From Saprospiraceae bacterium (GTDB lineage: Bacteria; Bacteroidota; Bacteroidia; Chitinophagales; Saprospiraceae): a DNA stretch of 56,350 nucleotides. Location: the NCBI GenBank assembly GCA_025056735.1, contig JANWVR010000106.1:1-56350 (forward strand), in the 5' to 3' direction. This document shows, one piece after another, positions 1 to 56,350 of this stretch (positions within the stretch are counted from its first letter, which is position 1; each line of letters starts with the position of its first letter). A program made the translations under genes and the position numbers. The notes below the pieces were generated by a model. That model was given only the letters and a program-made list of their open reading frames with translations, did not search any database and was not told the origin of the DNA.

Positions 1-454
1 TTTCAAGGATTTTGTAAAAGTAATTGCTCCGATTCACCGTGTCGGGATACTCTTTGATGAACTCTACTTGAAGATCATGCGATAGTTTGATCAAAAAAGC
101 GCTTTTTCTGTACACGGTCGCGGCTATCGCAGCATAGCCACCATCGGAAGTTCGGATGATGTTTCCCCAGGCTTTGCTTGTAGCCAACAGGTCGCCTTTG
201 GCATCAAGAATGAAATTATGCGCAAGGACATTGCCAAACGTGTCTACTTTTACTACCGCGACACCTTGTTTCCAGTTTATATCGTCGTTAAAGCCAGTGC
301 CGTATCCCGCAATAGTATCGTTGTGTAAGACTATGTGCGTAAAATCCGCTTGTGGATAGGGCAACGCTTTGACGATATTGAAGGTGGTTCCCTGACCGTA
401 CAAGGCATAGGTGATGGGCCATAGAAGGGTAAGCAAAATGTTTTTTATGGTCAT
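1..454 (-). CDS. Secreted beta-propeller-like protein, 3' end cut by window edge
   Basis: An open frame runs from ATG at 454 down to the left edge of the window, so about 151 N-terminal residues are visible and the C-terminus is missing. The protein starts with a hydrophobic signal peptide (MTIKNILLTLLWPITYALYG). It continues with strand-rich segments of the kind 'D..GNV....LDAKGDL' and 'NIIRTSDGGYAAIA'. Such repeats are common in Bacteroidota secreted propeller proteins that end in a type IX sorting domain. Export is well supported; the exact fold and the presence of a sorting domain are inference, because the end is not in the window. No enzymatic motif is visible. The 594 bp upstream hold no other gene. 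Confidence 0.72.
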   Translation of the reverse strand, partial: MTIKNILLTLLWPITYALYGQGTTFNIVKALPYPQADFTHIVLHNDTIAGYGTGFNDDINWKQGVAVVKVDTFGNVLAHNFILDAKGDLLATSKAWGNIIRTSDGGYAAIAATVYRKSAFLIKLSHDLQVEFIKEYPDTVNRSNYFYKILE

Positions 455-1048
455 ATAGTCCAAATTTTATAGGCATTCCAGATGCCCGGAATTATTGTTT
501 TACAGTTGAGGCTCAGCAACTGTTCTGTTTTACGACCATAGAAATCCGAAGGGCCTGTTCGCTGTGCGGATGATCGAAATTTTTGTGAGCGCCCCCTTTC
601 CCGCCGTACGACCACTTAGGGAGTATGGACGGGAAAGTAAAGTTAGCGGAACAATGTTGCATTTCACCCTCATAATCAGTAGCAAAAGTACAGCCTTCAA
701 ACCAAAAATGCAAGAGCCTGAGCCCACTTTTTTTGCTGTTCGGCAACAAAACAGCACCCTCCCTCGAAGCATTTCTTTCACCGCAGAGGACGCCGAGGGC
801 CGCAGAGAAACCTGGAGCGCGTAGCGCCGCGAAAGGACGGGTGGAACACCCACGGGCAAGTGCGGGATGGCTTTGAAAGTCTGGACAAAAAGTTTTAAGT
901 TAATTTTATGTCCGCCTTTTTCAGACCACCCCTTCTCAGTATTCTCCGGGATAAAGGAAAAAATGAGAGGGACTATCTTGGAAAAAGTGGGCAAGGTTAG
1001 GTAAACCGCCCGACGAGCTGGAATTTCGCCCCGAAAACCAGCTCACGT
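455..1048. other. Gene-free stretch between the divergent secreted protein and coaD
   Basis: There is no convincing gene here. Open frames exist on both strands (the longest at 530-994, minus) but they have no recognisable protein character. The stretch holds a copy of the CGCAGAG-type intergenic repeat at about 773-806. No clear TAnnTTTG box was seen immediately before coaD. Confidence 0.6.
773..806. repeat. CGCAGAG-type intergenic repeat, copy 1
   Basis: The sequence contains CACCGCAGAGGACG, GAGGGC and CGCAGAGA in succession, a short-period repeat of (G/C)CGCAGAG. A related inverted version lies at 39,512-39,559. This type of sequence is found as dispersed intergenic DNA in many environmental bacteria; its role is unknown to me. 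Confidence 0.5.
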
Positions 1049-1513
1049 ATGAAGATAGCAGTTTTTCCTGGCTCTTTTGACCCCATCACCATTGGACACG
1101 TGGACCTCGTGCTGCGCGCCTTACCGCTCTTTGACCGGATTGTCGTGGCGGTAGGGGTGAACAGCGCCAAGCAGTACCTGTTTCCGTTAGAGCAGCGCTT
1201 AGAGTGGCTTCGCCAGGTCTTTGCACCGTATCCGAGCATTCAGGTGGATCATTTCCAGAAACTCACAGCCCACTACTGCCGGCGCATTGGCGCCCGTTAC
1301 TTGCTGCGTGGGCTGCGCAACGGTTCGGACTTTGACTACGAAAAGACCATATCTCAGATCAATCGCATCGTGGGCGGCGGCGATTTGGAGACAGTGTTTT
1401 TGATTTCTCAGCCAGGCATGTCGCACATCAGCAGCACCATCGTGCGAGAGATCATTATTGGGGGCGGCGACGCCTCGCCATTTTTGCCAAAAGAAGTCAA
1501 AATCAACGTTTAA
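1049..1513 (+). CDS. coaD: Phosphopantetheine adenylyltransferase
   Basis: CoaD transfers AMP from ATP to 4'-phosphopantetheine to give dephospho-CoA, the penultimate step of coenzyme A synthesis in the cytosol. The 154-aa length is normal for the bacterial family. The nucleotidyltransferase signature is clear near the N-terminus (GSFDPITIGHVD, residues 8-19, with the TxGH motif ending at H17). RGLRNGSDFDYE follows around residue 88. The C-terminal ISSTIVREI, which contacts ATP in this family, is also present. The start at 1049 places the conserved MKIAVFPGSFDP at the N-terminus. pruA follows after 4 bp, so the two are probably co-transcribed. Confidence 0.96.
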   Translation: MKIAVFPGSFDPITIGHVDLVLRALPLFDRIVVAVGVNSAKQYLFPLEQRLEWLRQVFAPYPSIQVDHFQKLTAHYCRRIGARYLLRGLRNGSDFDYEKTISQINRIVGGGDLETVFLISQPGMSHISSTIVREIIIGGGDASPFLPKEVKINV

Positions 1514-1517
1514 CGCT

Positions 1518-3149
1518 ATGTCTGACGCTATTTTTTCCCTTCCTCATCCTATCAACGAGCCGGTGTTGACCTATGCGCCGGGTACTCCGGAGAGAGCCGA
1601 ATTGAAAAAAGCCCTTGCTGATCTGAAATCGGTCGAGCGCGATATTCCCATGTACATCGGCGGCCAGCACGTTTACACCAACGAGCAGCGCCGCATTTGC
1701 CCGCCGCACGAGATCAAGCACACGCTGGGTTACCATTCGGTAGGCACAGCCGAGCACGTACAGGTGGCTATCGAGGCGGCGCTCAAAGCCAGACCTGCCT
1801 GGGAAGCCATGCCCTGGCAGGAACGCGCCGCTATTTTCTTGAAGGCAGCCGACCTGCTGACCGGCCCCTATCGCGCACGCATGAACGCTGCCACCATGCT
1901 CTGCCAGAGTAAGAACGCATTCCAGGCCGAAATTGACGCCGTATGCGAATTGGCGGACTTCTGGCGCTTCAACGCCTGGTTTATGCAGGAAATCTACCAG
2001 CAGCAGCCTATCAGCTCGCGCAACACCTGGAATCGGATGGATTGGCGACCGTTGGAGGGCTTCGTGTTTGCTCTTACGCCGTTCAACTTCACCTCCATCG
2101 CTGGAAATCTACCTACCGCTCCTGCTATTCTGGGAAATGTAGCCGTCTGGAAGCCCGCCGAGTCGCAGATTTACTCTGCCGCCGTCATTATGGAGGTGCT
2201 TGAGGCCGCCGGACTGCCCCCCGGCGTGGTCAATCTCGTTTACGTGAGTGGCCCAACGGCTGGTGAAGTGATCTTTAAGCATCCGCAATTTGCAGGCCTG
2301 CACTTCACGGGTAGCACGGGCGTCTTCCAGCGGCTCTGGAAAACCATCGGCGAAAACATTGCCACCTATCGCTCTTACCCGCGCATCGTGGGTGAAACCG
2401 GGGGCAAAGACTTTGTCGTGGCCCATCACTCTGCCGATCCTAAGGCCTTAGCTGTGGCCCTCACGCGCGGGGCCTTCGAGTATCAGGGCCAAAAATGCTC
2501 TGCCGCCTCGCGCGCCTATATCCCTCAATCGCTGTGGCCAAAAGTGGAAGAATATCTCTTAGATGACCTGCAAAGCATCAAAATGGGCAATCCAGAAGAC
2601 TTTACCAACTTCTTCAATGCCGTCATTGACGAAAAGGCTTTTGATAAGATTACCAGTTACATTGCCGAGGCTAAAAAGTCCGACAAAGTGCGCGTGCTTT
2701 TTGGTGGCAACTACGATAAATCAGAAGGTTATTTCATCGAACCCACTGTGCTGCTCACCTCCGACCCGCACTACGTTACCATGTGCGAAGAAATCTTCGG
2801 GCCGGTGCTAACGCTCTACATCTACGACGATAATCAGTATGCCGAGACGCTCGACTTGGTAAACAATACCTCGCCCTATGCGCTTACGGGTGCTGTTTTT
2901 GCGCGTGATCGGGCAGCCTTGGCGCTGGCAGATGAAAAACTGCGGCACGCGGCGGGCAACTACTACATCAACGACAAACCCACTGGGGCTGTCGTAGGGC
3001 AGCAGCCCTTTGGCGGTGGGCGCGCTTCGGGCACCAACGACAAGGCCGGTTCTGTGCTCAACCTTTACCGATGGCTTTCACCGCGCTCCATCAAGGAAAA
3101 CTTCGTGCCGCCCACCGATTACCGCTATCCGTTCATGCTCGAACCGTAA
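1518..3149 (+). CDS. pruA: L-glutamate gamma-semialdehyde dehydrogenase (P5C dehydrogenase)
   Basis: This NAD-dependent aldehyde dehydrogenase oxidises glutamate semialdehyde, the hydrolysis product of pyrroline-5-carboxylate, to glutamate in proline catabolism. The 543-aa protein has the single-domain architecture and length of the eukaryote-like ALDH4 group rather than the bifunctional PutA form. Visible motifs are LTPFNFTSIAGNLP and VWKPAES (cofactor binding), FTGSTGVF, GETGGKDF (general-base Glu), GQKCSAASR with catalytic C327, and EEIFGPVL. A longer in-frame start at 1458 would overlap coaD. ATG 1518, 4 bp after the coaD stop, gives the family-typical N-terminus and was chosen. No putA-type proline dehydrogenase is in the window. 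Confidence 0.96.
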   Translation: MSDAIFSLPHPINEPVLTYAPGTPERAELKKALADLKSVERDIPMYIGGQHVYTNEQRRICPPHEIKHTLGYHSVGTAEHVQVAIEAALKARPAWEAMPWQERAAIFLKAADLLTGPYRARMNAATMLCQSKNAFQAEIDAVCELADFWRFNAWFMQEIYQQQPISSRNTWNRMDWRPLEGFVFALTPFNFTSIAGNLPTAPAILGNVAVWKPAESQIYSAAVIMEVLEAAGLPPGVVNLVYVSGPTAGEVIFKHPQFAGLHFTGSTGVFQRLWKTIGENIATYRSYPRIVGETGGKDFVVAHHSADPKALAVALTRGAFEYQGQKCSAASRAYIPQSLWPKVEEYLLDDLQSIKMGNPEDFTNFFNAVIDEKAFDKITSYIAEAKKSDKVRVLFGGNYDKSEGYFIEPTVLLTSDPHYVTMCEEIFGPVLTLYIYDDNQYAETLDLVNNTSPYALTGAVFARDRAALALADEKLRHAAGNYYINDKPTGAVVGQQPFGGGRASGTNDKAGSVLNLYRWLSPRSIKENFVPPTDYRYPFMLEP

Positions 3150-3179
3150 GGCGCCTGCACTTTATAAGTTAAAAATAAC

Positions 3180-3213
3180 ATCGGCTGGCTATTCGGAAGA
3201 AGAGCCAGCCGAT
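3180..3213. terminator. Bidirectional hairpin between pruA and rplS
   Basis: A perfect 11-bp inverted repeat, ATCGGCTGGCT (3180-3190) and AGCCAGCCGAT (3203-3213), sits between the convergent ends of pruA and rplS. On the minus strand it is followed by a T-rich tract (complement of AAAAATA), so it should terminate rplS best. Confidence 0.8.
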
Positions 3214-3243
3214 ATAGTTCAAAGAAAAAGTAGGGTGCTGCGA

Positions 3244-3642
3244 CTATTCCTCGTTAGACGCCGACGAAGCCGCGTTCGACGTTCCGAAGGATTTCAGCTC
3301 CTTGATGCGCGCCTTCTTGCCCACTAAGTTGCGCAAGTAGTACAGGCGCGCGCGACGCACACGACCGCGCTTGATCACCTTAATCTCAGCAATATTCGGA
3401 TTGGAAAACGCAAAAATGCGCTCCACGCCCACGCCGTGCGAAATTTTACGCACCGTAAACGTGCGCGTCAGGCCGTGGCCCTTAATCTGAATGACATCGC
3501 CGCGAAAGTCCTGCTCGCGGGTCTTCTCGCCTTCGCGAATGCGATAAGTAACCACGATGGTATCGCCCGCCTTAAAGGCCGGAAACTCTGGCTTTGTCAG
3601 CAGCGCCTCGTGCACTATCTTGATAGCGGTTTGCTCGTTCAT
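3244..3642 (-). CDS. rplS: 50S ribosomal protein L19 (bL19)
   Basis: bL19 binds at the 30S/50S interface of the ribosome. The 132-aa product contains the KOW-like core PAFKAGDTIVVTYRI (residues 20-34), FRGDVIQIKG, FTVRKISHGVGVERIF and KRGRVRRARLYYLRNLVGKKAR, all diagnostic of L19. It carries a roughly 15-residue Ser/Ala/Glu-rich C-terminal tail beyond the usual ~115 aa, common in Bacteroidota. The start at 3642 (MNEQTAIKIV) was preferred over an in-frame ATG at 3711, because the shorter form matches the family and lies 36 nt downstream of a good promoter box. Confidence 0.96.
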   Translation of the reverse strand: MNEQTAIKIVHEALLTKPEFPAFKAGDTIVVTYRIREGEKTREQDFRGDVIQIKGHGLTRTFTVRKISHGVGVERIFAFSNPNIAEIKVIKRGRVRRARLYYLRNLVGKKARIKELKSFGTSNAASSASNEE

Positions 3643-3677
3643 GACTCGAGAAATACTTCGATTCAAAAATTGAGCGG

Positions 3678-3707
3678 CAAAGGTACATCGAGGCCGACGA
3701 AAAGCAA
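3678..3707 (-). promoter_or_regulatory. Bacteroidota-type promoter of rplS
   Basis: Reading the minus strand, TTG (complement of 3705-3707) is separated by 19 nt from TACCTTTG (3678-3685), matching the -33/-7 consensus of the primary Bacteroidota sigma factor. The rplS start codon lies 35 nt downstream. Confidence 0.72.
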
Positions 3708-3794
3708 GCATTCCGGGAAAATTTTCGACGGTTTTTTTGACGCTAAACCTCGCTCATGTTTAGTTTTAAGCGGACGGTGGGAAGTGCCCCTACC

Positions 3795-6212
3795 TCAGGA
3801 GCGCAGTTGCACACGCAGCAGTTGTGCCAATTGTTCGAAGGCTGTTTTCCATTCCTCGTTAATGAATTCCCATTCGCCTTTTCGATAGCCTTTGGTTACC
3901 AAATAAAACAGGTTTTGGCTGCGCCAGATGTCGGGCTGGAGGTTCATGTCTTGCAAGGCCTTTAGCGTTTCAATGAGCCAGAGCACGCGCCCGATGGGTG
4001 GGTGTTCGCGGTGGAGGCGGCGAATCTCGCGGTGGATGCGTTGGCTGGCGGCGTGTAAAACAGCCTCTTCATCGGCCAGTTTGATACTCCAATTGCGCAG
4101 GTCTTGCGCGACGCGCTGGAGGGTTTGAATGGAAGAGGTATGGTTATTGGCAAAGAAGCGCAGTAGCTCGTTGTTTAATACATAGGCAGCAATGCTTTTC
4201 CAGGTGTCGGGAACAGGCAAGCCAGCGTCTTGCAGGCCGACAATGACCTGATAGTTATCGTTGAAAACGTTACGCAAATTGACCTCGGCCAATTGGAGGC
4301 TTTGGGCGGTAATGGCGCGCATAATGCGAATTTTTTCATCGGCGAAGAGGGTAGTGATCGAAAACCGCTGGGCGCCGATGAACTCTTGCTGCAATTGAAT
4401 GACTGTGCCTAAGTCAGCTTTACGGAAGGCCTCGACGATTTGCTGGCGAATGCTCTCGAACTGAGAACGCGGAATGGCATCGCTGATATGACCGAGAACG
4501 TGCTGCTGCCCCAGATAGAGCGCAGAGAAGGCATATGCCAATTCGGCCTGTGTGAGCAGTGAGCGTATGCGCAAGCGCCCGATGGCTAAGCGCGGCGTAC
4601 CTGCTTCGATGCGCTCGAAGGTCTCTACGTAGGCCGAGTAGTTGTGCAGATTCATTTGCTCGGGCGCTTCTTCAAACAGTGAAGCCACGGCGAAGTGGGC
4701 TGCCACGCGTTCCAGAGTGATACGGTTAGGCACAACGTTTTGCTGGTAGCTGGCCGCGCCGTCGGCATAGCGATTGCTGGGCGCCCGATGCAGGCGTCGC
4801 TCGAATTCTTCATGCAGGTTAAGCCCTGTGGTCTCCTGGGCGTAGTCCATGGCACGCAGCGCATACTGGAGAATCTGGTGTGTCTCTATGCCCGATATTT
4901 CATCAAAAAACCAGCCGCAGCTGGTGTACATAAGCATCGCGAAGCGCTGCATTTCGAGCAATCGCAAGGCGGTTATCTGCTCCAGCTCGCTTAGGCCGCG
5001 CCGCGCATGCTTTTGGAAAAAGGCGCTGCGTGTTTTATCGGTGCGACTCAGTACGACTTCGATATAGTCGTTTCGGGCTTTCCAGGGGTCTTTGAAGAAG
5101 CGTCCGGCCTCGCGTTCGTAGGCCGGCGCAAGCTGGTCGCGCACGTAGTCAAGCGCCTCGCGCAGCGGCCTTCGCCATCGTTGATGCCATTCGGGGTGTG
5201 CGCCGGTGTTGCAACCGCAGTCGCTTCGCCAGCGCTCTACGCCATGCGCACAACTCCAGGAGGTGTTTTCCTGGATTTGCACCTCCCACTCTGGGGGAAA
5301 CATTTCCAAGTATTGGCCGTAATTGGTCAGCGCGGCCTTTCCACTGGCCTCGATGTCGTTTAGAGCAGCGGCTAAGGCCATTTCGCCGAAGCGGTGATGG
5401 TGGCCATAAGTCTCCCCGTCGGTGGCAATGTGGGCCAATTGAGGCCTATCGGAGTTGTCTAAAAGCCCGAGCAAGCGCCCGGCAAATGCCTGGCCGTTGT
5501 TGAGCAAGTGCTCGAAGGCTACGGCCTGCGACACCGGTCCATGGTAGAAAAACAAAGCGATGCGTCGCCCGCTGGGCAGCGGACACCAATAGGGCTGGCT
5601 GGTGTCTAAGGTGCTGGCATTCACGGGCTGCCAGGCGTCTTCGCCGATGCGTCGCACTGCCGCCGCCTGGTGGGGCGCCAAAAGCGTGAACTGGATGCCA
5701 TGGGCCGCCAATACCTCCAGCGTTTCTACATCCACGGCCGTCTCCGGCAGCCACATACCCTCTGGATGCCGCCCAAAGCGATGCTCAAAGTCGCGCACGC
5801 CCCAGTACACCTGGGTTACTTTGTCGCGATAATTGGCCAACGGCATAATCAAGTGGTTATATGCCTGCGCCAACGCATTGCCGTGCCCGCCATGACGCTG
5901 CTGGCTGACCCGGTCGGCTTGCAAAATGAGTGAATACGTTTCCGGGTCGTTGACTTCTAACCAGGTGAGCAGCGTAGGGCCGAAGTTAAAGGAAATGCGG
6001 TTGTAGTTATTTCGAATTTTAATAATCCATCCGTTCGCATTTAGTATGCGCGCTGCTGCATTAGGCGCATAGCACTCAAAGTTAATGCGCTCGTTCCAGT
6101 CGTGGTAGGGGCGGGCGCTTTCTTGCTGCTCTACCACTTCCAACCAGGCATTCTCTCGCGGAGGCTGATAAAAATGTCCGTGCACGCACACGTATTTCTT
6201 TCGCTTGCTCAT
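3795..6212 (-). CDS. Glycoside hydrolase family 57 protein with DUF3536 domain
   Basis: The 805-aa protein begins with a GH57 catalytic domain: HGHFYQPPREN (residues 11-21) is the family's first motif, WLPETAVDVETL contains E157, and ATDGETYGHHHRFGEM contains D265, the expected acid/base Asp. After about residue 330 the protein continues into the long alpha-helical region found in the DUF3536 subfamily. GH57 enzymes act on alpha-1,4-glucans (amylase, 4-alpha-glucanotransferase, branching activity), but the substrate of the DUF3536 branch is not established, so I assign only the family. There is no signal peptide, so the protein is cytosolic. ATG 6212 (MSKRKKYVCVHGHF) fits the family start better than 6275. 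bshC lies 82 bp upstream in the same direction and may share the transcript. Confidence 0.88.
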   Translation of the reverse strand: MSKRKKYVCVHGHFYQPPRENAWLEVVEQQESARPYHDWNERINFECYAPNAAARILNANGWIIKIRNNYNRISFNFGPTLLTWLEVNDPETYSLILQADRVSQQRHGGHGNALAQAYNHLIMPLANYRDKVTQVYWGVRDFEHRFGRHPEGMWLPETAVDVETLEVLAAHGIQFTLLAPHQAAAVRRIGEDAWQPVNASTLDTSQPYWCPLPSGRRIALFFYHGPVSQAVAFEHLLNNGQAFAGRLLGLLDNSDRPQLAHIATDGETYGHHHRFGEMALAAALNDIEASGKAALTNYGQYLEMFPPEWEVQIQENTSWSCAHGVERWRSDCGCNTGAHPEWHQRWRRPLREALDYVRDQLAPAYEREAGRFFKDPWKARNDYIEVVLSRTDKTRSAFFQKHARRGLSELEQITALRLLEMQRFAMLMYTSCGWFFDEISGIETHQILQYALRAMDYAQETTGLNLHEEFERRLHRAPSNRYADGAASYQQNVVPNRITLERVAAHFAVASLFEEAPEQMNLHNYSAYVETFERIEAGTPRLAIGRLRIRSLLTQAELAYAFSALYLGQQHVLGHISDAIPRSQFESIRQQIVEAFRKADLGTVIQLQQEFIGAQRFSITTLFADEKIRIMRAITAQSLQLAEVNLRNVFNDNYQVIVGLQDAGLPVPDTWKSIAAYVLNNELLRFFANNHTSSIQTLQRVAQDLRNWSIKLADEEAVLHAASQRIHREIRRLHREHPPIGRVLWLIETLKALQDMNLQPDIWRSQNLFYLVTKGYRKGEWEFINEEWKTAFEQLAQLLRVQLRS

Positions 6213-6294
6213 GGCGCTGACTTGCGGATGGCAAACATCTGTAAAGTTGAGTGACAGTGCCGAAAGGCTGTCCAATTTTTTTTAAAATCGGGCT

Positions 6295-7884
6295 TCAAGT
6301 GTCCTGCAACAACACAAAACCTGGCTCGAAGGGCGTCAGATGTTCCATCAGGGTTTCTATAAATTGCTCGCCGTATTTGAGGTAGTACGGGATGAAGTTG
6401 TCCACACGCTCCTGCAGTTGCCCGCCGGGAAAAAGCTTGTCGCGTAGGGCGCGCAGTTGCCCGATGGCGATGTCATGCTTTTGCTTCTCGGCCCTCAGCA
6501 GTCGGCCTTGCCAGTGTTCGATTTGACCGGCTGCCTTGACCGCGTCGGCGCGCACGGCGCTTTCTAAAGTAGGGTCAATGGCTTTGGCTCGCCGGGCGAT
6601 GCGCTCGTAGAGGGCCCGGAGTTCGGCAATTTCCGTGCTTAAATCCACGCTGGCATCGGCTCGGGTGGCTACAAAGTCGCGCACCAGAGTGTCGGGGTCG
6701 TCGAAATAGCGTTGAGGTGGAAAGGCAAACTTGAGCGAGCGTTTGAGAGCATCCTTATCAAACCACAGCACCGAATGGCGTCGAACGAGCATAGGGTAGG
6801 GCACGCCGTAGTGCTCAAAAAGTGAACGCCGCTCTAGCCAGTAGGCCAATTCACCGCCGCCACCCACGTAGGCTAAATTGGGCAGCACCATCTCCTGGTA
6901 AAGCGGGCGCAGTACCACGTTTGGGCTGAAGCGTTCCGGATATGCCTCTAATTCGGCAAGCAGGACATCGCGGCTAAACGCTAACGGCGTATTGAGCACT
7001 CGATAGGTATCGCCCTCCTGCACGATGCGCTCGCGGCTACCTTCTTGCAGGTAAAAAAGGTTGATAACGCGCGGCGGCGCTTGTTCTTTGAAGCCCAGGG
7101 CGCGCAGCCGCTCCAGCGTCTCGCTCACTAAGCGATGGGCCGTCTGGTTCAGCAGTTCGTCGCGCATCACTGAAAGGAAGTGGCGCTTCAGGCGGGCATC
7201 GCTCAGGTCGGCCACTACGAGGCCGTAGCGTCCGAAGAGGCTATTCAACAAGGCGCGGGTAGACTCGGCGAACGTGGGCTGCTTCTGATAAGCGGCGCAT
7301 ATCATCTGCCAGAGCTGGCGCGCCAGCTCGCTATCGCCCAGGATGGGGCGCAGCGCTTCCAATACTGGCTGCAGCGTCCGGGTAGGTAAGCGTCCCACAG
7401 GGCCACCCATGCCCGGCTCCCAGCGCAGCTCACGACCAAAAAGCCGCACATGGTTCAACTCCTCTAAGTCGTGGTCTTCACTGCCCAGTACGAATACCGG
7501 CACAATGCGATGCCCCAGGCGGCGTTCGGCTACCTCAGCCAATCGTATGGTACTGATGGCTTTATACAAAAAATACAGGGGCCCCAGCAGCAATGTGGGC
7601 TGGTGCGCTGTGGTTATGCAAAAGGTACGATCGCCCTGCAGCGCCTCGATGTTGGCCAATACTCGCTCGCTGGTTGGTACACGGGCATATTGCTCGGCCA
7701 GCACCGCAGCCAGTACCTCGCGCGGCACAGCAGCACCCGAGCGCGCCGTAAGCACATCAGGAAGCCGGTCCAACGTCGGTTCCCAGCAATAAAACGGCCG
7801 TAGTTCCGTCGCTCCCTCCGCATACGCTACATCCGTGCGCGACAGCTGCGGAACGGCAGAAAACGGTATCAACACTTTGTGCAT
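6295..7884 (-). CDS. bshC: Putative cysteine ligase BshC (bacillithiol biosynthesis)
   Basis: BshC is assigned the last step of bacillithiol synthesis, joining cysteine to GlcN-malate to form this glutathione-like thiol. The 529-aa length is typical. Recognisable family segments are TTAHQPTLLLGPLYFLYKA (around residue 95), VFVLGSEDHDLEELNHV (around 133) and the helical C-terminal region ending in PYYLKYGEQFIETL. The protein is cytosolic. No bshA or bshB lies nearby, which is usual in Bacteroidota, where the three genes are scattered. The start at ATG 7884 (MHKVLIPFSAVPQLS) is unambiguous. A divergent 425-bp stretch separates it from the next gene. Together with the MsrA lipoprotein gene it hints at an active thiol-redox economy. 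Confidence 0.92.
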   Translation of the reverse strand: MHKVLIPFSAVPQLSRTDVAYAEGATELRPFYCWEPTLDRLPDVLTARSGAAVPREVLAAVLAEQYARVPTSERVLANIEALQGDRTFCITTAHQPTLLLGPLYFLYKAISTIRLAEVAERRLGHRIVPVFVLGSEDHDLEELNHVRLFGRELRWEPGMGGPVGRLPTRTLQPVLEALRPILGDSELARQLWQMICAAYQKQPTFAESTRALLNSLFGRYGLVVADLSDARLKRHFLSVMRDELLNQTAHRLVSETLERLRALGFKEQAPPRVINLFYLQEGSRERIVQEGDTYRVLNTPLAFSRDVLLAELEAYPERFSPNVVLRPLYQEMVLPNLAYVGGGGELAYWLERRSLFEHYGVPYPMLVRRHSVLWFDKDALKRSLKFAFPPQRYFDDPDTLVRDFVATRADASVDLSTEIAELRALYERIARRAKAIDPTLESAVRADAVKAAGQIEHWQGRLLRAEKQKHDIAIGQLRALRDKLFPGGQLQERVDNFIPYYLKYGEQFIETLMEHLTPFEPGFVLLQDT

Positions 7885-8153
7885 ATGCGAAGGAAAAGGG
7901 CTCCAGGTTAGAAAAATGACTCACAGGCAGGCAAAACAACCACCTGTAGGGTTTGTTCTACAAAAAAATTAAGGCTCGACAGACGCGCAACGGCAGCAGT
8001 GCAAAACATCCAGCGCCTGCAAACCGCAAAAGCGCGGCCTTCGGCCCTGCCAAAACATGCAAGAGAGGATGTATCCAGCCCGCTCTCAGCCATTCCTCCA
8101 ATCTTGCGAAAACGTTGTGCAGGCAAAATTCCGATTAATTGAAGCAACTCCGA

Positions 8154-8232
8154 TTTTTCATTTTCCACCTTCCATTTTCCATTTTTCCCTCTCCATTTTT
8201 CATTTTTCACTTTCCACTTTTCACTTTTCATT
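8154..8232. repeat. Degenerate ~10-bp tandem repeat (CCATTTTTC/CACTTTTC type)
   Basis: About eight imperfect units of the form (T)CCA(T/C)TTTTC run head to tail. The minus strand reads as GAAAAATGG/GAAAAGTGG units, which translate to K/E/W/N-rich frames. The array ends about 20 bp before the -7 box of the downstream gene and so overlaps its -33 region. Unit number is likely to vary between strains. Confidence 0.75.
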
Positions 8233-8251
8233 ACAATAAGCGCCGTCTGCC

Positions 8252-8259
8252 TACTTTTG
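8252..8259 (+). promoter_or_regulatory. -7 promoter box TACTTTTG
   Basis: The box is an exact match to TAnnTTTG, located 50 nt before the ATG at 8310. The -33 region is formed by the end of the degenerate repeat (TTTTCATTACA). Confidence 0.6.
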
Positions 8260-8309
8260 CGACGCCTGAGTTTATCCATTTAACAAAAGCATCACTTAAC
8301 CACCACTCT

Positions 8310-9518
8310 ATGTCTAAAGTGCTCATCATTGGCGCCGGCGGCGTCGGTCGCGTTGTAGCTTACAAATGCGCGCAACACCGCGACGTTTTTGGCGACATTA
8401 TGCTGGCCAGCCGCACCAAAAAGAAGTGCGACGCAATTGCTGACGCCATTTATCGCAAATATGGTGGGCGAAAAATCAAAACGGCGCGCTTAGATGCTGA
8501 TTACCCGGAGCAAACCATCGCGCTCATCCACAAATTCAAGCCTGATCTGGTCATCAATGTCGCGCTGCCCTATCAGGATTTGCCCATCATGGATGCGTGC
8601 TTAGAAACTGGCGTGCACTATTTGGATACTGCCAATTACGAGCCGAAAGATGTGGCCAAATTTGAATACTCATGGCAATGGGCCTACCGCGAGCGCTACG
8701 AGAAAAAAGGCATTATGGCGCTGTTGGGCTGCGGTTTCGACCCCGGCGTTACAAGCGTCTTTACAGCCTATGCTGCCAAACATTATTTTGATGAAATCCA
8801 CTATTTAGACATTGTGGATGCTAATGCCGGTAGCCACGGTAAGGCGTTTGCGACCAACTTTAATCCGGAAATCAACATCCGCGAAGTAACCCAGCGCGGC
8901 AAATATTGGGAAAATGGCCAATGGGTGGAGACAGAGCCACACGCCATCTGGAAAGACATCAACTACCCCGAAATTGGCCCGCGTCGCTCTTATCTGATCT
9001 ATCACGAAGAGCTGGAGAGTTTGGTCAAAAACTTTCCTACCCTCAAACGCGCGCGTTTCTGGATGACCTTCAGCGAGCAATATCTGACGCACCTGCGCGT
9101 CATTCAGAATATTGGTATGGCCAGTATTAAGCCTATCCGCTACAAAGGCGTGGACATTGTGCCCCTGCAGTTCCTGAAGGCTGTGCTGCCGCCGCCAGAG
9201 AGTTTGGGTGAGAACTACACCGGCTTTACCAGCATTGGTTGCCGCATTCGAGGCGTCAAGGACGGTCGCGAACGCACCTATTACGTCTGGAACAACTGCT
9301 CGCACCAAGCTGCCTACGAGGAAACGGGCACGCAGGCAGTGAGTTACACCACAGGCGTGCCGGCCATGATTGGCGCTCGCCTGATGCTGCAGGGCGTCTG
9401 GAGCGGCAAAGGTGTCTTCAACGTTGAGGAATTTGACCCAGACCCTTTTATGGAGCGCCTCAATTTGGACGGCTTGCCCTGGCATGAACAGCACGACATA
9501 GACTTGGAAATGGACTAA
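8310..9518 (+). CDS. Saccharopine dehydrogenase family protein, carboxynorspermidine dehydrogenase-like
   Basis: The 402-aa protein opens with a Rossmann dinucleotide-binding motif (VLIIGAGGVGRVV, residues 4-16) and has the overall length and sequence style of carboxynorspermidine/carboxyspermidine dehydrogenases. These reductively condense aspartate semialdehyde with a diamine in an alternative polyamine pathway. Supporting segments are ASRTKKKCDAIA, LGCGFDPGVTSVFTAYAAKH and SYTTGVPAMIGARLM. The general family is secure; the polyamine assignment is by resemblance and would need a decarboxylase partner (nspC), which is not in this window. ATG 8310 begins exactly at the Rossmann strand; the upstream extension would be repeat-encoded and was rejected. 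The response-regulator gene starts 10 bp after its stop. Confidence 0.85.
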   Translation: MSKVLIIGAGGVGRVVAYKCAQHRDVFGDIMLASRTKKKCDAIADAIYRKYGGRKIKTARLDADYPEQTIALIHKFKPDLVINVALPYQDLPIMDACLETGVHYLDTANYEPKDVAKFEYSWQWAYRERYEKKGIMALLGCGFDPGVTSVFTAYAAKHYFDEIHYLDIVDANAGSHGKAFATNFNPEINIREVTQRGKYWENGQWVETEPHAIWKDINYPEIGPRRSYLIYHEELESLVKNFPTLKRARFWMTFSEQYLTHLRVIQNIGMASIKPIRYKGVDIVPLQFLKAVLPPPESLGENYTGFTSIGCRIRGVKDGRERTYYVWNNCSHQAAYEETGTQAVSYTTGVPAMIGARLMLQGVWSGKGVFNVEEFDPDPFMERLNLDGLPWHEQHDIDLEMD

Positions 9519-9528
9519 GTGCTCCCTT

Positions 9529-10212
9529 ATGCGCATTTTGTTGGTTGAGGACGAGAAGTCGCTTCGGGAGGGGCTACAGCTCAACTTAGAATTGGAGGGC
9601 TACGAGGTGGTCAGCACCGGTAATGGCCGCCAGGCGTTGGAGCTGTCGGCCAATCAGCGTTTCGACCTGTTGCTGCTCGACGTGATGCTACCCGAGGTGG
9701 ACGGCTTCAGCATTGCCGAGCAAGTGCGTTTAAAGAATGCTGATGTGCCCATCTTGATGCTGACGGCCAAAGACTTAGCGCAAGACCGCATTACTGGCCT
9801 GAAGCGTGGCGCCGATGATTACGTAACCAAACCCTTTCACTTAGAAGAGCTGCTGTTGCGAGTGAGTAAGCTGCTCAGACGCAGCCAGCGCGCTCAAGGA
9901 GAGGCCCCCGACACATATTCGTTTGGCGAGAATACGGTCAATTTTTCCACCTTTGAGGCCGTCAACTGGCGTGGCGAGCGATTTATCCTGACCAAAATGG
10001 AGGCGCTGTTGCTCAAACTTTTTGTCGAGCGCAAGGGCGAAGTAGTCAGCCGTCAGCAGATACTGCAAAGCGTATGGGGGTATGATGTCTATCCCACCAC
10101 GCGCACGGTGGACAACTTTATTCTGGCGTTTCGCAAGTATTTTGAGCGCGACCCCAGGCATCCCCAATTTTTCCACTCCGTACGCGGCGTAGGCTACCGG
10201 TTTACGGACTGA
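9529..10212 (+). CDS. OmpR-family response regulator
   Basis: This 227-aa protein has an N-terminal receiver domain (MRILLVEDEKSLREG; phospho-acceptor D51 in LLLLDVMLPEVDGF; K in VTKPFHLEE) followed by an OmpR/PhoB winged helix (LTKMEALLLKLFVERKGEVV, VWGYDVYPTTRTVDNF, VRGVGYRFTD). It is a cytosolic transcription regulator activated by phosphorylation. No histidine kinase gene is adjacent, so the partner is unknown. It follows the dehydrogenase by 10 bp and is probably co-transcribed with it. Its last 11 bp overlap the end of the convergent xseB. Confidence 0.94.
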   Translation: MRILLVEDEKSLREGLQLNLELEGYEVVSTGNGRQALELSANQRFDLLLLDVMLPEVDGFSIAEQVRLKNADVPILMLTAKDLAQDRITGLKRGADDYVTKPFHLEELLLRVSKLLRRSQRAQGEAPDTYSFGENTVNFSTFEAVNWRGERFILTKMEALLLKLFVERKGEVVSRQQILQSVWGYDVYPTTRTVDNFILAFRKYFERDPRHPQFFHSVRGVGYRFTD

Positions 10213-10411
10213 GTTTGTCGCTGCTTTCTTGAAGGCGCTCCTCCACCTGGCGCAGGCGCTCGCGGCATACCTGCACAAGCCAGCGTGCCCGCTCGATGTA
10301 TGCGGCTAGGTCGTCTATGCGCACGGTCTCCTGCTGTAAAGCCGTTACAATCTGCTGTAACTCAGCGTATGCCTCCTCATAAGAAGCGGGCCTCTCCTGC
10401 GTCTCTTTCAT
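10202..10411 (-). CDS. xseB: Exodeoxyribonuclease VII small subunit
   Basis: XseB is the small helical subunit of exonuclease VII, which degrades single-stranded DNA together with XseA. The 69-aa product shows the family pattern: SYEEAYAELQQIVTALQQET near residue 10, then an amphipathic helical hairpin, IDDLAAYIERARWLVQVCRERL and VEERLQE. The start at 10411 (MKETQERPASYEEA) overlaps the stop of the upstream SET-domain gene by 4 bp, suggesting translational coupling. The C-terminal end overlaps the opposite-strand regulator gene by 11 bp. xseA is not in the window. Confidence 0.88.
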   Translation of the reverse strand: MKETQERPASYEEAYAELQQIVTALQQETVRIDDLAAYIERARWLVQVCRERLRQVEERLQESSDKLSP

Positions 10412-10794
10412 ATTTCAAACCATACGGGCTCGCGGTTGTCGGGCGAGCCGTTGTAATTGATAAAGATTTCTTCGCCCGGCTCGATGTCGCGCAAGGCGTA
10501 AATTTCAATAGTCTGGTTTTGGAAATCCATTCCATAGTCGGCGTTGGGCTCGTAGGAGTGGTTATACAGCGAGCCATAACCCAGCGCGAAAGCGTACCAT
10601 TCGCCGTCGTCGCCCCAGTCGAAATAATAGTCATCCAAGATCGTCTGGCGCACGGCGGCTAATTGCGCTTTCGGGAACAATAGCACGGGACAGAGCTCAA
10701 TAAGCGAGCCTTCGGCCAAAGGCGCGGCAGCAAAGACCCCCAGCCCGTGCACGGCGGAGGGGGCGACAAAAATGGGAGCTTGCAGCAGCGACAT
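10408..10794 (-). CDS. SET-domain protein (putative lysine methyltransferase)
   Basis: The 128-aa single-domain protein has the SET hallmarks: HGLGVFAAAPLAEGSLIE near residue 16, YNHSYEPNADY (the NHS/C motif of the pseudo-knot) around residue 77, and IEPGEEIFINYN (ending in the catalytic-Tyr segment) around residue 104. SET proteins methylate lysine using S-adenosylmethionine; small bacterial SET proteins of this type have mostly unknown substrates. There is no signal peptide. It lies just upstream of xseB with a 4-bp overlap, so the two share a transcript. Whether the pairing has functional meaning is unknown. Confidence 0.9.
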   Translation of the reverse strand: MSLLQAPIFVAPSAVHGLGVFAAAPLAEGSLIELCPVLLFPKAQLAAVRQTILDDYYFDWGDDGEWYAFALGYGSLYNHSYEPNADYGMDFQNQTIEIYALRDIEPGEEIFINYNGSPDNREPVWFEI

Positions 10795-10826
10795 AGGACA
10801 GTCGGTTTGAGCGGCGATGAGCCAGG

Positions 10827-11873
10827 TCAGTTCGGCATGTGGCGCAACTTTTCGGGCTTGATTACCACAATAACACCGTCCCGTATATCAATAAGCCCCT
10901 CGCCTTTGAAGTCCGTAAGTGTCCGGATGAGGGTTTCTTTCGCTGTACCGGCCATAGCGGCTAAGTCTTCGCGCAGCATGTTGATCTCGCGGTAGCCCTG
11001 GTCGAAAAGATTGACTACCGTTGTGGCCACGCGCTTGCGCACGGAGTTGTAGGCAAGGTCAATCAGCTGTTGCTCCTGCTCGGTCAGGTGGCCAGCTAAT
11101 AACTTTATAAAACGGGCATTGACATCGCGATGCCCATAAACCAGCGCAAAAAAGTCGTCTTTAGGTATCATACGCACGCTGGTATCCTCTAAGGCCGCTG
11201 CGCCTTCCTGGTATTTATCGTCGCGCAAGAGGGCTAAATAGCCCAAAAACTCGCCAGGCCCGGCTATTCGGAGAATAAACTCGCGCCCTTCCTCATTGGT
11301 TTTGAATAGCTTAACGCTGCCTTTTTCAATATAAAAAAGCCAGCGGGGAAATTCACCCTCCTGAAATAGCAGGTCCTTCTTGCGGTAATGGCGCACCTCG
11401 CGGTCTTCCGATAGGCGCTGAATGGCTTCCATGGCCCGTGCCTCATTGATGAAATGCTCCAGCCCTCCACCGCTCTGGCGGTTGGCCGCCTCGCGCAGAC
11501 GCTCGTGCTTCCGAAGACGCGCCTCGATCGTTTGCAATAAAACGGTATCGTCAAACGGTTTTACAATGTAGTCATCGGCCCCCAGCGACATGCCCTTGCG
11601 AAAGTCGCTCTTCTCAGCTAGCGCCGTCAAAAAAATAAAGGGAATGTCGGCAGTAGCCGCATTTCGGCTCAAAATGTGCAGCACCCCAAAGCCATCCAGC
11701 TCCGGCATCATTACGTCGCATAGAATAAGATCTGGACGCTCCGCAACGGCTTTTTCTACACCCTTTTTGCCGTCCTCGGCACTGATGGTCTGATAGCCAC
11801 TAAGCCTCAGAATTTCGCATAGATTTTCTCGAACGTCAGCGTGATCTTCGATGACAAGGATTTTCTTCTTCAT
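10827..11873 (-). CDS. Response regulator fused to Crp/Fnr-type DNA-binding module
   Basis: This 348-aa regulator joins a receiver domain (residues 1-125: ILVIEDHADVRE, phospho-acceptor D53 in LILCDVMMPELDGFG, K105 in IVKPFDD) to a cyclic-nucleotide-binding-like beta-barrel (around 160-265: LLFQEGEFPRWLFYIEKGSV, GPGEFLGYLALL). A Crp-type winged helix follows (around 280-340: LREDLAAMAGTAKETLIRTL). It therefore probably integrates a phosphorelay signal and/or a ligand with transcription control. No FNR-type N-terminal cysteine cluster is visible. ATG 11873 gives the canonical MKKKILVIEDH start. It is divergent from the CBS and stress-protein genes, with an FNR-like palindrome in the shared upstream region, so autoregulation plus control of those genes is a reasonable inference. 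Confidence 0.93.
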   Translation of the reverse strand: MKKKILVIEDHADVRENLCEILRLSGYQTISAEDGKKGVEKAVAERPDLILCDVMMPELDGFGVLHILSRNAATADIPFIFLTALAEKSDFRKGMSLGADDYIVKPFDDTVLLQTIEARLRKHERLREAANRQSGGGLEHFINEARAMEAIQRLSEDREVRHYRKKDLLFQEGEFPRWLFYIEKGSVKLFKTNEEGREFILRIAGPGEFLGYLALLRDDKYQEGAAALEDTSVRMIPKDDFFALVYGHRDVNARFIKLLAGHLTEQEQQLIDLAYNSVRKRVATTVVNLFDQGYREINMLREDLAAMAGTAKETLIRTLTDFKGEGLIDIRDGVIVVIKPEKLRHMPN

Positions 11874-11970
11874 GGCCGGTTGTGTTTCCGGCGATAAAAG
11901 TACAGCAACTGCCCAAATAGCATAGTCTTTGCTCCAACTGGAAACGCTGGCAATTCCGCTCACTCGGGCA

Positions 11971-11984
11971 TTGATGTAAATCAC
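11971..11984. promoter_or_regulatory. FNR/Crp-like operator in the divergent promoter
   Basis: TTGATGTAAATCAC matches the FNR half-site arrangement TTGAT-N4-ATCAA with one mismatch. It lies about 98 bp upstream of the REC-Crp gene and 110 bp upstream of the CBS gene, centred near -67 relative to the predicted start of the latter. Confidence 0.55.
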
Positions 11985-12007
11985 TGTCCCGCTTGTTTGG
12001 CATCATC

Positions 12008-12037
12008 TTGCAATGCCGCCTATGCGGGGCACTTTTG
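12008..12037 (+). promoter_or_regulatory. Probable promoter of the CBS/USP genes
   Basis: TTG (12008-12010), a 19-nt spacer, then CACTTTTG (12030-12037), one mismatch from TAnnTTTG. The ATG is at 12094. The near-consensus -7 box would suit an activator-dependent promoter. Confidence 0.5.
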
Positions 12038-12093
12038 TCCAAGAACAAGTAGAACGGTTCTATCGGCCCACTTTTCGTAAAAAAGCACACATT

Positions 12094-12534
12094 ATGAATG
12101 TTTTCGCTCCTGTCTCGACCATCATGGTCACCGATTTAGTTACGCTCAACCCAGAAGCAACGTTGCGGGAAGTGAAAGAGATCTTCGAGCGCTACTCCTT
12201 TCACCACATCCCGATAGTAAACTTTCGAAGAATCGTCGGCATCGTTTCGCGCACAGACTTTGACCGTTTCGTAGGAGGGCTAAAGCGCCAAAACGAGTCG
12301 TCAGACGTCCTGGATCATACTCGCGTGGAGGAGATCATGACTAAAGGCCTAGGCAAGTTGGAACCAGACGACCGCATTAATGTTGCCTTAGAAATCTTCA
12401 GCAAAAACTGGTTTCACGCATTACCCGTAGTGCAGAACGACGAATTAGTGGGCATCGTAACCACCCAGGATATCATTCGAGCGTTACTCAATGAGAAGCC
12501 CAAAGAGCCTCATATGGTCTATGAAGATCTGTAG
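12094..12534 (+). CDS. CBS-domain pair protein
   Basis: The 146-aa protein consists of two CBS motifs and nothing else: CBS1 about residues 8-70 (STIMVTDLVTLNPEATLREV, HHIPIVNFRRIVGIVSRTDF) and CBS2 about 80-140 (VEEIMTKGLGKLEPDDRINV, HALPVVQNDELVGIVTTQDI). Stand-alone CBS pairs bind adenine nucleotides and act as energy or redox sensors on partner proteins; the partner here is not known. ATG 12094 directly precedes the first CBS motif; longer in-frame starts would translate the promoter. The stress-protein gene follows 99 bp downstream in the same direction, and a REC-Crp regulator is divergent, pointing to a stress module. Confidence 0.9.
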   Translation: MNVFAPVSTIMVTDLVTLNPEATLREVKEIFERYSFHHIPIVNFRRIVGIVSRTDFDRFVGGLKRQNESSDVLDHTRVEEIMTKGLGKLEPDDRINVALEIFSKNWFHALPVVQNDELVGIVTTQDIIRALLNEKPKEPHMVYEDL

Positions 12535-12633
12535 AGGAACAATCACGCGGGGGGTGGGAGCAACTTTTTCGAGGAATTTCATGTACGTACCCAAATCGCT
12601 TCACCCTGCGTCAAGCACAAAATCACGAGTACC

Positions 12634-13788
12634 ATGGCTACCATACAAGTAATCGGCATAGGAGACGCTCGAATGCGACGCCTGAGCGAGCAGGTAAGGC
12701 AAGCGCTGGAGGAATGCGCTTTGGCGGGGGAAATCGAGGAGGTCTCCGAATACAATCGAGTTTTGGCCAGCGGCATCCTGCGAACGCCCGCACTGGTAGT
12801 AGATGGGCGTATTTTAGTGGAAGGTGCCGCGCCCTCAGTGGATGAGCTAAAGACCTTGCTGAGCGACCACCGGCTCTTAAGTGGAAAGCTATATCGCATG
12901 AAACGCATCTTAGTAGGCGTTGACCTTAGCCCTGCCTCTGAAAACGCCGTCGTTTTTGCCTGCCATTTAGCCCGTTTGTTGGGTGCTAACATGGAAGTAG
13001 TGTACGTCATGGACAGCATCTTCGAGGGTGTCAAAGCGTCGCCCTCGAGCTTTTTAGCCAGCTATCGAAAGACGATGAAGGAAGAGTTAGACGCCTTCAT
13101 CCGACGGGTGGCTCAACACAGTAACGTGGAATGCGTACCGGAAGATACGGTTGCCGCTGAGGAGCGCGCTCCGGGAGATGCACCGCCGCGTATGCGTGCG
13201 CAAATAGCGTTTGGCTTTCCGGAAAAAACGCTCGCCGACCTGTCCGAACGCGCTGACTTGCTGGTACTGGGCGCTACAGGACGTGGGGGCGTAGTCCGCA
13301 AATTATTTGGCTCGGTAAGTATTGAGGTTTCCAAAACGGCCAAGGCGCCCGTCTTGTTAGTGCCGCCGCACGCTATCTATTCGGGCTTCCGCCAGCTGCT
13401 TTATGCCAGCGACTTCGAGTCGGCCAATCCCGATGCCGTCGCGCAGACCCTGGCTTTTGCCCGACGCTTAGGCGGACAGGTGCACTTTGTCCACGTCAGC
13501 TCACCCGGAGAGGCCGGCGTTGAAGACTTGGAAGCGCGCCTCCACCAGATTAATGATGACGTGAGTGGCGGAACGCATCCCTTCATCTTTAGCCGAGTCA
13601 TTGGCGACGACATCGTAGAGGCCCTACACGAATATGCCTTTGATAACCGAATTGACCTGTTCGTATTCGTCACACATCAGCGCTCGTTCTGGGCCGAACT
13701 GCTGCATCACAGCATCACGCGCGAAATGCTTCTGCATACCAGTACACCGGTGTTGGTAATTCACACCGATGAGCACAAGGAAGCATAA
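12634..13788 (+). CDS. Universal stress protein with N-terminal cysteine-less thioredoxin-like domain
   Basis: The 384-aa protein has three parts. Residues 1-85 resemble the small 'redox-active disulfide protein 2' thioredoxin fold: VIGIG, then RMRRLSEQVRQALEE, LRTPALVVDGRILVEG and PSVDELKTLL. The family's CPKC active site is replaced by DARM (D11, M14). Residues 89-247 form a UspA domain with MKRILVGVDLSPASENA and the ATP-binding pattern GATGRGG...FGS. Residues 250-380 form a second UspA domain (YASDFESANPDAVAQ) without a recognisable ATP loop. A separate start at M89 could yield the Usp part alone, but the frame is continuous. It probably belongs to the stress regulon of the neighbouring REC-Crp protein. 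The fused architecture is unusual in my experience. Confidence 0.88.
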   Translation: MATIQVIGIGDARMRRLSEQVRQALEECALAGEIEEVSEYNRVLASGILRTPALVVDGRILVEGAAPSVDELKTLLSDHRLLSGKLYRMKRILVGVDLSPASENAVVFACHLARLLGANMEVVYVMDSIFEGVKASPSSFLASYRKTMKEELDAFIRRVAQHSNVECVPEDTVAAEERAPGDAPPRMRAQIAFGFPEKTLADLSERADLLVLGATGRGGVVRKLFGSVSIEVSKTAKAPVLLVPPHAIYSGFRQLLYASDFESANPDAVAQTLAFARRLGGQVHFVHVSSPGEAGVEDLEARLHQINDDVSGGTHPFIFSRVIGDDIVEALHEYAFDNRIDLFVFVTHQRSFWAELLHHSITREMLLHTSTPVLVIHTDEHKEA

Positions 13789-13800
13789 CACGCTTCGTAA

Positions 13801-14031
<231 letters not shown>

Positions 14032-14037
14032 GGCTAT

Positions 14038-14721
14038 TTATCGAAAAAAACCAAATTGCACCCCAAATGTCATCCGCGCTGTGGTGATGCGCCCTGGCCC
14101 ATCGGTGTAGATCTCTGGATCTTCACTCACGACAACACTGGGCCGTGCCATCAGGCGGAAAAAATTGTTAGCCAGCAAATTAAATCCTACACCCACCTCA
14201 TAACTGCGCGAGCGCAAAAGAAACAGCTGGTCGCGTCGCACTTGCCGAAGCGGTGCCTGACGCAGCTCCGCGCCCTCAAATACAATGCGCTCCGGCGGTG
14301 AGTCGCTAAAAAAGTCCAGGTACATACCCCCATGTATATACACGCACTGGCAGCGGTGTAGGCGGTACTGCATCCGAATAGGTATTGTCCAGTACGCCGG
14401 GCGGAATGCCCGAAGAGTAGCAATATAATAAGGCGTAGGACGACCGTCCTCTATGCGCTCTACAATCTCGCCCGTCCAGGTATAGTACTGATAAGGGCGA
14501 TAGTACTCGCGCCCAATACCCGCACCCGCCCAAAAGCGACCCATGGATACGTCTGTAAGGATTGCCGGAATCAAACCTGGTATCGTACCTGCCTGATACT
14601 GGGCAAAGTCAAAACTCGTCTCCAGCCCAATGGCCCACTTTCCAAAATCTTTTTGGGCATATATACCCTGCGCCGAACATGCGCCTATGGCCCAAAAAAC
14701 AAAAAAACGCAGGTGGTTCAT
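14038..14721 (-). CDS. Outer-membrane beta-barrel protein
   Basis: The 227-aa protein starts with a signal peptide (MNHLRFFVFWAIGACSAQGIYA, cleavage likely before QK around residue 23). It then shows alternating hydrophobic/aromatic strands (FWAGAGIGREYYRP, PIRMQYRLHR, YEVGVGFNLLANNFFRLMA) and ends in aromatic FGVQFGFFR, the usual C-terminal strand of porin-like barrels. This is the general 'outer membrane beta-barrel' type of Bacteroidota; no specific ligand or role can be read. It is divergent from the peroxiredoxin-like gene. Confidence 0.75.
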   Translation of the reverse strand: MNHLRFFVFWAIGACSAQGIYAQKDFGKWAIGLETSFDFAQYQAGTIPGLIPAILTDVSMGRFWAGAGIGREYYRPYQYYTWTGEIVERIEDGRPTPYYIATLRAFRPAYWTIPIRMQYRLHRCQCVYIHGGMYLDFFSDSPPERIVFEGAELRQAPLRQVRRDQLFLLRSRSYEVGVGFNLLANNFFRLMARPSVVVSEDPEIYTDGPGRITTARMTFGVQFGFFR

Positions 14722-14886
14722 GCGATGTATAAGCTGCTAATTTGACCGCGGGACTCAGTATTTGTAGCCCAAAGATCCAGACTCATGAAATAGAGATACC
14801 GCTGCTGCCGTTCAGAAAGCCAGCAAAGACACCGCCCAAAATTAGGGCAATATGCCTTCGTAACCGCATCTCGACCATCGGTATCT

Positions 14887-14894
14887 TACCTTTG
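14887..14894 (+). promoter_or_regulatory. -7 promoter box TACCTTTG
   Basis: The box is an exact TAnnTTTG match ending 20 nt before the ATG at 14915. No clear -33 TTG at the right spacing was seen. Confidence 0.5.
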
Positions 14895-14914
14895 CTCAAT
14901 CTGACTGAAGACTC

Positions 14915-15544
14915 ATGGCTGGTAAAAGAAAAAAACTCCCGCAGAAAGGCGATCCGGCGCCCTCCTTCGTGGCTCAAACGCAGAAGGGACTCCTGCGCTT
15001 TCCTGACGATTTTCGGGGCAGTTGGTGCATCTTTTTTTGCCATCCTGCCAATTTTACGAACAGCTGGCGAATGTACTCCGACTACCTGAAACAAAAGGAA
15101 CGATGGTTGCAAGAGCGCAACACTCGCCTGCTCGTGCTCTCCAACCAAACTGTCTGCGGCGACTTGTGGAAAGACCTCGTCTGCCGATACCTCAGGCTGC
15201 GCTTAAGAGCGCCTATCATCGAAGACACAGACAATCAAATCGCTGACCTCTACGGCATGTCGCCGAGCCAACAAATCACCCCTCCTAATCATCGCCTTCT
15301 TTATATCATTGATCCAGAAGGCATTATTCGCTTCTTTGTCTGTCGCCCCTTGCTGTCTATCCAGCAGTCGCTGGCGCGCATCGCCGCAGAACTGGAGCGA
15401 TTGCAGCAATCCGACGCAAAACTTCCGGAAGAACCGCCTGCCTCCCTCCTCCATACAACGGCAAACGAATGTTTGGACGACGCCTTAAGCGAACGGCCAA
15501 AGCGACCCGCCTACTTGCGACCCTTCAAAAACCACCCCAACTGA
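14915..15544 (+). CDS. Peroxiredoxin-like protein lacking the peroxidatic cysteine
   Basis: The 209-aa protein aligns by eye with Prx6-type peroxiredoxins: GDPAPSFVAQTQKG (residues 12-25), the strand SWCIFFCHPANFT (36-48), then LVLSNQTV, IIEDTDNQIADLYGM and YIIDPEGIIRFFV. In active enzymes HPADFTPVCTTE holds the peroxidatic Cys; here the segment reads HPANFTNSWRMY, so W51 takes the place of that Cys. Two cysteines (C38, C42) lie one strand earlier, and C81/C90 further on. The protein is therefore unlikely to be a normal peroxidase; it could be a pseudo-enzyme, a chaperone-like derivative or a rewired redox protein. The C-terminal tail from about residue 160 is low in conservation. No signal peptide. 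Confidence 0.82.
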   Translation: MAGKRKKLPQKGDPAPSFVAQTQKGLLRFPDDFRGSWCIFFCHPANFTNSWRMYSDYLKQKERWLQERNTRLLVLSNQTVCGDLWKDLVCRYLRLRLRAPIIEDTDNQIADLYGMSPSQQITPPNHRLLYIIDPEGIIRFFVCRPLLSIQQSLARIAAELERLQQSDAKLPEEPPASLLHTTANECLDDALSERPKRPAYLRPFKNHPN

Positions 15545-15580
15545 GACCATCCTTGCGCACTACCACAGGCCCAAAAGAGC

Positions 15581-15614
15581 AAGCCCTCCTCAGCAACCGA
15601 TGCGAGAAGGGCTT
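15581..15614. terminator. Hairpin downstream of tRNA-Gln
   Basis: AAGCCCTCCTC (15581-15591) pairs with GAGAAGGGCTT (15604-15614) over 11 bp with one wobble. It lies between the convergent peroxiredoxin-like gene and the tRNA. On the minus strand CTCTTTT follows closely, so it probably terminates the tRNA transcript. Confidence 0.65.
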
Positions 15615-15619
15615 CTTCG

Positions 15620-15690
15620 TTGGCCCACAAGGATTCGAACCCTGACAAACAGAACCAAAATCTGCTGTGCTACCGTTACACCATGGGCCA
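15620..15690 (-). tRNA. tRNA-Gln (anticodon UUG)
   Basis: The minus strand folds into a full cloverleaf. The acceptor stem is TGGCCCA/TGGGCCA. The D-arm contains GTGTAACGGTAGCAC. The anticodon stem GCAGA/TCTGT encloses loop TTTTGGT with anticodon TTG, and the T-arm is CAGGG-TTCGAAT-CCTTG. The discriminator base is A and CCA is not encoded. The length is 71 nt with the discriminator. Confidence 0.95.
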
Positions 15691-15722
15691 GTGCCAGAGA
15701 GGTAAACGCTCAAAAGCGGCTG

Positions 15723-15754
15723 CAAAGGTAAAAGCACCGCAAAAACCCGTGCAA
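15723..15754 (-). promoter_or_regulatory. Promoter of tRNA-Gln
   Basis: On the minus strand, TACCTTTG (complement of 15723-15730) matches the -7 box exactly, with TTG about 21 nt upstream (complement of 15752-15754). The tRNA 5' end is 33 nt downstream of the box. Confidence 0.6.
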
Positions 15755-15764
15755 GAAACCACGC

Positions 15765-16199
15765 CTATTTTTTTTCTACAGGCACCCGATACCAGTATTG
15801 CGTGCGGTAAAACGGTCCTAAATATCCGCGCAATACCAACACGTTCGGATCGCCCTCTTTGAGCCAAAACTTGCAGGTGTACCACTTGCCTTTCTCAGGG
15901 TCTAAAATTCGCCCCGATTGCCAGTAACCCTCCTTTTTTTGCATGTTCTCCACAATCACCATACCCACTAACGGCTTGCCCTTACGCTCATCCGGACACT
16001 TCTCACATTTCTTGTCGGGCGCCGACTTGAGCAGGCGGACGATCTTACCGTACAGCTGACCCTTATCCTCGTAAATCTCAACGTGGCTCTTGGCTTCGTT
16101 GGTCTCATCGTCTATCGTTTTCCAAACGCCAACAGGCGATTGGCCCATAAGAGGCCAGGCAAGTGCGCCCAGCAGCAAACCAAATACTAAACGGAGCAT
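15765..16199 (-). CDS. DUF2147 family secreted protein
   Basis: The 144-aa protein has a signal peptide (MLRLVFGLLLGALAWPLMGQ, cleavage after about residue 20) and the DUF2147 layout. That layout comprises SPVGVWKTIDDETNEAKSHV, IYEDKGQLYGKIVRLL, a CEKC pair around residue 65, GRILDPEKGKWYTCKFWL and LVLRGYLGPFYRTQYWYRV. It is expected to be a small periplasmic or surface lipocalin-like beta-barrel; the substrate is unknown. It sits between tRNA-Gln and bTHX on the minus strand, with no sign of an operon. Confidence 0.87.
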   Translation of the reverse strand: MLRLVFGLLLGALAWPLMGQSPVGVWKTIDDETNEAKSHVEIYEDKGQLYGKIVRLLKSAPDKKCEKCPDERKGKPLVGMVIVENMQKKEGYWQSGRILDPEKGKWYTCKFWLKEGDPNVLVLRGYLGPFYRTQYWYRVPVEKK

Positions 16200-16264
16200 G
16201 ACAGTAATGTTTTATAAATAACAAAAGGAGTCTTCTTTCCTACATCCGAACACTTCGGGCGGGA

Positions 16265-16302
16265 GAGAGCCATCCTCTGCACATCTTTTGAGAATGGCCC
16301 TC
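16265..16302. repeat. Imperfect inverted repeat between DUF2147 and bTHX
   Basis: GAGAGCCATCCTC (16265-16277) pairs with GAGAATGGCCCTC (16290-16302) with two mismatches. It lies 21 bp past the bTHX stop and could help end that transcript, but it lacks a U-tract. Confidence 0.4.
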
Positions 16303-16322
16303 GAACGCCGCAGCAAAACTAT

Positions 16323-16439
16323 TTACTGCTGCGCAGCCGCCTTTTTAGCAGCGCGTAACTTCGAAGGCTTCGGGCGGCTCTTCCCATTGGAGCCGCGCCA
16401 GATTTTGCCGCGCTTCGTTTTTACATCTCCTTTGCCCAT
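16323..16439 (-). CDS. Ribosomal protein bTHX (Thx)
   Basis: This is a 38-aa, very basic protein: MGKGDVKTKRGKIWRGSNGK, then SRPKPSKLRAAKKAAAQQ. The GKGDxKTKRGKIxxGSxGxxRP core is the signature of the small 30S-associated Thx protein, found in Bacteroidota and Thermus. It is believed to stabilise the head of the small subunit. ATG 16439 was chosen over an in-frame upstream ATG at 16574, because the latter would add 45 unrelated residues and cross the promoter. The transcript should begin about 30 nt upstream from an excellent promoter. Confidence 0.92.
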   Translation of the reverse strand: MGKGDVKTKRGKIWRGSNGKSRPKPSKLRAAKKAAAQQ

Positions 16440-16474
16440 CTTCTTTGATAAAATAATCTGGTAAAAACAGGGCG

Positions 16475-16504
16475 CAAAAATAAACGGAGTCGGTCTTTTC
16501 CAAA
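16475..16504 (-). promoter_or_regulatory. Promoter of the bTHX gene
   Basis: On the minus strand, TTTG (complement of 16501-16504), an 18-nt spacer, and TATTTTTG (complement of 16475-16482) give a near-perfect Bacteroidota -33/-7 pair, 36 nt before the start codon. Confidence 0.75.
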
Positions 16505-16627
16505 GGCAAGCAAAAGGCGGTTTTTTAATGTACATCTGTTTTTCTATCCAATGACGTATATCGCCGCCTTTCAATCCAGTGGCTAAGGCAACGCTATTTC
16601 ACCAACGCTAAAGACCTGAAAAGCCGT

Positions 16628-17281
16628 TCAATTATTCCCAAACGCAAAGCGACCGCCCAGGCCAAACTGGAACAGCCCAATGGAATTTTCCACACCTCCT
16701 AAGCGATAATAGCCGATATCTAAACCAAACTTGTTGCGCTTGCCCAAAAGGATACCCGTGTTACCACCCAGGTAAGAAAGGCCGTTTTCCACTCCAGCGA
16801 ACGTAGTAAACTGACGGATATAACGCGGCGTCAGGTACCAGCCAAAGCTCTCCGACGGGTGAATAGAGAGATAAACGGGCACCTGTACGTTTAAAAGACC
16901 CAAAACTACTCCGAAACTACCCACCTCGGCGCCCAGCGACATCGCAAAGGGCGACTGGCGGTCGCCAATCACTTGAAACTTGGCGCCAATGCCGACGTTC
17001 AGGTTCGTGTTCAGGCGTAGCGTCAAATCTACCTTTTCGCTCACACCATACCGCCCCCCAAACTCTAAACTCGGAAAGGTCAGCGTAGGCACATTTACTG
17101 TTACACTGTCGTCCTCCCAAGCGTCAAAATTTGGTGTGGCCGAAACGTTCAGCGAGGCATAAAACTCGCCGTTATTTCTGCCTACTGTGCGACCGTCTTG
17201 AAAACCGGTCAGCGAAGCACAACTGGCTAAGAAAAGCACCGTTCCCCCGAAAAGGAACCAGGACATAAGTTGTCTCAACAT
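16628..17281 (-). CDS. Outer-membrane lipoprotein with beta-barrel-like domain
   Basis: The 217-aa protein begins with a lipoprotein signal (WFLFGGTVLFLASC, lipobox LASC with C21). It continues with repeated beta-strands (LTFPSLEFGGRYGVSEKVDL, LRLNTNLNVGIGAKFQV, YLTPRYIRQF, NKFGLDIGYYRLGG) and ends LFQFGLGGRFAFGNN. This resembles barrel-forming envelope proteins; no specific family was recognised. It is separately transcribed (promoter box at 17344-17351). The aminotransferase gene upstream on the same strand ends 118 bp away. Confidence 0.72.
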   Translation of the reverse strand: MLRQLMSWFLFGGTVLFLASCASLTGFQDGRTVGRNNGEFYASLNVSATPNFDAWEDDSVTVNVPTLTFPSLEFGGRYGVSEKVDLTLRLNTNLNVGIGAKFQVIGDRQSPFAMSLGAEVGSFGVVLGLLNVQVPVYLSIHPSESFGWYLTPRYIRQFTTFAGVENGLSYLGGNTGILLGKRNKFGLDIGYYRLGGVENSIGLFQFGLGGRFAFGNN

Positions 17282-17343
17282 AAGTATCTGTTTTAGAGTG
17301 TGAAAAAGTGGCTAAACGGCAAAGTCTTCTATTAGCGACGCAA

Positions 17344-17351
17344 CAAAGGTA
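17344..17351 (-). promoter_or_regulatory. -7 promoter box TACCTTTG of the lipoprotein gene
   Basis: The complement of CAAAGGTA is an exact TAnnTTTG match, 63 nt before the start codon at 17281. No good -33 element is visible. Confidence 0.5.
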
Positions 17352-17398
17352 GTGTAGCTTCACTATTATCGCGTTCTTAAGGGGCCCTTAAACATTCC

Positions 17399-18589
17399 TT
17401 AAAACCAAGCGATTGCATCTAAGGAGTTCACAATAGCCTGGCAAGCTGTGCTAATTTCCTCTGGCGAAATGATGAGCGGCGGTGCAATGCGCAATGCGCG
17501 GTCGTTAAATAGAAACCAATCCGTAACGACGCCGCGCTGCAGGCATTCGGCGATCACGCGTTGCACCAGCGCAGCATTGTCCAAGTCCACAGCCAGCCAC
17601 AACCCGGCGCTGCGCACCTCGCGAATGCGCGGATGAATAAGCTTCTCGCGAAAAAGTCGCTCCTTGGCCGATACCTGGGCCATGAGTTCGCCCTCGATGA
17701 GCACTTGCATCGTAGCCAGCGCCGCCGCTGCACTCACCGGATGGCCTCCAAATGTGGTGATATGGCCCAACGGCGGATCGTGTGAAAGCACTTCCATGAC
17801 TTGCCGTGGCGCGATAAAAGCGCCAATCGGCATGCCGCCGCCAAAACCTTTGCCGAGCAGCAGAACATCGGGACGAATACCGTAATGCTCAAAAGCAAAA
17901 AGCGTCCCCGTACGCCCACAACCGGCCTGTATTTCGTCCAGTACGAGCAGGGCGCCTACCGCATCGCAGCGCCGGCGCAGCGCTTGCAGCCAGGACACAT
18001 CAGGTAGCGTCAGACCCGACTCGGCCTGTATCGTTTCAACGATGACTGCCGCCGTGCGCGTCGTAATCTGTTCCAAACAGGCGTGGCAATTGTACGAGAT
18101 ATGCCGGATGCCCGGCAGCAACGGGTGGTAAGGAAGGGTAAAGTCTGTAGGCCACATCAAGCTGGCCGCTCCCTGGGTGCTGCCGTGATAGGCCCAACGA
18201 CAGGCCACTATCTCGGGCCGACCTGTATAGCGTTTCGCCAGTTTCATGGCTCCTTCCGTAGCCTCAGTACCCGAGTTAACGAAATAAACAGCGTCTAACC
18301 CCGGCAGCCGTTCGGCCAGCAACGTCGCCAACCGAACCTGCGGTGCCAGCACATACTCTCCGTAAACCATCGTATGCCAGTAACGCTCCAACTGCGCCCG
18401 CACTGCCGCCTCCACCTTCGGATGTCGATGCCCAAGACTACTGACGCCAATGCCAGCAATCAGATCTATGTATCGCCGTCCTCCCGTGTCGTACAAATAT
18501 ACGCCCTCGGCGCGCTCAATTTCTAAGCCCAACGGCGCCGTGGAGGTCTGCGCTACATGGCGCAAAAACAACTGTCTTAAGGAGAGCAT
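17399..18589 (-). CDS. Class-III PLP-dependent aminotransferase (acetylornithine/GABA aminotransferase type)
   Basis: The 396-aa enzyme shows the class-III signature: VNSGTEATEGAMKLAKRYTG (residues 104-123), WAYHGSTQGAAS, LLVLDEIQAGCGRTG with D218, and LLLGKGFGGGMPIGAF with the Schiff-base lysine K247, then TFGGHPVSAAAA. These enzymes transfer the omega-amino group of substrates such as acetylornithine, ornithine, lysine or GABA to 2-oxoglutarate. The exact substrate cannot be read here, and no arginine genes are adjacent. ATG 18589 gives MLSLRQLFLRHVAQTS, the typical start; an in-frame ATG at 18634 lies in the hairpin element upstream. The leader may contain that hairpin if transcription starts at the box near 18720. 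Confidence 0.9.
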   Translation of the reverse strand: MLSLRQLFLRHVAQTSTAPLGLEIERAEGVYLYDTGGRRYIDLIAGIGVSSLGHRHPKVEAAVRAQLERYWHTMVYGEYVLAPQVRLATLLAERLPGLDAVYFVNSGTEATEGAMKLAKRYTGRPEIVACRWAYHGSTQGAASLMWPTDFTLPYHPLLPGIRHISYNCHACLEQITTRTAAVIVETIQAESGLTLPDVSWLQALRRRCDAVGALLVLDEIQAGCGRTGTLFAFEHYGIRPDVLLLGKGFGGGMPIGAFIAPRQVMEVLSHDPPLGHITTFGGHPVSAAAALATMQVLIEGELMAQVSAKERLFREKLIHPRIREVRSAGLWLAVDLDNAALVQRVIAECLQRGVVTDWFLFNDRALRIAPPLIISPEEISTACQAIVNSLDAIAWF

Positions 18590-18611
18590 GCCTTCGGAAG
18601 GCAAAGAAAGA

Positions 18612-18688
18612 GCATAAAATGAAAAAGCCCTCATCCAGCATTTCGCGGATAGAGGGCCATCCCAAAAACCGATTACATTCTTTTATGC
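18612..18688 (-). ncRNA. Candidate small RNA / structured terminator element, copy 1
   Basis: On the minus strand the 20-nt box AATCGGTTTTTGGGATGGCC (complement of 18655-18674) runs into a hairpin made of GCCCTCTATCC and GGATGAGGGC (18647-18657 with 18627-18636), followed by TTTTT. An outer inverted repeat (GCATAAAA at 18612-18619 with TTTTATGC at 18681-18688) encloses it. A TATTTTTG box at 18720-18727 could start a roughly 90-nt RNA ending at the U-run. The same 20-nt box with its own hairpin and U-run occurs at 56,116-56,165. It may equally be the terminator of the giant gene or an attenuator for the aminotransferase. Confidence 0.5.
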
Positions 18689-18719
18689 AGAGTACATAAG
18701 TCCTAAACGAAACCTGCGG

Positions 18720-18727
18720 CAAAAATA
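18720..18727 (-). promoter_or_regulatory. -7 promoter box TATTTTTG
   Basis: This is an exact TAnnTTTG match on the minus strand, between the giant gene's stop and the 18612-18688 element. It would give either the aminotransferase mRNA with a ~125-nt leader or a small RNA. The -33 region is not convincing. Confidence 0.45.
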
Positions 18728-18841
18728 TCTTGAAACACACAACCAGTAGTAGAACGCCGTCCTCATTTTTCGACAAAAAGTAGGCTCATGTCCGCTGTCC
18801 GTCGTTTGCTGGCCAGCAAAATTAGCTATGGTTGTAATGGT

Positions 18842-21800
18842 TTACCGCACGATTGTTACATCTCCCATGCGAAGTACGCGGCGCACCCGACCGCAATAAT
18901 TTACATCGGCTGATACGTGCCATACAAACACTGCTGGCTGCATGGGGGTGCTTCGGAACGGCCCGCGCCAACCTTCCTGCGGGTCTTGCGTGCGGAACAT
19001 CAAATTGCCCCAGCGATCATAAATCTCAAACCGATAGTTACTCAGGCTTAAATTCGGTGCGAAATACGGCCGGAACTGGCTGTTGTCGGCATCGCCAGAC
19101 TCAGGTGCAAATACGTTGGGCATGTAAAAGAACTCGACGTCAGGCCGCTCCCTGTCCCAGCGTACGCGCACCTCACGTCGTACGCGCTCGCAAATGTTGC
19201 TGATTTCAACAGTGTAAATACCGGGTTCAAACACCTCAATCTGTGGCGTTTGCGCTCCCGTACTCCACTGGTAAGCTAAACCCGTCAGGGTGCCGCTCAC
19301 TGCTGGCGCTAACACTACCCCCTCAGCACTGCAGGGCAGAAGCGCTCCGTTCCCCAGCGCAACCGACAGCGGCGCTAGCGCCGGCACTTCAGCAGGCTGC
19401 TCAAACACGCAGCCATTGGCATCTCTGAGTCGAAGCACATAAGGGCCGGGAGGCAAGTTGAGGAAGCGCAAATCGCTCTGGAACGTCTTGCCATCTAGCG
19501 AATACTGGTACGGCGGAAGACCACCCGAGGGCTGGCTGACAGTCAGCCCGCCGGTGCTGCTGTTAGCGCAGGAAGCCTGTGCTTGCACGGCGAAGGTAGC
19601 TGAAGGATAGGCCAACACCTGCACTACAACGATGGAGTCGCAGCCCGCCGAATTGATAAAAGCAAACCTGCGCGTCTCTCCCGCGCGCACGGCTGTGCTA
19701 TTGAAGGAAAACACTTCGTCAGGACATACGCGCACTCGAAGCGTATCTACCGAGGTCGGCAGTGCGCTCACCACGACCGTTACCACCGAGTCGCAACCCT
19801 GGCTGCTAGTCAGCACAAAGTCCCGCACCGCACCAATGGGCAGCGCTACGCCCTGATAAACAAAGGATTGACCCGGACAGGCGCCCGCGCGCAGCGTGCT
19901 GCTCGCAGCCGGAATAGCCGCCACGTTTACCGTCAGCACAGAGTCGCAACCGGCGGCGTTTTGCAAAGTAAAGGTTTGGCTACTGCCTGCTGGGATGAGC
20001 GTTCCGTTGTAGTTGTACGATTTTCCGGCGCAGGCGCTGACGTTGAGCGTGCCCGCAGTGGCCGGCAGGGCCGCCACGTTCACCGTCAGCACGGAGTCGC
20101 AACCGGCGGCGTTTTGCAAAGTAAAGGTTTGGCTACTGCCTGCTGGGATGAGCGTTCCGTTGTAGTCGTACGACTTTCCGGCACAGGCGCTGACGTTGAG
20201 CGTGCCTAAAGTGGCGGGCAGGGCCGCCACGTTCACCGTTAGGACGGAGTCGCAACCGGCGGCGTTTTGCAGGGTAAAGGTTCGGCTGCTGCCTGCCGGA
20301 ATGAGCGTTCCGTTGTAGTCGTACGACCTTCCGGCGCAGGCGCTGACGTTGAGCGTGCCCGAAGTGGCCGGGATTTCGGAGACGGTAACGGTAACTAAGG
20401 AGTCGCAACCGTCGGCAGTGACGTAGGCGAAAGTATGGCTCCCCCCCGCTGGAATGGGTGTTCCATTAAAAAGCAAGGTCTCCCCCGTGCAGGCGCTCAA
20501 TTGAATGCCGGTAGTATAGGCGCCGACGCACGTTTGCCGGAGGAGCAAGGCGACCTGGGTGGCGGCGTCGCACCCGACTAAATTCGCGCTGGCCTGGCCG
20601 ATGACGACCTTCCAGCCGGGCGGCAGGGCGCTGGTGTCAATGGCCGCCGTGTAGCCGCCGGCAGGCACGTTGGCAAAGGCAAAAGCGCCGTTGGCGCCCG
20701 AAAGGCCAGACCCTACCGCTGTGCCGCCTTGCCACAGACGCACCAGCACGCCGCTGACGAGCGTATCGCCTGCATCCACGATGCCGTTGCCGTTCACATC
20801 GGCCCACACCCGGCCTAGCACGGCGCCAAAGCCGTTGTACAGGTTGAGCGTCAACGGCCTGCTGCGGTTGGTGCAGCCAAAGATATCGGTCAGCACGGCG
20901 TGATACGTGCCGCTTTGCGTCGGCACAAGGTTGGGCGATGTGGCGCCCGGTAGGGGATTCCCATTCAAAAACCACTGCCAGGCCGTAATGCCGGGGATGT
21001 TCGGAGCGCAGAGCGTATCAGGGCGGCAGCGCGTGTGGCAGCCCGCTGGAACAGCCGATACCTGCGGACCGGGTAAGATGACCACCGGATTGCTGCGCGC
21101 TTCGCAGCCAAACTCGTTGATGACGCGCAGGAAGTAGCGCCCGGGCTGAGTTGTCGTCAGCGGCACGCCCTTGTGGCCTGTGTTCCATACAAATTGCCAG
21201 TTGCCCGGGTTGGGGCCGTTGTACGTGAGCGTGTTCGTCGTTCCAGCACAGGGCGGCGAGGCTAAATTACCGATAGAAAAGCCTGACGGCACGGGGTTTA
21301 CATTTACCACAAACGGCGGCGACACGCTGGTGCAGCCCGTCGTCAGGTCGGTTACCGTCACGGTGTACAGGTGCACGCCAACGGGCAGCCGGTTGTTGCG
21401 TTGCTCGGAAAACTCGATGCGCGTGCCCGTAACGCCCGTGGACCACGTGAATGTGAGATTGCCCTGGCCCTGAGCGATGAGGTACACATCGTCGCCAGCG
21501 CAGACGCTGTGCGAGGGGTAGGCCAGCCCAATGGTTTGGCCCAACTCGTTGATTATAGCCGCTTTAATGAGCGCGTCTGGCCCGGGCACGAAACGCACGG
21601 GCACGGGCGGCGGCGCGTAGGTACAGCCGTTGGCGTCGGTAAGCGTAACGCGGTAAACGCCCTCTTGCGTTACGACCAGCGTGTTGGCCTGGCTGCTGTC
21701 GCTCCACAGGTAGGCGACGCCGCCAGCAGGAGCCGTCAGCGTCAGCGTTCCACCTTCGCACAGGGGGGCGGGATTGGCGGGCGCGATGTTTCCGCTGTGC

Positions 21801-24800
21801 GTGTTGGCTACGACGTTTACGACACTGGTCTTCGTTGCCGTGCAGCCAAAATTGTCGGTGGCTATTGCTGTAACTGTGTAAGCGCCCGGCGAGAAGCGGT
21901 GGTAAGCCGGCGAGCCGGTGGCTGTATTCAGTGCGCCCGAAGCCGGGTCGCCGAAGTCCCAGGTCAGGTTTTCGCCGTTGCCCTCGAACAGCAGGGCATT
22001 GTCAGCGCATCCGCTGTTGGGCGTGCTGACCAAGGGCTGAGCGGGCTGGCGCACCTCTATATTTCGCGAAGCAGTCGCTGTGCAACCGCTGTTGGCCGTA
22101 ATGGTCAATTTTACTGCATAGGCGCCGCCGTTGGCAAAAACGTGGCTAGGTTCGCGCAGGTTGGAAGTATTGTTCGCTCCGGAGCCTGGGTCGCCAAAAT
22201 TCCAGCTCCAGGCCGTGATGCCGCTGGAAGGCAAATAGCTGCTTTCTTCTTTAAATAAAACCGACGCGCCAGCGCAGGCCGCTGGGGCGGAAAAACGCGC
22301 TACGGCTTCTACAGCAAAGGGCTCGTACAGAAAACAAACCTGGCCGGTGCTGATGGTGCGGGCAATCAAAAGCGCATTCTGGAAACCTACTTCCGGAAAT
22401 ACGCGATGCACTACGTCGCCCGAGTCAGCGGCAAAGATGCCTTTGCCCCACTGGAAAAAGCGCCATTGCGCCGAGCCGGGCAGGTAGTCTGGCCCTATGG
22501 CGCGGAAGCCCACGGAGTCGCAGCGCCCGGTAGGTAGGATTTGAATGGCCACCTGACCAGGCGTGCAGGGCGGCGCACTGCCGGGTATGGGCGCTCCCCC
22601 GCCGCCACCACCGCAGTCCTGGACAATGGCGAGCGGGCCGGCAGTGGCCGAACAGCCTGCCGCATTCGTTACCCGCACAGTGTACTGGCCGAATTGGTTA
22701 GTGGTAAAAGTTGGCGAATTGCCGCCCACGGTCGCGCCATTGCGGAACCATTCGTAAGTCAGGCCGCCGCCAGAATGGACTACCGCTTGCAAGGTTACAT
22801 TTTGCGGCGCGCAAAAAGCCGTAGGGTCGTTGGTCGAGAGCGTAACGTAGGGCGTCTCGCGCTGCGCAATGCTAAAGGAAGCCTTTATCGGACATCCATC
22901 GGCATCGTAGGCTTCTACGGTGTAATGTCCTGGTCCCAAGCGCGCTGTATCGGCGGTACTGAGCATCTGTTGATTGGCGTTGCGCCACTGGTAGTTGCTG
23001 TAGGTTTGCGCTGTGCGCACCACAGCGGTTTCGCCGGCGCATAGCGCTGTGGGGTGCTGCACTGTCGCGGGCGATGGCGGCGATACGGTTACCGAAAAGG
23101 CCGCCGTTTGGCTGCAGGCCGAGGCTCGAAGGGCGTGAATGCCCCCGCGAGGCCAGTACACGGTTACGCGATTTGTACCCTGTCCGGCAGTAATGACGCC
23201 CGCGTCGGCAGGCTGTACGCTCCACTGGATATTGAGGCCCGAAAGGCCCGGCAATTCATATTGAGCGGTTTCGCCCACGCACAACGTGTCGGGGCCGGAG
23301 AGCGTGGCGCCGCTGAGCGCCTGAACGTTTAGCGTGGCCGAGGCCGAAAGGCAGCCCAGTCCATCGTTGGAAAGTGTCTGGGCTGAAAGTTGGTACGGGC
23401 CATTGGGCTGCCAGGTAATGTTGATGGGGTTGCCCAAGAGCGTTTGGGGCGCACCCGGGCCGTTTTGCACCGTCCAGCGCACGGTAGCGCCGGCGGGTAC
23501 GCCCTCGGCGGCGTACGTTAGCGTTTGTCCCGGGCAGATGACCGCCGGCCCGCGGATACCTGTTGGCACGGCAGGCGGGGTCGGCACGCGCACGCCCCAC
23601 TCGCGCGCGTCGGTGCACGTTTGGGCGGGATTGGCTGGCACAGCGCGCATGCGGTAATAGCCCGCGCCCGCATTCAGCGGGGCCAGCACCGATGCCGATG
23701 GGCCGGGCGATGTCCACACCGGAGAACCGTTGGGGCCAAGGAGCGTCCAGTGGCTCGACAGGTTCTGATTATTGACCGTCAGGCGCGACAGAAAGCTGCC
23801 GGATGTACCAGCGCACACTTCTACCGGCCCATTGAGGAAAAAGGGAGATAGGATGCGCACTTCAATGGTATCCTGCCCGCCGCACTCTAAGTAACAGTTG
23901 TCGTAACGCACCGACAGGCGATGCACGGCGTTGGGATTAGCCGAACCGCCCCACCGCACCACAATGCGCGACGTGCCTTGGCCTTCCATAATCGTTCCAC
24001 CGCTGGAGAGCGTCCACACAAAGCCTGTGCCGCCGTAAGCCTCGATGCTATACGCCTCCTCGGCGTTGGGGCACACGCGCTCGCGGCCCTGGATTTGGGC
24101 GTTGTCGTCTATGATGGGAATGCGCACTAAGGTAGGGAACGGACAGGCCGCTCCGGCACACGCCTGTGGCGATAGCCAGATGGCGCCCACCGGGCCAGTG
24201 TTCCATCGAATAGCGATACTATCGGCTCCGGGTACGCCGCCGCCCAGCACCGAGCCATTCGGGCTGATGCTCCACTGAATGCCCGAGCAATTGGCTGCCG
24301 CGCGATACGTGGCCGTCGTCCCGGCGCACAGGTCGCCCACGCAGTCAAGCGTCGGGGACTCTGCATCAAGCACCTCGACCACCGCCTCCGTCGTATCGGT
24401 GCACAGGCAGCCAGTAGTAGCTATTAAGCGGACGGTATAGACGCCTGGTTTTGTAAAGGTGTGTTGCGCATTGACCGTTCGGCTGACCAACAGGTCATCG
24501 CTGAAAAACCACTCGTAGCGGTCGGCATTCTGGCTGCGGTTGTCGAACCACACCGTCTGGCCTTTGCAAATGCGCACCGTATCGCTGCCCGCAGCCGGTG
24601 GCGGGCTGACATCAAAGGCAGCGCGTGGCTCTTCCACAATGGTTACGCACAGCCCCGCCTCCCCTACACAAGGCGGCTGGCTATTGGAGAAGACCACTGC
24701 CGAAACATAGCCGGCGCCGGAAGCGCCCCAGTGCACCGTAACAGCCGTGCGGTGCGGCTGGTGAATGCGAAAGCTGTCGGCTCCAATGACCGACCAGGTG

Positions 24801-25303
24801 ATGTTAGGTGGGCTACCTATGAGAGGGGGTTTTTCGATGGAATACGTAACTGTGCTTTTAGGGCAAACGCGGTCGCACACTTTGGCATCCACAGCGTCAA
24901 CGCTATCGGGCGATGCGCACAGTGAGATGTTCGAGGATACTAGCTTCACTTCCGTGAACGGTAAAACGCGCACCTCGATGGTACTCGTCCCTAAAAGGCT
25001 GCCGTTGAGCGATACAATGCTGACAAAAACTTTATAAATGCCGGACTGATAAAAGCAAAATGTCGGCGTACTGTCGTTGCTGACGGCTATCGTCGCACCG
25101 TTGGCACTTGCCTGTATCCACTGATAGCCACCGACAACGATGCTCGAGCCACCGGGCGCGGTAACTACTACCCGGTATTTATAGCACCCGGGACACACGG
25201 TTGTCGGCCCTGAAATGGAAACAGCAGTATTTTGAGCTGGCAGGCCACTATAGAAAACAAAAGAGGCGACAAGGGCGGGTATGAGTCGGTTAAAAGGCAA
25301 CAT
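18842..25303 (-). CDS. Giant PKD-repeat surface protein with gliding-type (CHU_C) C-terminus
   Basis: The 2153-aa exported protein has a signal peptide (LPFNRLIPALVASFVFYSGL, cleavage near LPAQ). It is built from many Ig/PKD-like modules; two clear PKD repeats read WSWNFGDPGSGANNTS and LTWDFGDPASGALN, with HVF/HRF..GAY motifs. Around residues 1490-1575 lies an SdrD B-like module (GRVWADVNGNGIVDAGD). Residues 1598-1903 are six 51-aa repeats. The C-terminus (about 2065-2153: FYMPNVFAPE, YRFEIYDRWGNLMFRT, GWRGPF) is the CHU_C / T9SS type-B sorting domain seen in gliding-associated proteins. It is probably displayed on or released from the cell surface; an adhesin role is inference. ATG 25303 starts exactly at the signal peptide. 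Confidence 0.93.
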   Translation of the reverse strand: MLPFNRLIPALVASFVFYSGLPAQNTAVSISGPTTVCPGCYKYRVVVTAPGGSSIVVGGYQWIQASANGATIAVSNDSTPTFCFYQSGIYKVFVSIVSLNGSLLGTSTIEVRVLPFTEVKLVSSNISLCASPDSVDAVDAKVCDRVCPKSTVTYSIEKPPLIGSPPNITWSVIGADSFRIHQPHRTAVTVHWGASGAGYVSAVVFSNSQPPCVGEAGLCVTIVEEPRAAFDVSPPPAAGSDTVRICKGQTVWFDNRSQNADRYEWFFSDDLLVSRTVNAQHTFTKPGVYTVRLIATTGCLCTDTTEAVVEVLDAESPTLDCVGDLCAGTTATYRAAANCSGIQWSISPNGSVLGGGVPGADSIAIRWNTGPVGAIWLSPQACAGAACPFPTLVRIPIIDDNAQIQGRERVCPNAEEAYSIEAYGGTGFVWTLSSGGTIMEGQGTSRIVVRWGGSANPNAVHRLSVRYDNCYLECGGQDTIEVRILSPFFLNGPVEVCAGTSGSFLSRLTVNNQNLSSHWTLLGPNGSPVWTSPGPSASVLAPLNAGAGYYRMRAVPANPAQTCTDAREWGVRVPTPPAVPTGIRGPAVICPGQTLTYAAEGVPAGATVRWTVQNGPGAPQTLLGNPINITWQPNGPYQLSAQTLSNDGLGCLSASATLNVQALSGATLSGPDTLCVGETAQYELPGLSGLNIQWSVQPADAGVITAGQGTNRVTVYWPRGGIHALRASACSQTAAFSVTVSPPSPATVQHPTALCAGETAVVRTAQTYSNYQWRNANQQMLSTADTARLGPGHYTVEAYDADGCPIKASFSIAQRETPYVTLSTNDPTAFCAPQNVTLQAVVHSGGGLTYEWFRNGATVGGNSPTFTTNQFGQYTVRVTNAAGCSATAGPLAIVQDCGGGGGGAPIPGSAPPCTPGQVAIQILPTGRCDSVGFRAIGPDYLPGSAQWRFFQWGKGIFAADSGDVVHRVFPEVGFQNALLIARTISTGQVCFLYEPFAVEAVARFSAPAACAGASVLFKEESSYLPSSGITAWSWNFGDPGSGANNTSNLREPSHVFANGGAYAVKLTITANSGCTATASRNIEVRQPAQPLVSTPNSGCADNALLFEGNGENLTWDFGDPASGALNTATGSPAYHRFSPGAYTVTAIATDNFGCTATKTSVVNVVANTHSGNIAPANPAPLCEGGTLTLTAPAGGVAYLWSDSSQANTLVVTQEGVYRVTLTDANGCTYAPPPVPVRFVPGPDALIKAAIINELGQTIGLAYPSHSVCAGDDVYLIAQGQGNLTFTWSTGVTGTRIEFSEQRNNRLPVGVHLYTVTVTDLTTGCTSVSPPFVVNVNPVPSGFSIGNLASPPCAGTTNTLTYNGPNPGNWQFVWNTGHKGVPLTTTQPGRYFLRVINEFGCEARSNPVVILPGPQVSAVPAGCHTRCRPDTLCAPNIPGITAWQWFLNGNPLPGATSPNLVPTQSGTYHAVLTDIFGCTNRSRPLTLNLYNGFGAVLGRVWADVNGNGIVDAGDTLVSGVLVRLWQGGTAVGSGLSGANGAFAFANVPAGGYTAAIDTSALPPGWKVVIGQASANLVGCDAATQVALLLRQTCVGAYTTGIQLSACTGETLLFNGTPIPAGGSHTFAYVTADGCDSLVTVTVSEIPATSGTLNVSACAGRSYDYNGTLIPAGSSRTFTLQNAAGCDSVLTVNVAALPATLGTLNVSACAGKSYDYNGTLIPAGSSQTFTLQNAAGCDSVLTVNVAALPATAGTLNVSACAGKSYNYNGTLIPAGSSQTFTLQNAAGCDSVLTVNVAAIPAASSTLRAGACPGQSFVYQGVALPIGAVRDFVLTSSQGCDSVVTVVVSALPTSVDTLRVRVCPDEVFSFNSTAVRAGETRRFAFINSAGCDSIVVVQVLAYPSATFAVQAQASCANSSTGGLTVSQPSGGLPPYQYSLDGKTFQSDLRFLNLPPGPYVLRLRDANGCVFEQPAEVPALAPLSVALGNGALLPCSAEGVVLAPAVSGTLTGLAYQWSTGAQTPQIEVFEPGIYTVEISNICERVRREVRVRWDRERPDVEFFYMPNVFAPESGDADNSQFRPYFAPNLSLSNYRFEIYDRWGNLMFRTQDPQEGWRGPFRSTPMQPAVFVWHVSADVNYCGRVRRVLRMGDVTIVR
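19595..20512 (-). repeat. Six tandem 153-bp (51-aa) repeats inside the giant gene
   Basis: Consensus features are TLNVSACAGKSYDYNGTLIP, then an AGSSQTFTL segment, NAAGCDSVLTVNV and a Pro-rich linker. Units 2-4 are almost identical at DNA level (153-bp period, for example the CCACGTT landmarks at 19921, 20074 and 20227). Units 1, 5 and 6 are diverged. Each unit keeps two cysteines (SAC and GCDS), suggesting one disulfide per repeat. Confidence 0.92.
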
Positions 25304-25523
25304 AATGCAAAAAGTTTGGTTGACGATTAAGGCAGGCGCAACTTCCTCCAAACGGCGCCGTAAAGATGCAGCACTACTGCGTGGCGCTGCTGGTATGCAA
25401 TGAAAGGATTGTTATTAAGGCATCCTCAGAAGGGATAGCCCATCCTATCTTCGTGCCCGGGCCTATTCTGAGCCAGGAACGACAGACTGACGGCCGTATA
25501 AGAAACCTTCTTCATGCGCAGAT

Positions 25524-26189
25524 ATGGAACATCATACACTTACTGTCAGCCGAACAGCGCATTATTACACCGTCGGAGCACCCGGGGGGCACGTGCGCCA
25601 GTTATGGTTGGCCTGCCACGGCTACGCTCAAATGGCCACCGAACTCTTAGAACAGCTGCGCCCTTTGGACAACGGCGCCCGCCTCATTGTGGCGCCGGAA
25701 GGGTTGAACTATTTTTACAAAAAAGGCTTCGACGGCCCGGTGGGGGCCAACTGGATGACCCGTTACCAGCGCGAGGCAGCTATTGCCGATAATGGAGCTT
25801 ACCTCGAGGCGCTCTTGCACCGGTACACAACTGTCTTGCCTCCCGATATCCATATCGTGCTCTTTGGCTTTTCGCAGGGCGTCGCTACGCTGTGCCGCTG
25901 GATTACGCGCTACCACCCGCCGTTTCACGACCTGATCCTGTGGGCCGGGCTTCCGCCCGAAGACCTTGACTATCGCGAGCATTTGGACTACTTGGCCGAG
26001 CGAAACCTCTACCTGTACTTCAGCCCAGATGATCCCTTTATCACTCCGGAACGTCGCGAGCAAATAGCGCGGATAGAGGCGCGAGACGGCCTTTTCTTTC
26101 ATAAAAAAACCTTCCAGGGTGCGCACGATATCCCAGAGAGCGCACTACTGGCTGCCGTAGAAGATCTTTACACGCCTCGTCATTTCTAA
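25524..26189 (+). CDS. Alpha/beta hydrolase, phospholipase/carboxylesterase type
   Basis: The 221-aa protein has the fold and triad of small carboxylesterases. LACHGYAQMA (around residue 31) supplies the oxyanion region, LFGFSQGVAT holds nucleophile S117, YFSPDDPFIT holds D169 or D170, and FQGAHDIPES holds H201. It would hydrolyse short acyl esters or lysophospholipids in the cytosol; the substrate is unknown. No signal peptide. Start ATG 25524 gives the full N-terminal strand. It is divergent from the giant gene (220 bp apart) and convergent with the RNase G gene. Confidence 0.87.
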   Translation: MEHHTLTVSRTAHYYTVGAPGGHVRQLWLACHGYAQMATELLEQLRPLDNGARLIVAPEGLNYFYKKGFDGPVGANWMTRYQREAAIADNGAYLEALLHRYTTVLPPDIHIVLFGFSQGVATLCRWITRYHPPFHDLILWAGLPPEDLDYREHLDYLAERNLYLYFSPDDPFITPERREQIARIEARDGLFFHKKTFQGAHDIPESALLAAVEDLYTPRHF

Positions 26190-26233
26190 TCGCGCTGCCT
26201 AAAGGGCAAGACTTCAATTGCTCTTTCCGCCTG

Positions 26234-27784
26234 CTAACTCAGGCGGATTTCGTCCTCATTTCCCAGAAAAAACCGGTACTCGGTGAGCGCGTAGTCGGAG
26301 TGCGGCACGATGCGAATCCATTTGTTATACCGGGTGAACCATTTCCAGCGATAGTTCCACCAGCCGCGGAGCAGATAAGCCTCTACGAAGGGATGTACCC
26401 TCAGATAAAGATTGCCTTTTGGGCGCGACTGCATGACGAACTCTAAATCGCGCTCGATGTCGTCGGTTACTAAAATGGTAGCGTTGACCTTTCCAGTGCC
26501 ACCACACGCCGGGCAGGCCTCTGCCGTATCCAGCATTACTTCTGGTCGAGCGCGTTCGCGCGTGATTTGCATGAGGCCGAATTTGGACAGAGGCAGTATG
26601 GTGTGTTGCGAGCGGTCATTGCGCATGAATTCTTCCATGGCTTTGGTCAGCTGCTTGCGGTGTTCGAGGTTTTTCATATCAATGAAATCCACCACGATGA
26701 GGCCGCCGATATCGCGTAGGCGAATCTGGCGGGCAATTTCTTCAGCGGCTTCCAGATTGGTTTTGAAAATGGTCTGATCCACGTCGTGGGTGCTCATTTT
26801 ATGGCCGCTGTTGACGTCAATGACGTGCATGGCTTCGGTGCGCTCGATGACGATGTAGGCTCCGCTGGGCAGGGTGAAGGTTTTGCCAAAAGAGGCTTTT
26901 ATCTGGCGGGTAACGCCAAAGGCATCAAAAATTGGGCGGTTGCCGGTATATAGTTGCAGAATACCCACTTGCTCAGGGCTGATGCTCTGGAGGTAGCTCT
27001 TGATTTCACCGTGAAGCTCTCGGTCGTTGACGACAATTCGACTAAAGGAGTCGGTCAGCAGATCGCGCAAGATGCTGGCGGGTTTGTCCAATTCGCTGAG
27101 CAGTTTAGCGGGTGGCACGACGGTTTTTAGCTGTCGGAAGATTTCTTCCCAGCGACCGAGCAGGGTATTGAGTTCTTCGTGGAGTTCTTGAACGCGCTTG
27201 CCTTCGGCGGCAGTGCGCATGATAATGCCAAAGTTTTTCGGTCGAATACTTTCGGCCAACGTAAACAAGCGTTTGCGCTCTTCGGCATCGGCAATTTTTT
27301 TGGAGACGGTAACCGTGTTGGCGAAGGGCGTGATGACCATGCTGCGCCCGGGCAGGTTGATCTCGCAAGAGAGACGAGGGCCCTTGGTAGAGATGGGCTC
27401 CTTAAGGATTTGCACTAAAATAGGATGGCGCTTATCAAGCACCTGGTCAATTTTACCCGTTTTGACGATATCGTCCTCGATTTTAAAATTATCCAGCCGA
27501 TGGGTGTGGATGCTGCCATTCATGACGCCCAGCGTCCATTTTTGCAGGGAACGCAGCTTTGGCCCTAAGTCGGTGTAGTGCAAAAAAGCGTCTTTCCGAT
27601 GGCCAATGTCTACAAAAGCAGCATTTAGCCCGGGCATCTGTTTGCGGACTTTTCCGATGAGGATATCGCCCACCGAGAAGGTGCTGTTGATCTTCTGGTG
27701 ATGCAGTTCAACGAGCTTCCCGTTTTCTAACAACGCCATTTCGATGCCGGTAGGTGCGGCGTTGATGATGAGTTCTTTTTCCAC
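26234..27784 (-). CDS. rng: Ribonuclease E/G family endoribonuclease
   Basis: RNase G cleaves single-stranded AU-rich RNA and matures the 16S rRNA 5' end. The 516-aa protein shows EKELIINAAPTGIEMALLEN at the N-terminus, an S1 domain (GDILIGKVRKQMPGLNAAFV), the catalytic region TEAMHVIDVNSG and GGLIVVDFIDM (metal-binding Asp pair), and the Zn-link ACPACGGTGK. The C-terminus is short, so it is RNase G-like, without an RNase E scaffold. I chose the GTG at 27784, which gives the family-typical MEKELIIN start; an ATG at 27832 would add 16 unrelated residues. It lies downstream of the COX24-like, TPR and HU genes, an order often seen in Bacteroidota. Confidence 0.92.
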   Translation of the reverse strand: MEKELIINAAPTGIEMALLENGKLVELHHQKINSTFSVGDILIGKVRKQMPGLNAAFVDIGHRKDAFLHYTDLGPKLRSLQKWTLGVMNGSIHTHRLDNFKIEDDIVKTGKIDQVLDKRHPILVQILKEPISTKGPRLSCEINLPGRSMVITPFANTVTVSKKIADAEERKRLFTLAESIRPKNFGIIMRTAAEGKRVQELHEELNTLLGRWEEIFRQLKTVVPPAKLLSELDKPASILRDLLTDSFSRIVVNDRELHGEIKSYLQSISPEQVGILQLYTGNRPIFDAFGVTRQIKASFGKTFTLPSGAYIVIERTEAMHVIDVNSGHKMSTHDVDQTIFKTNLEAAEEIARQIRLRDIGGLIVVDFIDMKNLEHRKQLTKAMEEFMRNDRSQHTILPLSKFGLMQITRERARPEVMLDTAEACPACGGTGKVNATILVTDDIERDLEFVMQSRPKGNLYLRVHPFVEAYLLRGWWNYRWKWFTRYNKWIRIVPHSDYALTEYRFFLGNEDEIRLS

Positions 27785-28245
27785 GATGTCAAGATGATTG
27801 CCACATGGCCTCGCGGAAAGAGCAGTATGCAAGCGTTAAAAAAACTGCTTAAGCACAAACACCACCTGCCATGAGAAGGCAGGCATTCTGCATTCCGACA
27901 AACACTGGAGAACATCTGGGCCTGAACGCTGACTCGTAGCACAAAATGGCGGGGTGGCTGCGAGTAATGAGAGCGGAGGTGGCGCTATGCAAACCGGGAG
28001 CGCAGACCCACGAACGGCTGGTGCGAAGCGTTGGATAAAGGCAGACGCAAAAAGTGTAGCAAGGGACTCATGCGGCAAAACAGCGCCGAAAAAAGGTGAA
28101 GAAGGGCTTTCAGCCAATTTTTTAAGGCAGAGACGAGAAGCTGCACTCAAGTTGGTGCAGCTTCTCATGTACAGATGTGGTTGGCATTTGGAAGAGACCT
28201 TTGCTCCTTTACAGGGCGAAGAGAAGGCGCCTGCCATCGCCGTTC
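27785..28245. other. Intergenic stretch between rng and the 31-aa gene
   Basis: These 461 bp have no credible gene; frames on either strand look random. The notable feature is a perfect 12-bp inverted repeat, GAGAAGCTGCAC (28135-28146) with GTGCAGCTTCTC (28155-28166) and an 8-nt loop. Lying 80 bp past the stop of the 31-aa gene, it is a candidate transcription end or processing site, although no U-tract follows directly. Confidence 0.65.
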
Positions 28246-28341
28246 CTAACGATTCTTCTTCTTGTGCCGGTTCTTACGCAGGCGTTTCTTGCGTTTGTGA
28301 GTAGCGATTTTGTGACGTTTGCGTTTTCTTCCGCAAGGCAT
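28246..28341 (-). CDS. AURKAIP1/COX24-domain small basic protein
   Basis: This 31-aa protein reads MPCGRKRKRHKIATHKRKKR then LRKNRHKKKNR. The pattern KRKRHKIATHKRKKRLRKNRHK matches the AURKAIP1/COX24 domain (related to mitochondrial mS38 and mycobacterial bS22), recorded in Bacteroidota as a stand-alone small protein; here it is cited by the KRHK, HKRKKR and RHKKK blocks. More than half of the residues are Lys/Arg/His, so binding to rRNA is plausible. The gene is easily missed because of its size. It lies between the TPR gene and rng on the same strand. ATG 28341 and stop TAG 28246-28248 are clear. Confidence 0.85.
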   Translation of the reverse strand: MPCGRKRKRHKIATHKRKKRLRKNRHKKKNR

Positions 28342-28394
28342 AGTGATGAATTATGAATGATTTAAAGCGTTAAGAAAAATGAGGTAAAAACGCA

Positions 28395-29177
28395 TCACCG
28401 GCACTTGTCCGCCAGTGCTGCGGCTTTGTCGGGTTGTCCGGCGTTTTCGTACGCTTTCAGGAGCAAACATGGTGTATTCGGGTTTTCAGGGTCTAATTCG
28501 AGGGCTTTTTCTAAGCGCTCGATGGCGCGTTCCCATTGCCCGGTTTTGAGGGCTAAACGCCCTAAGGCGTTGTAAACAGAAGCGTTCTGAGGGTATTTTT
28601 GTTCCAATTCGCGCAGCAATTGCACGGCCTTCATGGGGTTGTCGGCAGGTGGGTTTTCGGCATAAACTAAAGCGATATTGACGCGATGCTCTATGTGCTG
28701 CGGAGCTAAGGACGCCGCGCTCTCAAAGGCGCGAATCGAGCGTTCGGCGTAGTAAGCGCGCAGGCGCGCATCTGTCTCCTTCTGTAAGGCTTGATAATAG
28801 GTCGCACCCGCAATAGACCAGGCAGAGTCAGTCCCAGCCACCTCAGCCACCTGTTCCGCAACGATGCCTGCTACCCCTCGATAACCGCGCGCATACCACC
28901 AACCCGACAGCTCTTTGAGCCGCTCAATGCGCTCTGCTTCACCTGGTGCAGCTTCAACGGCCTGTTCCAGCACCACCAATGCTGCACGCTCCTCCGATGT
29001 CAGGCGCGCCTTCGCGCTTTCAACCAACTGCTCCGCGCTGGCCTGCTCGCCGCGTATGGCACGCGATTGCTCTCGCATCTTCCATTCGGGCGGAGTCTTC
29101 GGCAACCCGAAATACAGCACCAAAAACACCAAACCTGCCGCCGCTAATACCGCGTAATGTGGTTTACTCATCGCCAT
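28395..29177 (-). CDS. Membrane-anchored TPR protein
   Basis: The 260-aa protein has one N-terminal membrane segment (YAVLAAAGLVFLVLYFGLP, residues 7-25), followed by helical repeats. The C-terminal part contains good TPR units: ASVYNALGRLALKTGQWERA, IERLEKALELDPENP, LLLKAYENAGQPDKAAAL. It is anchored in the inner membrane with the TPR domain presumably outside the cytosol, as an adaptor for protein-protein contacts; partners are unknown. It follows HU by 15 bp and is probably in the same operon, upstream of the 31-aa basic protein. ATG 29171 (MSKPHYAV) is an equally good start. Confidence 0.85.
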   Translation of the reverse strand: MAMSKPHYAVLAAAGLVFLVLYFGLPKTPPEWKMREQSRAIRGEQASAEQLVESAKARLTSEERAALVVLEQAVEAAPGEAERIERLKELSGWWYARGYRGVAGIVAEQVAEVAGTDSAWSIAGATYYQALQKETDARLRAYYAERSIRAFESAASLAPQHIEHRVNIALVYAENPPADNPMKAVQLLRELEQKYPQNASVYNALGRLALKTGQWERAIERLEKALELDPENPNTPCLLLKAYENAGQPDKAAALADKCR

Positions 29178-29192
29178 TCTCCCAACCCCTCC

Positions 29193-29507
29193 TTAGTCCT
29201 CCTCCCCTTCGTCCGACGGCAGCGAAGTAACGTTGTTCTTGACCTGTTCAATGAAGGATTTCGCCGGTTTAAAGGCGGGAATGTAATGCTCCGGAATCTC
29301 CAGAGCATAGCCCTTTTGAATGTTACGCCCTACCTTTTTCGCACGGCGTTTGATGATAAAACTACCAAAGCCGCGGACGTAGACGTTCTCTCCCGACTCT
29401 AAACTGCTCTTGATCTCCTTGAAAAGCGCTTCGAGCGTAACTAACACATCTACCCTCGAAACTCCCGTCTTTTGTGAAATGGCACTAACAAGGTCAGCCT
29501 TTCTCAT
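29193..29507 (-). CDS. HU/IHF-family DNA-binding protein
   Basis: The 104-aa protein begins MRKADLVSAISQKTGVSRVD and has the HU core: TLEALFKEIKSSLESGENVYV, RGFGSFIIKRRAKKVGRN and HYIPAFKPAKSF, with the bending-arm Pro within the IPEHYIPAFKP region. It ends in an acidic tail (SLPSDEGEED), a common feature in Bacteroidota HU variants. It bends and compacts DNA. The downstream genes (TPR, 31-aa protein, rng) follow on the same strand. Confidence 0.94.
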   Translation of the reverse strand: MRKADLVSAISQKTGVSRVDVLVTLEALFKEIKSSLESGENVYVRGFGSFIIKRRAKKVGRNIQKGYALEIPEHYIPAFKPAKSFIEQVKNNVTSLPSDEGEED

Positions 29508-29836
29508 GTTTTATCTTGTTGATTTTAAACGTGTTGTAGTATAAAGGGAAGGGCTCCCGAAATGGGTCGGCAAAGTTCCAACAATTTTCCACCAGCGCCA
29601 AAACAATAGCACAGGTTTTTCTTCACCTTCGTTAATTTTAACATCAAAAGCATTTTTATGTGAATGGTCAGGTCGCTTCGCTGAACTTTTCGGCAGCAAA
29701 CTTACAGACTAACCGAATATAGCAACGGTATATTGCAAAATACTTTTTAGGGAATTTTGTCCGGGCGATTTTTCTCTACCTTTGAGCCACCTAAAGTCCT
29801 CGCCTTTCTGGCCGTTCGAGACATCTTTTTTGATCT
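29508..29836. other. Divergent intergenic stretch between HU and yicC
   Basis: These 329 bp have no gene. They hold the yicC promoter (29755-29784) and AT-rich DNA upstream of HU (TTTTAAACGTGTTGTAGTATAAAG region); no convincing -7 box for HU was recognised. Confidence 0.6.
29755..29784 (+). promoter_or_regulatory. Promoter of the yicC-type gene
   Basis: TTTTG (29755-29759), a 17-nt spacer, then TACCTTTG (29777-29784); a clear Bacteroidota -33/-7 pair 53 nt before the ATG. Confidence 0.75.
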
Positions 29837-30712
29837 ATGCTTTTATCCATGACAGGCTACGGCAGGGCCGTAGGGAATTACAGAGATAAGGTGATCTCTG
29901 TGGAAATTCGGGCGCTGAATGCCAAAATCACCGACCTGAAACTCCGCTTCTTGGGCGATTATAAGGAAAAAGAACTGGAACTGCGGCGTATCGTCATCGA
30001 GCATGCCGAGCGCGGCAAGCTCGATTTGCTCATCGAGGTTCAAAGCGCTGATGGGGCAGCTGCCGTCAGCCTAAACGAGGCCCTTTTTCGCGGGTATTAC
30101 CGCGAGATCAAGCGCCTGGCAGACGAACTACAGATCGCACACGATGATATTTTGCCCGCCTTGCTGCGCATCCCGAATGTCATCAACTCCTCTTCTGCAG
30201 AAATGGACGATGAAGAATTTGAGGCCCTCTGCGGTGTCGTGCGCCAGGCGTTGGATAGCTTACGGGAGTATCGCCTTCAGGAAGGCAAGGCGCTGGGCGC
30301 CGATTTGCGCCTGCGTGTAGAAAATATCCTGAGCCTGCTACAAGAACTGCAACCCTACGAACAGGAGCGCTTCACCCGAATGCGCGAACGCCTGCGCAAC
30401 AACATGGAAGAAGTATTCGGCAAAGAAAATTTAGATGCCAACCGGTTCGAGCAGGAGATCCTCTATTATTTAGAGAAAATGGACCTCACCGAAGAAAAGG
30501 TCCGTCTCGACCAGCATTGCCGGTACTTCTTAGAACAGCTGGAAGACCCCAAGCGCTCGGCCGGGCGATCGCTCAACTTCATCAGCCAGGAAATGGGACG
30601 CGAGATCAACACGCTGGGCGCCAAAGCCTATGATGCCAACATCCAGAAGATCGTCGTTCAAATGAAAGACGAATTAGAGAAAATCAAGGAGCAGTTAGCC
30701 AACGTACTCTAA
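29837..30712 (+). CDS. yicC: YicC/YloC family endoribonuclease
   Basis: The 291-aa protein starts MLLSMTGYGRA, the invariant opening of the YicC family, and ends with the conserved block RSAGRSLNFISQEMGREINT followed by LGAKAYDANIQKIVVQMKDE. Members act as endoribonucleases involved in small-RNA or mRNA turnover. Length and both terminal domains are complete. The protein is cytosolic. It has its own promoter; gmk, a frequent neighbour in other bacteria, does not follow. Its last 4 bp overlap the end of the convergent lipoprotein gene. Confidence 0.94.
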   Translation: MLLSMTGYGRAVGNYRDKVISVEIRALNAKITDLKLRFLGDYKEKELELRRIVIEHAERGKLDLLIEVQSADGAAAVSLNEALFRGYYREIKRLADELQIAHDDILPALLRIPNVINSSSAEMDDEEFEALCGVVRQALDSLREYRLQEGKALGADLRLRVENILSLLQELQPYEQERFTRMRERLRNNMEEVFGKENLDANRFEQEILYYLEKMDLTEEKVRLDQHCRYFLEQLEDPKRSAGRSLNFISQEMGREINTLGAKAYDANIQKIVVQMKDELEKIKEQLANVL

Positions 30713-31155
30713 CGCTCTTGCATGTCGGCGTAATAAACCAGCTCCCAGGCGCCGTCGGTGCGGCGCATGAAACGGCGCTCCAAAGCATAGTTGGGCGCTG
30801 CTGCGTAAGAAATAGTCTCGACCACGTATTGCCCTTCCACCGCGCGTAGCTGTTGCCTATACTCACCGGTGCTGAAGTCTACTGCACGCTGAAAGCGCCA
30901 GTTTTCCCGCTCCCAATAGGTGGATTTACGGTGCAGTGCTCCATCGGGCGTCTCTTCTGTGGTCTGGCCAGGCAATGGCCAGCTGATATGTTGCACCTGA
31001 AAGAGGCTGTCGGCGTGGAATTGCCGATAAAAGGCCAGAAAATCAGCAGGTATGTCTGCAGCGGCGGATAGGGTAGAGGACGGCGGTGTTGCTGGCTGGC
31101 GGCAGGCTGTGAACAGCAGCGGCAAGAGGGCTATACCAGGGAGCAAAAAGCGCAT
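30709..31155 (-). CDS. Lipoprotein of unknown function (DUF4348-like)
   Basis: The 148-aa protein has a lipoprotein signal (LLPGIALLPLLFTAC, lipobox with C18), a Ser/Pro-rich linker, and a globular region with FLAFYRQFHADSLFQVQHIS and WPLPGQ. That resembles the start of DUF4348-type Bacteroidota lipoproteins; the match is by eye and tentative. It is likely attached to a membrane facing the periplasm or the surface. It lies 12 bp downstream of the thioesterase gene on the same strand and is probably co-transcribed; its stop overlaps the end of yicC. Confidence 0.72.
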   Translation of the reverse strand: MRFLLPGIALLPLLFTACRQPATPPSSTLSAAADIPADFLAFYRQFHADSLFQVQHISWPLPGQTTEETPDGALHRKSTYWERENWRFQRAVDFSTGEYRQQLRAVEGQYVVETISYAAAPNYALERRFMRRTDGAWELVYYADMQER

Positions 31156-31167
31156 ATGGCGGATAGA

Positions 31168-31704
31168 TCAGCCTAAATCGGCAAAAAAGCGGCGCACCTC
31201 CGTCGCATCCTTGGGTTTGATGCGGCCCGATAGAATGAGTCGTATTTCGCGCCGACGAGCAGCACTCTCATAAAGGGTCTGCTCTTCGCTCGATAGCGGC
31301 AGTACGGGTGGTACTTCGATAGGCGTCTTGCGTTCGTCATCTAAGGCAACAAAAGTAAAATAGGCGTGATTGCAGCGCCTGGGGTTGTGCCCTTTGACGT
31401 CGCTACTAAACACCTCGACATATACTTCGACGGAAGTGTTAAAAGCGCGTGTAACGGAGGCTTCCAGCGTAACGATCTCACCCACGCGAATGGGCTTCTG
31501 AAAGGAAATGTGGTCTACGGCAGCCGTTACTACGTGTGCCTCACAATGGCGACCCGCACAAACGGCGGCTACAATATCCATCCAGCGCATTAAATAGCCA
31601 CCCATAAGATTTCCCATGGGGTTGGCGTCGTTAGGCATGACCATTTCGGTCATTACCGTGCGGCTCTCGGAGACCTTCTTGGGTTGCAGAGAACGTTCTT
31701 CCAT
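31168..31704 (-). CDS. Acyl-CoA thioesterase (YciA/ACOT hotdog family)
   Basis: The 178-aa protein carries the hotdog thioesterase signature VMPNDANPMGNLMGGYLMRW, followed by MDIVAAVCAGRHC (residues ~22-53), with the central helix starting at GGYLM. Further on are VVTAAVDHISFQKPIRVGEI and YVEVFSSDVKG. It hydrolyses acyl-CoA esters in the cytosol; chain-length preference cannot be read. The C-terminal 45 residues form an extra basic helical tail (ESAARRREIRLILSGRIKPK). It is preceded by 5 bp by the DUF6580 gene and followed by the lipoprotein gene, suggesting a three-gene unit. Confidence 0.9.
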   Translation of the reverse strand: MEERSLQPKKVSESRTVMTEMVMPNDANPMGNLMGGYLMRWMDIVAAVCAGRHCEAHVVTAAVDHISFQKPIRVGEIVTLEASVTRAFNTSVEVYVEVFSSDVKGHNPRRCNHAYFTFVALDDERKTPIEVPPVLPLSSEEQTLYESAARRREIRLILSGRIKPKDATEVRRFFADLG

Positions 31705-31709
31705 CCGGA

Positions 31710-32267
31710 TTATGATTTAATAGCATCAACGGCTTGCTGGCGTCTCTGCCAATAACGGATAACCCACGCATATCCGCCGAAAAGCGCCGCCGAATACAAA
31801 AGGTCACCCAAGACGGTATTGCCGAAAAAGGGAAGCCCTGCTACATAGCAGGCAATTAGGCCCGCCGTTGTGTGCGGATACATACCCGACGTGGCCCATA
31901 CGCCAAAATTAGTGAGCAAGAAAAAAAGAACCGAAGCTGACAAACTGGCCAAAACCACCCGGCTAGCGTTGACTTGGTGGGACAACAACATACGCCCAAG
32001 TGCGATAACTACGCCAAACGCCGCATACACCCACAGCGAACCAAACCACACAAAATGATCGGAAAAGTGGCCATACACCACATTATTGATATACAGGTCG
32101 CTCAAGAACAGCGAAAGGAATGGGACCGCTACAGCCAGCCAGGGGCGACCCAGTACCGAAGCACCAAAAAGACCGACGGCGGCAATAGGCGTGAAATTGG
32201 GTGGATGCGGCAAGAGACGCGATAAAATAGCTAACATAATAAGCGCCAAAGCGATGCGATATTTCAT
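31710..32267 (-). CDS. DUF6580-type membrane protein (ECF S-component-like)
   Basis: The 185-aa hydrophobic protein has about five membrane segments: IALALIMLAILSRLL, FTPIAAVGLFGASVL, LAVAVPFLSLFLSDLYI, LWVYAAFGVVIALGRMLL, VLASLSASVLFFLLTNFGVW, plus a C-terminal segment. The RLLPHPPNFTPIAAVGLFG and FLLTNFGVW..SGMYPHT blocks are characteristic of the DUF6580 putative transporters, which resemble the substrate-binding component of ECF vitamin transporters. The substrate is unknown, and no ECF ATPase or T component is adjacent. ATG 32267 gives the first membrane segment at once. A TATCTTTG box lies 40 nt upstream. Confidence 0.82.
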   Translation of the reverse strand: MKYRIALALIMLAILSRLLPHPPNFTPIAAVGLFGASVLGRPWLAVAVPFLSLFLSDLYINNVVYGHFSDHFVWFGSLWVYAAFGVVIALGRMLLSHQVNASRVVLASLSASVLFFLLTNFGVWATSGMYPHTTAGLIACYVAGLPFFGNTVLGDLLYSAALFGGYAWVIRYWQRRQQAVDAIKS

Positions 32268-32306
32268 ATATCCATTCAATACGTTCGTTCTATGTGTTTT
32301 CGGCAG

Positions 32307-32314
32307 CAAAGATA
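32307..32314 (-). promoter_or_regulatory. -7 promoter box TATCTTTG
   Basis: This exact TAnnTTTG match on the minus strand, 40 nt before the DUF6580 start, probably drives the DUF6580-thioesterase-lipoprotein unit. No good -33 element. Confidence 0.5.
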
Positions 32315-32509
32315 GGCCGCCTCATCGGTACCGCATGCGGAAGAGCGTGTCTTTTTGCCGGCCGCGCTTCTTTGCTTTTGCCTATGTTATGGAGCATGTT
32401 GAGGGCGTTTGCTGTTGGCTTCAATGCCTTTGTCTCATTTTTTCCTTAGATAATGGCATCAGATGCCTAACCTTGTACAGAAAAACGCAAACAAAACTCG
32501 AATAAGTTT

Positions 32510-34378
32510 ATGACTCAAACAGCCTTGCCCGTACTCGCGGCTGTCTGCTTTTGGAGCGTTAGCACTTCGCACCTTGCGGCCCAACCCGACCGTTGGCAAC
32601 AGCGCGTCAACTACGAGATGCTCATTGACATGGACGTCCAAAATCACCAATACCGAGGCATCCAACGATTGGAATACACCAATAACAGCCCAGACACCTT
32701 GACTCAGGTGTTTTACCACCTCTATTTTAATGCCTTTCAGCCCGGCAGCATGATGGATGTGCGCAATCAGCACATCGAAGACCCCGATCACCGTCTCAGG
32801 CGTATTGCTGAATTGCTGCCCGAGGAGCAAGGTTGGATCAAGGTCAGGAAGCTAACCTTGAATGGCAAACCCACCCAGTTTGAAACCGTGGAGACCATCT
32901 TAGAGGTAAACCTGCCTGAACCCATTCTGCCCAACAGCACGGCCCTTTTAGAAATGGAGTGGGACGCCCAAATCCCCATTCAAATACGCCGATCTGGGCG
33001 TTTCAACAGCGAGGGCATTGACTACTCCATGACGCAGTGGTACCCCAAGCTGTGCGAATACGATTACCAGGGCTGGCATTCCAATCCTTACATCGGTCGC
33101 GAATTCTACGGCGTCTGGGGTGATTACGATGTGAAAATCCGTATTGCTAAAAACTACATTGTGGCCGCAGGCGGCTATCTGCAAAACCCGCTCGAAGTGG
33201 GCTATGGCTACGAACCCGAAGGCGCCCAAGTGAAGCCCCCTGCGGGAGATAAACTGACCTGGCATTTTAAAGCTTTCAACGTACATGACTTTGCTTGGGC
33301 TGCCGACCCGGATTACACGCACGTCAAGATCAAAGCTGCCGACGGTACCCTCATGCGCTTCTTCTGGCAACGCGGGCGCGGCTACGACGAAGCCTGGGAA
33401 GCTTTGCCCGCGATCATGAGCCGTGCGCGCACCATCATGAACGAGCGCTTCGGGCCGTATCCCTATGGCGAGTACAGCTTCATCCAGGGCGGCGACGGCG
33501 GCATGGAATACCCTATGGCCACGCTTATTACTGGCAAGCGCCCACTGTCCAGCCTTGTTGGGGTGAGCATTCATGAGCAAATGCACACTTGGTACCAGAT
33601 GCTCTTGGGCACCAATGAAAGCCTGCACGCCTGGATGGATGAGGGCTTCACCGTCTATGGCTCCACCATCGTGGAAGAACAACTCGCCGCCGAAGGCCTG
33701 CTTGGTAGGCGAAAACCCGCTGAATTTCCCTTCCAGAGCGCTTACTCCTCTTACTTCTCGTTGGTGAAATCCGGCAAAGAAGAACCGCTCACTACGCACG
33801 CCGACCGCTATCATACCAACTTTGCCTACGGCATTGGCGCCTACTCCAAAGGCTGCGTATTCCTGCACCAGCTGGAGTATGTCATCGGAAAAGAGAACTT
33901 AGCGGCGGGTTTGTTACGCTATTTTGACACCTGGAAATTCAAACATCCCAACCCGAATGACTTTATCCGAGTTATGGAAAAACAGAGCGGATTGGAGTTG
34001 GACTGGTATAAAGAGGACTTCGTGCATACCACCAACTACGTAGACTACGCTATAGACTCTGTCGCCGAAGAGGGACGCAAAAACACCCGCGTCTTCATTG
34101 GGCGTAAAGGCGCTATGGCTATGCCTTTAGATATCCTCGTTACCTACACGAATGGAAAACAGGAGCTGTTCTACGCTCCCTTAGAGAGCCAGCGCGGCAT
34201 CAAGCCGCCTGAGTCCAACATGAAACGCACTGTGCTGCCGCGCCATCGGTGGGTGGAGCCTTCTTACACCTTTATAATATCGGAGCCAATGAGCCGAATT
34301 GCTTCCATCGAAATTGATCCCACGCGCCGCCTGGCGGATATCGAGTCTTCGGATAACGTCTGGAAACGCCCAAAGTAG
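32510..34378 (+). CDS. Secreted M1-family metallopeptidase
   Basis: The 622-aa protein has a signal peptide (ALPVLAAVCFWSVSTSHLAA, cleavage near AAQ). The gluzincin active site HEQMH (H355, E356, H359) is followed after exactly 18 residues by E378 in MDEGFT, the third zinc ligand. The aminopeptidase substrate motif appears as GGMEYP, around residue 328, in place of GxMEN. M1 enzymes remove N-terminal residues from peptides; this one is periplasmic or outer-membrane exposed. No C-terminal type IX sorting domain is evident (it ends RLADIESSDNVWKRPK). It is transcribed alone and is convergent with the HTH gene, separated by a strong hairpin. Confidence 0.92.
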   Translation: MTQTALPVLAAVCFWSVSTSHLAAQPDRWQQRVNYEMLIDMDVQNHQYRGIQRLEYTNNSPDTLTQVFYHLYFNAFQPGSMMDVRNQHIEDPDHRLRRIAELLPEEQGWIKVRKLTLNGKPTQFETVETILEVNLPEPILPNSTALLEMEWDAQIPIQIRRSGRFNSEGIDYSMTQWYPKLCEYDYQGWHSNPYIGREFYGVWGDYDVKIRIAKNYIVAAGGYLQNPLEVGYGYEPEGAQVKPPAGDKLTWHFKAFNVHDFAWAADPDYTHVKIKAADGTLMRFFWQRGRGYDEAWEALPAIMSRARTIMNERFGPYPYGEYSFIQGGDGGMEYPMATLITGKRPLSSLVGVSIHEQMHTWYQMLLGTNESLHAWMDEGFTVYGSTIVEEQLAAEGLLGRRKPAEFPFQSAYSSYFSLVKSGKEEPLTTHADRYHTNFAYGIGAYSKGCVFLHQLEYVIGKENLAAGLLRYFDTWKFKHPNPNDFIRVMEKQSGLELDWYKEDFVHTTNYVDYAIDSVAEEGRKNTRVFIGRKGAMAMPLDILVTYTNGKQELFYAPLESQRGIKPPESNMKRTVLPRHRWVEPSYTFIISEPMSRIASIEIDPTRRLADIESSDNVWKRPK

Positions 34379-34441
34379 CCGCAATTCCAAAAACTCGCGC
34401 GTTCATGCCCTCGCGGCTCAACTAAAAAACGGTCTAAAAGC

Positions 34442-34474
34442 GCGCGAGGCGATGACCACTAAGATCATCGCCTC
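34442..34474. terminator. Hairpin between the M1 peptidase and HTH genes
   Basis: This perfect 12-bp inverted repeat, GCGAGGCGATGA (34442-34453) with TCATCGCCTCGC (34463-34474), has a 9-nt loop and lies between convergent genes. On the minus strand it is followed by GCGCTTTTAG and a T-run shortly after, so it serves the HTH gene best. Confidence 0.75.
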
Positions 34475-34513
34475 GCATCGTTCAGGCATTCAAGAGCGCA
34501 TCAAGCGCGCTGT

Positions 34514-34774
34514 TCAGTTGGCGATGGAAATACCATTCTCGGCCAGTATCTGCAGGGCACGGTCCAGAATGGTTGTGTCTTCCAAGTGAACGATACCGCC
34601 GTTAGGGCCTGGCTCCAGGTGCCACTCCACGATTTTACCGTCTTTGTAGTTGTGGGCCCCGAAGTAGTTGCGCACCGTCTGTTCGTCTAAGTTCAGCTCC
34701 TGGGCGATGCGCGCGACGCTCCCTTGCGGCAAGGCGTGCTTGATGCGGCGAAGCTCTTCGAATGTGATATTCAT
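34514..34774 (-). CDS. Small HTH DNA-binding protein conserved in Bacteroidota
   Basis: The 86-aa protein begins MNITFEELRRIKHALPQGSV, followed by ARIAQELNLDEQTVRNYFGA, a helix-turn-helix with the recognition helix around residues 31-40. It continues with KIVEWHLEPGPNGGIVHLED and a short C-terminal helix (ILDRALQILAENGI). I recognise it as the compact 'DNA-binding protein' found across Bacteroidota; its regulon is unknown. ATG 34774 is the natural start. It is divergent from the glycosyltransferase gene. Confidence 0.82.
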   Translation of the reverse strand: MNITFEELRRIKHALPQGSVARIAQELNLDEQTVRNYFGAHNYKDGKIVEWHLEPGPNGGIVHLEDTTILDRALQILAENGISIAN

Positions 34775-34926
34775 AGCTACCGTGCGTTTTGGTGAAAAAA
34801 TGCGTGTTTGATACCTCTAACGGCATAGCCTCGCGGTATCGCGCTTGAAGGTATGGCGTTTATGGAAATTCAAAAAAGCTTAACGGCAAAAATTTTTTTA
34901 AGTCCTCTGGGCTTTAAATAGAGCGC

Positions 34927-34934
34927 TACCTTTG
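34927..34934 (+). promoter_or_regulatory. -7 promoter box TACCTTTG
   Basis: This exact TAnnTTTG match lies 30 nt before the glycosyltransferase ATG (34965). The -33 region is A/T-rich but has no clear TTG at the right distance. Confidence 0.6.
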
Positions 34935-34964
34935 CGCCGCCTTGCCCGGCGTCCTCTTCTCAGC

Positions 34965-36119
34965 ATGCGCCTGCACGTCGTCTCGTTTGACATTCCCTGG
35001 CCAGCTAATTACGGCGGAGTCATGGCCGTTTTTCACCAGTTACGGGCGCTGCATCAGATGGGCGCCCAGATTATTCTGCATTGTTTCCAGTACGGCGGGC
35101 GAACGCAGCAGGCTACTTTGGAGGCGTATTGCGCCGAAGTACACTATTATCCGCGTTCGCGGTCGGTATGGCAACAATTAAGTACGGAACCGTTCATTGT
35201 GCGTACGCGCAAGCATCCGGCACTGCTACAGCGCTTGCTCGAAGACAGCGCGCCCATCCTGTTTGAGGGATTGCACACGGCGGGCTGGCTGAGCCATCCA
35301 GCGCTTCAAGGGCGAAGAAAGGTACTGCGAATGCACAACATCGAGTGGCAGTACTATACCCGCCTGGCTCATTCCACCACTTCCCTGTGGCAGCGCCTTT
35401 ATTTTTGGATAGAAAGCAGGCGCTTGAAACACGCTGAGAGGCGTTTGCTGCCTTTTGCCGATCACATACTGGCGTTATCGCCCGATGAACAGGGCTATTT
35501 TGCCCGACACTATTCCACCTGCGTGCATTACGTGCCCGTCTTTCACCCCTACGATCAGGTGAGTGGTTTGCTGGGTCGAGGCGATTATGTGCTTTTTCAT
35601 GGAAAGCTGAGTGTACCCGATAACGAGCGCGCTGCTCTGTGGCTGTTACAAGAAGTATTCGCATACCTGCCGGAGGTTCGACTCGTGGTGGCCGGCATGG
35701 CACCCTCCGAGCGTTTGCGCGCAGCAATCTTCCGCCAGCCCAATGCAACGTTGGTGGCCGACCCAGACGAGGTGCACATGGACGCGCTCATCCAGCAGGC
35801 CCACGTACACGTAGTGGCCTCGTTCCAACCATCGGGTGTCAAACTCAAGCTGCTCAGCGCGCTCTTTCGCGGGCGCCATTGCATTGCTAATCATTATGCA
35901 CTTGCTGGTACAGAGCTGCATGCTTTGTGCCGCGTCGCCGACAGCGCTCAAGAAATGCGTCAAGCCATACAAGCTATCCTGGATGTCCCGTTCACAGAAG
36001 TAGAGATTGCGCAACGGCAGCGCTTGTTGGCAGAACACTACTCTAATCGCGCTAATGCCCGCCGACTGATGGATATTCTGGCAGAAGCGGATGAACTTTC
36101 CATCGCCACTCAGGTTTAG
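34965..36119 (+). CDS. Glycosyltransferase (GT-B fold, family 1/4-like)
   Basis: The 384-aa protein opens with LHVVSFDIPWPANYGGVMAV, the N-terminal Rossmann segment of GT-B transferases. The C-terminal half includes YVLFHGKLSVPDNERAALWL, VRLVVAGMAPSERL, DEVHMDALIQQAHVHVVASF and PSGVKLKLLSALFRG, which form the nucleotide-sugar site. It transfers a sugar to an unknown acceptor, perhaps a cell-surface glycan. It is cytosolic or peripheral to the inner membrane. ATG 34965 was chosen; an in-frame TTG at 34932 lies inside the promoter box. mqnE begins 37 bp downstream, so the menaquinone genes may be co-transcribed with it. Confidence 0.87.
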   Translation: MRLHVVSFDIPWPANYGGVMAVFHQLRALHQMGAQIILHCFQYGGRTQQATLEAYCAEVHYYPRSRSVWQQLSTEPFIVRTRKHPALLQRLLEDSAPILFEGLHTAGWLSHPALQGRRKVLRMHNIEWQYYTRLAHSTTSLWQRLYFWIESRRLKHAERRLLPFADHILALSPDEQGYFARHYSTCVHYVPVFHPYDQVSGLLGRGDYVLFHGKLSVPDNERAALWLLQEVFAYLPEVRLVVAGMAPSERLRAAIFRQPNATLVADPDEVHMDALIQQAHVHVVASFQPSGVKLKLLSALFRGRHCIANHYALAGTELHALCRVADSAQEMRQAIQAILDVPFTEVEIAQRQRLLAEHYSNRANARRLMDILAEADELSIATQV

Positions 36120-36156
36120 ATGAGTGCCAAACATTAGATGCTTCCTCACTGAAAAG

Positions 36157-37353
36157 ATGGCTCTGTTAGAAAATATCCTTCGCTACGAACGCCTTAGCCC
36201 GATGCATCAGCGCATCGCCGAAAAAGTGCTCAATAGCGAACGCATCACTCCCGAGGAGGGCTTGTACCTCTACGAGCATGGTGAATTGGCCTTTGTAGGA
36301 GCTTTGGCCAACCATATTCGCGAGCGCAAACATGGGCACAACACCTATTTTAATCGAAATTTCCACATCGAGCCGACCAACCTGTGCGTCTATGATTGCA
36401 AATTCTGCTCTTATTCGCGCCTCGTCAAACAGCGCCACGACCCTGACGCCTGGGCCTACTCCATGGAAGAAATGCTCGATATCGTGCGCCGTTACGACGA
36501 TCAGCCGGTTACCGAGGTGCATATTGTAGGCGGAGTGCTGCCTCAGTACGACGTGCCGTTCTACCAGGAGCTGTTTCGGCGCATTAAAGCGCACCGGCCC
36601 GATTTGCATATCAAGGCACTGACGCCGGTGGAGTATCACTACATCTTCAAAAAAGCCAAACTTAGCTACGAAGAGGGCCTGCGCCTGATGAAGGACGCAG
36701 GCCTGGACAGCTTACCTGGTGGTGGTGCTGAGATCTTCCACCCCGAAATTCGCGAGCAAATCGCTGCCGACAAATGCACTGCTGAACAGTGGCTGCGCAT
36801 CCATGAAATCTGGCACCAGATGGGTGGCCGCTCCAATGCCACCATGCTCTACGGCCACATCGAGCAGTACTGGCATCGCATTGATCACATGGAACACCTG
36901 CGCCAATTACAAGACCGAACGGGCGGCTTTCAAACCTTCATCCCGCTCAAGTTTCGCAACCAACATAACCAGATGAGCAACGTGCCCGAAAGCACAGCCG
37001 TAGAAGATTTGCGCAATTATGCTATTGCTCGCATCTACCTGGACAACTTTGACCACATCAAAGCCTACTGGCCTATGATTGGTCGCACGTTAGCCCAGAT
37101 GTCGCTGGCCTTCGGCGTGGATGACATTGACGGTACTATTGATGACACCACAAAAATCTACTCCATGGCCGGTGCTGAAGAGCAACACCCCGCCCTCACC
37201 ACACAGCAATTAGTAGACCTCATCCGCCGCGTGGGACGTCGCCCTATCGAGCGCGATACGCTCTATAACGTGATACGCGACTACACCGATGCCGTCTTTG
37301 AAGAGGACAAGGCCTGGCGCGGATACATAGAGCTGCCTGTCGTAAATGCTTAA
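36157..37353 (+). CDS. mqnE: Aminofutalosine synthase (radical SAM)
   Basis: MqnE joins the MqnA product 3-[(1-carboxyvinyl)oxy]benzoate to SAM to form aminofutalosine, in the futalosine route to menaquinone. The 398-aa protein has the radical-SAM cluster CVYDCKFC (C77, C81, C84) within FHIEPTNLCVYDC, the GGVLPQYDVPFYQEL block, and the C-terminal DDIDGTIDDTTKIYSMAGAE. NRNFHIEPTN and DDTTKIYSMAG favour MqnE over its paralogue MqnC. ATG 36157 was preferred to an in-frame GTG at 36124, because it gives MALLENILRYERLS. mqnA follows 38 bp downstream, which strongly supports the pathway. Confidence 0.94.
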   Translation: MALLENILRYERLSPMHQRIAEKVLNSERITPEEGLYLYEHGELAFVGALANHIRERKHGHNTYFNRNFHIEPTNLCVYDCKFCSYSRLVKQRHDPDAWAYSMEEMLDIVRRYDDQPVTEVHIVGGVLPQYDVPFYQELFRRIKAHRPDLHIKALTPVEYHYIFKKAKLSYEEGLRLMKDAGLDSLPGGGAEIFHPEIREQIAADKCTAEQWLRIHEIWHQMGGRSNATMLYGHIEQYWHRIDHMEHLRQLQDRTGGFQTFIPLKFRNQHNQMSNVPESTAVEDLRNYAIARIYLDNFDHIKAYWPMIGRTLAQMSLAFGVDDIDGTIDDTTKIYSMAGAEEQHPALTTQQLVDLIRRVGRRPIERDTLYNVIRDYTDAVFEEDKAWRGYIELPVVNA

Positions 37354-37391
37354 TCCTTTCGCCACATCCGTTCTCAGCCTTTTTGCCTCGT

Positions 37392-38180
37392 ATGCGCCTA
37401 TCTGTGGTCAGCTACCTGAATACCAAACCGTTCATTTATGGACTTTTTCGCAGCTCTTTGGCCGATCAGATTGATCTAAGCTTAGACATTCCCGCTGTGT
37501 GCGCGCAGAAGCTATTGCGCGAAGAGGCAGACCTGGCGCTGACGCCCGTGGCGGTTATCCCAGACTTACCAGAGGCACATCTGGTCTCAGACTTTTGCAT
37601 CGGCGCCACAGGCGCTGTGCGAACGGTGTGCATCTTCTCCGAAAAGCCTATGGGTGAGGTGCGCCGCTTACTTCTGGATTTCCACTCGCGTACATCGGTG
37701 GCGTTAGCTCCTATCCTGTGCCGGGAGTACTGGGGCATCGAACCCGAATTTATACCCGCTTACGACGGCTACGAGCACCACATTGGCGACGACACCGCTG
37801 GCTTAGTCATCGGCGACCGCGCTATTGGCATGGAAAAACGCTTCCCATACATTTACGATCTGGGCCAAATCTGGAAAGAGTGGACGGGCCTTCCCTTCGT
37901 TTTTGCTGCTTGGATTAGCACGCATCCGTTGCCCGACGATTTTGTTCGTCGCTTTAACGAGGCCTTAGCCGACGGCATCGCGCAGATACCTCAATTAATC
38001 AAAATCCTACCCACTCTGCCCGGTTTCGACCTGGAAGCCTATTTTCAGCAAAACATCAGTTACGAATTAGACGAAGACAAATGGCTCGGGCTTCAGCGCT
38101 TTCTCAGCTATCTGCCCGGTCAGGGGAAAACCCTGTTGGCCAATAGGCGATTCGAACGCACGGCTGTATCGGGTGCCTGA
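37392..38180 (+). CDS. mqnA: Chorismate dehydratase
   Basis: MqnA removes water from chorismate to give the carboxyvinyl-oxybenzoate substrate of MqnE, the first step of the futalosine menaquinone pathway. The 262-aa protein shows LSVVSYLNTKPFIYGL at the N-terminus, EEADLALTPVAVI, SRTSVALAPILCREYWGI and AGLVIGDRAIGME, all typical of this periplasmic-binding-protein-like cytosolic enzyme. ATG 37392 gives MRLSVVSYLNTKP; an in-frame TTG at 37383 would add three residues. With mqnE directly upstream, it indicates quinone synthesis by the futalosine route. Confidence 0.94.
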   Translation: MRLSVVSYLNTKPFIYGLFRSSLADQIDLSLDIPAVCAQKLLREEADLALTPVAVIPDLPEAHLVSDFCIGATGAVRTVCIFSEKPMGEVRRLLLDFHSRTSVALAPILCREYWGIEPEFIPAYDGYEHHIGDDTAGLVIGDRAIGMEKRFPYIYDLGQIWKEWTGLPFVFAAWISTHPLPDDFVRRFNEALADGIAQIPQLIKILPTLPGFDLEAYFQQNISYELDEDKWLGLQRFLSYLPGQGKTLLANRRFERTAVSGA

Positions 38181-38253
38181 TCGCTGCTCGCCATCGGTGA
38201 AACTTAACCCGTTCTCAAGTGTTTAAACGTAAAATGGTGCAATACATGCAAGC

Positions 38254-38922
38254 ATGAAAACACTAACCAGCTGGATGCTCCCTCTCTTCTTGCTCACTGC
38301 CTGCCCTCAACCGTCGGCACAAAAACACAAAGAGCGATCTATGTCAAATACCCGTCCCGATGCAACTGCTACCCCTGCCGAAAAGACCCCAAACTCTGTT
38401 GATGTGGCTACCCTCGGCGGCGGCTGTTTCTGGTGTATTGAAGCCGTCTTCTTAGAAATGAAAGGCGTCTTGAAGGTAGAAAGCGGCTATGCGGGTGGTC
38501 ACGTGCCCAATCCAACGTATCGCGAAGTGTGTACCGGTACGACGGGCCATGCTGAAGTAGTGCAAATCACATATGATCCTTCGGTAACCTCTTATGCCGA
38601 CCTATTGGAGGTCTTTTTTACCGTCCATGACCCTACCACCCTCAACCGCCAGGGCAACGACGTAGGCACGCAGTATCGCTCCGTTATTTTTTACCACAAC
38701 GACGAGCAAAAGCGGATAGCTCAGGAAGCTAAAAAAGCAGCAGCCCAGCTGTGGCCCAAACCTATCGTAACCGAGATTGCGCCGCTCGATCGCTTCTACA
38801 AAGCAGAAGATTACCATCAGAACTACTACCGGAACAATCCCTCTCAACCTTACTGTATCTATGTGGTAGGGCCCAAAGTCGAGAAATTCCGACAAAAGTT
38901 TCGTGACCGATTGAAGCAGTAA
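38254..38922 (+). CDS. msrA: Peptide methionine sulfoxide reductase A, lipoprotein form
   Basis: MsrA reduces methionine-S-sulfoxide in damaged proteins. The 222-aa product has the catalytic [12 protein letters not shown] (nucleophile C58, plus C61), [28 protein letters not shown] and AEDYHQNY. The N-terminus is a lipoprotein signal ([10 protein letters not shown], lipobox LTAC with C17) followed by a linker rich in Lys, Thr and Pro. The enzyme is therefore likely anchored outside the cytosol, protecting envelope proteins. A start at M30 would give a cytosolic form, but the lipobox makes the longer one more credible. It is monocistronic by spacing. Confidence 0.93.
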
Positions 38923-38925
38923 TTT

Positions 38926-38933
38926 TAACTTTG
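38926..38933 (+). promoter_or_regulatory. -7 promoter box TAACTTTG
   Basis: An exact TAnnTTTG match immediately after the msrA stop and 38 nt before the NifU-type gene. No clear -33 element at the right spacing. Confidence 0.5.
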
Positions 38934-38970
38934 CCTTGCATTCCCGATTACGGCGAACACCCATAAGGAT

Positions 38971-39219
38971 ATGCGCAACGATAAAAAAGCGGTATTACTC
39001 CAGCGGATTGAAGAGGCGCTAAGCGCCGTGCGGCCACATCTGAATGCCGACGGCGGCGACGTAGAAGTCGTAGACTTGACTGACGATATGTTCGTACATG
39101 TGCGTTGGACGGGCATGTGCCAGTCGTGCGCCATGTCGGAAATGACGCTGCGCGCAGGCATTGCTGAGGCTATCCGAGGCAAAATACCCGAAATTGCTGG
39201 CGTCAAAGCGGTGAATTAA
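38971..39219 (+). CDS. NifU C-terminal-domain Fe-S scaffold protein
   Basis: The 82-aa protein is a stand-alone NifU C-terminal (Nfu) domain: AVRPHLNADGGDVEVVDL (residues 19-36), then WTGMCQSCAMSEMTL with the CxxC pair C50/C53, and a final helix IAEAIRGKIPEI. Nfu domains hold and pass on a [4Fe-4S] cluster at their dimer interface, acting as late carriers in iron-sulfur cluster assembly. It is a cytosolic protein. No suf or isc genes adjoin it; the msrA gene upstream is separated by its own promoter. Confidence 0.93.
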   Translation: MRNDKKAVLLQRIEEALSAVRPHLNADGGDVEVVDLTDDMFVHVRWTGMCQSCAMSEMTLRAGIAEAIRGKIPEIAGVKAVN

Positions 39220-39415
39220 GTCTACGGTTCCCTCCGCGAAATCAGACGCCGTAGCGATCGCGGCTTAGAAAATGCTGCTGCCGCGAAGCCTTGTTGCAAT
39301 GCCAAACAGCGAATAATTCCCCAGAAAAGAAGTGGCTAACCAGTCGTTGCTCGCTCCTTCGGCATGGTATAAGACCAAGACTAAACAAAGGCTAGTGCGC
39401 CGGCCGCTTTTCCCT

Positions 39416-39482
39416 AAAACACACACCATCCAACGCCGTGCTTCATAGGGATGGATCCCATTCAGAAAGCCCTGTGTGTTTT
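39416..39482. repeat. Nested inverted repeat
   Basis: AAAACACACA (39416-39425) pairs with TGTGTGTTTT (39473-39482). Inside, CCATCC (39426-39431) pairs with GGATGG (39449-39454). The 67-bp unit with 10-bp ends looks like a small mobile-type or structured element. Confidence 0.5.
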
Positions 39483-39511
39483 CTGGATTTTTTTACTGGA
39501 AACCACACACG

Positions 39512-39559
39512 GCCGTAGAGGAGCGCAGAGATTTTTTCACCGCTTCTCTGCGTTCTTGG
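39512..39559. repeat. CGCAGAG-type intergenic repeat, copy 2 (inverted pair)
   Basis: CGCAGAGA (39524-39531) and TCTCTGCG (39545-39552) form a perfect 8-bp stem around TTTTTTCACCGCT, flanked by GCCGTAGAGGAG and TTCTTGGCGG. It is related to the repeat at 773-806. Confidence 0.55.
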
Positions 39560-39636
39560 CGGTTGAAAAATAAAGGAAAACGCGGCTTGGGCGCCTTCGA
39601 GAAGGCGAGGAGTAGACCGAATTTGCATGGAGTCAG

Positions 39637-39666
39637 TTGCTAAATAACTGTTTGCACTTATTTTTG
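39637..39666 (+). promoter_or_regulatory. Promoter of the lipase gene
   Basis: TTG (39637-39639), a 19-nt spacer, and TATTTTTG (39659-39666) match the Bacteroidota consensus; the ATG lies 30 nt downstream. Confidence 0.75.
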
Positions 39667-39695
39667 CCCATTCGCTCATCCTTTTTTCTGCTGTT

Positions 39696-41156
39696 ATGCA
39701 AAAGAAACTACTTTCCTTCCTCGCCCTGTGCGTGCTTGTAGCATCGCTGCTTGACGCGCAAAAGATGGTTTCTGCCCAGTTTTTAGGCAGCCGCACGCGC
39801 GCGCAAATTGCTGCGCAGTTCAACAACCCGTTGGTGCAATACGATGCTCGCTTCTATCGGGTGATTTACACTACTAAAAATACGGCTGGTCAGCCCGATA
39901 CAGTATCCGGGCTTATCGTTGTTCCGCAAGACCCTGCCCGCATCTTTCCGCGATTGGTATATCAACACGGTACCTCCTCAACTCGCACTGACGTACCGTC
40001 ATTTAATGTGATGACAGGCGGTGAAGGTGCCATCGGCCTGCTTTTTGCCGGCATGGGCTTCCTGACTTTTATGCCCGACTATTTGGGCCTGGGGGTTGCC
40101 AAGGGCTTCCATCCTTATGTACATGCTGCTTCCGAGTCCTGGGTAGCGGCAGACATGTTGCGCACCCTGCCCGATTTTATGGCCTACTATGGCCCTGGGC
40201 TGCATGTGAACGACCAGCTGTTTGTAACTGGTTACTCACAGGGCGGCCATGCCTCGATGGCCTTTCAGCGCGACGTGGAAGGGCCCTGGAAGAATGAGTT
40301 CAAGATGACAGCGGCCAGCCATATGTCTGGCCCGTACAGCATTGGCGAAGTTATGCGCAATCTCGTTCTGTCAGACGATATCTATTTCTATCCGGCCTAC
40401 ATTCCGCATACGTTAATCTCGTATCAAAATGTCTATGGAAATCTCTTCAATTTTGTGCATGAGGTGTTTCGAGAGCCGTATGCAACGGTCATCAGTCAGC
40501 ACTATAGCGGCAGCATGAACCTGATTGCACTAAATATCCAACTCGTTAACCTCCTGACGCAGAACGAGGGCGCTTGCCGACCTGTGCGCATGCTGCAACC
40601 TTCTTTAGTGCAGGAAGTAAAAGCCGATGACGGGCATCCGATTAATGTTGCCCTGCGCGACAACAACGTATATCGCTGGGCGCCTCAGGTGCCCACACGG
40701 ATTTTCTACTGCATGGCTGACGACCAGGTGCCGTTCCGAAACAGTATTGTTGCTCGCGACACCATGCTGGCTCGGGGGGCTCTTAACCTGCAAGTCACAG
40801 ACGTCAACTCAAACGCTGACCACGGGGCATGCTTCTCACCGGCACTTCTTAATACGATCCTCTTCTTTCTGGCCTACCGGGATGTGGGTTATGTGAGTAG
40901 CGCCGATGAGCCCCACGCCATTGCACCGCTCCAACTGCAGCCCAACCCGACTAACGGTGCTGTCTGGCTGATGGATTTGCCCGGCGAAGGGCAGGTGCAA
41001 GTCTTCGATGTAAGTGGACGCCTACGCCTGGATATTACCGGGATTGCCGAGCACAACTACCGGCTCGATCTCTCGACATTGGAAAACGGCCTGTACCTCG
41101 TCCGCTTCGTAGCCGGCGGCCAGCTCTGGCAGAGTAGGGTAGTGGTGCAGCGTTAG
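39696..41156 (+). CDS. Secreted lipase/esterase with T9SS sorting domain
   Basis: The 486-aa protein has a signal peptide (LLSFLALCVLVASLLDAQ) and a large alpha/beta-hydrolase domain. Features include LVYQHGTSSTRTDVPSF, FLTFMPDYLGLGVAKG, the nucleophile elbow GYSQGGHAS with S181, FYCMADDQVPFRNS (acid) and DHGACFSPAL (His). The last ~75 residues (LQLQPNPTNGAVWLMDLPGE, VQVFDVSGRLRLDI, LENGLYLVRFVAGG) are a classic type-A C-terminal sorting domain. The enzyme is therefore exported through the Sec and type IX systems to the surface or medium, where it would hydrolyse lipid or ester substrates. It has its own strong promoter. Confidence 0.92.
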   Translation: MQKKLLSFLALCVLVASLLDAQKMVSAQFLGSRTRAQIAAQFNNPLVQYDARFYRVIYTTKNTAGQPDTVSGLIVVPQDPARIFPRLVYQHGTSSTRTDVPSFNVMTGGEGAIGLLFAGMGFLTFMPDYLGLGVAKGFHPYVHAASESWVAADMLRTLPDFMAYYGPGLHVNDQLFVTGYSQGGHASMAFQRDVEGPWKNEFKMTAASHMSGPYSIGEVMRNLVLSDDIYFYPAYIPHTLISYQNVYGNLFNFVHEVFREPYATVISQHYSGSMNLIALNIQLVNLLTQNEGACRPVRMLQPSLVQEVKADDGHPINVALRDNNVYRWAPQVPTRIFYCMADDQVPFRNSIVARDTMLARGALNLQVTDVNSNADHGACFSPALLNTILFFLAYRDVGYVSSADEPHAIAPLQLQPNPTNGAVWLMDLPGEGQVQVFDVSGRLRLDITGIAEHNYRLDLSTLENGLYLVRFVAGGQLWQSRVVVQR

Positions 41157-41188
41157 AGGCTCTCACAATACAAAGCCCGCCTTCGAAG

Positions 41189-41725
41189 TTATTTCAACTC
41201 CATCACTTCCACGCCCAGTAGCCCGCACCGCACGGGCAATAATACGGTATCGCCGGGTTGGGTGATGGGAAAGTAAGGCTGGCTCTTGTACTGGAACTGG
41301 CGCAGGTGTTCGCCGTCTTTAACTATGAGGCGATAACCAGTAACCTCAATAGGCTGGTAACGCAGCCAGCCGTAGGCAGAGGCTACATAAGGCGCTTCAG
41401 CCACAAACTTGAACGGGCGATGCTCCACTGAGCCGCCAGCGCGGTTGAGCCGGCTGGCAAACAGCGGCATGAATAGCGGGATGAAGAAAACAATAAGCAA
41501 CACCTCGGGTAGATGATTAGCCCAGGGCGTCAGACGTTTACGCAGGAAGTACAGCAGGGCGCCAGCCAAAAGGAGTCCGAAAAGAAAGGCGCCCAGTACC
41601 AAACGACTGGCCTGCAGTGTATTGGTAAATACTGGATACTCGCGCGTGTACAGCCAGATCAGGCCAAACAGTACGATCACCGCAGCCATCGCTACCAAAC
41701 GTTCGCGCCAGGAGAGATCATCCAT
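41189..41725 (-). CDS. Membrane protein of unknown function
   Basis: The 178-aa protein has three membrane segments near the N-terminus (LVAMAAVIVLFGLIWLY, LVLGAFLFGLLLAGALLYFL, LPEVLLIVFFIPLFMPLF). About 75 soluble residues then contain FKFVAEAPYVASAYGWLRYQ and PYFPITQPGDTVLLPVRCG. I do not recognise the family. ATG 41725 was chosen: the longer in-frame start at 41773 would translate part of the repeat array. The array ends only 10 bp upstream of this start codon. The atp operon terminator lies further upstream, so the gene needs its own promoter, which must lie within or beyond the array. Confidence 0.7.
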   Translation of the reverse strand: MDDLSWRERLVAMAAVIVLFGLIWLYTREYPVFTNTLQASRLVLGAFLFGLLLAGALLYFLRKRLTPWANHLPEVLLIVFFIPLFMPLFASRLNRAGGSVEHRPFKFVAEAPYVASAYGWLRYQPIEVTGYRLIVKDGEHLRQFQYKSQPYFPITQPGDTVLLPVRCGLLGVEVMELK

Positions 41726-41735
41726 AGTACCCGTA

Positions 41736-41935
41736 AAGTAACCGCCAAACTTGTTTGGCCCAGTAACCGCCAAACTTGTTTGGCCAAGTAATCACCAAAC
41801 TTGTTTGGCCAAGTAACCGCTAAACTTGTTTGGCCCAGTAACCGCCAAACTTGTTTGGCCAAGTAACCGCCAAACTTGTTTGGCCAAGTAATCACCAAAC
41901 TTGTTTGGCCAAGTAACCGCCAAACTTGTTTGGCC
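41736..41935. repeat. Array of eight 25-bp direct repeats, each with a palindrome
   Basis: Eight back-to-back units begin at 41736, 41761, 41786, 41811, 41836, 41861, 41886 and 41911. Each reads (A/C)AGTAA(C/T)C(G/A)C(C/T)AAACTTGTTTGGCC. The core CCAAACTTGTTTGG is a perfect palindrome apart from its central TT; variation is confined to the 9-10 bp between palindromes and one C-to-T change in unit 4. The array ends 10 bp before the start codon of the membrane gene. A related pair lies before recQ (53289-53331). Confidence 0.95.
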
Positions 41936-41999
41936 CCAAAAATAAAGCCCCTCACGCACAGAAATACCGCAAAGTCAAAAGAAACATGCGCCGGCCATG

Positions 42000-42035
42000 A
42001 AAAAAAGCCCTGTTGCGAGTATACTGCAACAGGGC
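42000..42035 (-). terminator. Rho-independent terminator of the atp operon
   Basis: On the minus strand a perfect 10-bp stem, GCCCTGTTGC with GCAACAGGGC (42026-42035 with 42007-42016) and a 9-nt loop, is followed by seven Ts (complement of 42000-42006). It lies 38 bp past the atpG stop. Confidence 0.92.
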
Positions 42036-42073
42036 CGGGGGGGGAGGTATTCGATCGTTGGTTTGTTTTCTCA

Positions 42074-42967
42074 TTAGGTGCCTTCCAGTGCTGCTGCACC
42101 GCCGACGATTTCGGTCAGTTCGGTTGTGATGGCTTCCTGGCGCGCCTTGTTGTAGCTGATACGTAGTTCTTTAAGCAGTTCCTCAGCGTTGTCAGTGGCC
42201 TTGTCCATGGCAGTCATGCGAGCGCCGTGTTCGCTGGCGTGTGTGTCGAGCATGGTTTTGTGGAACTGCAGCTGCAAGATGCTGGGTACCAGCGTCTCCA
42301 GCAGTTGTTGTTTGTCTGGTTCAAAGATGTAGTCGGCGCGTTTTTTAGTGCCTTCGGCAGGAGTCATCTTCGGTACTGGGAGCCATTGTTCTACCATTGG
42401 GTATTGCGTGGCGGCATTTTTGAAATGTCCGTAGACGATATCAATGGCGTCGTATTGCCCTGCTAAGAACGCATCCATGAGCGTACGCGCTAAAGCGCTG
42501 GTATTTTCGTAAGTCAGGTGATTGAAGAGGTCTATGTGGTCGGTGTTGAAGTTTATGTCGCGATAGCGGCGACGGAAGAAGTCGTAGCCTTTTTTACCAA
42601 CAAACAACATCGTTAACCGACCGGCTTGGCGCTGTTCGGCGTACTTGGCCTGAATGTGCGCAGCAGCCTCTTTGTTGATGTTTGAATTAAAGGCGCCGCA
42701 TAGCCCTCGGTTCGATGTAACGACGACCACCAGCACGTTCTTCACGTCGCGTTGGGTGCCAAAGGCCGTTGTCGCATCGCCATCTAAGTTGGACAGGATG
42801 TTGGATAGCATGCGGTTGAGGCGATTGGCATAGGGGCGCATCTGCACGATAGCCGACTGCGCTTTACGCAGCTTGGCTGCCGAGACCATCTTCATGGCCT
42901 TGGTAATCTGCTGCGTAGAAATGATAGACTTAATGCGCTCGCGAACTTCTTTGAGTCCTCTTGCCAT
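42074..42967 (-). CDS. atpG: F0F1 ATP synthase subunit gamma
   Basis: The gamma subunit is the central rotor shaft linking F0 rotation to catalysis in F1. The 297-aa protein starts with GLKEVRERIKSIISTQQITK, then AMKMVSAAKLRKAQSAIVQM, the conserved N-terminal helix. It contains VVVTSNRGLCGAFNSNINK and ends with ASEHGARMTAMDKATDNAEE, then ITTELTEIVGGAAAL, the C-terminal helix. It is the last gene of the atpBEFHAG unit, 67 bp after atpA, and is followed by a strong terminator. atpD and atpC do not follow, as is usual in Bacteroidota, where they lie elsewhere. Confidence 0.97.
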   Translation of the reverse strand: MARGLKEVRERIKSIISTQQITKAMKMVSAAKLRKAQSAIVQMRPYANRLNRMLSNILSNLDGDATTAFGTQRDVKNVLVVVVTSNRGLCGAFNSNINKEAAAHIQAKYAEQRQAGRLTMLFVGKKGYDFFRRRYRDINFNTDHIDLFNHLTYENTSALARTLMDAFLAGQYDAIDIVYGHFKNAATQYPMVEQWLPVPKMTPAEGTKKRADYIFEPDKQQLLETLVPSILQLQFHKTMLDTHASEHGARMTAMDKATDNAEELLKELRISYNKARQEAITTELTEIVGGAAALEGT

Positions 42968-43034
42968 GAGCTAAGGATTGTATGGCGAGACCGGCTTCTA
43001 ACTGCTGGCGCGCACCTCGAAGCCGGCTTCGCAC

Positions 43035-44621
43035 TTATTTTTTGTATTGTGCCGTCAGTTTGGCCGCCAGCTGGCGTACTTTTTCTAAGCTGGCCTCTTC
43101 TAATTTGCCTTTGCGGAACTCTTCCAATACGTCGGGCAGTTGCTGTTCCATTTCCATGAGGAAGATCTCCTCAAATTCGCTCACCTTGTTCAACGGTACG
43201 TCGCGCAGTAGATTGTTAGTGCCCAGATAGATGATGGCGATTTGCTTTTCTACCGGCATCGGGCTATACTGCGGCTGCTTGAGGATTTCCACGTTACGCG
43301 CGCCTTTGGCCAGGATGGCCTGCGTGGCGGCGTCGAGGTCGGAGCCGAATTTGGCAAACGCTTCCAGCTCGCGGTATTGCGCCTGGTCGAGCTTGAGTGT
43401 GCCGGCCACCTTTTTCATGGACTTAATCTGGGCGTTACCGCCTACGCGGCTTACCGAGATACCTACGTTGATGGCCGGGCGGATACCGGCGTTGAAAAGG
43501 TTGGACTCTAAGAAGATTTGCCCATCGGTGATAGAAATCACGTTGGTTGGGATGTAGGCCGATACGTCACCTGCCTGAGTTTCAATGAGTGGGAGCGCTG
43601 TCAGCGAGCCACCACCTTTAATCAACCCGGCTTTAACTAAGCTGGGCGGCAGGTCGTTCATCTGGCGCGCTACGTTGTCGTCATCAATGATCTTAGCGGC
43701 GCGTTCCAGCAAACGGCTGTGCAGGTAGAACACGTCGCCCGGATAGGCCTCGCGGCCCGGTGGACGGCGCAACAGCAGCGATACCTCGCGGTAAGCAACA
43801 GCTTGTTTCGACAGGTCGTCATAAACCACAAGGGCCGGGCGACCTGTGTCGCGGAAATACTCGCCAATGGCAGCGCCGGCAAACGGTGCGTAGAATTGCA
43901 GGGGAGCAGGGTCAGACGCCGAAGCCGATACAATAACCGTGTAGGGCATAGCGCCGTATTCTTCAAGCGTGCGCGCAATCTGAGCCACCGTAGAGGCCTT
44001 CTGCCCACAGGCAACGTAGATACAGTACACGGGCTCGCCGCGTTCGTAGAACTCTCTCTGGTTGATGATAGTATCTACTGCGATAGCCGACTTGCCCGTT
44101 TGGCGGTCACCAATGATCAGCTCGCGCTGACCACGCCCAATGGGGATCATGGCGTCAATGGCTTTGATGCCCGTCTGCAGCGGCTCGTTTACCGGGCGGC
44201 GATAAATAACGCCTGGCGCTTTTCGCTCTAAAGGCATTTCGTACTTCTGGCCGCCGATTGGACCTTTACCGTCAATAGGTTGGCCCAAAGGGTTGACGAC
44301 ACGGCCCAGAAAACCTTCACCTACCTCGATAGAAGCGATTTTGCCGGTGCGCTTTACTAAGGAACCCTCGTGGATACCTGCCGAGGAGCCCATGAGCACT
44401 ACGCCCACGTTGTCCTCTTCTAAATTGAGCACAATGGCCTGGACGCCGTTCTCAAATTCTACCAGCTCGCCCGACTGTGCACGATTGAGGCCGTAAACGC
44501 GAGCAATGCCATCGCCCACCTGGAGCACCGTGCCTACCTCCTCCAATTGGGTATCTGTGTCGAAACCCGACAGATGTTGCTTGAGTATTGCCGAGATTTC
44601 TTCCGGTCGAATGTCTGCCAT
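43035..44621 (-). CDS. atpA: F0F1 ATP synthase subunit alpha
   Basis: The alpha subunit forms the non-catalytic nucleotide sites of the F1 hexamer. The 528-aa protein has the Walker A loop [10 protein letters not shown] (residues 171-180), [49 protein letters not shown] (including the arginine-finger neighbourhood) and [15 protein letters not shown]. Its length is slightly greater than the 513 aa of E. coli. It lies between atpH (39 bp upstream) and atpG. Confidence 0.98.
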
Positions 44622-44660
44622 ATTGTTCTGAATGTGTGTTTTGCGGATAAAAAACGGTTT

Positions 44661-45221
44661 TTAAAACTCCCGTACGTACTGATTTTTGCTATATTCTGCT
44701 CTCAAATCGGCTAATCGGCTGGCTATGCTGGCGTCGTAGCGCTTGTCGTCGAATTCCAAGATAAAACCACCGACGAGCGATGGGTCTATGTGGGTAGTGA
44801 TCTCTAAATTCTCAGTAGCCAACCCACTGGTACGTATGCGCTCCTTAATTTGCTCTAATACAGCCTCGGAGAGCGGCCCAGCACTAATAATCCGAACAGA
44901 GGTAATCCTTCGGATAGCTTTGTACTGATTAAAAAACTCCCGCGCCACCTCAGGCAGATACGCCTCGCGGCCTTTTCGGATGAGTAGCTGCAAGTACCCC
45001 AGTGTGAGCGCGCTGACTTTGCCTTCAAAAAGGGCTTTAACGACGGCTAACTTTTTATCTGCCGGAACAATGGGGCTTTTCATCAATAGGTAAAAATCGC
45101 GGCTTTGAACCGCTTTATCCAGCAGTTGCATGTCACTGTGGACGGCCTCTAATTCGCCGCGTTCAACGGCTAAAGCAATCAACGACTTGGTATAGCGCGC
45201 TGCAATTCGATGGTTCGACAT
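44661..45221 (-). CDS. atpH: F0F1 ATP synthase subunit delta
   Basis: The delta subunit connects the top of F1 to the peripheral stalk. The 186-aa protein has the N-terminal helical bundle (IAARYTKSLIALAVERGELE, VVKALFEGKVSALTLGYLQL, LIRKGREAYLPEVAREF). The C-terminal domain contains ITSVRIISAGPLSEAVLEQI and IDPSLVGGFILEFDDKRYDA, typical of the family. It is placed between atpF and atpA with 23- and 39-bp gaps, consistent with one operon. Confidence 0.95.
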   Translation of the reverse strand: MSNHRIAARYTKSLIALAVERGELEAVHSDMQLLDKAVQSRDFYLLMKSPIVPADKKLAVVKALFEGKVSALTLGYLQLLIRKGREAYLPEVAREFFNQYKAIRRITSVRIISAGPLSEAVLEQIKERIRTSGLATENLEITTHIDPSLVGGFILEFDDKRYDASIASRLADLRAEYSKNQYVREF

Positions 45222-45244
45222 AGAGAGAGTCCTGACTGTTTTTT

Positions 45245-45757
45245 TTAGTTCAGGCGCATTTTTTCAGCCAATTGACGTGCATAAGCCTCTTGCTCGGCTT
45301 TATTGCTGAGTTCGCGCTGCAGGAGTTTTTCAGCGATTTCCACTGCCATTTGACCGGCCGTGTTTCTCAGTTCGACTAAGGCGGCCATTTTCTGGTTCTC
45401 GATGTCGTGCAGGGCACTTTCCACTTTTCGGCGATATTCGGCGTTGGCTCGCTCTTTGGCTTCAGCAAGGATTTGCTCCTTAGCTTCTTTGGCCTCTCTC
45501 AGCATTTGGGCGCGTTCCTCGCGTGCCTGAGCCAGCAGTTTTTCGTTTTCTGCCTGAAGGTTGGCCATCTCTTCGCGGGCTTTCTTGGCCTCATCGAGGG
45601 CATTCTGGATGTCTTGTTCGCGCTTTTTAAGGGCATTTGCGATGGGCTTAAAGGCAAAGCGCGCTACCAGCGTCCAGAAAATCAGGAAAATGAGGACCGT
45701 CCAGAACAACAAGCCGGGTTCGGGCTTAATGACGGAAAAATCTCCTAAAAGAAGCAT
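45245..45757 (-). CDS. atpF: F0F1 ATP synthase subunit b
   Basis: Subunit b is the peripheral stalk. The 170-aa protein has one N-terminal membrane helix (LLFWTVLIFLIFWTLVARFA, residues 16-35). A long charged coiled coil follows (ALKKREQDIQNALDEAKKAR, ENEKLLAQAREERAQML, and onward) with the short conserved end AVEIAEKLLQRELSN. It dimerises in the membrane and binds delta. A 139-bp gap with a stem-loop separates it from atpE upstream. Confidence 0.95.
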   Translation of the reverse strand: MLLLGDFSVIKPEPGLLFWTVLIFLIFWTLVARFAFKPIANALKKREQDIQNALDEAKKAREEMANLQAENEKLLAQAREERAQMLREAKEAKEQILAEAKERANAEYRRKVESALHDIENQKMAALVELRNTAGQMAVEIAEKLLQRELSNKAEQEAYARQLAEKMRLN

Positions 45758-45842
45758 ACAGAAGGTATAAGTTTGAGAAGATTTTTTTATGCTTAGCGCT
45801 CGCCCCCCGGAAGGGTCAGCGCGTATGTGTTTGAGAGAAAAT

Positions 45843-45881
45843 CCGGGTCATTGCGTCGCCAACCGCTTCGCGCCGACCCGG
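45843..45881 (-). promoter_or_regulatory. Stem-loop in the atpE-atpF gap
   Basis: CCGGGTC (45843-45849) and GACCCGG (45875-45881) form a 7-bp GC-rich stem, with further GCG/CGC pairing inside. Without a U-tract it is unlikely to terminate fully. It may protect the 3' end of the atpBE message and raise the output of the c subunit, which is needed in multiple copies. Confidence 0.5.
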
Positions 45882-45896
45882 GAAGTGCGTCTCTTT

Positions 45897-46112
<216 letters not shown>

Positions 46113-46141
46113 CTATTTAATAAATGAATGATTTACTGCTG

Positions 46142-47434
46142 TTAGTGGTGATGCGGTTCTTCCACGGCTGTACCAATGTAAACCGCTGACAACATGGTGA
46201 AAATGAACGCCTGGAGGAAAGCTACCAGCAGTTCAAGCGTCATCATGAAAAGTGTCATTGGCACGGAGGCCAGAATGCCCGAGATGGAACCACTCAGGCT
46301 CTCACCGCCTTTGCCGAAAATGAAAATAAGCCCCACGAAACTCACAATGACGATATGCCCCGCCGTAATGTTAGCAAACAAACGGAGCAGCAACGTGAAA
46401 GGACGGAGAAAAAGTCCCAGAATTTCGATGGGCGTAAGGATGAGAATTTTGAGCACCGCCGGCACACCGGGCATCCACAGCGTGTGCTCCCAGAAGTGTT
46501 TGTTGGCACTCAGCGTCGAAATGAGGAAAGTGAATACTGCCAGCACCAGTGTGACCGAGATATTACCCGTCACATTGGCACCGCCTGGGAAAAAAGGTAT
46601 CTGGCCTATCAAGTTGAGACCCAGGATGAAGAAGAAGATAGCCAATAAATAGGGTAGATACTTTTCATATTTGGGACCGATATTGGGCTTGGCTACCTCG
46701 TCGCGAATGAAAATAATAAACGGCTCTAAGAAATTTTGCAACCCTTTTGGCGCCTTGCCCTGGCGCTTGATCGCCGTGCGTGCTGCGGCGCGCAGGAGCA
46801 AAAACAGCACCAAAGCCGTCAGCAGCATCGTGAACACGTTGCGCGTGATGGAAAAATCGTAGAAAGAGGTAATACCGCCGCCCATGAGGCCGCCGTCGAA
46901 AGTCGTCTTAGGGTCTAAGGGCTCGCATTGGCCGTTGATGATGGCGTAGTAGGCCGTTTTTTTCTTGCCTTCGGGCGTCTCGACTTCCTGGTGGGTGTAA
47001 TCACTTACCGGGAACGAGCCGTGCGCATACTGTGGGTTAGTCAGGCGCATGATGTTGCCGTGTACCAACACATAACCATCTTGAGAGCGCGTTCCGTTGC
47101 CGTGGTGGTGGGCCTCAAAGGCAGCCGTTGTCGTGAATTTCCAACCGTGTCCCGGAGCATATAAAATGCAAGGGAGATGCACATACAGGTCGCCAACGAT
47201 GTGAATGGCGTTGGCATCGGAAATGTGATGTAAGGCAGCTTCTCCAGCATCAAAGGGGCGCTCTTCGTTGACCGAGTGCCCACAGTCTGCGTGAGGCACA
47301 TCATGGTGCTCCTGTTGCACAGGGGCGGCGCCTGTCTCGGGTTGGTGGTGCGAGTGGTGCTCCCCTTGCGCCAACGCGCCAACGCTTAACGCACTAAAAA
47401 CCAGAACAATCCAGAAAGGACGAAAAAACCTCAT
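46142..47434 (-). CDS. atpB: F0F1 ATP synthase subunit a with His-rich periplasmic extension
   Basis: Subunit a forms the proton half-channels next to the c ring. The 430-aa protein is much longer than the ~270 aa of E. coli. Residues 1-23 look like a signal peptide ending ALAQ. Residues 24 to about 205 are a hydrophilic, His-rich region (EHHSHHQPE, LHHISDANAIHIVGDLYVHL, PCILYAPGHGWK). The canonical membrane part follows, with the essential Arg R351 in LLLRLFANITAGHIVI. The C-terminus ends EEPHHH. Extensions of this type are known in Bacteroidota AtpB, and their role is not clear to me. It is the first gene of atpBEFHAG and has an excellent promoter. Confidence 0.95.
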   Translation of the reverse strand: MRFFRPFWIVLVFSALSVGALAQGEHHSHHQPETGAAPVQQEHHDVPHADCGHSVNEERPFDAGEAALHHISDANAIHIVGDLYVHLPCILYAPGHGWKFTTTAAFEAHHHGNGTRSQDGYVLVHGNIMRLTNPQYAHGSFPVSDYTHQEVETPEGKKKTAYYAIINGQCEPLDPKTTFDGGLMGGGITSFYDFSITRNVFTMLLTALVLFLLLRAAARTAIKRQGKAPKGLQNFLEPFIIFIRDEVAKPNIGPKYEKYLPYLLAIFFFILGLNLIGQIPFFPGGANVTGNISVTLVLAVFTFLISTLSANKHFWEHTLWMPGVPAVLKILILTPIEILGLFLRPFTLLLRLFANITAGHIVIVSFVGLIFIFGKGGESLSGSISGILASVPMTLFMMTLELLVAFLQAFIFTMLSAVYIGTAVEEPHHH

Positions 47435-47469
47435 ATTTATTTGGGAGAAGGCTCCGATAAAATCGGCGG

Positions 47470-47500
47470 CAAAAGTACAACGGTCATTTGGTTTCAAAAA
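47470..47500 (-). promoter_or_regulatory. Promoter of the atp operon
   Basis: On the minus strand TTTTTG (complement of 47495-47500), a 17-nt spacer, and TACTTTTG (complement of 47470-47477) match the consensus, 36 nt before the atpB start. Confidence 0.8.
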
Positions 47501-47705
47501 CTGGGCGGATTTATTTTTCAAAAAATAATGAGGAAAGCGTGCTCTTTGCGCATTTCGCTCAAAATTATATTCGGAATGGCAAAAATGTCGACTGGATGAG
47601 GCGGGTCTGTGGCATTCAAAGGGTCTGTTAAGGAAAAGGTTAAGTAGGCGTCTGAGCATAATCCGCCAAATGCCCATGCGTCTGTAGGGTATTCTTCACC
47701 AAAAT

Positions 47706-48143
47706 ATGCGTTTTATTATGGCAAAGAAAGATCTGTGGGTGACGGTATTGGTTCTCTTGCTGGCGGGAGCGGTCAATGCGCAGGTAGACCGACGTCCTGC
47801 TGCTAATGGGCAAAAAGAGCGTGCCGAGAGCCGCAAATCCGAAGGTATTCGCCAGCATGCGGAGGACAAATCGGACGGCGCAGCCTTTAGCGGTCGAGGG
47901 CGCGGCGGAGACAAGAACCTGCGTGACAAAGAACACCGCAAAGGCAAAAAGGGGCGCAAAGGGCATAAAAAGCACGCTGGCCCTCGCCACGAGGGGCGCC
48001 ACGCCGACGAGGGTAGCGCCCCCTCTCCGCAAACACGCCCGGGTGCGGGTGGCAGCAAGGAACCGGCGCCTACACCGCCGCGCCGACCGGGCGAACGACC
48101 TACCTCCGGGGCAGAGCCTAAAAATCTACCCAGAAGACAATAA
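47706..48143 (+). CDS. Small secreted, highly basic low-complexity protein
   Basis: The 145-aa protein begins with a signal peptide (MAKKDLWVTVLVLLLAGAVN, cleavage after AQ; ATG 47718 is an alternative start). The mature part is dominated by Lys, Arg, Gly and His, with blocks such as KEHRKGKKGRKGHKKHAGPR, and a Pro-rich tail (PTPPRRPGERP). No fold or family is evident; it is probably disordered. It could bind anionic polymers such as DNA, polyphosphate or surface polysaccharide, but that is speculation. A clear terminator follows, which supports a real transcription unit. A long opposing frame on the minus strand has no protein-like features. Confidence 0.6.
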   Translation: MRFIMAKKDLWVTVLVLLLAGAVNAQVDRRPAANGQKERAESRKSEGIRQHAEDKSDGAAFSGRGRGGDKNLRDKEHRKGKKGRKGHKKHAGPRHEGRHADEGSAPSPQTRPGAGGSKEPAPTPPRRPGERPTSGAEPKNLPRRQ

Positions 48144-48169
48144 GCAATGCAATCCTTCCCTCATGCTTG

Positions 48170-48204
48170 CGGGCAGTCTGGAAAAATGGGCTGCCCGTCT
48201 TTTA
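48170..48204 (+). terminator. Terminator after the basic secreted protein
   Basis: CGGGCAG (48170-48176) pairs with CTGCCCG (48191-48197), followed by TCTTTTA on the plus strand, just before the convergent CNNM-type gene ends at 48206. Confidence 0.75.
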
Positions 48205-48205
48205 C

Positions 48206-49504
48206 TTATACGGCCTCTGCAATCCGTCGCCGAACCTCTACAACTTCAGGGCTGGTCTTGTACATCTTTAGAACGGTTACCTCGTATTCGCCCACAGATA
48301 TCACGCTGCCCTCTTCCGGAATACCATCGAGCACTTTGAGCAGTAGGCCGGCCAGCGTGTCGTAGTCGTCATCCAAAGGGAAAGGCATCGGTAGATGTTC
48401 GTTGATGCGCTCCAAATTAGTCTGCGCCAGTATGCGCCACACACCTTCGCCAATGTTGACGACGGGTGGCTGCTCCTGGTCGTATTCGTCCTGAATTTCA
48501 CCAACCAGCTCCTCCAGAATGTCTTCCATGGTAACAATACCAGCCGTTCCGCCAAACTCGTTAGTAACAACGGCCAGTTGCAGCCGGTCGCGTTGGAACT
48601 GGCGCAGCAGCTGGACGATTTTCTTGTTCGGATGGGTGTACAACACGGGCCGCATGAGTTCGCTCAGGGTCTTGTTCGACTGCTCTACCTGGGCCACCAG
48701 CAGGTCCTTAGTGTGAACAAAACCCAGGATTCGGTCTAACGTGTCCTCGAAGACGGGATAACGCGAATAGCCCTCCCGCAAAGCAAACGAGACAGCCTCG
48801 GATAGCGGCGTCTCAATGCGCATACCCACCACCTGCGTGCGCGGCGTCATAATGTGCTTGACTAAGCGCTCGTCAAATGCAAAAACGTTGTGGATAAGCT
48901 CGCGCTCCGAAGCTTGGATGGCGCCGCTCTCCGCACTTTCAGAAATGATGAGTTTGAGTTCCTCTTCGGAGTGTGCCTCCGAATGCCCGACCAATCGGAT
49001 GCCCATAACCCGAAGGATCAAGTTGGCCAGCCCGTTGAGCAGCCAGATAAAAGGGCGAAACAGGTAGTAGAAGAATTTGAGGGGTAGCGCCACCCATAGC
49101 GTAGTGCGTGTAGGGTATCGAATGGCCATGGATTTGGGGGCCAGTTCTCCAAAGACAATATGCAGCACCGTGATGGAGGCAAAGGCCACGGGGAGTGCAA
49201 TTCGATGGGCTACACCGGGATCTGGGGCTATGCCCAGCCAGGTCATCATATTTAGAATGATGGCGCCCACGACAGGTTCGCCTATCCAACCCAGACCCAG
49301 GCTTGCCAAAGTAATGCCCAACTGGGTGGCCGCTAAGTAACTATCCAAATGGCCAACAACACTTTCTGCGATGCGTGCTACGGCGCTGCTACCCGCGCGC
49401 ATCTGAATTTGAGAGGCGCGAACTTTCACAATGGCAAACTCTGCAGCAACAAAGAAGCCATTCAGGAAGACTAAGAACGCCGTGAGTAAAAGGTCAGAGA
49501 TCAT
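48206..49504 (-). CDS. CNNM/CBS-domain membrane protein (CorB/HlyC-type)
   Basis: The 432-aa protein has an N-terminal CNNM transmembrane domain (LLLTAFLVFLNGFFVAAEFA, SYLAATQLGITLASLGLGWI, IRLVGHSEAHSEEELKLI), then a CBS pair (AFDERLVKHIMTPRTQVVGM; LQLAVVTNEFGGTAGIVTM) and the C-terminal CorC/HlyC domain (HLPMPFPLDDDYDTLAGLLL). Such proteins are linked to Mg2+ and other divalent cation export; the old name hemolysin is historical. The family is secure, the ion is not proven. It is similar in layout to GldE, but no gliding-specific feature was identified. It is transcribed after valS and a hypothetical gene on the same strand. Confidence 0.92.
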   Translation of the reverse strand: MISDLLLTAFLVFLNGFFVAAEFAIVKVRASQIQMRAGSSAVARIAESVVGHLDSYLAATQLGITLASLGLGWIGEPVVGAIILNMMTWLGIAPDPGVAHRIALPVAFASITVLHIVFGELAPKSMAIRYPTRTTLWVALPLKFFYYLFRPFIWLLNGLANLILRVMGIRLVGHSEAHSEEELKLIISESAESGAIQASERELIHNVFAFDERLVKHIMTPRTQVVGMRIETPLSEAVSFALREGYSRYPVFEDTLDRILGFVHTKDLLVAQVEQSNKTLSELMRPVLYTHPNKKIVQLLRQFQRDRLQLAVVTNEFGGTAGIVTMEDILEELVGEIQDEYDQEQPPVVNIGEGVWRILAQTNLERINEHLPMPFPLDDDYDTLAGLLLKVLDGIPEEGSVISVGEYEVTVLKMYKTSPEVVEVRRRIAEAV

Positions 49505-49556
49505 AAATTTTCAGCCCTGCGGCCGTTTTTTATTTAAGTAGAATAATAAGGTGTGC

Positions 49557-50195
49557 TCACAGGGTCAATCGGCGTAGGTGCACACAGAAGGCACCGCTGT
49601 CAATAAGCAGCATAGGCCCTGCTCCGCTAAGCAATAGCCCGGAGAAAACACCTTTGATTGTATCGTTTTGGAAGGATAAAATGCGGATACTGAGGTCATG
49701 GCTGACCTCGTTGGTAACTCCGGTATAGTTGAACGAGTCCAGTTGGCTGAATTCGACGCCGCCCCAGGAGAAATCTTTAAAGTGCGCCCGTGCATAAGCT
49801 GGCCGGTAAGGGAAGGTGTCGGCGCTTTCGTGAAACTCAAAGCCCAGTGCCAGGCCATATAGCGGTTGGGTGGGGTGGTCCTGGCGGATAATTTCGACAT
49901 AGCGGCGCGAGGGACTGTACCAGTTGCTCAGGGTATCTAATCGAGCGCGGCTGATACGGGCGGCATGCGCGGGCGCTTGCGGGTCGCGCCGCAGTGGATA
50001 TAGGAGGCTTAGGTGTTGGCCGCGTACGCTTAGATACAGCCCGCTACACGGCGATGGGTCGCCCTTGAGTGCGGGCAAGGGCAGGCCGGCCATCCAGAGG
50101 AGTACAGTTGCCATCCCTACGGGCAAGGCATGCTTCCAAAGACCGAGACTACTCGGAGGGTTATCGGTCGAAGAGGGAACGTCTTCCATAGTCAT
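49557..50195 (-). CDS. Hypothetical protein with one N-terminal membrane segment
   Basis: The 212-aa protein has a short Ser/Pro-rich cytosolic start, one hydrophobic segment (VGMATVLLWMAGLPLPAL, residues 26-43), and a soluble domain of about 165 residues with many aromatic residues (NWYSPSRRYVEIIRQD, ALGFEFHESADTFPYRPAYA, HFKDFSWGGVEFSQLDSFNY). I do not recognise the family. The start at 50195 overlaps the valS stop as ATGA, so translation is probably coupled; ATG 50189 is an alternative. It is followed by the CNNM-type gene 52 bp downstream. Confidence 0.65.
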   Translation of the reverse strand: MTMEDVPSSTDNPPSSLGLWKHALPVGMATVLLWMAGLPLPALKGDPSPCSGLYLSVRGQHLSLLYPLRRDPQAPAHAARISRARLDTLSNWYSPSRRYVEIIRQDHPTQPLYGLALGFEFHESADTFPYRPAYARAHFKDFSWGGVEFSQLDSFNYTGVTNEVSHDLSIRILSFQNDTIKGVFSGLLLSGAGPMLLIDSGAFCVHLRRLTL

Positions 50196-52873
50196 GTGGG
50201 CAGTTTGGCCAACGTCTCTTCCAAAATTTGAATGCGCGCCAAAGCGTCTGCGCGCTTCTTGCGCTCGTTTTCCACGACTGCCGCCGGTGCGGAAGTAACA
50301 AAGCGCTCGTTGGCCAATTTGGCTTCTATAGACTTCAGAAAACCTTGTTGATACGTCAATTCCTGCTCTAATTTGGCGCGCTCGGCCTGATAGTCCACTT
50401 GCTGATGGATTTCCACGAAGTACTTCTCCGTACCGCAGAGGAAGGATTTGGCGCCTGCCGGTTCGGCACTGGTACGCTCCAGCCGGGACAATACGGCTAA
50501 CTTGCAGGCCAGCTCCGTCAGCCCTTCCCGGCTAAACAGCGCTTGCGACGACGGGCTGTCTTCTACCCACACCGACAGCGGCTCACGCGGCTTAATCTGG
50601 TGCTCGTTGCGCACCTCGCGGATGCGCGTAACTACAGCCTTGACGGCTTCTACTTGCTCAATGAGCGTTGGGTCGAAGGCCGATGCTGTCGGATAGCGCT
50701 GTACCATGCAGTCTTGGCCAGGCGCCCGTTCGCGAAGGCGATGCCAGATTTCTTCGGTAATGAAAGGCATGAATGGATGCAGGGCAATCATCAGGTCGCT
50801 AAACAGGTCGAGTGTTGCTTCGTATGTTGTCCGCTCCAACGGCTTTTCAAAACCGGGTTTAATAATTTCTAAGTACCATGAGCAGAAGTCGTCCCAAATG
50901 AAGCTGTACAATGTCAGGAGGGCTTCGCTCAGGCGAAACGCAGCAAAATCGGCTTCTACAGATTGCAGTATCTGGCTGAATTTGGCGCGCATCCATTGAA
51001 CGGCCAGCGCGTTGCGGCGCGCGGCGGCCTCGTTCTCTGGTGTCTCGGCTACTTGCCAGCCTTTCACTAAGCGCAGGGCATTCCAGAGCTTGTTGCAAAA
51101 GTTGCGACCGTTTTCGCAGAGTTTTTCATCAAAAAGAATATCGTTGCCCGCAGCGGCGCTCGACATCAGGCCGTAGCGTACGCCGTCAGCGCCGTAGTCG
51201 TCTAAGAGCTGGAGGGCATCGGGCGAATTGCCCAGCGATTTGGACATCTTGCGGCGCAGTTTATCGCGCACCATGCCAGTAAAATAAACGGCATGGAACG
51301 GCTTTTCGCCGCGGAATTCGTAACCGGCCATGATCATGCGGGCCACCCAGAAGAAGATGATGTCCCAACCGGTAACGAGCACAGAAGTAGGGTAGTAGTA
51401 TCGGATTTCACCCTCGGGTTGGCGGAAGCCGTCAAAGACGCTAATGGGCCACAGCCAGGAGGAGGCCCAGGTGTCGAGCACGTCTTCGTCCTGGCGCAAG
51501 TCGTCGAGCGTCAGGTATAGGTTTCCAGTGGCCTGGCGCGCCTGGTCGAGCGCCTCCTCAGCGGTCATGGCTACAAAGATGTGCGTTTCCTCATTAAGTG
51601 GCTCTGAGCGCAGGTACCAGGCCGGGATTCGCTGCCCCCACCACAGCTGGCGCGAGATGCACCAATCGCGGAGGTTTTCCATCCAGGTGCGGTAAAGGTT
51701 CTGGAAATTTTCCGGGTAGAAGCGCACCTCGCGGTCGAGCACGGCCTTTAGGGCTGGGGCGCCCAGCTCGCTCATGCGCACAAACCACTGCAGCGACAAT
51801 TTGGGCTCCACAACGGCATTGGTGCGCTCCGAGCGACCGATGTTGGTCGTGTAATCTTCTAATTTGACTAAGTAACCGCCCTCTTCGAGCAGGGCTTTCA
51901 TGCGTTTGCGCGCTTCGAAGCGGTCGAGGCCCACCAGAGGAGCATATTCGCAGCGCTCGTTCAGCCTGCCGTCGTCAGTCAGGATATCGAGCATAGGCAA
52001 CCCATGCCGCTGCCCAATTTCGTAGTCGTTTGGGTCGTGTGCTGGCGTTATCTTGAGCGCGCCAGTGCCGAACTCCATGTCCACATACTCATCGGCAATG
52101 ACCGGTATTGTGCGCTCGATGAGCGGAATGCGGACATGTTTACCGATTAAATGCTGATAGCGCGGGTCTTTCGGATTAACCGCTACCGCCACGTCGGCGA
52201 AGATGGTTTCAGGGCGCTGGGTGGCAATCACGATGCCGCCCTCGCCGTTCGCGTCTGCAATAGGGTATCGGATATGGTACAGGTGCGACGTTTCGCTCTG
52301 GTAGATGACCTCTTCGTTAGAAAGCACCGTTTTGGCTTCCGGGTCCCAGTTGACCATGCGCAAGCCGCGGTACAGTTTGCCTTTTCGGTACAGGTCCACA
52401 AAGACGCGAATGCAGTCCTCGTAGTAGCCTTTATCCATCGTAAAGGCGGTGCGTGACCAATCGCAAGAGGCGCCCAACCGGCGGAGCTGTTGCAGGATGA
52501 TGCCACCGTATTTGTCTTTCCATTGGTAGGCGTACTCCATGAACTGCTCGCGCGTCAAGTCGGCTTTGCGCAGTTTTTTTTCATCGCGTAGCCAGCGCAC
52601 TACTTTGGCCTCGGTGGCGATAGAGGCGTGATCGGTGCCTGGTACCCAGCAGGCATTTTTGCCGTCTAAGCGCGCCTTGCGAATAAGAATGTCCTGAATG
52701 GAATTGTTAAGCATGTGCCCCATATGGAGCACGCCCGTAACGTTGGGTGGCGGAATGACAATCGTAAACGGCTCGCGCTCATCAGGTACCGAGCGGAAGT
52801 AGCCGCTTTGCTCCCAGTGTTCATACCAGCGGGCTTCCACTTCGGTGTGGGAGTATCGGGTAGCAAGGTCCAT
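50192..52873 (-). CDS. valS: Valyl-tRNA synthetase
   Basis: ValS charges tRNA-Val. The 893-aa class-I enzyme shows PPPNVTGVLHMGHMLNN (HIGH motif, residues 50-53), the editing-domain segment GGIVIATQRPETIFADVAVA, the WCISRQLWWGQRIPAWYL block, KMSKSLGNSPDALQL (KMSKS motif) and the anticodon-binding helices. The C-terminal coiled coil (YQAERAKLEQELTYQQGFLK and the following residues) is typical of ValS and separates it from IleS. ATG 52873 gives MDLATRYSHTEVEARWYEHW. A TACCTTTG box lies 30 nt upstream, divergent from cspA. Confidence 0.97.
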   Translation of the reverse strand: MDLATRYSHTEVEARWYEHWEQSGYFRSVPDEREPFTIVIPPPNVTGVLHMGHMLNNSIQDILIRKARLDGKNACWVPGTDHASIATEAKVVRWLRDEKKLRKADLTREQFMEYAYQWKDKYGGIILQQLRRLGASCDWSRTAFTMDKGYYEDCIRVFVDLYRKGKLYRGLRMVNWDPEAKTVLSNEEVIYQSETSHLYHIRYPIADANGEGGIVIATQRPETIFADVAVAVNPKDPRYQHLIGKHVRIPLIERTIPVIADEYVDMEFGTGALKITPAHDPNDYEIGQRHGLPMLDILTDDGRLNERCEYAPLVGLDRFEARKRMKALLEEGGYLVKLEDYTTNIGRSERTNAVVEPKLSLQWFVRMSELGAPALKAVLDREVRFYPENFQNLYRTWMENLRDWCISRQLWWGQRIPAWYLRSEPLNEETHIFVAMTAEEALDQARQATGNLYLTLDDLRQDEDVLDTWASSWLWPISVFDGFRQPEGEIRYYYPTSVLVTGWDIIFFWVARMIMAGYEFRGEKPFHAVYFTGMVRDKLRRKMSKSLGNSPDALQLLDDYGADGVRYGLMSSAAAGNDILFDEKLCENGRNFCNKLWNALRLVKGWQVAETPENEAAARRNALAVQWMRAKFSQILQSVEADFAAFRLSEALLTLYSFIWDDFCSWYLEIIKPGFEKPLERTTYEATLDLFSDLMIALHPFMPFITEEIWHRLRERAPGQDCMVQRYPTASAFDPTLIEQVEAVKAVVTRIREVRNEHQIKPREPLSVWVEDSPSSQALFSREGLTELACKLAVLSRLERTSAEPAGAKSFLCGTEKYFVEIHQQVDYQAERAKLEQELTYQQGFLKSIEAKLANERFVTSAPAAVVENERKKRADALARIQILEETLAKLPT

Positions 52874-52903
52874 GGTGTCAATTGTCCTTCAAAAAAGCAG
52901 CCA

Positions 52904-52911
52904 CAAAGGTA
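52904..52911 (-). promoter_or_regulatory. -7 promoter box TACCTTTG of valS
   Basis: This exact TAnnTTTG match on the minus strand lies 30 nt upstream of the valS start codon. The -33 region is A/T-rich without a clear TTG. Confidence 0.6.
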
Positions 52912-52959
52912 GGCCCAGAAAATGGTTTAAAAAAAAGCGCCCAAGTCGGAAATAAACCG

Positions 52960-52967
52960 CACCTTTG
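52960..52967 (+). promoter_or_regulatory. -7-like box CACCTTTG of cspA
   Basis: One mismatch from TAnnTTTG, 43 nt before the cspA start. The short leader is U-rich (ATTTTTCAAATTTTTTACC), a type of unstructured leader that favours initiation in Bacteroidota. Confidence 0.45.
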
Positions 52968-53010
52968 TGTCGAGCATATTGCTCAGTATCATTTTTCAAA
53001 TTTTTTACCA

Positions 53011-53202
53011 ATGCACACTGGAAAAGTAAAGTTTTTCAACGAAACCAAAGGTTTTGGTTTCATCATTGACTCTGCTACGGGCGAAGACGTCTTCGTTCAC
53101 GTCAGCGGTCTCATTGACAACATCCGCGAAGGCGACACCGTTACCTTCGACCTTCAGCGCGGAAAAAAAGGCATGAATGCAGTAAATGTCAAGCTGGCCT
53201 AA
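53011..53202 (+). CDS. cspA: Cold-shock-domain protein
   Basis: The 63-aa protein is a single cold-shock domain: TGKVKFFNETKGFGFIID (RNP1-type, residues 3-20), EDVFVHVSGLID (RNP2-type) and GDTVTFDLQRGKKGMNAVNV. These proteins bind single-stranded nucleic acids and act as RNA chaperones. ATG 53011 gives the typical MHTGKVKFFN start; longer in-frame extensions run through the promoter. It is monocistronic, with a divergent valS and a strong terminator. Confidence 0.95.
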   Translation: MHTGKVKFFNETKGFGFIIDSATGEDVFVHVSGLIDNIREGDTVTFDLQRGKKGMNAVNVKLA

Positions 53203-53241
53203 GCGGTCGGTTCAGGCGTTTCAAAGGAATACATGCTTGCC

Positions 53242-53272
53242 CCCTCGCTGCCGTCGCGGCGAGGGTTTTTTT
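53242..53272 (+). terminator. Rho-independent terminator of cspA
   Basis: CCCTCGC (53242-53248) pairs with GCGAGGG (53259-53265), followed by seven Ts and a further T-rich stretch. Confidence 0.92.
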
Positions 53273-53288
53273 ATTTTTGCCCTGTACC

Positions 53289-53331
53289 GGCCAAACTTGT
53301 TTGGCCAAAATATCACCCAAACTCGTTTGGG
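53289..53331. repeat. Palindrome pair upstream of recQ, related to the 41.7-kb array
   Basis: GGCCAAACTTGTTTGGCC (53289-53306) and CCCAAACTCGTTTGGG (53316-53331) are two palindromes 26 bp apart, centre to centre. The first and its spacer (AAAATATCA) correspond closely to a unit of the 25-bp array. The second ends 15 bp before the recQ start codon. Confidence 0.9.
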
Positions 53332-53346
53332 CACTTCCTGAGAGTT

Positions 53347-55254
53347 ATGGCCACCCCACTTTCCATCCTGCAGCAATACTGGAAGTACCCGGCTTTCCGC
53401 CCCCTCCAGGAGGACATCATTCAGTCCGTCTTGAGTGGCTGTGATACGCTGGCTTTGCTACCCACGGGCGGCGGCAAATCCATTTGCTATCAAGTGCCGG
53501 CGCTTTGCCGCGAGGGGGTGTGCATTGTGGTTTCTCCGCTCATAGCCCTGATGAAAGACCAGGTCTTTCAGCTGAAAAAGCGCGGCATCCCGGCGGCGGC
53601 CATATACTCTGGGATGAGTGCGCGGGAAATCGATATAACATTTGAAAACGCCTGCCACGACGCCTACAAGTTGCTGTATCTCAGCCCAGAGCGCTTGCAG
53701 ACCGACATGGCGATGGCGCGCATTGCACGTATGAATGTCAATCTGCTGGCGGTAGATGAGGCGCATTGCGTTAGCCAGTGGGGCTATGACTTTCGACCGC
53801 CGTATTTGCAGATTGCTGAATTCCGCCAACACATTCTGCCTCAGACGCCGCTGTTGGCCCTGACGGCTACAGCCACGCCCGAAGTAGTGCGCGATATTCA
53901 GGATAAGTTGGGCTTCCGCTCGGGTAGCCGCGTATTTCAACAGAGTTTTGAGCGCAAAAACCTCTCTTATTCCGTCCTCTACGAGGCGCGTAAGCTCGAT
54001 AAATTGCTGAGTATCCTGAAGAGCGTTTCAGGCAGTGGGCTGATTTACGTGCGCAGCCGTAAGGAGACCAAAGAGATTGCTTTATTGCTTCAGCGCGAGG
54101 GCATTAGCGCGGATTTTTACCATGCCGGATTGGGCCTGGAAGAGCGCAATCAGAAGCAAGAGTCCTGGCTTCAGGGCCGCACGCGCATCATGGCCTGCAC
54201 CAATGCTTTTGGTATGGGCATTGATAAGCCTGACGTCCGTTTGGTGGTGCATTTGGCGCCGCCGGATAGCCTGGAAGCCTATTTCCAGGAGGCAGGGCGT
54301 GCCGGTCGGGATGGGCTGAAGTCCTATGCTGTGCTGCTCTACACGCCTTCGGATGCGGATAGCCTTCGCCGTCATCTTAAGCAGGCACATCCCGGTATCG
54401 AAGAAGTGCGGCGGGTTTATCAGGCGCTGGGCAGCTATTCCCAAATAGCAATCGGAGCGGGCAGAGGAGAGTCGTTTCCCTTTGACCTTCAGCATTTTTG
54501 TGTAACGTATCGCTTTGAGCAGCCAGCTGCCTACGCTGCGCTCCGAACCTTAGAGCATGAGGGCTGGATAGCGCTCTCGGATGCCACTGGTGCCCTTCCG
54601 CGGGTGCGCATTGAGGCCAATCGCGAAGCGCTGTACGACTACCAGCTGCGGCAGCCGCTGGCAGACAAGGTCATACAGGCGCTTTTGCGCCTCTATCCCG
54701 GCATTCAGCGCGAGTACATGGAGGTGAGCCTGCCCACGTTGGCGCGCTACGCCAAAACAGAGGTTCCTGCGCTGGAGCAAGTCTTGCTGGCGGCTCGTCA
54801 GGCCAGTATTTTGGATTATCAACCGGCCTCGGCCCAGCCCACGATGACTTTCCTGCAAGAGCGCGTACCGCCCGAAAACCTGGCGCTTGATGCAAAGCGC
54901 CTGCAATTCCTACGCGAACGCGCTGAGCAGCGCATCGAGGCTGTTATCCGGTACGCTGAGACGCGCCACTGCCGGAGTCGCCAGCTGCTGGCCTATCTGG
55001 GTGAGTTCGGCGCAAAGCCCTGCGGCATTTGCGACATTTGCACCGGCAGGAATACCGCCGAACTCTCTGCCGATGCTTATGAGGTGCTGAAATCGCAAAT
55101 TTTCACCCTTCTTAGGCAACGACAGCAATCTGTGCAGATGCTTCTGAATGCCTTCCCCTCGCGCCAACAGCCGCTCGTCTTGCAGACCCTGGAGCATTTG
55201 CTCGCTGAGGGTATGCTCGCCGAGGCCGAAGACGGCAGCCTCTGTCTTCTTTAA
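53347..55254 (+). CDS. recQ: ATP-dependent DNA helicase RecQ
   Basis: RecQ unwinds DNA 3'-5' in recombination and fork repair. The 635-aa protein has the Walker A motif LALLPTGGGKSICYQVPA (K44), the DEAH box AVDEAHCVSQWGYDFRP (D137), helicase motif VI (FQEAGRAGRDG), the RQC zinc site (C542 in RHCRSRQLLAYLGE plus CGICDIC) and a winged helix at the C-terminus. No HRDC domain follows. ATG 53347 (MATPLSILQQYWKY) was chosen; an in-frame ATG at 53233 would translate the cspA terminator and the palindromes. dapF starts 11 bp downstream, so the two are probably co-transcribed. Confidence 0.96.
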   Translation: MATPLSILQQYWKYPAFRPLQEDIIQSVLSGCDTLALLPTGGGKSICYQVPALCREGVCIVVSPLIALMKDQVFQLKKRGIPAAAIYSGMSAREIDITFENACHDAYKLLYLSPERLQTDMAMARIARMNVNLLAVDEAHCVSQWGYDFRPPYLQIAEFRQHILPQTPLLALTATATPEVVRDIQDKLGFRSGSRVFQQSFERKNLSYSVLYEARKLDKLLSILKSVSGSGLIYVRSRKETKEIALLLQREGISADFYHAGLGLEERNQKQESWLQGRTRIMACTNAFGMGIDKPDVRLVVHLAPPDSLEAYFQEAGRAGRDGLKSYAVLLYTPSDADSLRRHLKQAHPGIEEVRRVYQALGSYSQIAIGAGRGESFPFDLQHFCVTYRFEQPAAYAALRTLEHEGWIALSDATGALPRVRIEANREALYDYQLRQPLADKVIQALLRLYPGIQREYMEVSLPTLARYAKTEVPALEQVLLAARQASILDYQPASAQPTMTFLQERVPPENLALDAKRLQFLRERAEQRIEAVIRYAETRHCRSRQLLAYLGEFGAKPCGICDICTGRNTAELSADAYEVLKSQIFTLLRQRQQSVQMLLNAFPSRQQPLVLQTLEHLLAEGMLAEAEDGSLCLL

Positions 55255-55265
55255 TTATCCACCAT

Positions 55266-56090
55266 ATGCACTTCTGGAAATACCACGGTGCCGGCAACGA
55301 CTTCATTCTGCTCGACCAACGCGAGCGGCAGTGGGTACGACGCGACGATACAGAGAAGGTAGCAAGACTCTGCGATCGCCATTTCGGCATTGGCGCCAAT
55401 GGGCTTATCCTGCTCATGGCCCACCCTGAATACGACTTTGAAATGGTGTATTTCAATGCAGATGGCCGCGAAGGCTCCATGTGTGGTAATGGCGGGCGCT
55501 GCATCGTCGCTTTTGCGTATCGGCGAGGCATTCAGAAAACGCACTATCGGTTTTGGGCGGTAGATGGTCTGCATGAAGCCGAATTAACGCCCACACAATC
55601 GCCTCAGGACTTTTGGGTGGCGCTGCATATGCGCGACGTGCAAAGCATTCAGCCCTGGACTGGAACCACAGCAGAAGAGGGACAGGCTTTTGTGCTCGAT
55701 ACGGGTTCACCACATTACGTACAGTGGGTCAATGACTTAGACCGTAAAGATATGGTGCAGGAAGGGCGTGCAGTGCGCTATTCAGAGCCGTTTCGGGCAG
55801 AGGGTATCAACGTTAATTTTGTAGAGCCGAGCCCGGAAGGTATTTGCATTCGCACGTATGAGCGCGGCGTAGAGGATGAAACGCTGGCATGTGGCACTGG
55901 CGTAACCGCTGCGGCTTTAGCCTGGCATGTGCGGCAGGGGCTGGCTTCAGGAGCGTACGAGTTCCCTGTTCTGACCCGCGGAGGCGAATTGCGCGTGCGT
56001 TTTACGGCTTCGCCGCAAGGTGGTTACACTGACATCTGGCTGTGTGGACCGGCAACAGAAGTTTTTTCAGGAGAAATTCCACTACATTGA
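55266..56090 (+). CDS. dapF: Diaminopimelate epimerase
   Basis: DapF interconverts LL- and meso-diaminopimelate for lysine and peptidoglycan synthesis. The 274-aa enzyme carries FWKYHGAGNDFILLD, FGIGANGLILL, the first catalytic cysteine C73 in MCGNGGRC and the second, C209, in ETLACGTGVTAAALA. Both active-site halves are intact. ATG 55266 gives the conserved start MHFWKYHGAGNDF. It follows recQ by 11 bp and converges on the T9SS gene at the right edge. Confidence 0.96.
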   Translation: MHFWKYHGAGNDFILLDQRERQWVRRDDTEKVARLCDRHFGIGANGLILLMAHPEYDFEMVYFNADGREGSMCGNGGRCIVAFAYRRGIQKTHYRFWAVDGLHEAELTPTQSPQDFWVALHMRDVQSIQPWTGTTAEEGQAFVLDTGSPHYVQWVNDLDRKDMVQEGRAVRYSEPFRAEGINVNFVEPSPEGICIRTYERGVEDETLACGTGVTAAALAWHVRQGLASGAYEFPVLTRGGELRVRFTASPQGGYTDIWLCGPATEVFSGEIPLH

Positions 56091-56115
56091 GTCGGCGACG
56101 CCCGAACGTATTCGT

Positions 56116-56165
56116 AAAAAAGCCCCCCTCCATCTTGCGGAGAGAGGCCATCCCAAAAACCGATT
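56116..56165 (-). ncRNA. Structured terminator / candidate small RNA element, copy 2
   Basis: On the minus strand the 20-nt box AATCGGTTTTTGGGATGGCC (complement of 56146-56165) is identical to the one at 18655-18674. It runs into a hairpin (GCCTCTCTCC with GGAGGGGGGC, 56139-56148 with 56122-56131) followed by six Ts. It lies 77 nt past the stop of the partial T9SS gene and probably ends that transcript. Confidence 0.55.
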
Positions 56166-56176
56166 TCAAAGTACCC

Positions 56177-56234
56177 ACTTCCTCAACGGGAAGTAAGAGG
56201 CGACACCTCCCTGTACACGGAAAGTGCCGCCTCT
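56177..56234 (-). repeat. Two further hairpins in the 3' UTR of the partial T9SS gene
   Basis: ACTTCC/GGAAGT (56177-56182 with 56189-56194) and AGAGGCG-CAC/GTG-CGCCTCT (56196-56206 with 56224-56234, one mismatch) lie between the stop codon and the copy-2 element, giving three consecutive stem-loops. Confidence 0.6.
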
Positions 56235-56241
56235 GTGGTCG

Positions 56242-56350
56242 TTACTTCGTCTGAATCATCTTGCGCGTAGCGCTGTCCTTCGTCGTCTTCAACTCGTAGT
56301 ACAGAACACCCGTCGTGTTCAGCACCGCCCGATCCAGCGTAACGGCGTTG
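56242..56350 (-). CDS. C-terminal end of a T9SS (type A sorting domain) protein, cut by window edge
   Basis: The last 35 residues of a minus-strand gene are visible, ending at TAA (56242-56244). They read NAVTLDRAVLNTTGVLYYEL followed by KTTKDSATRKMIQTK. The pattern of two strands with TGVLYYELKT and a basic final KMI...K is typical of the end of a type-A sorting domain that directs secretion through the type IX system. The body of the protein lies outside the window, so its function is unknown. Confidence 0.75.
   Translation of the reverse strand, partial: NAVTLDRAVLNTTGVLYYELKTTKDSATRKMIQTK

Follow-up and report, generated by a model that had tools for sequence, protein, structure and literature searches.

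A tandem array of palindromes upstream of a small membrane-protein gene in a Saprospiraceae bacterium is very probably an amplified member of a dispersed REP-type family

Does a palindrome repeated eight times in front of a gene mark a control site of that gene, or does it belong to something that is spread through the chromosome? The question is raised by positions 41736 to 41935 of the 56,350-nucleotide stretch of Saprospiraceae DNA analyzed here (the window), in which eight 25-bp units follow one another head to tail on the plus strand. Direct reading and TRF agreed on a single array (period 25, 8.0 copies, 92% matches, no indels) with units starting at 41736, 41761, 41786, 41811, 41836, 41861, 41886, and 41911, confirming the original prediction of eight gapless units. 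The prediction also recognized correctly that every unit has a palindrome and that unit 4 is altered: the 14-bp core is CCAAACTTGTTTGG in seven of the eight units and CTAAACTTGTTTGG in unit 4. The distance between successive cores is 11 bp, not the 9 to 10 bp first described. Units 3 and 7 have AAGTAATCA in common, and units 2 and 5 have CAGTAACCG in common. A CRISPR array can be rejected, as had been proposed, because the 11-bp spacers are of a few near-identical types rather than unique. The array had been delimited completely, but two further units in the window, at 53284 to 53330, had been overlooked. With up to two mismatches and on both strands, the window has 20 cores, whereas 100 shuffles gave 0.39 on average. 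Two other repeats were seen in the window. Tandem 153-bp repeats at 19917 to 20497 (3.0 copies by TRF plus a weaker extension) lie within a long predicted frame (18842 to 25198) and probably represent repeated protein domains, and an A/T-rich tandem repeat with periods of 7, 14, and 21 lies between two predicted genes at 8153 to 8232.

The array is separated by 10 bp (41726 to 41735), as originally stated, from the start codon (41725 to 41723) of a minus-strand gene (41189 to 41725) for a 178-amino-acid protein that reads as a small membrane protein. The protein had no family match in Pfam or NCBIfam, and its relatives were found in 26 of the 45 genomes searched (its own counted), every one of the same genus. 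Directly upstream of the array in the sense of this gene, direct reading and a motif scan located TATTTTTG (41937 to 41944, minus strand), which we take to be a putative Bacteroidetes-type -7 promoter-like motif. With the motif in this position, the 5' leader of the membrane-protein transcript probably includes the array. The upstream neighbor (42074 to 42967, minus strand, by our gene call) is presumably atpG, the probable ATP synthase gamma subunit gene, judged from sequence features and its place beside other atp-like genes. It is followed by an inverted repeat and T-run (42000 to 42037, minus strand), probably an intrinsic terminator between atpG and the array. A 225-nt stretch that includes the array had a predicted fold of -87.5 kcal/mol, a value without shuffle comparison that reflects mostly pairing between units. 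Rfam returned for positions 40900 to 42300 a single chance-level match, far below its gathering score. The second site (53284 to 53330, plus strand), found by core search and direct reading, has two units, with cores at 53291 to 53304 and 53317 to 53330. It ends 16 bp before the start of a RecQ-type helicase gene (53347 to 55254, plus strand; DEAD, Helicase_C, and RecQ_Zn_bind domains), and TATTTTTG, again taken to be the promoter-like motif, precedes it at 53272 to 53279 on the plus strand.

The core is not confined to these two sites. The genome to which the window belongs (G000; 3.74 Mb) has 192 exact copies of CCAAACTTGTTTGG and none of the reversed control, and the genome of a sister species (G035), an uncultured Saprospiraceae MAG of the same genus, has 91. 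The remaining 35 same-genus genomes have 0 or 1 each, and among 60 genomes (own included) only G000 and G035 have many copies. A looser pattern, CAAACNNGTTTG, gave 224 matches in G000 compared with 5 in the control and 118 in G035 compared with 6, and its counts in other genomes were near or under the control. When a genome collection, from which records very near G000 may be absent, was scanned for core pairs 8 to 14 bp apart, 16 stretches were found, all in one uncultured Saprospiraceae MAG; viral_contigs yielded none. One complete element with a GTAACAG foot was seen in the near relative G002 (L161, 8719 to 8732), between two same-direction genes. Searches of 264 kb from G002 and 120 kb from another near relative, G011, revealed no other abundant palindrome of note. 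The core was not found, in either reading direction, in the open-access literature searched, and, judged by their titles, the papers found on Saprospiraceae and palindromic repeats do not deal with this element.

The statistics below are based on 100 of the 192 exact places in G000 (contigs C2 to C77) and 63 of the 91 in G035. Six of the G000 contigs (L049, L050, L055, L062, L068, and L071) break off within or next to arrays, and in two pairs the contig ends are 100% identical where they overlap. Array lengths at these ends are therefore probably understated, and a few copies are probably counted twice.

Alignment of 125 copies from G000 and 80 from G035 yielded a polar consensus, 5'-GTA(A/G/C)-C-(C/G)-G-CCAAACTTGTTTGG-C. 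The original prediction had described the sequence between palindromes as variable, which does not hold for the GTA foot: it is kept in 95 to 96% of the G000 copies and 90 to 94% of the G035 copies. The fourth base of the foot is A in 61 to 68%, G in 15 to 17%, and C in 14 to 19%. Placed on this consensus, the units of the window array have the foot facing left, toward the membrane-protein gene. The element is thus polar. After units cut short were dropped, one foot was found in 113 of 129 units in G000 and 65 of 82 in G035, no foot in 16 and 15, and both feet in 0 and 2, respectively.

The element, about 22 to 25 bp long, is a palindromic repeat of the 20- to 40-bp, high-copy kind generally known as REP (repetitive extragenic palindrome). 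As a single strand, GCCAAAC-TT-GTTTGGC could form a hairpin, with the 5' GTAR foot two bases off. By sequence the stem has 7 pairs and the loop 2 bases, and folding as single-stranded DNA predicts a six-pair hairpin with a four-base loop (-4.6 to -5.0 kcal/mol). Both arms are changed in 14 of 211 units, compared with 0.65 expected if the arms changed independently. The 11 double changes, counted by locus and position, comprise 9 that restore Watson-Crick pairing, 1 wobble pair, and 1 unpaired case; the 9 are partly dependent because L052 in G000 and L113 in G035 represent one shared, inherited unit. A further 21 changes are one-sided, 7 of them to wobble pairs. Compensatory change thus preserves the pairing, as in other REPs, and supports the view that the palindrome is under constraint, as a hairpin or as symmetric DNA. 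In some loci the repeated unit appears to be larger: at L063 (4813 to 5134) and L072 (3044 to 3230), tandem repeats of 77 bp and about 80 bp take in the element and neighboring DNA, and the repeat at L072 appears to include a gene 3' end. At L106 of G035 (3014 to 3053), a gene apparently reads on into the element in a different frame and terminates there at a TAA created by a core change (CTAAAC).

Comparison of the two species points in the same direction. Among the better-scored genes of the window, G000 and G035 share 89.3% amino-acid identity (11962 residues aligned) and 52.7% identity at 5268 four-fold sites. The foot-side core at 16 shared sites is identical in 211 of 224 bases (94%), a count that includes the two mismatches of L058, where the core is read in opposite senses in the two species. 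Because 14 of the 16 sites came from sister loci chosen for carrying the element, the overall shared fraction cannot be derived from this set, and three G000 clusters without a CCAAAC unit at the orthologous place in G035 (L072a, L066 at tex, and L065) are outside the identity count. Two variant palindromes, CCAAATTTATTTGG at L052/L113 and CCAAATAAATTTGG at L053/L009, are shared by the species at corresponding positions, which argues for constraint rather than homogenization alone. The suggestion that selection acts on the palindrome is therefore borne out both by the compensatory arm changes and by core identity of 94% versus 53% at four-fold sites. Copy number, in contrast, differs. The same membrane-protein gene is preceded in G035 by a single unit, compared with eight in G000; the recQ site has 2 units in G000 and 1 in G035, and other sites have 6 versus 3, 9 versus 2, and 1 versus 2.

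Most copies lie at the edges of genes, with gene boundaries defined by our own codon-score calls. The 36 clusters in G000 (34 once L068 and L071, apparent contig-end duplicates of L055 and L049, are removed; they are counted here unless stated) are located between same-direction genes (16), convergent genes (7), or divergent genes (5), at contig ends (6), or overlapping genes (2). The corresponding numbers for the 47 clusters in G035 are 28, 11, 4, 1, and 3. Thus, 34 of 36 and 44 of 47 clusters are outside predicted genes, as expected of an extragenic repeat, even though 84% of the window is predicted to be coding. The side of the element that bears the foot is the closer one to genes. In G000 the median distances to gene 3' and 5' ends are 11 and 19 bp on the foot side and 79 and 77 bp on the back side; in G035 they are 6.5 and 29.5 bp, and 43 and 103 bp. 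The foot faces a gene 3' end in 21 cases in G000 and 28 in G035, and a 5' end in 18 cases in each genome. The core lies within 20 bp of the start in 10 of the foot-facing 5' ends in G000 and 7 in G035.

At 3' ends the spacing is strikingly regular. The core begins exactly 3 bp past the stop codon in 9 of the 21 foot-facing 3' ends in G000 and 13 of the 28 in G035, which corresponds to 9 of 14 and 13 of 22 when only 3' ends within 30 bp are considered. The foot at these stop codons is GTAA or GTAG in all 9 cases in G000 and in 12 of 13 in G035, the exception being ATAG. Over both genomes, a TAA or TAG stop codon lies inside the foot in 22 of 49 foot-facing 3' ends. The core is within 15 nt of the stop in 12 of 21 cases in G000 and 21 of 28 in G035. 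The original prediction had tied doubt about a regulatory role to two observations, random placement relative to genes and absence in close relatives. The placement is not random, and the absence does apply to 35 of the 36 other same-genus genomes, which have 0 or 1 exact copies.

Three genes with a stop codon in the foot were compared with their counterparts in eight other same-genus genomes, of which 6, 8, and 8 had matches and 6, 8, and 7 had ends that could be read. The product of the M28-peptidase gene (L056) ends in AAGAL in G000, G035, and G002, although only G000 and G035 have the element. The gene at L052 has a matching end without the element in G002 and G011, and the tex gene (L066) is one codon longer in G000. 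For these comparisons with G035, G002, and G011, filled and empty ends terminate the protein at the same residue or one codon off, and in more distant genomes gene ends differ by at most 2 codons. A further gene, at L065, is filled in G000 and has in G035 a bare CAG-TAA end, one codon further on. No clear truncation by the element was seen at the gene ends compared. With filled and empty ends at near-identical places, the element thus sits at stop codons that already existed.

These features resemble those of GTAG-tagged REPs of E. coli, Pseudomonas, and Stenotrophomonas, which are likewise short extragenic hairpins with an unpaired 5' GTA-foot present in more than 100 copies, with stop codons in the foot, complementary changes, and tandem reiteration in clusters. 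Di Nocera 2013 (PMC3733652) places REPs mainly downstream of coding regions, describes many as tandemly reiterated, and reports that their GTAG termini often supply the stop codon of flanking ORFs. Nunvar 2010 (PMC2817692) describes a GT(A/G)G head and palindromes preserved via complementary mutations. REPs no more than 15 nt from a stop codon are reported to lower translation in E. coli (Liang and others 2015, as cited in PMC12306157). The GTAG super-family is, however, recognized by GTAG or GTGG 0 to 2 nt before the stem, and the foot here is mostly GTAA; nor was a transposase gene flanked by the element found. In PMC3733652, GTAG repeats are named for Proteobacteria, Cyanobacteria, Chloroflexi, and PVC, with Bacteroidetes under CGTC repeats. 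The latter are tagged and dispersed palindromes too, described from Bacteroidetes and other groups with no dedicated transposase reported, but the foot here is GTA. Head-to-tail order, as in the array, is also less typical of REPs than the alternating arrangement in BIMEs. Therefore, the family has the general properties of REPs and works like one, but because its foot departs from the strict signature and no flanking gene for a REP-associated tyrosine transposase (RAYT) accompanies it, we file it neither in the GTAG super-family nor as proven RAYT cargo.

RAYT-like transposases are nonetheless present in both carrier genomes, as would be expected of RAYT-mobilized REPs, although the assignment is by similarity and motifs. 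Pfam Y1_Tnp (E of 0.1 or less) had no match in G000, G035, G002, G011, or G061 and matched 37 of 42 same-genus genomes; the impression from this absence that the close clade is RAYT-free was rejected because NCBIfam NF047646 found a RAYT in G000, split by an insertion. Run on six genomes, NF047646 matched G000 and G035 as well as G036 and G018, both of which are without the element, and gave no match in the near relatives G002 and G011, which are all but without it. The scores in the carriers, 58 and 65 bits (E of 7e-16 and 5e-18), are below the curated cut-off of 80. Pfam (E of 0.1 or less) found nothing in the two proteins, and among solved structures E. coli TnpArep (4ER8) comes closest (E of 4e-4). 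By eye, the gene lies between the same neighbors in both genomes. Cores with up to two mismatches were absent from 10 kb around it in G000, and one doubtful match was found in 7 kb in G035; the gene is thus not flanked by the element.

In their NHVH, WQ, and Y motif (YILTNP), the carrier RAYTs resemble TnpAREP subclass 2.4, or RAYT group 4, as set out in PMC6006769, and like group 4 RAYTs with double-foot REPs they have a REP-like double-foot palindrome and short repeats in frame between HUH and Y. The Y motif is one residue off the YIxNNP printed there, and the subclass is assigned by motif only. In both genes (L189, 4680 to 5315; L190, 4390 to 5130), the in-frame palindrome is followed by tandem cccaacgcgccg-like repeats, read as NAPP in the protein and more numerous in G035 than in G000. 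The 18-bp center of this embedded palindrome has one copy in G000 and three in G035, and a search of ten other genomes found none. The palindrome has no sequence relation to the CCAAAC element. Like it, the two G035 elements with both feet are 28 bp long. At the tex stop codon, G000 has CCAAAC units (L066, 3002 to 3191) and G035 has the RAYT-embedded palindrome, GTAA-C-GACGTTGCATGCAACGTC (L173, 3629), whereas neither was found in seven other genomes compared. GTA-foot hairpins with arms of at least 8 were sought in 12 Y1-transposase neighborhoods of other same-genus genomes, with one candidate only.

Could the array instead be a multi-copy operator, as originally proposed, with a dimeric regulator on each palindrome and eight sites controlling the membrane-protein gene? 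In favor of this, the site is symmetric and lies 10 bp from a start codon, a promoter-like motif precedes it, and G035 keeps a unit before the same gene; TAnnTTTG also occurs within 90 bp upstream in 5 of 27 foot-facing 5' sites, compared with 0.67 in shuffles. However, the element is found at least as often at 3' ends as at 5' ends (21 versus 18 in G000, 28 versus 18 in G035) and beside many different genes, and the same gene is preceded by a single unit in G035. A conserved polar foot is superfluous for a dimer operator, paired arm changes are about 20-fold over independence where base readout predicts none, and a 25-bp period does not correspond to an integral number of helical turns. We therefore regard this proposal as very improbable. 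Simple local amplification of neutral sequence by replication slippage, with no family behind it, agrees with the copy number of 8 versus 1 and with the likeness of units 3 and 7 and of units 2 and 5, as multi-unit duplication predicts. It leaves unexplained that 192 copies are dispersed, that the foot coincides with stop codons, and that shared sites are 94% identical, and as a full account, which the dispersed copies contradict, it is barely credible; slippage survives as a mechanism of array growth.

A further possibility is a structural signal that organizes the chromosome, bound by a nucleoid protein or topoisomerase. Gyrase binds E. coli BIMEs. IHF binding of BIMEs is also mentioned in a passage of PMC2817692. 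Many contigs have such sites, which are retained at orthologous positions. In G035, 22 of 31 pairs of clusters adjacent on a contig point the same way (P = 0.011), and in G000, 25 of 36 clusters are oriented against the local GC skew. Neither trend is mirrored in the other genome (6 of 9 pairs in G000, P = 0.23; GC skew in 23 of 46 clusters in G035), and a replication-strand bias, weak and inconsistent between the two genomes, was rejected. Furthermore, a core function is unlikely for an element nearly absent from a relative at 85% amino-acid identity. A chromosome-organizing role is thus very improbable.

We conclude that the array very probably arose when one member of a REP-type family was amplified in tandem. 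RAYT probably spread the family, a link that we infer rather than observe because GTAA is the prevalent foot instead of GTAG and the RAYT gene has no flanking copies of the element. Against it, RAYT and element do not always occur together: 33 of the 37 Y1_Tnp-positive genomes, those in which cores were counted, have 0 or 1 core each, and G002 has one element and no RAYT detected. The RAYT of both carrier genomes would have dispersed single-stranded hairpins that landed at GTA(A/G), a sequence that supplies the stop codon at gene ends, and arrays would have grown afterwards by slippage or unequal recombination. Transcribed copies would form hairpins in mRNA, and those after stop codons might influence how stable the mRNA is or how well the upstream gene is translated. 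The array, as part of the membrane-protein gene's 5' leader, may damp or tune expression of that gene.

In a more specific version of this mechanism, stop codons would be the landing pads: a RAYT resembling group 4 would insert hairpins exactly 3' of GTAA or GTAG, the gene's own stop would serve as the foot, and one transposase would handle two unrelated palindromes. The two different palindromes at the tex stop codon in G000 and G035 support it, and empty ends with an intact GTAA exist for the L056 gene in G002 and the L065 gene in G035. We consider it rather unlikely.

By itself, the array in the window is nothing unusual: it is a REP that has multiplied, probably within a 5' leader, and REPs as such have long been known. 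What looks new is that Saprospiraceae harbor a REP family that is dense and has a GTAA-type foot. Within one clade, two sister species carry it and two near relatives are all but without it, and filled and empty ends at the same stop codons offer a natural test of the sites at which REPs land and of their effect, if any, on C-termini or expression. If stop codons are indeed landing pads, arrays like that in the window would be expression switches that can be tuned via copy number.
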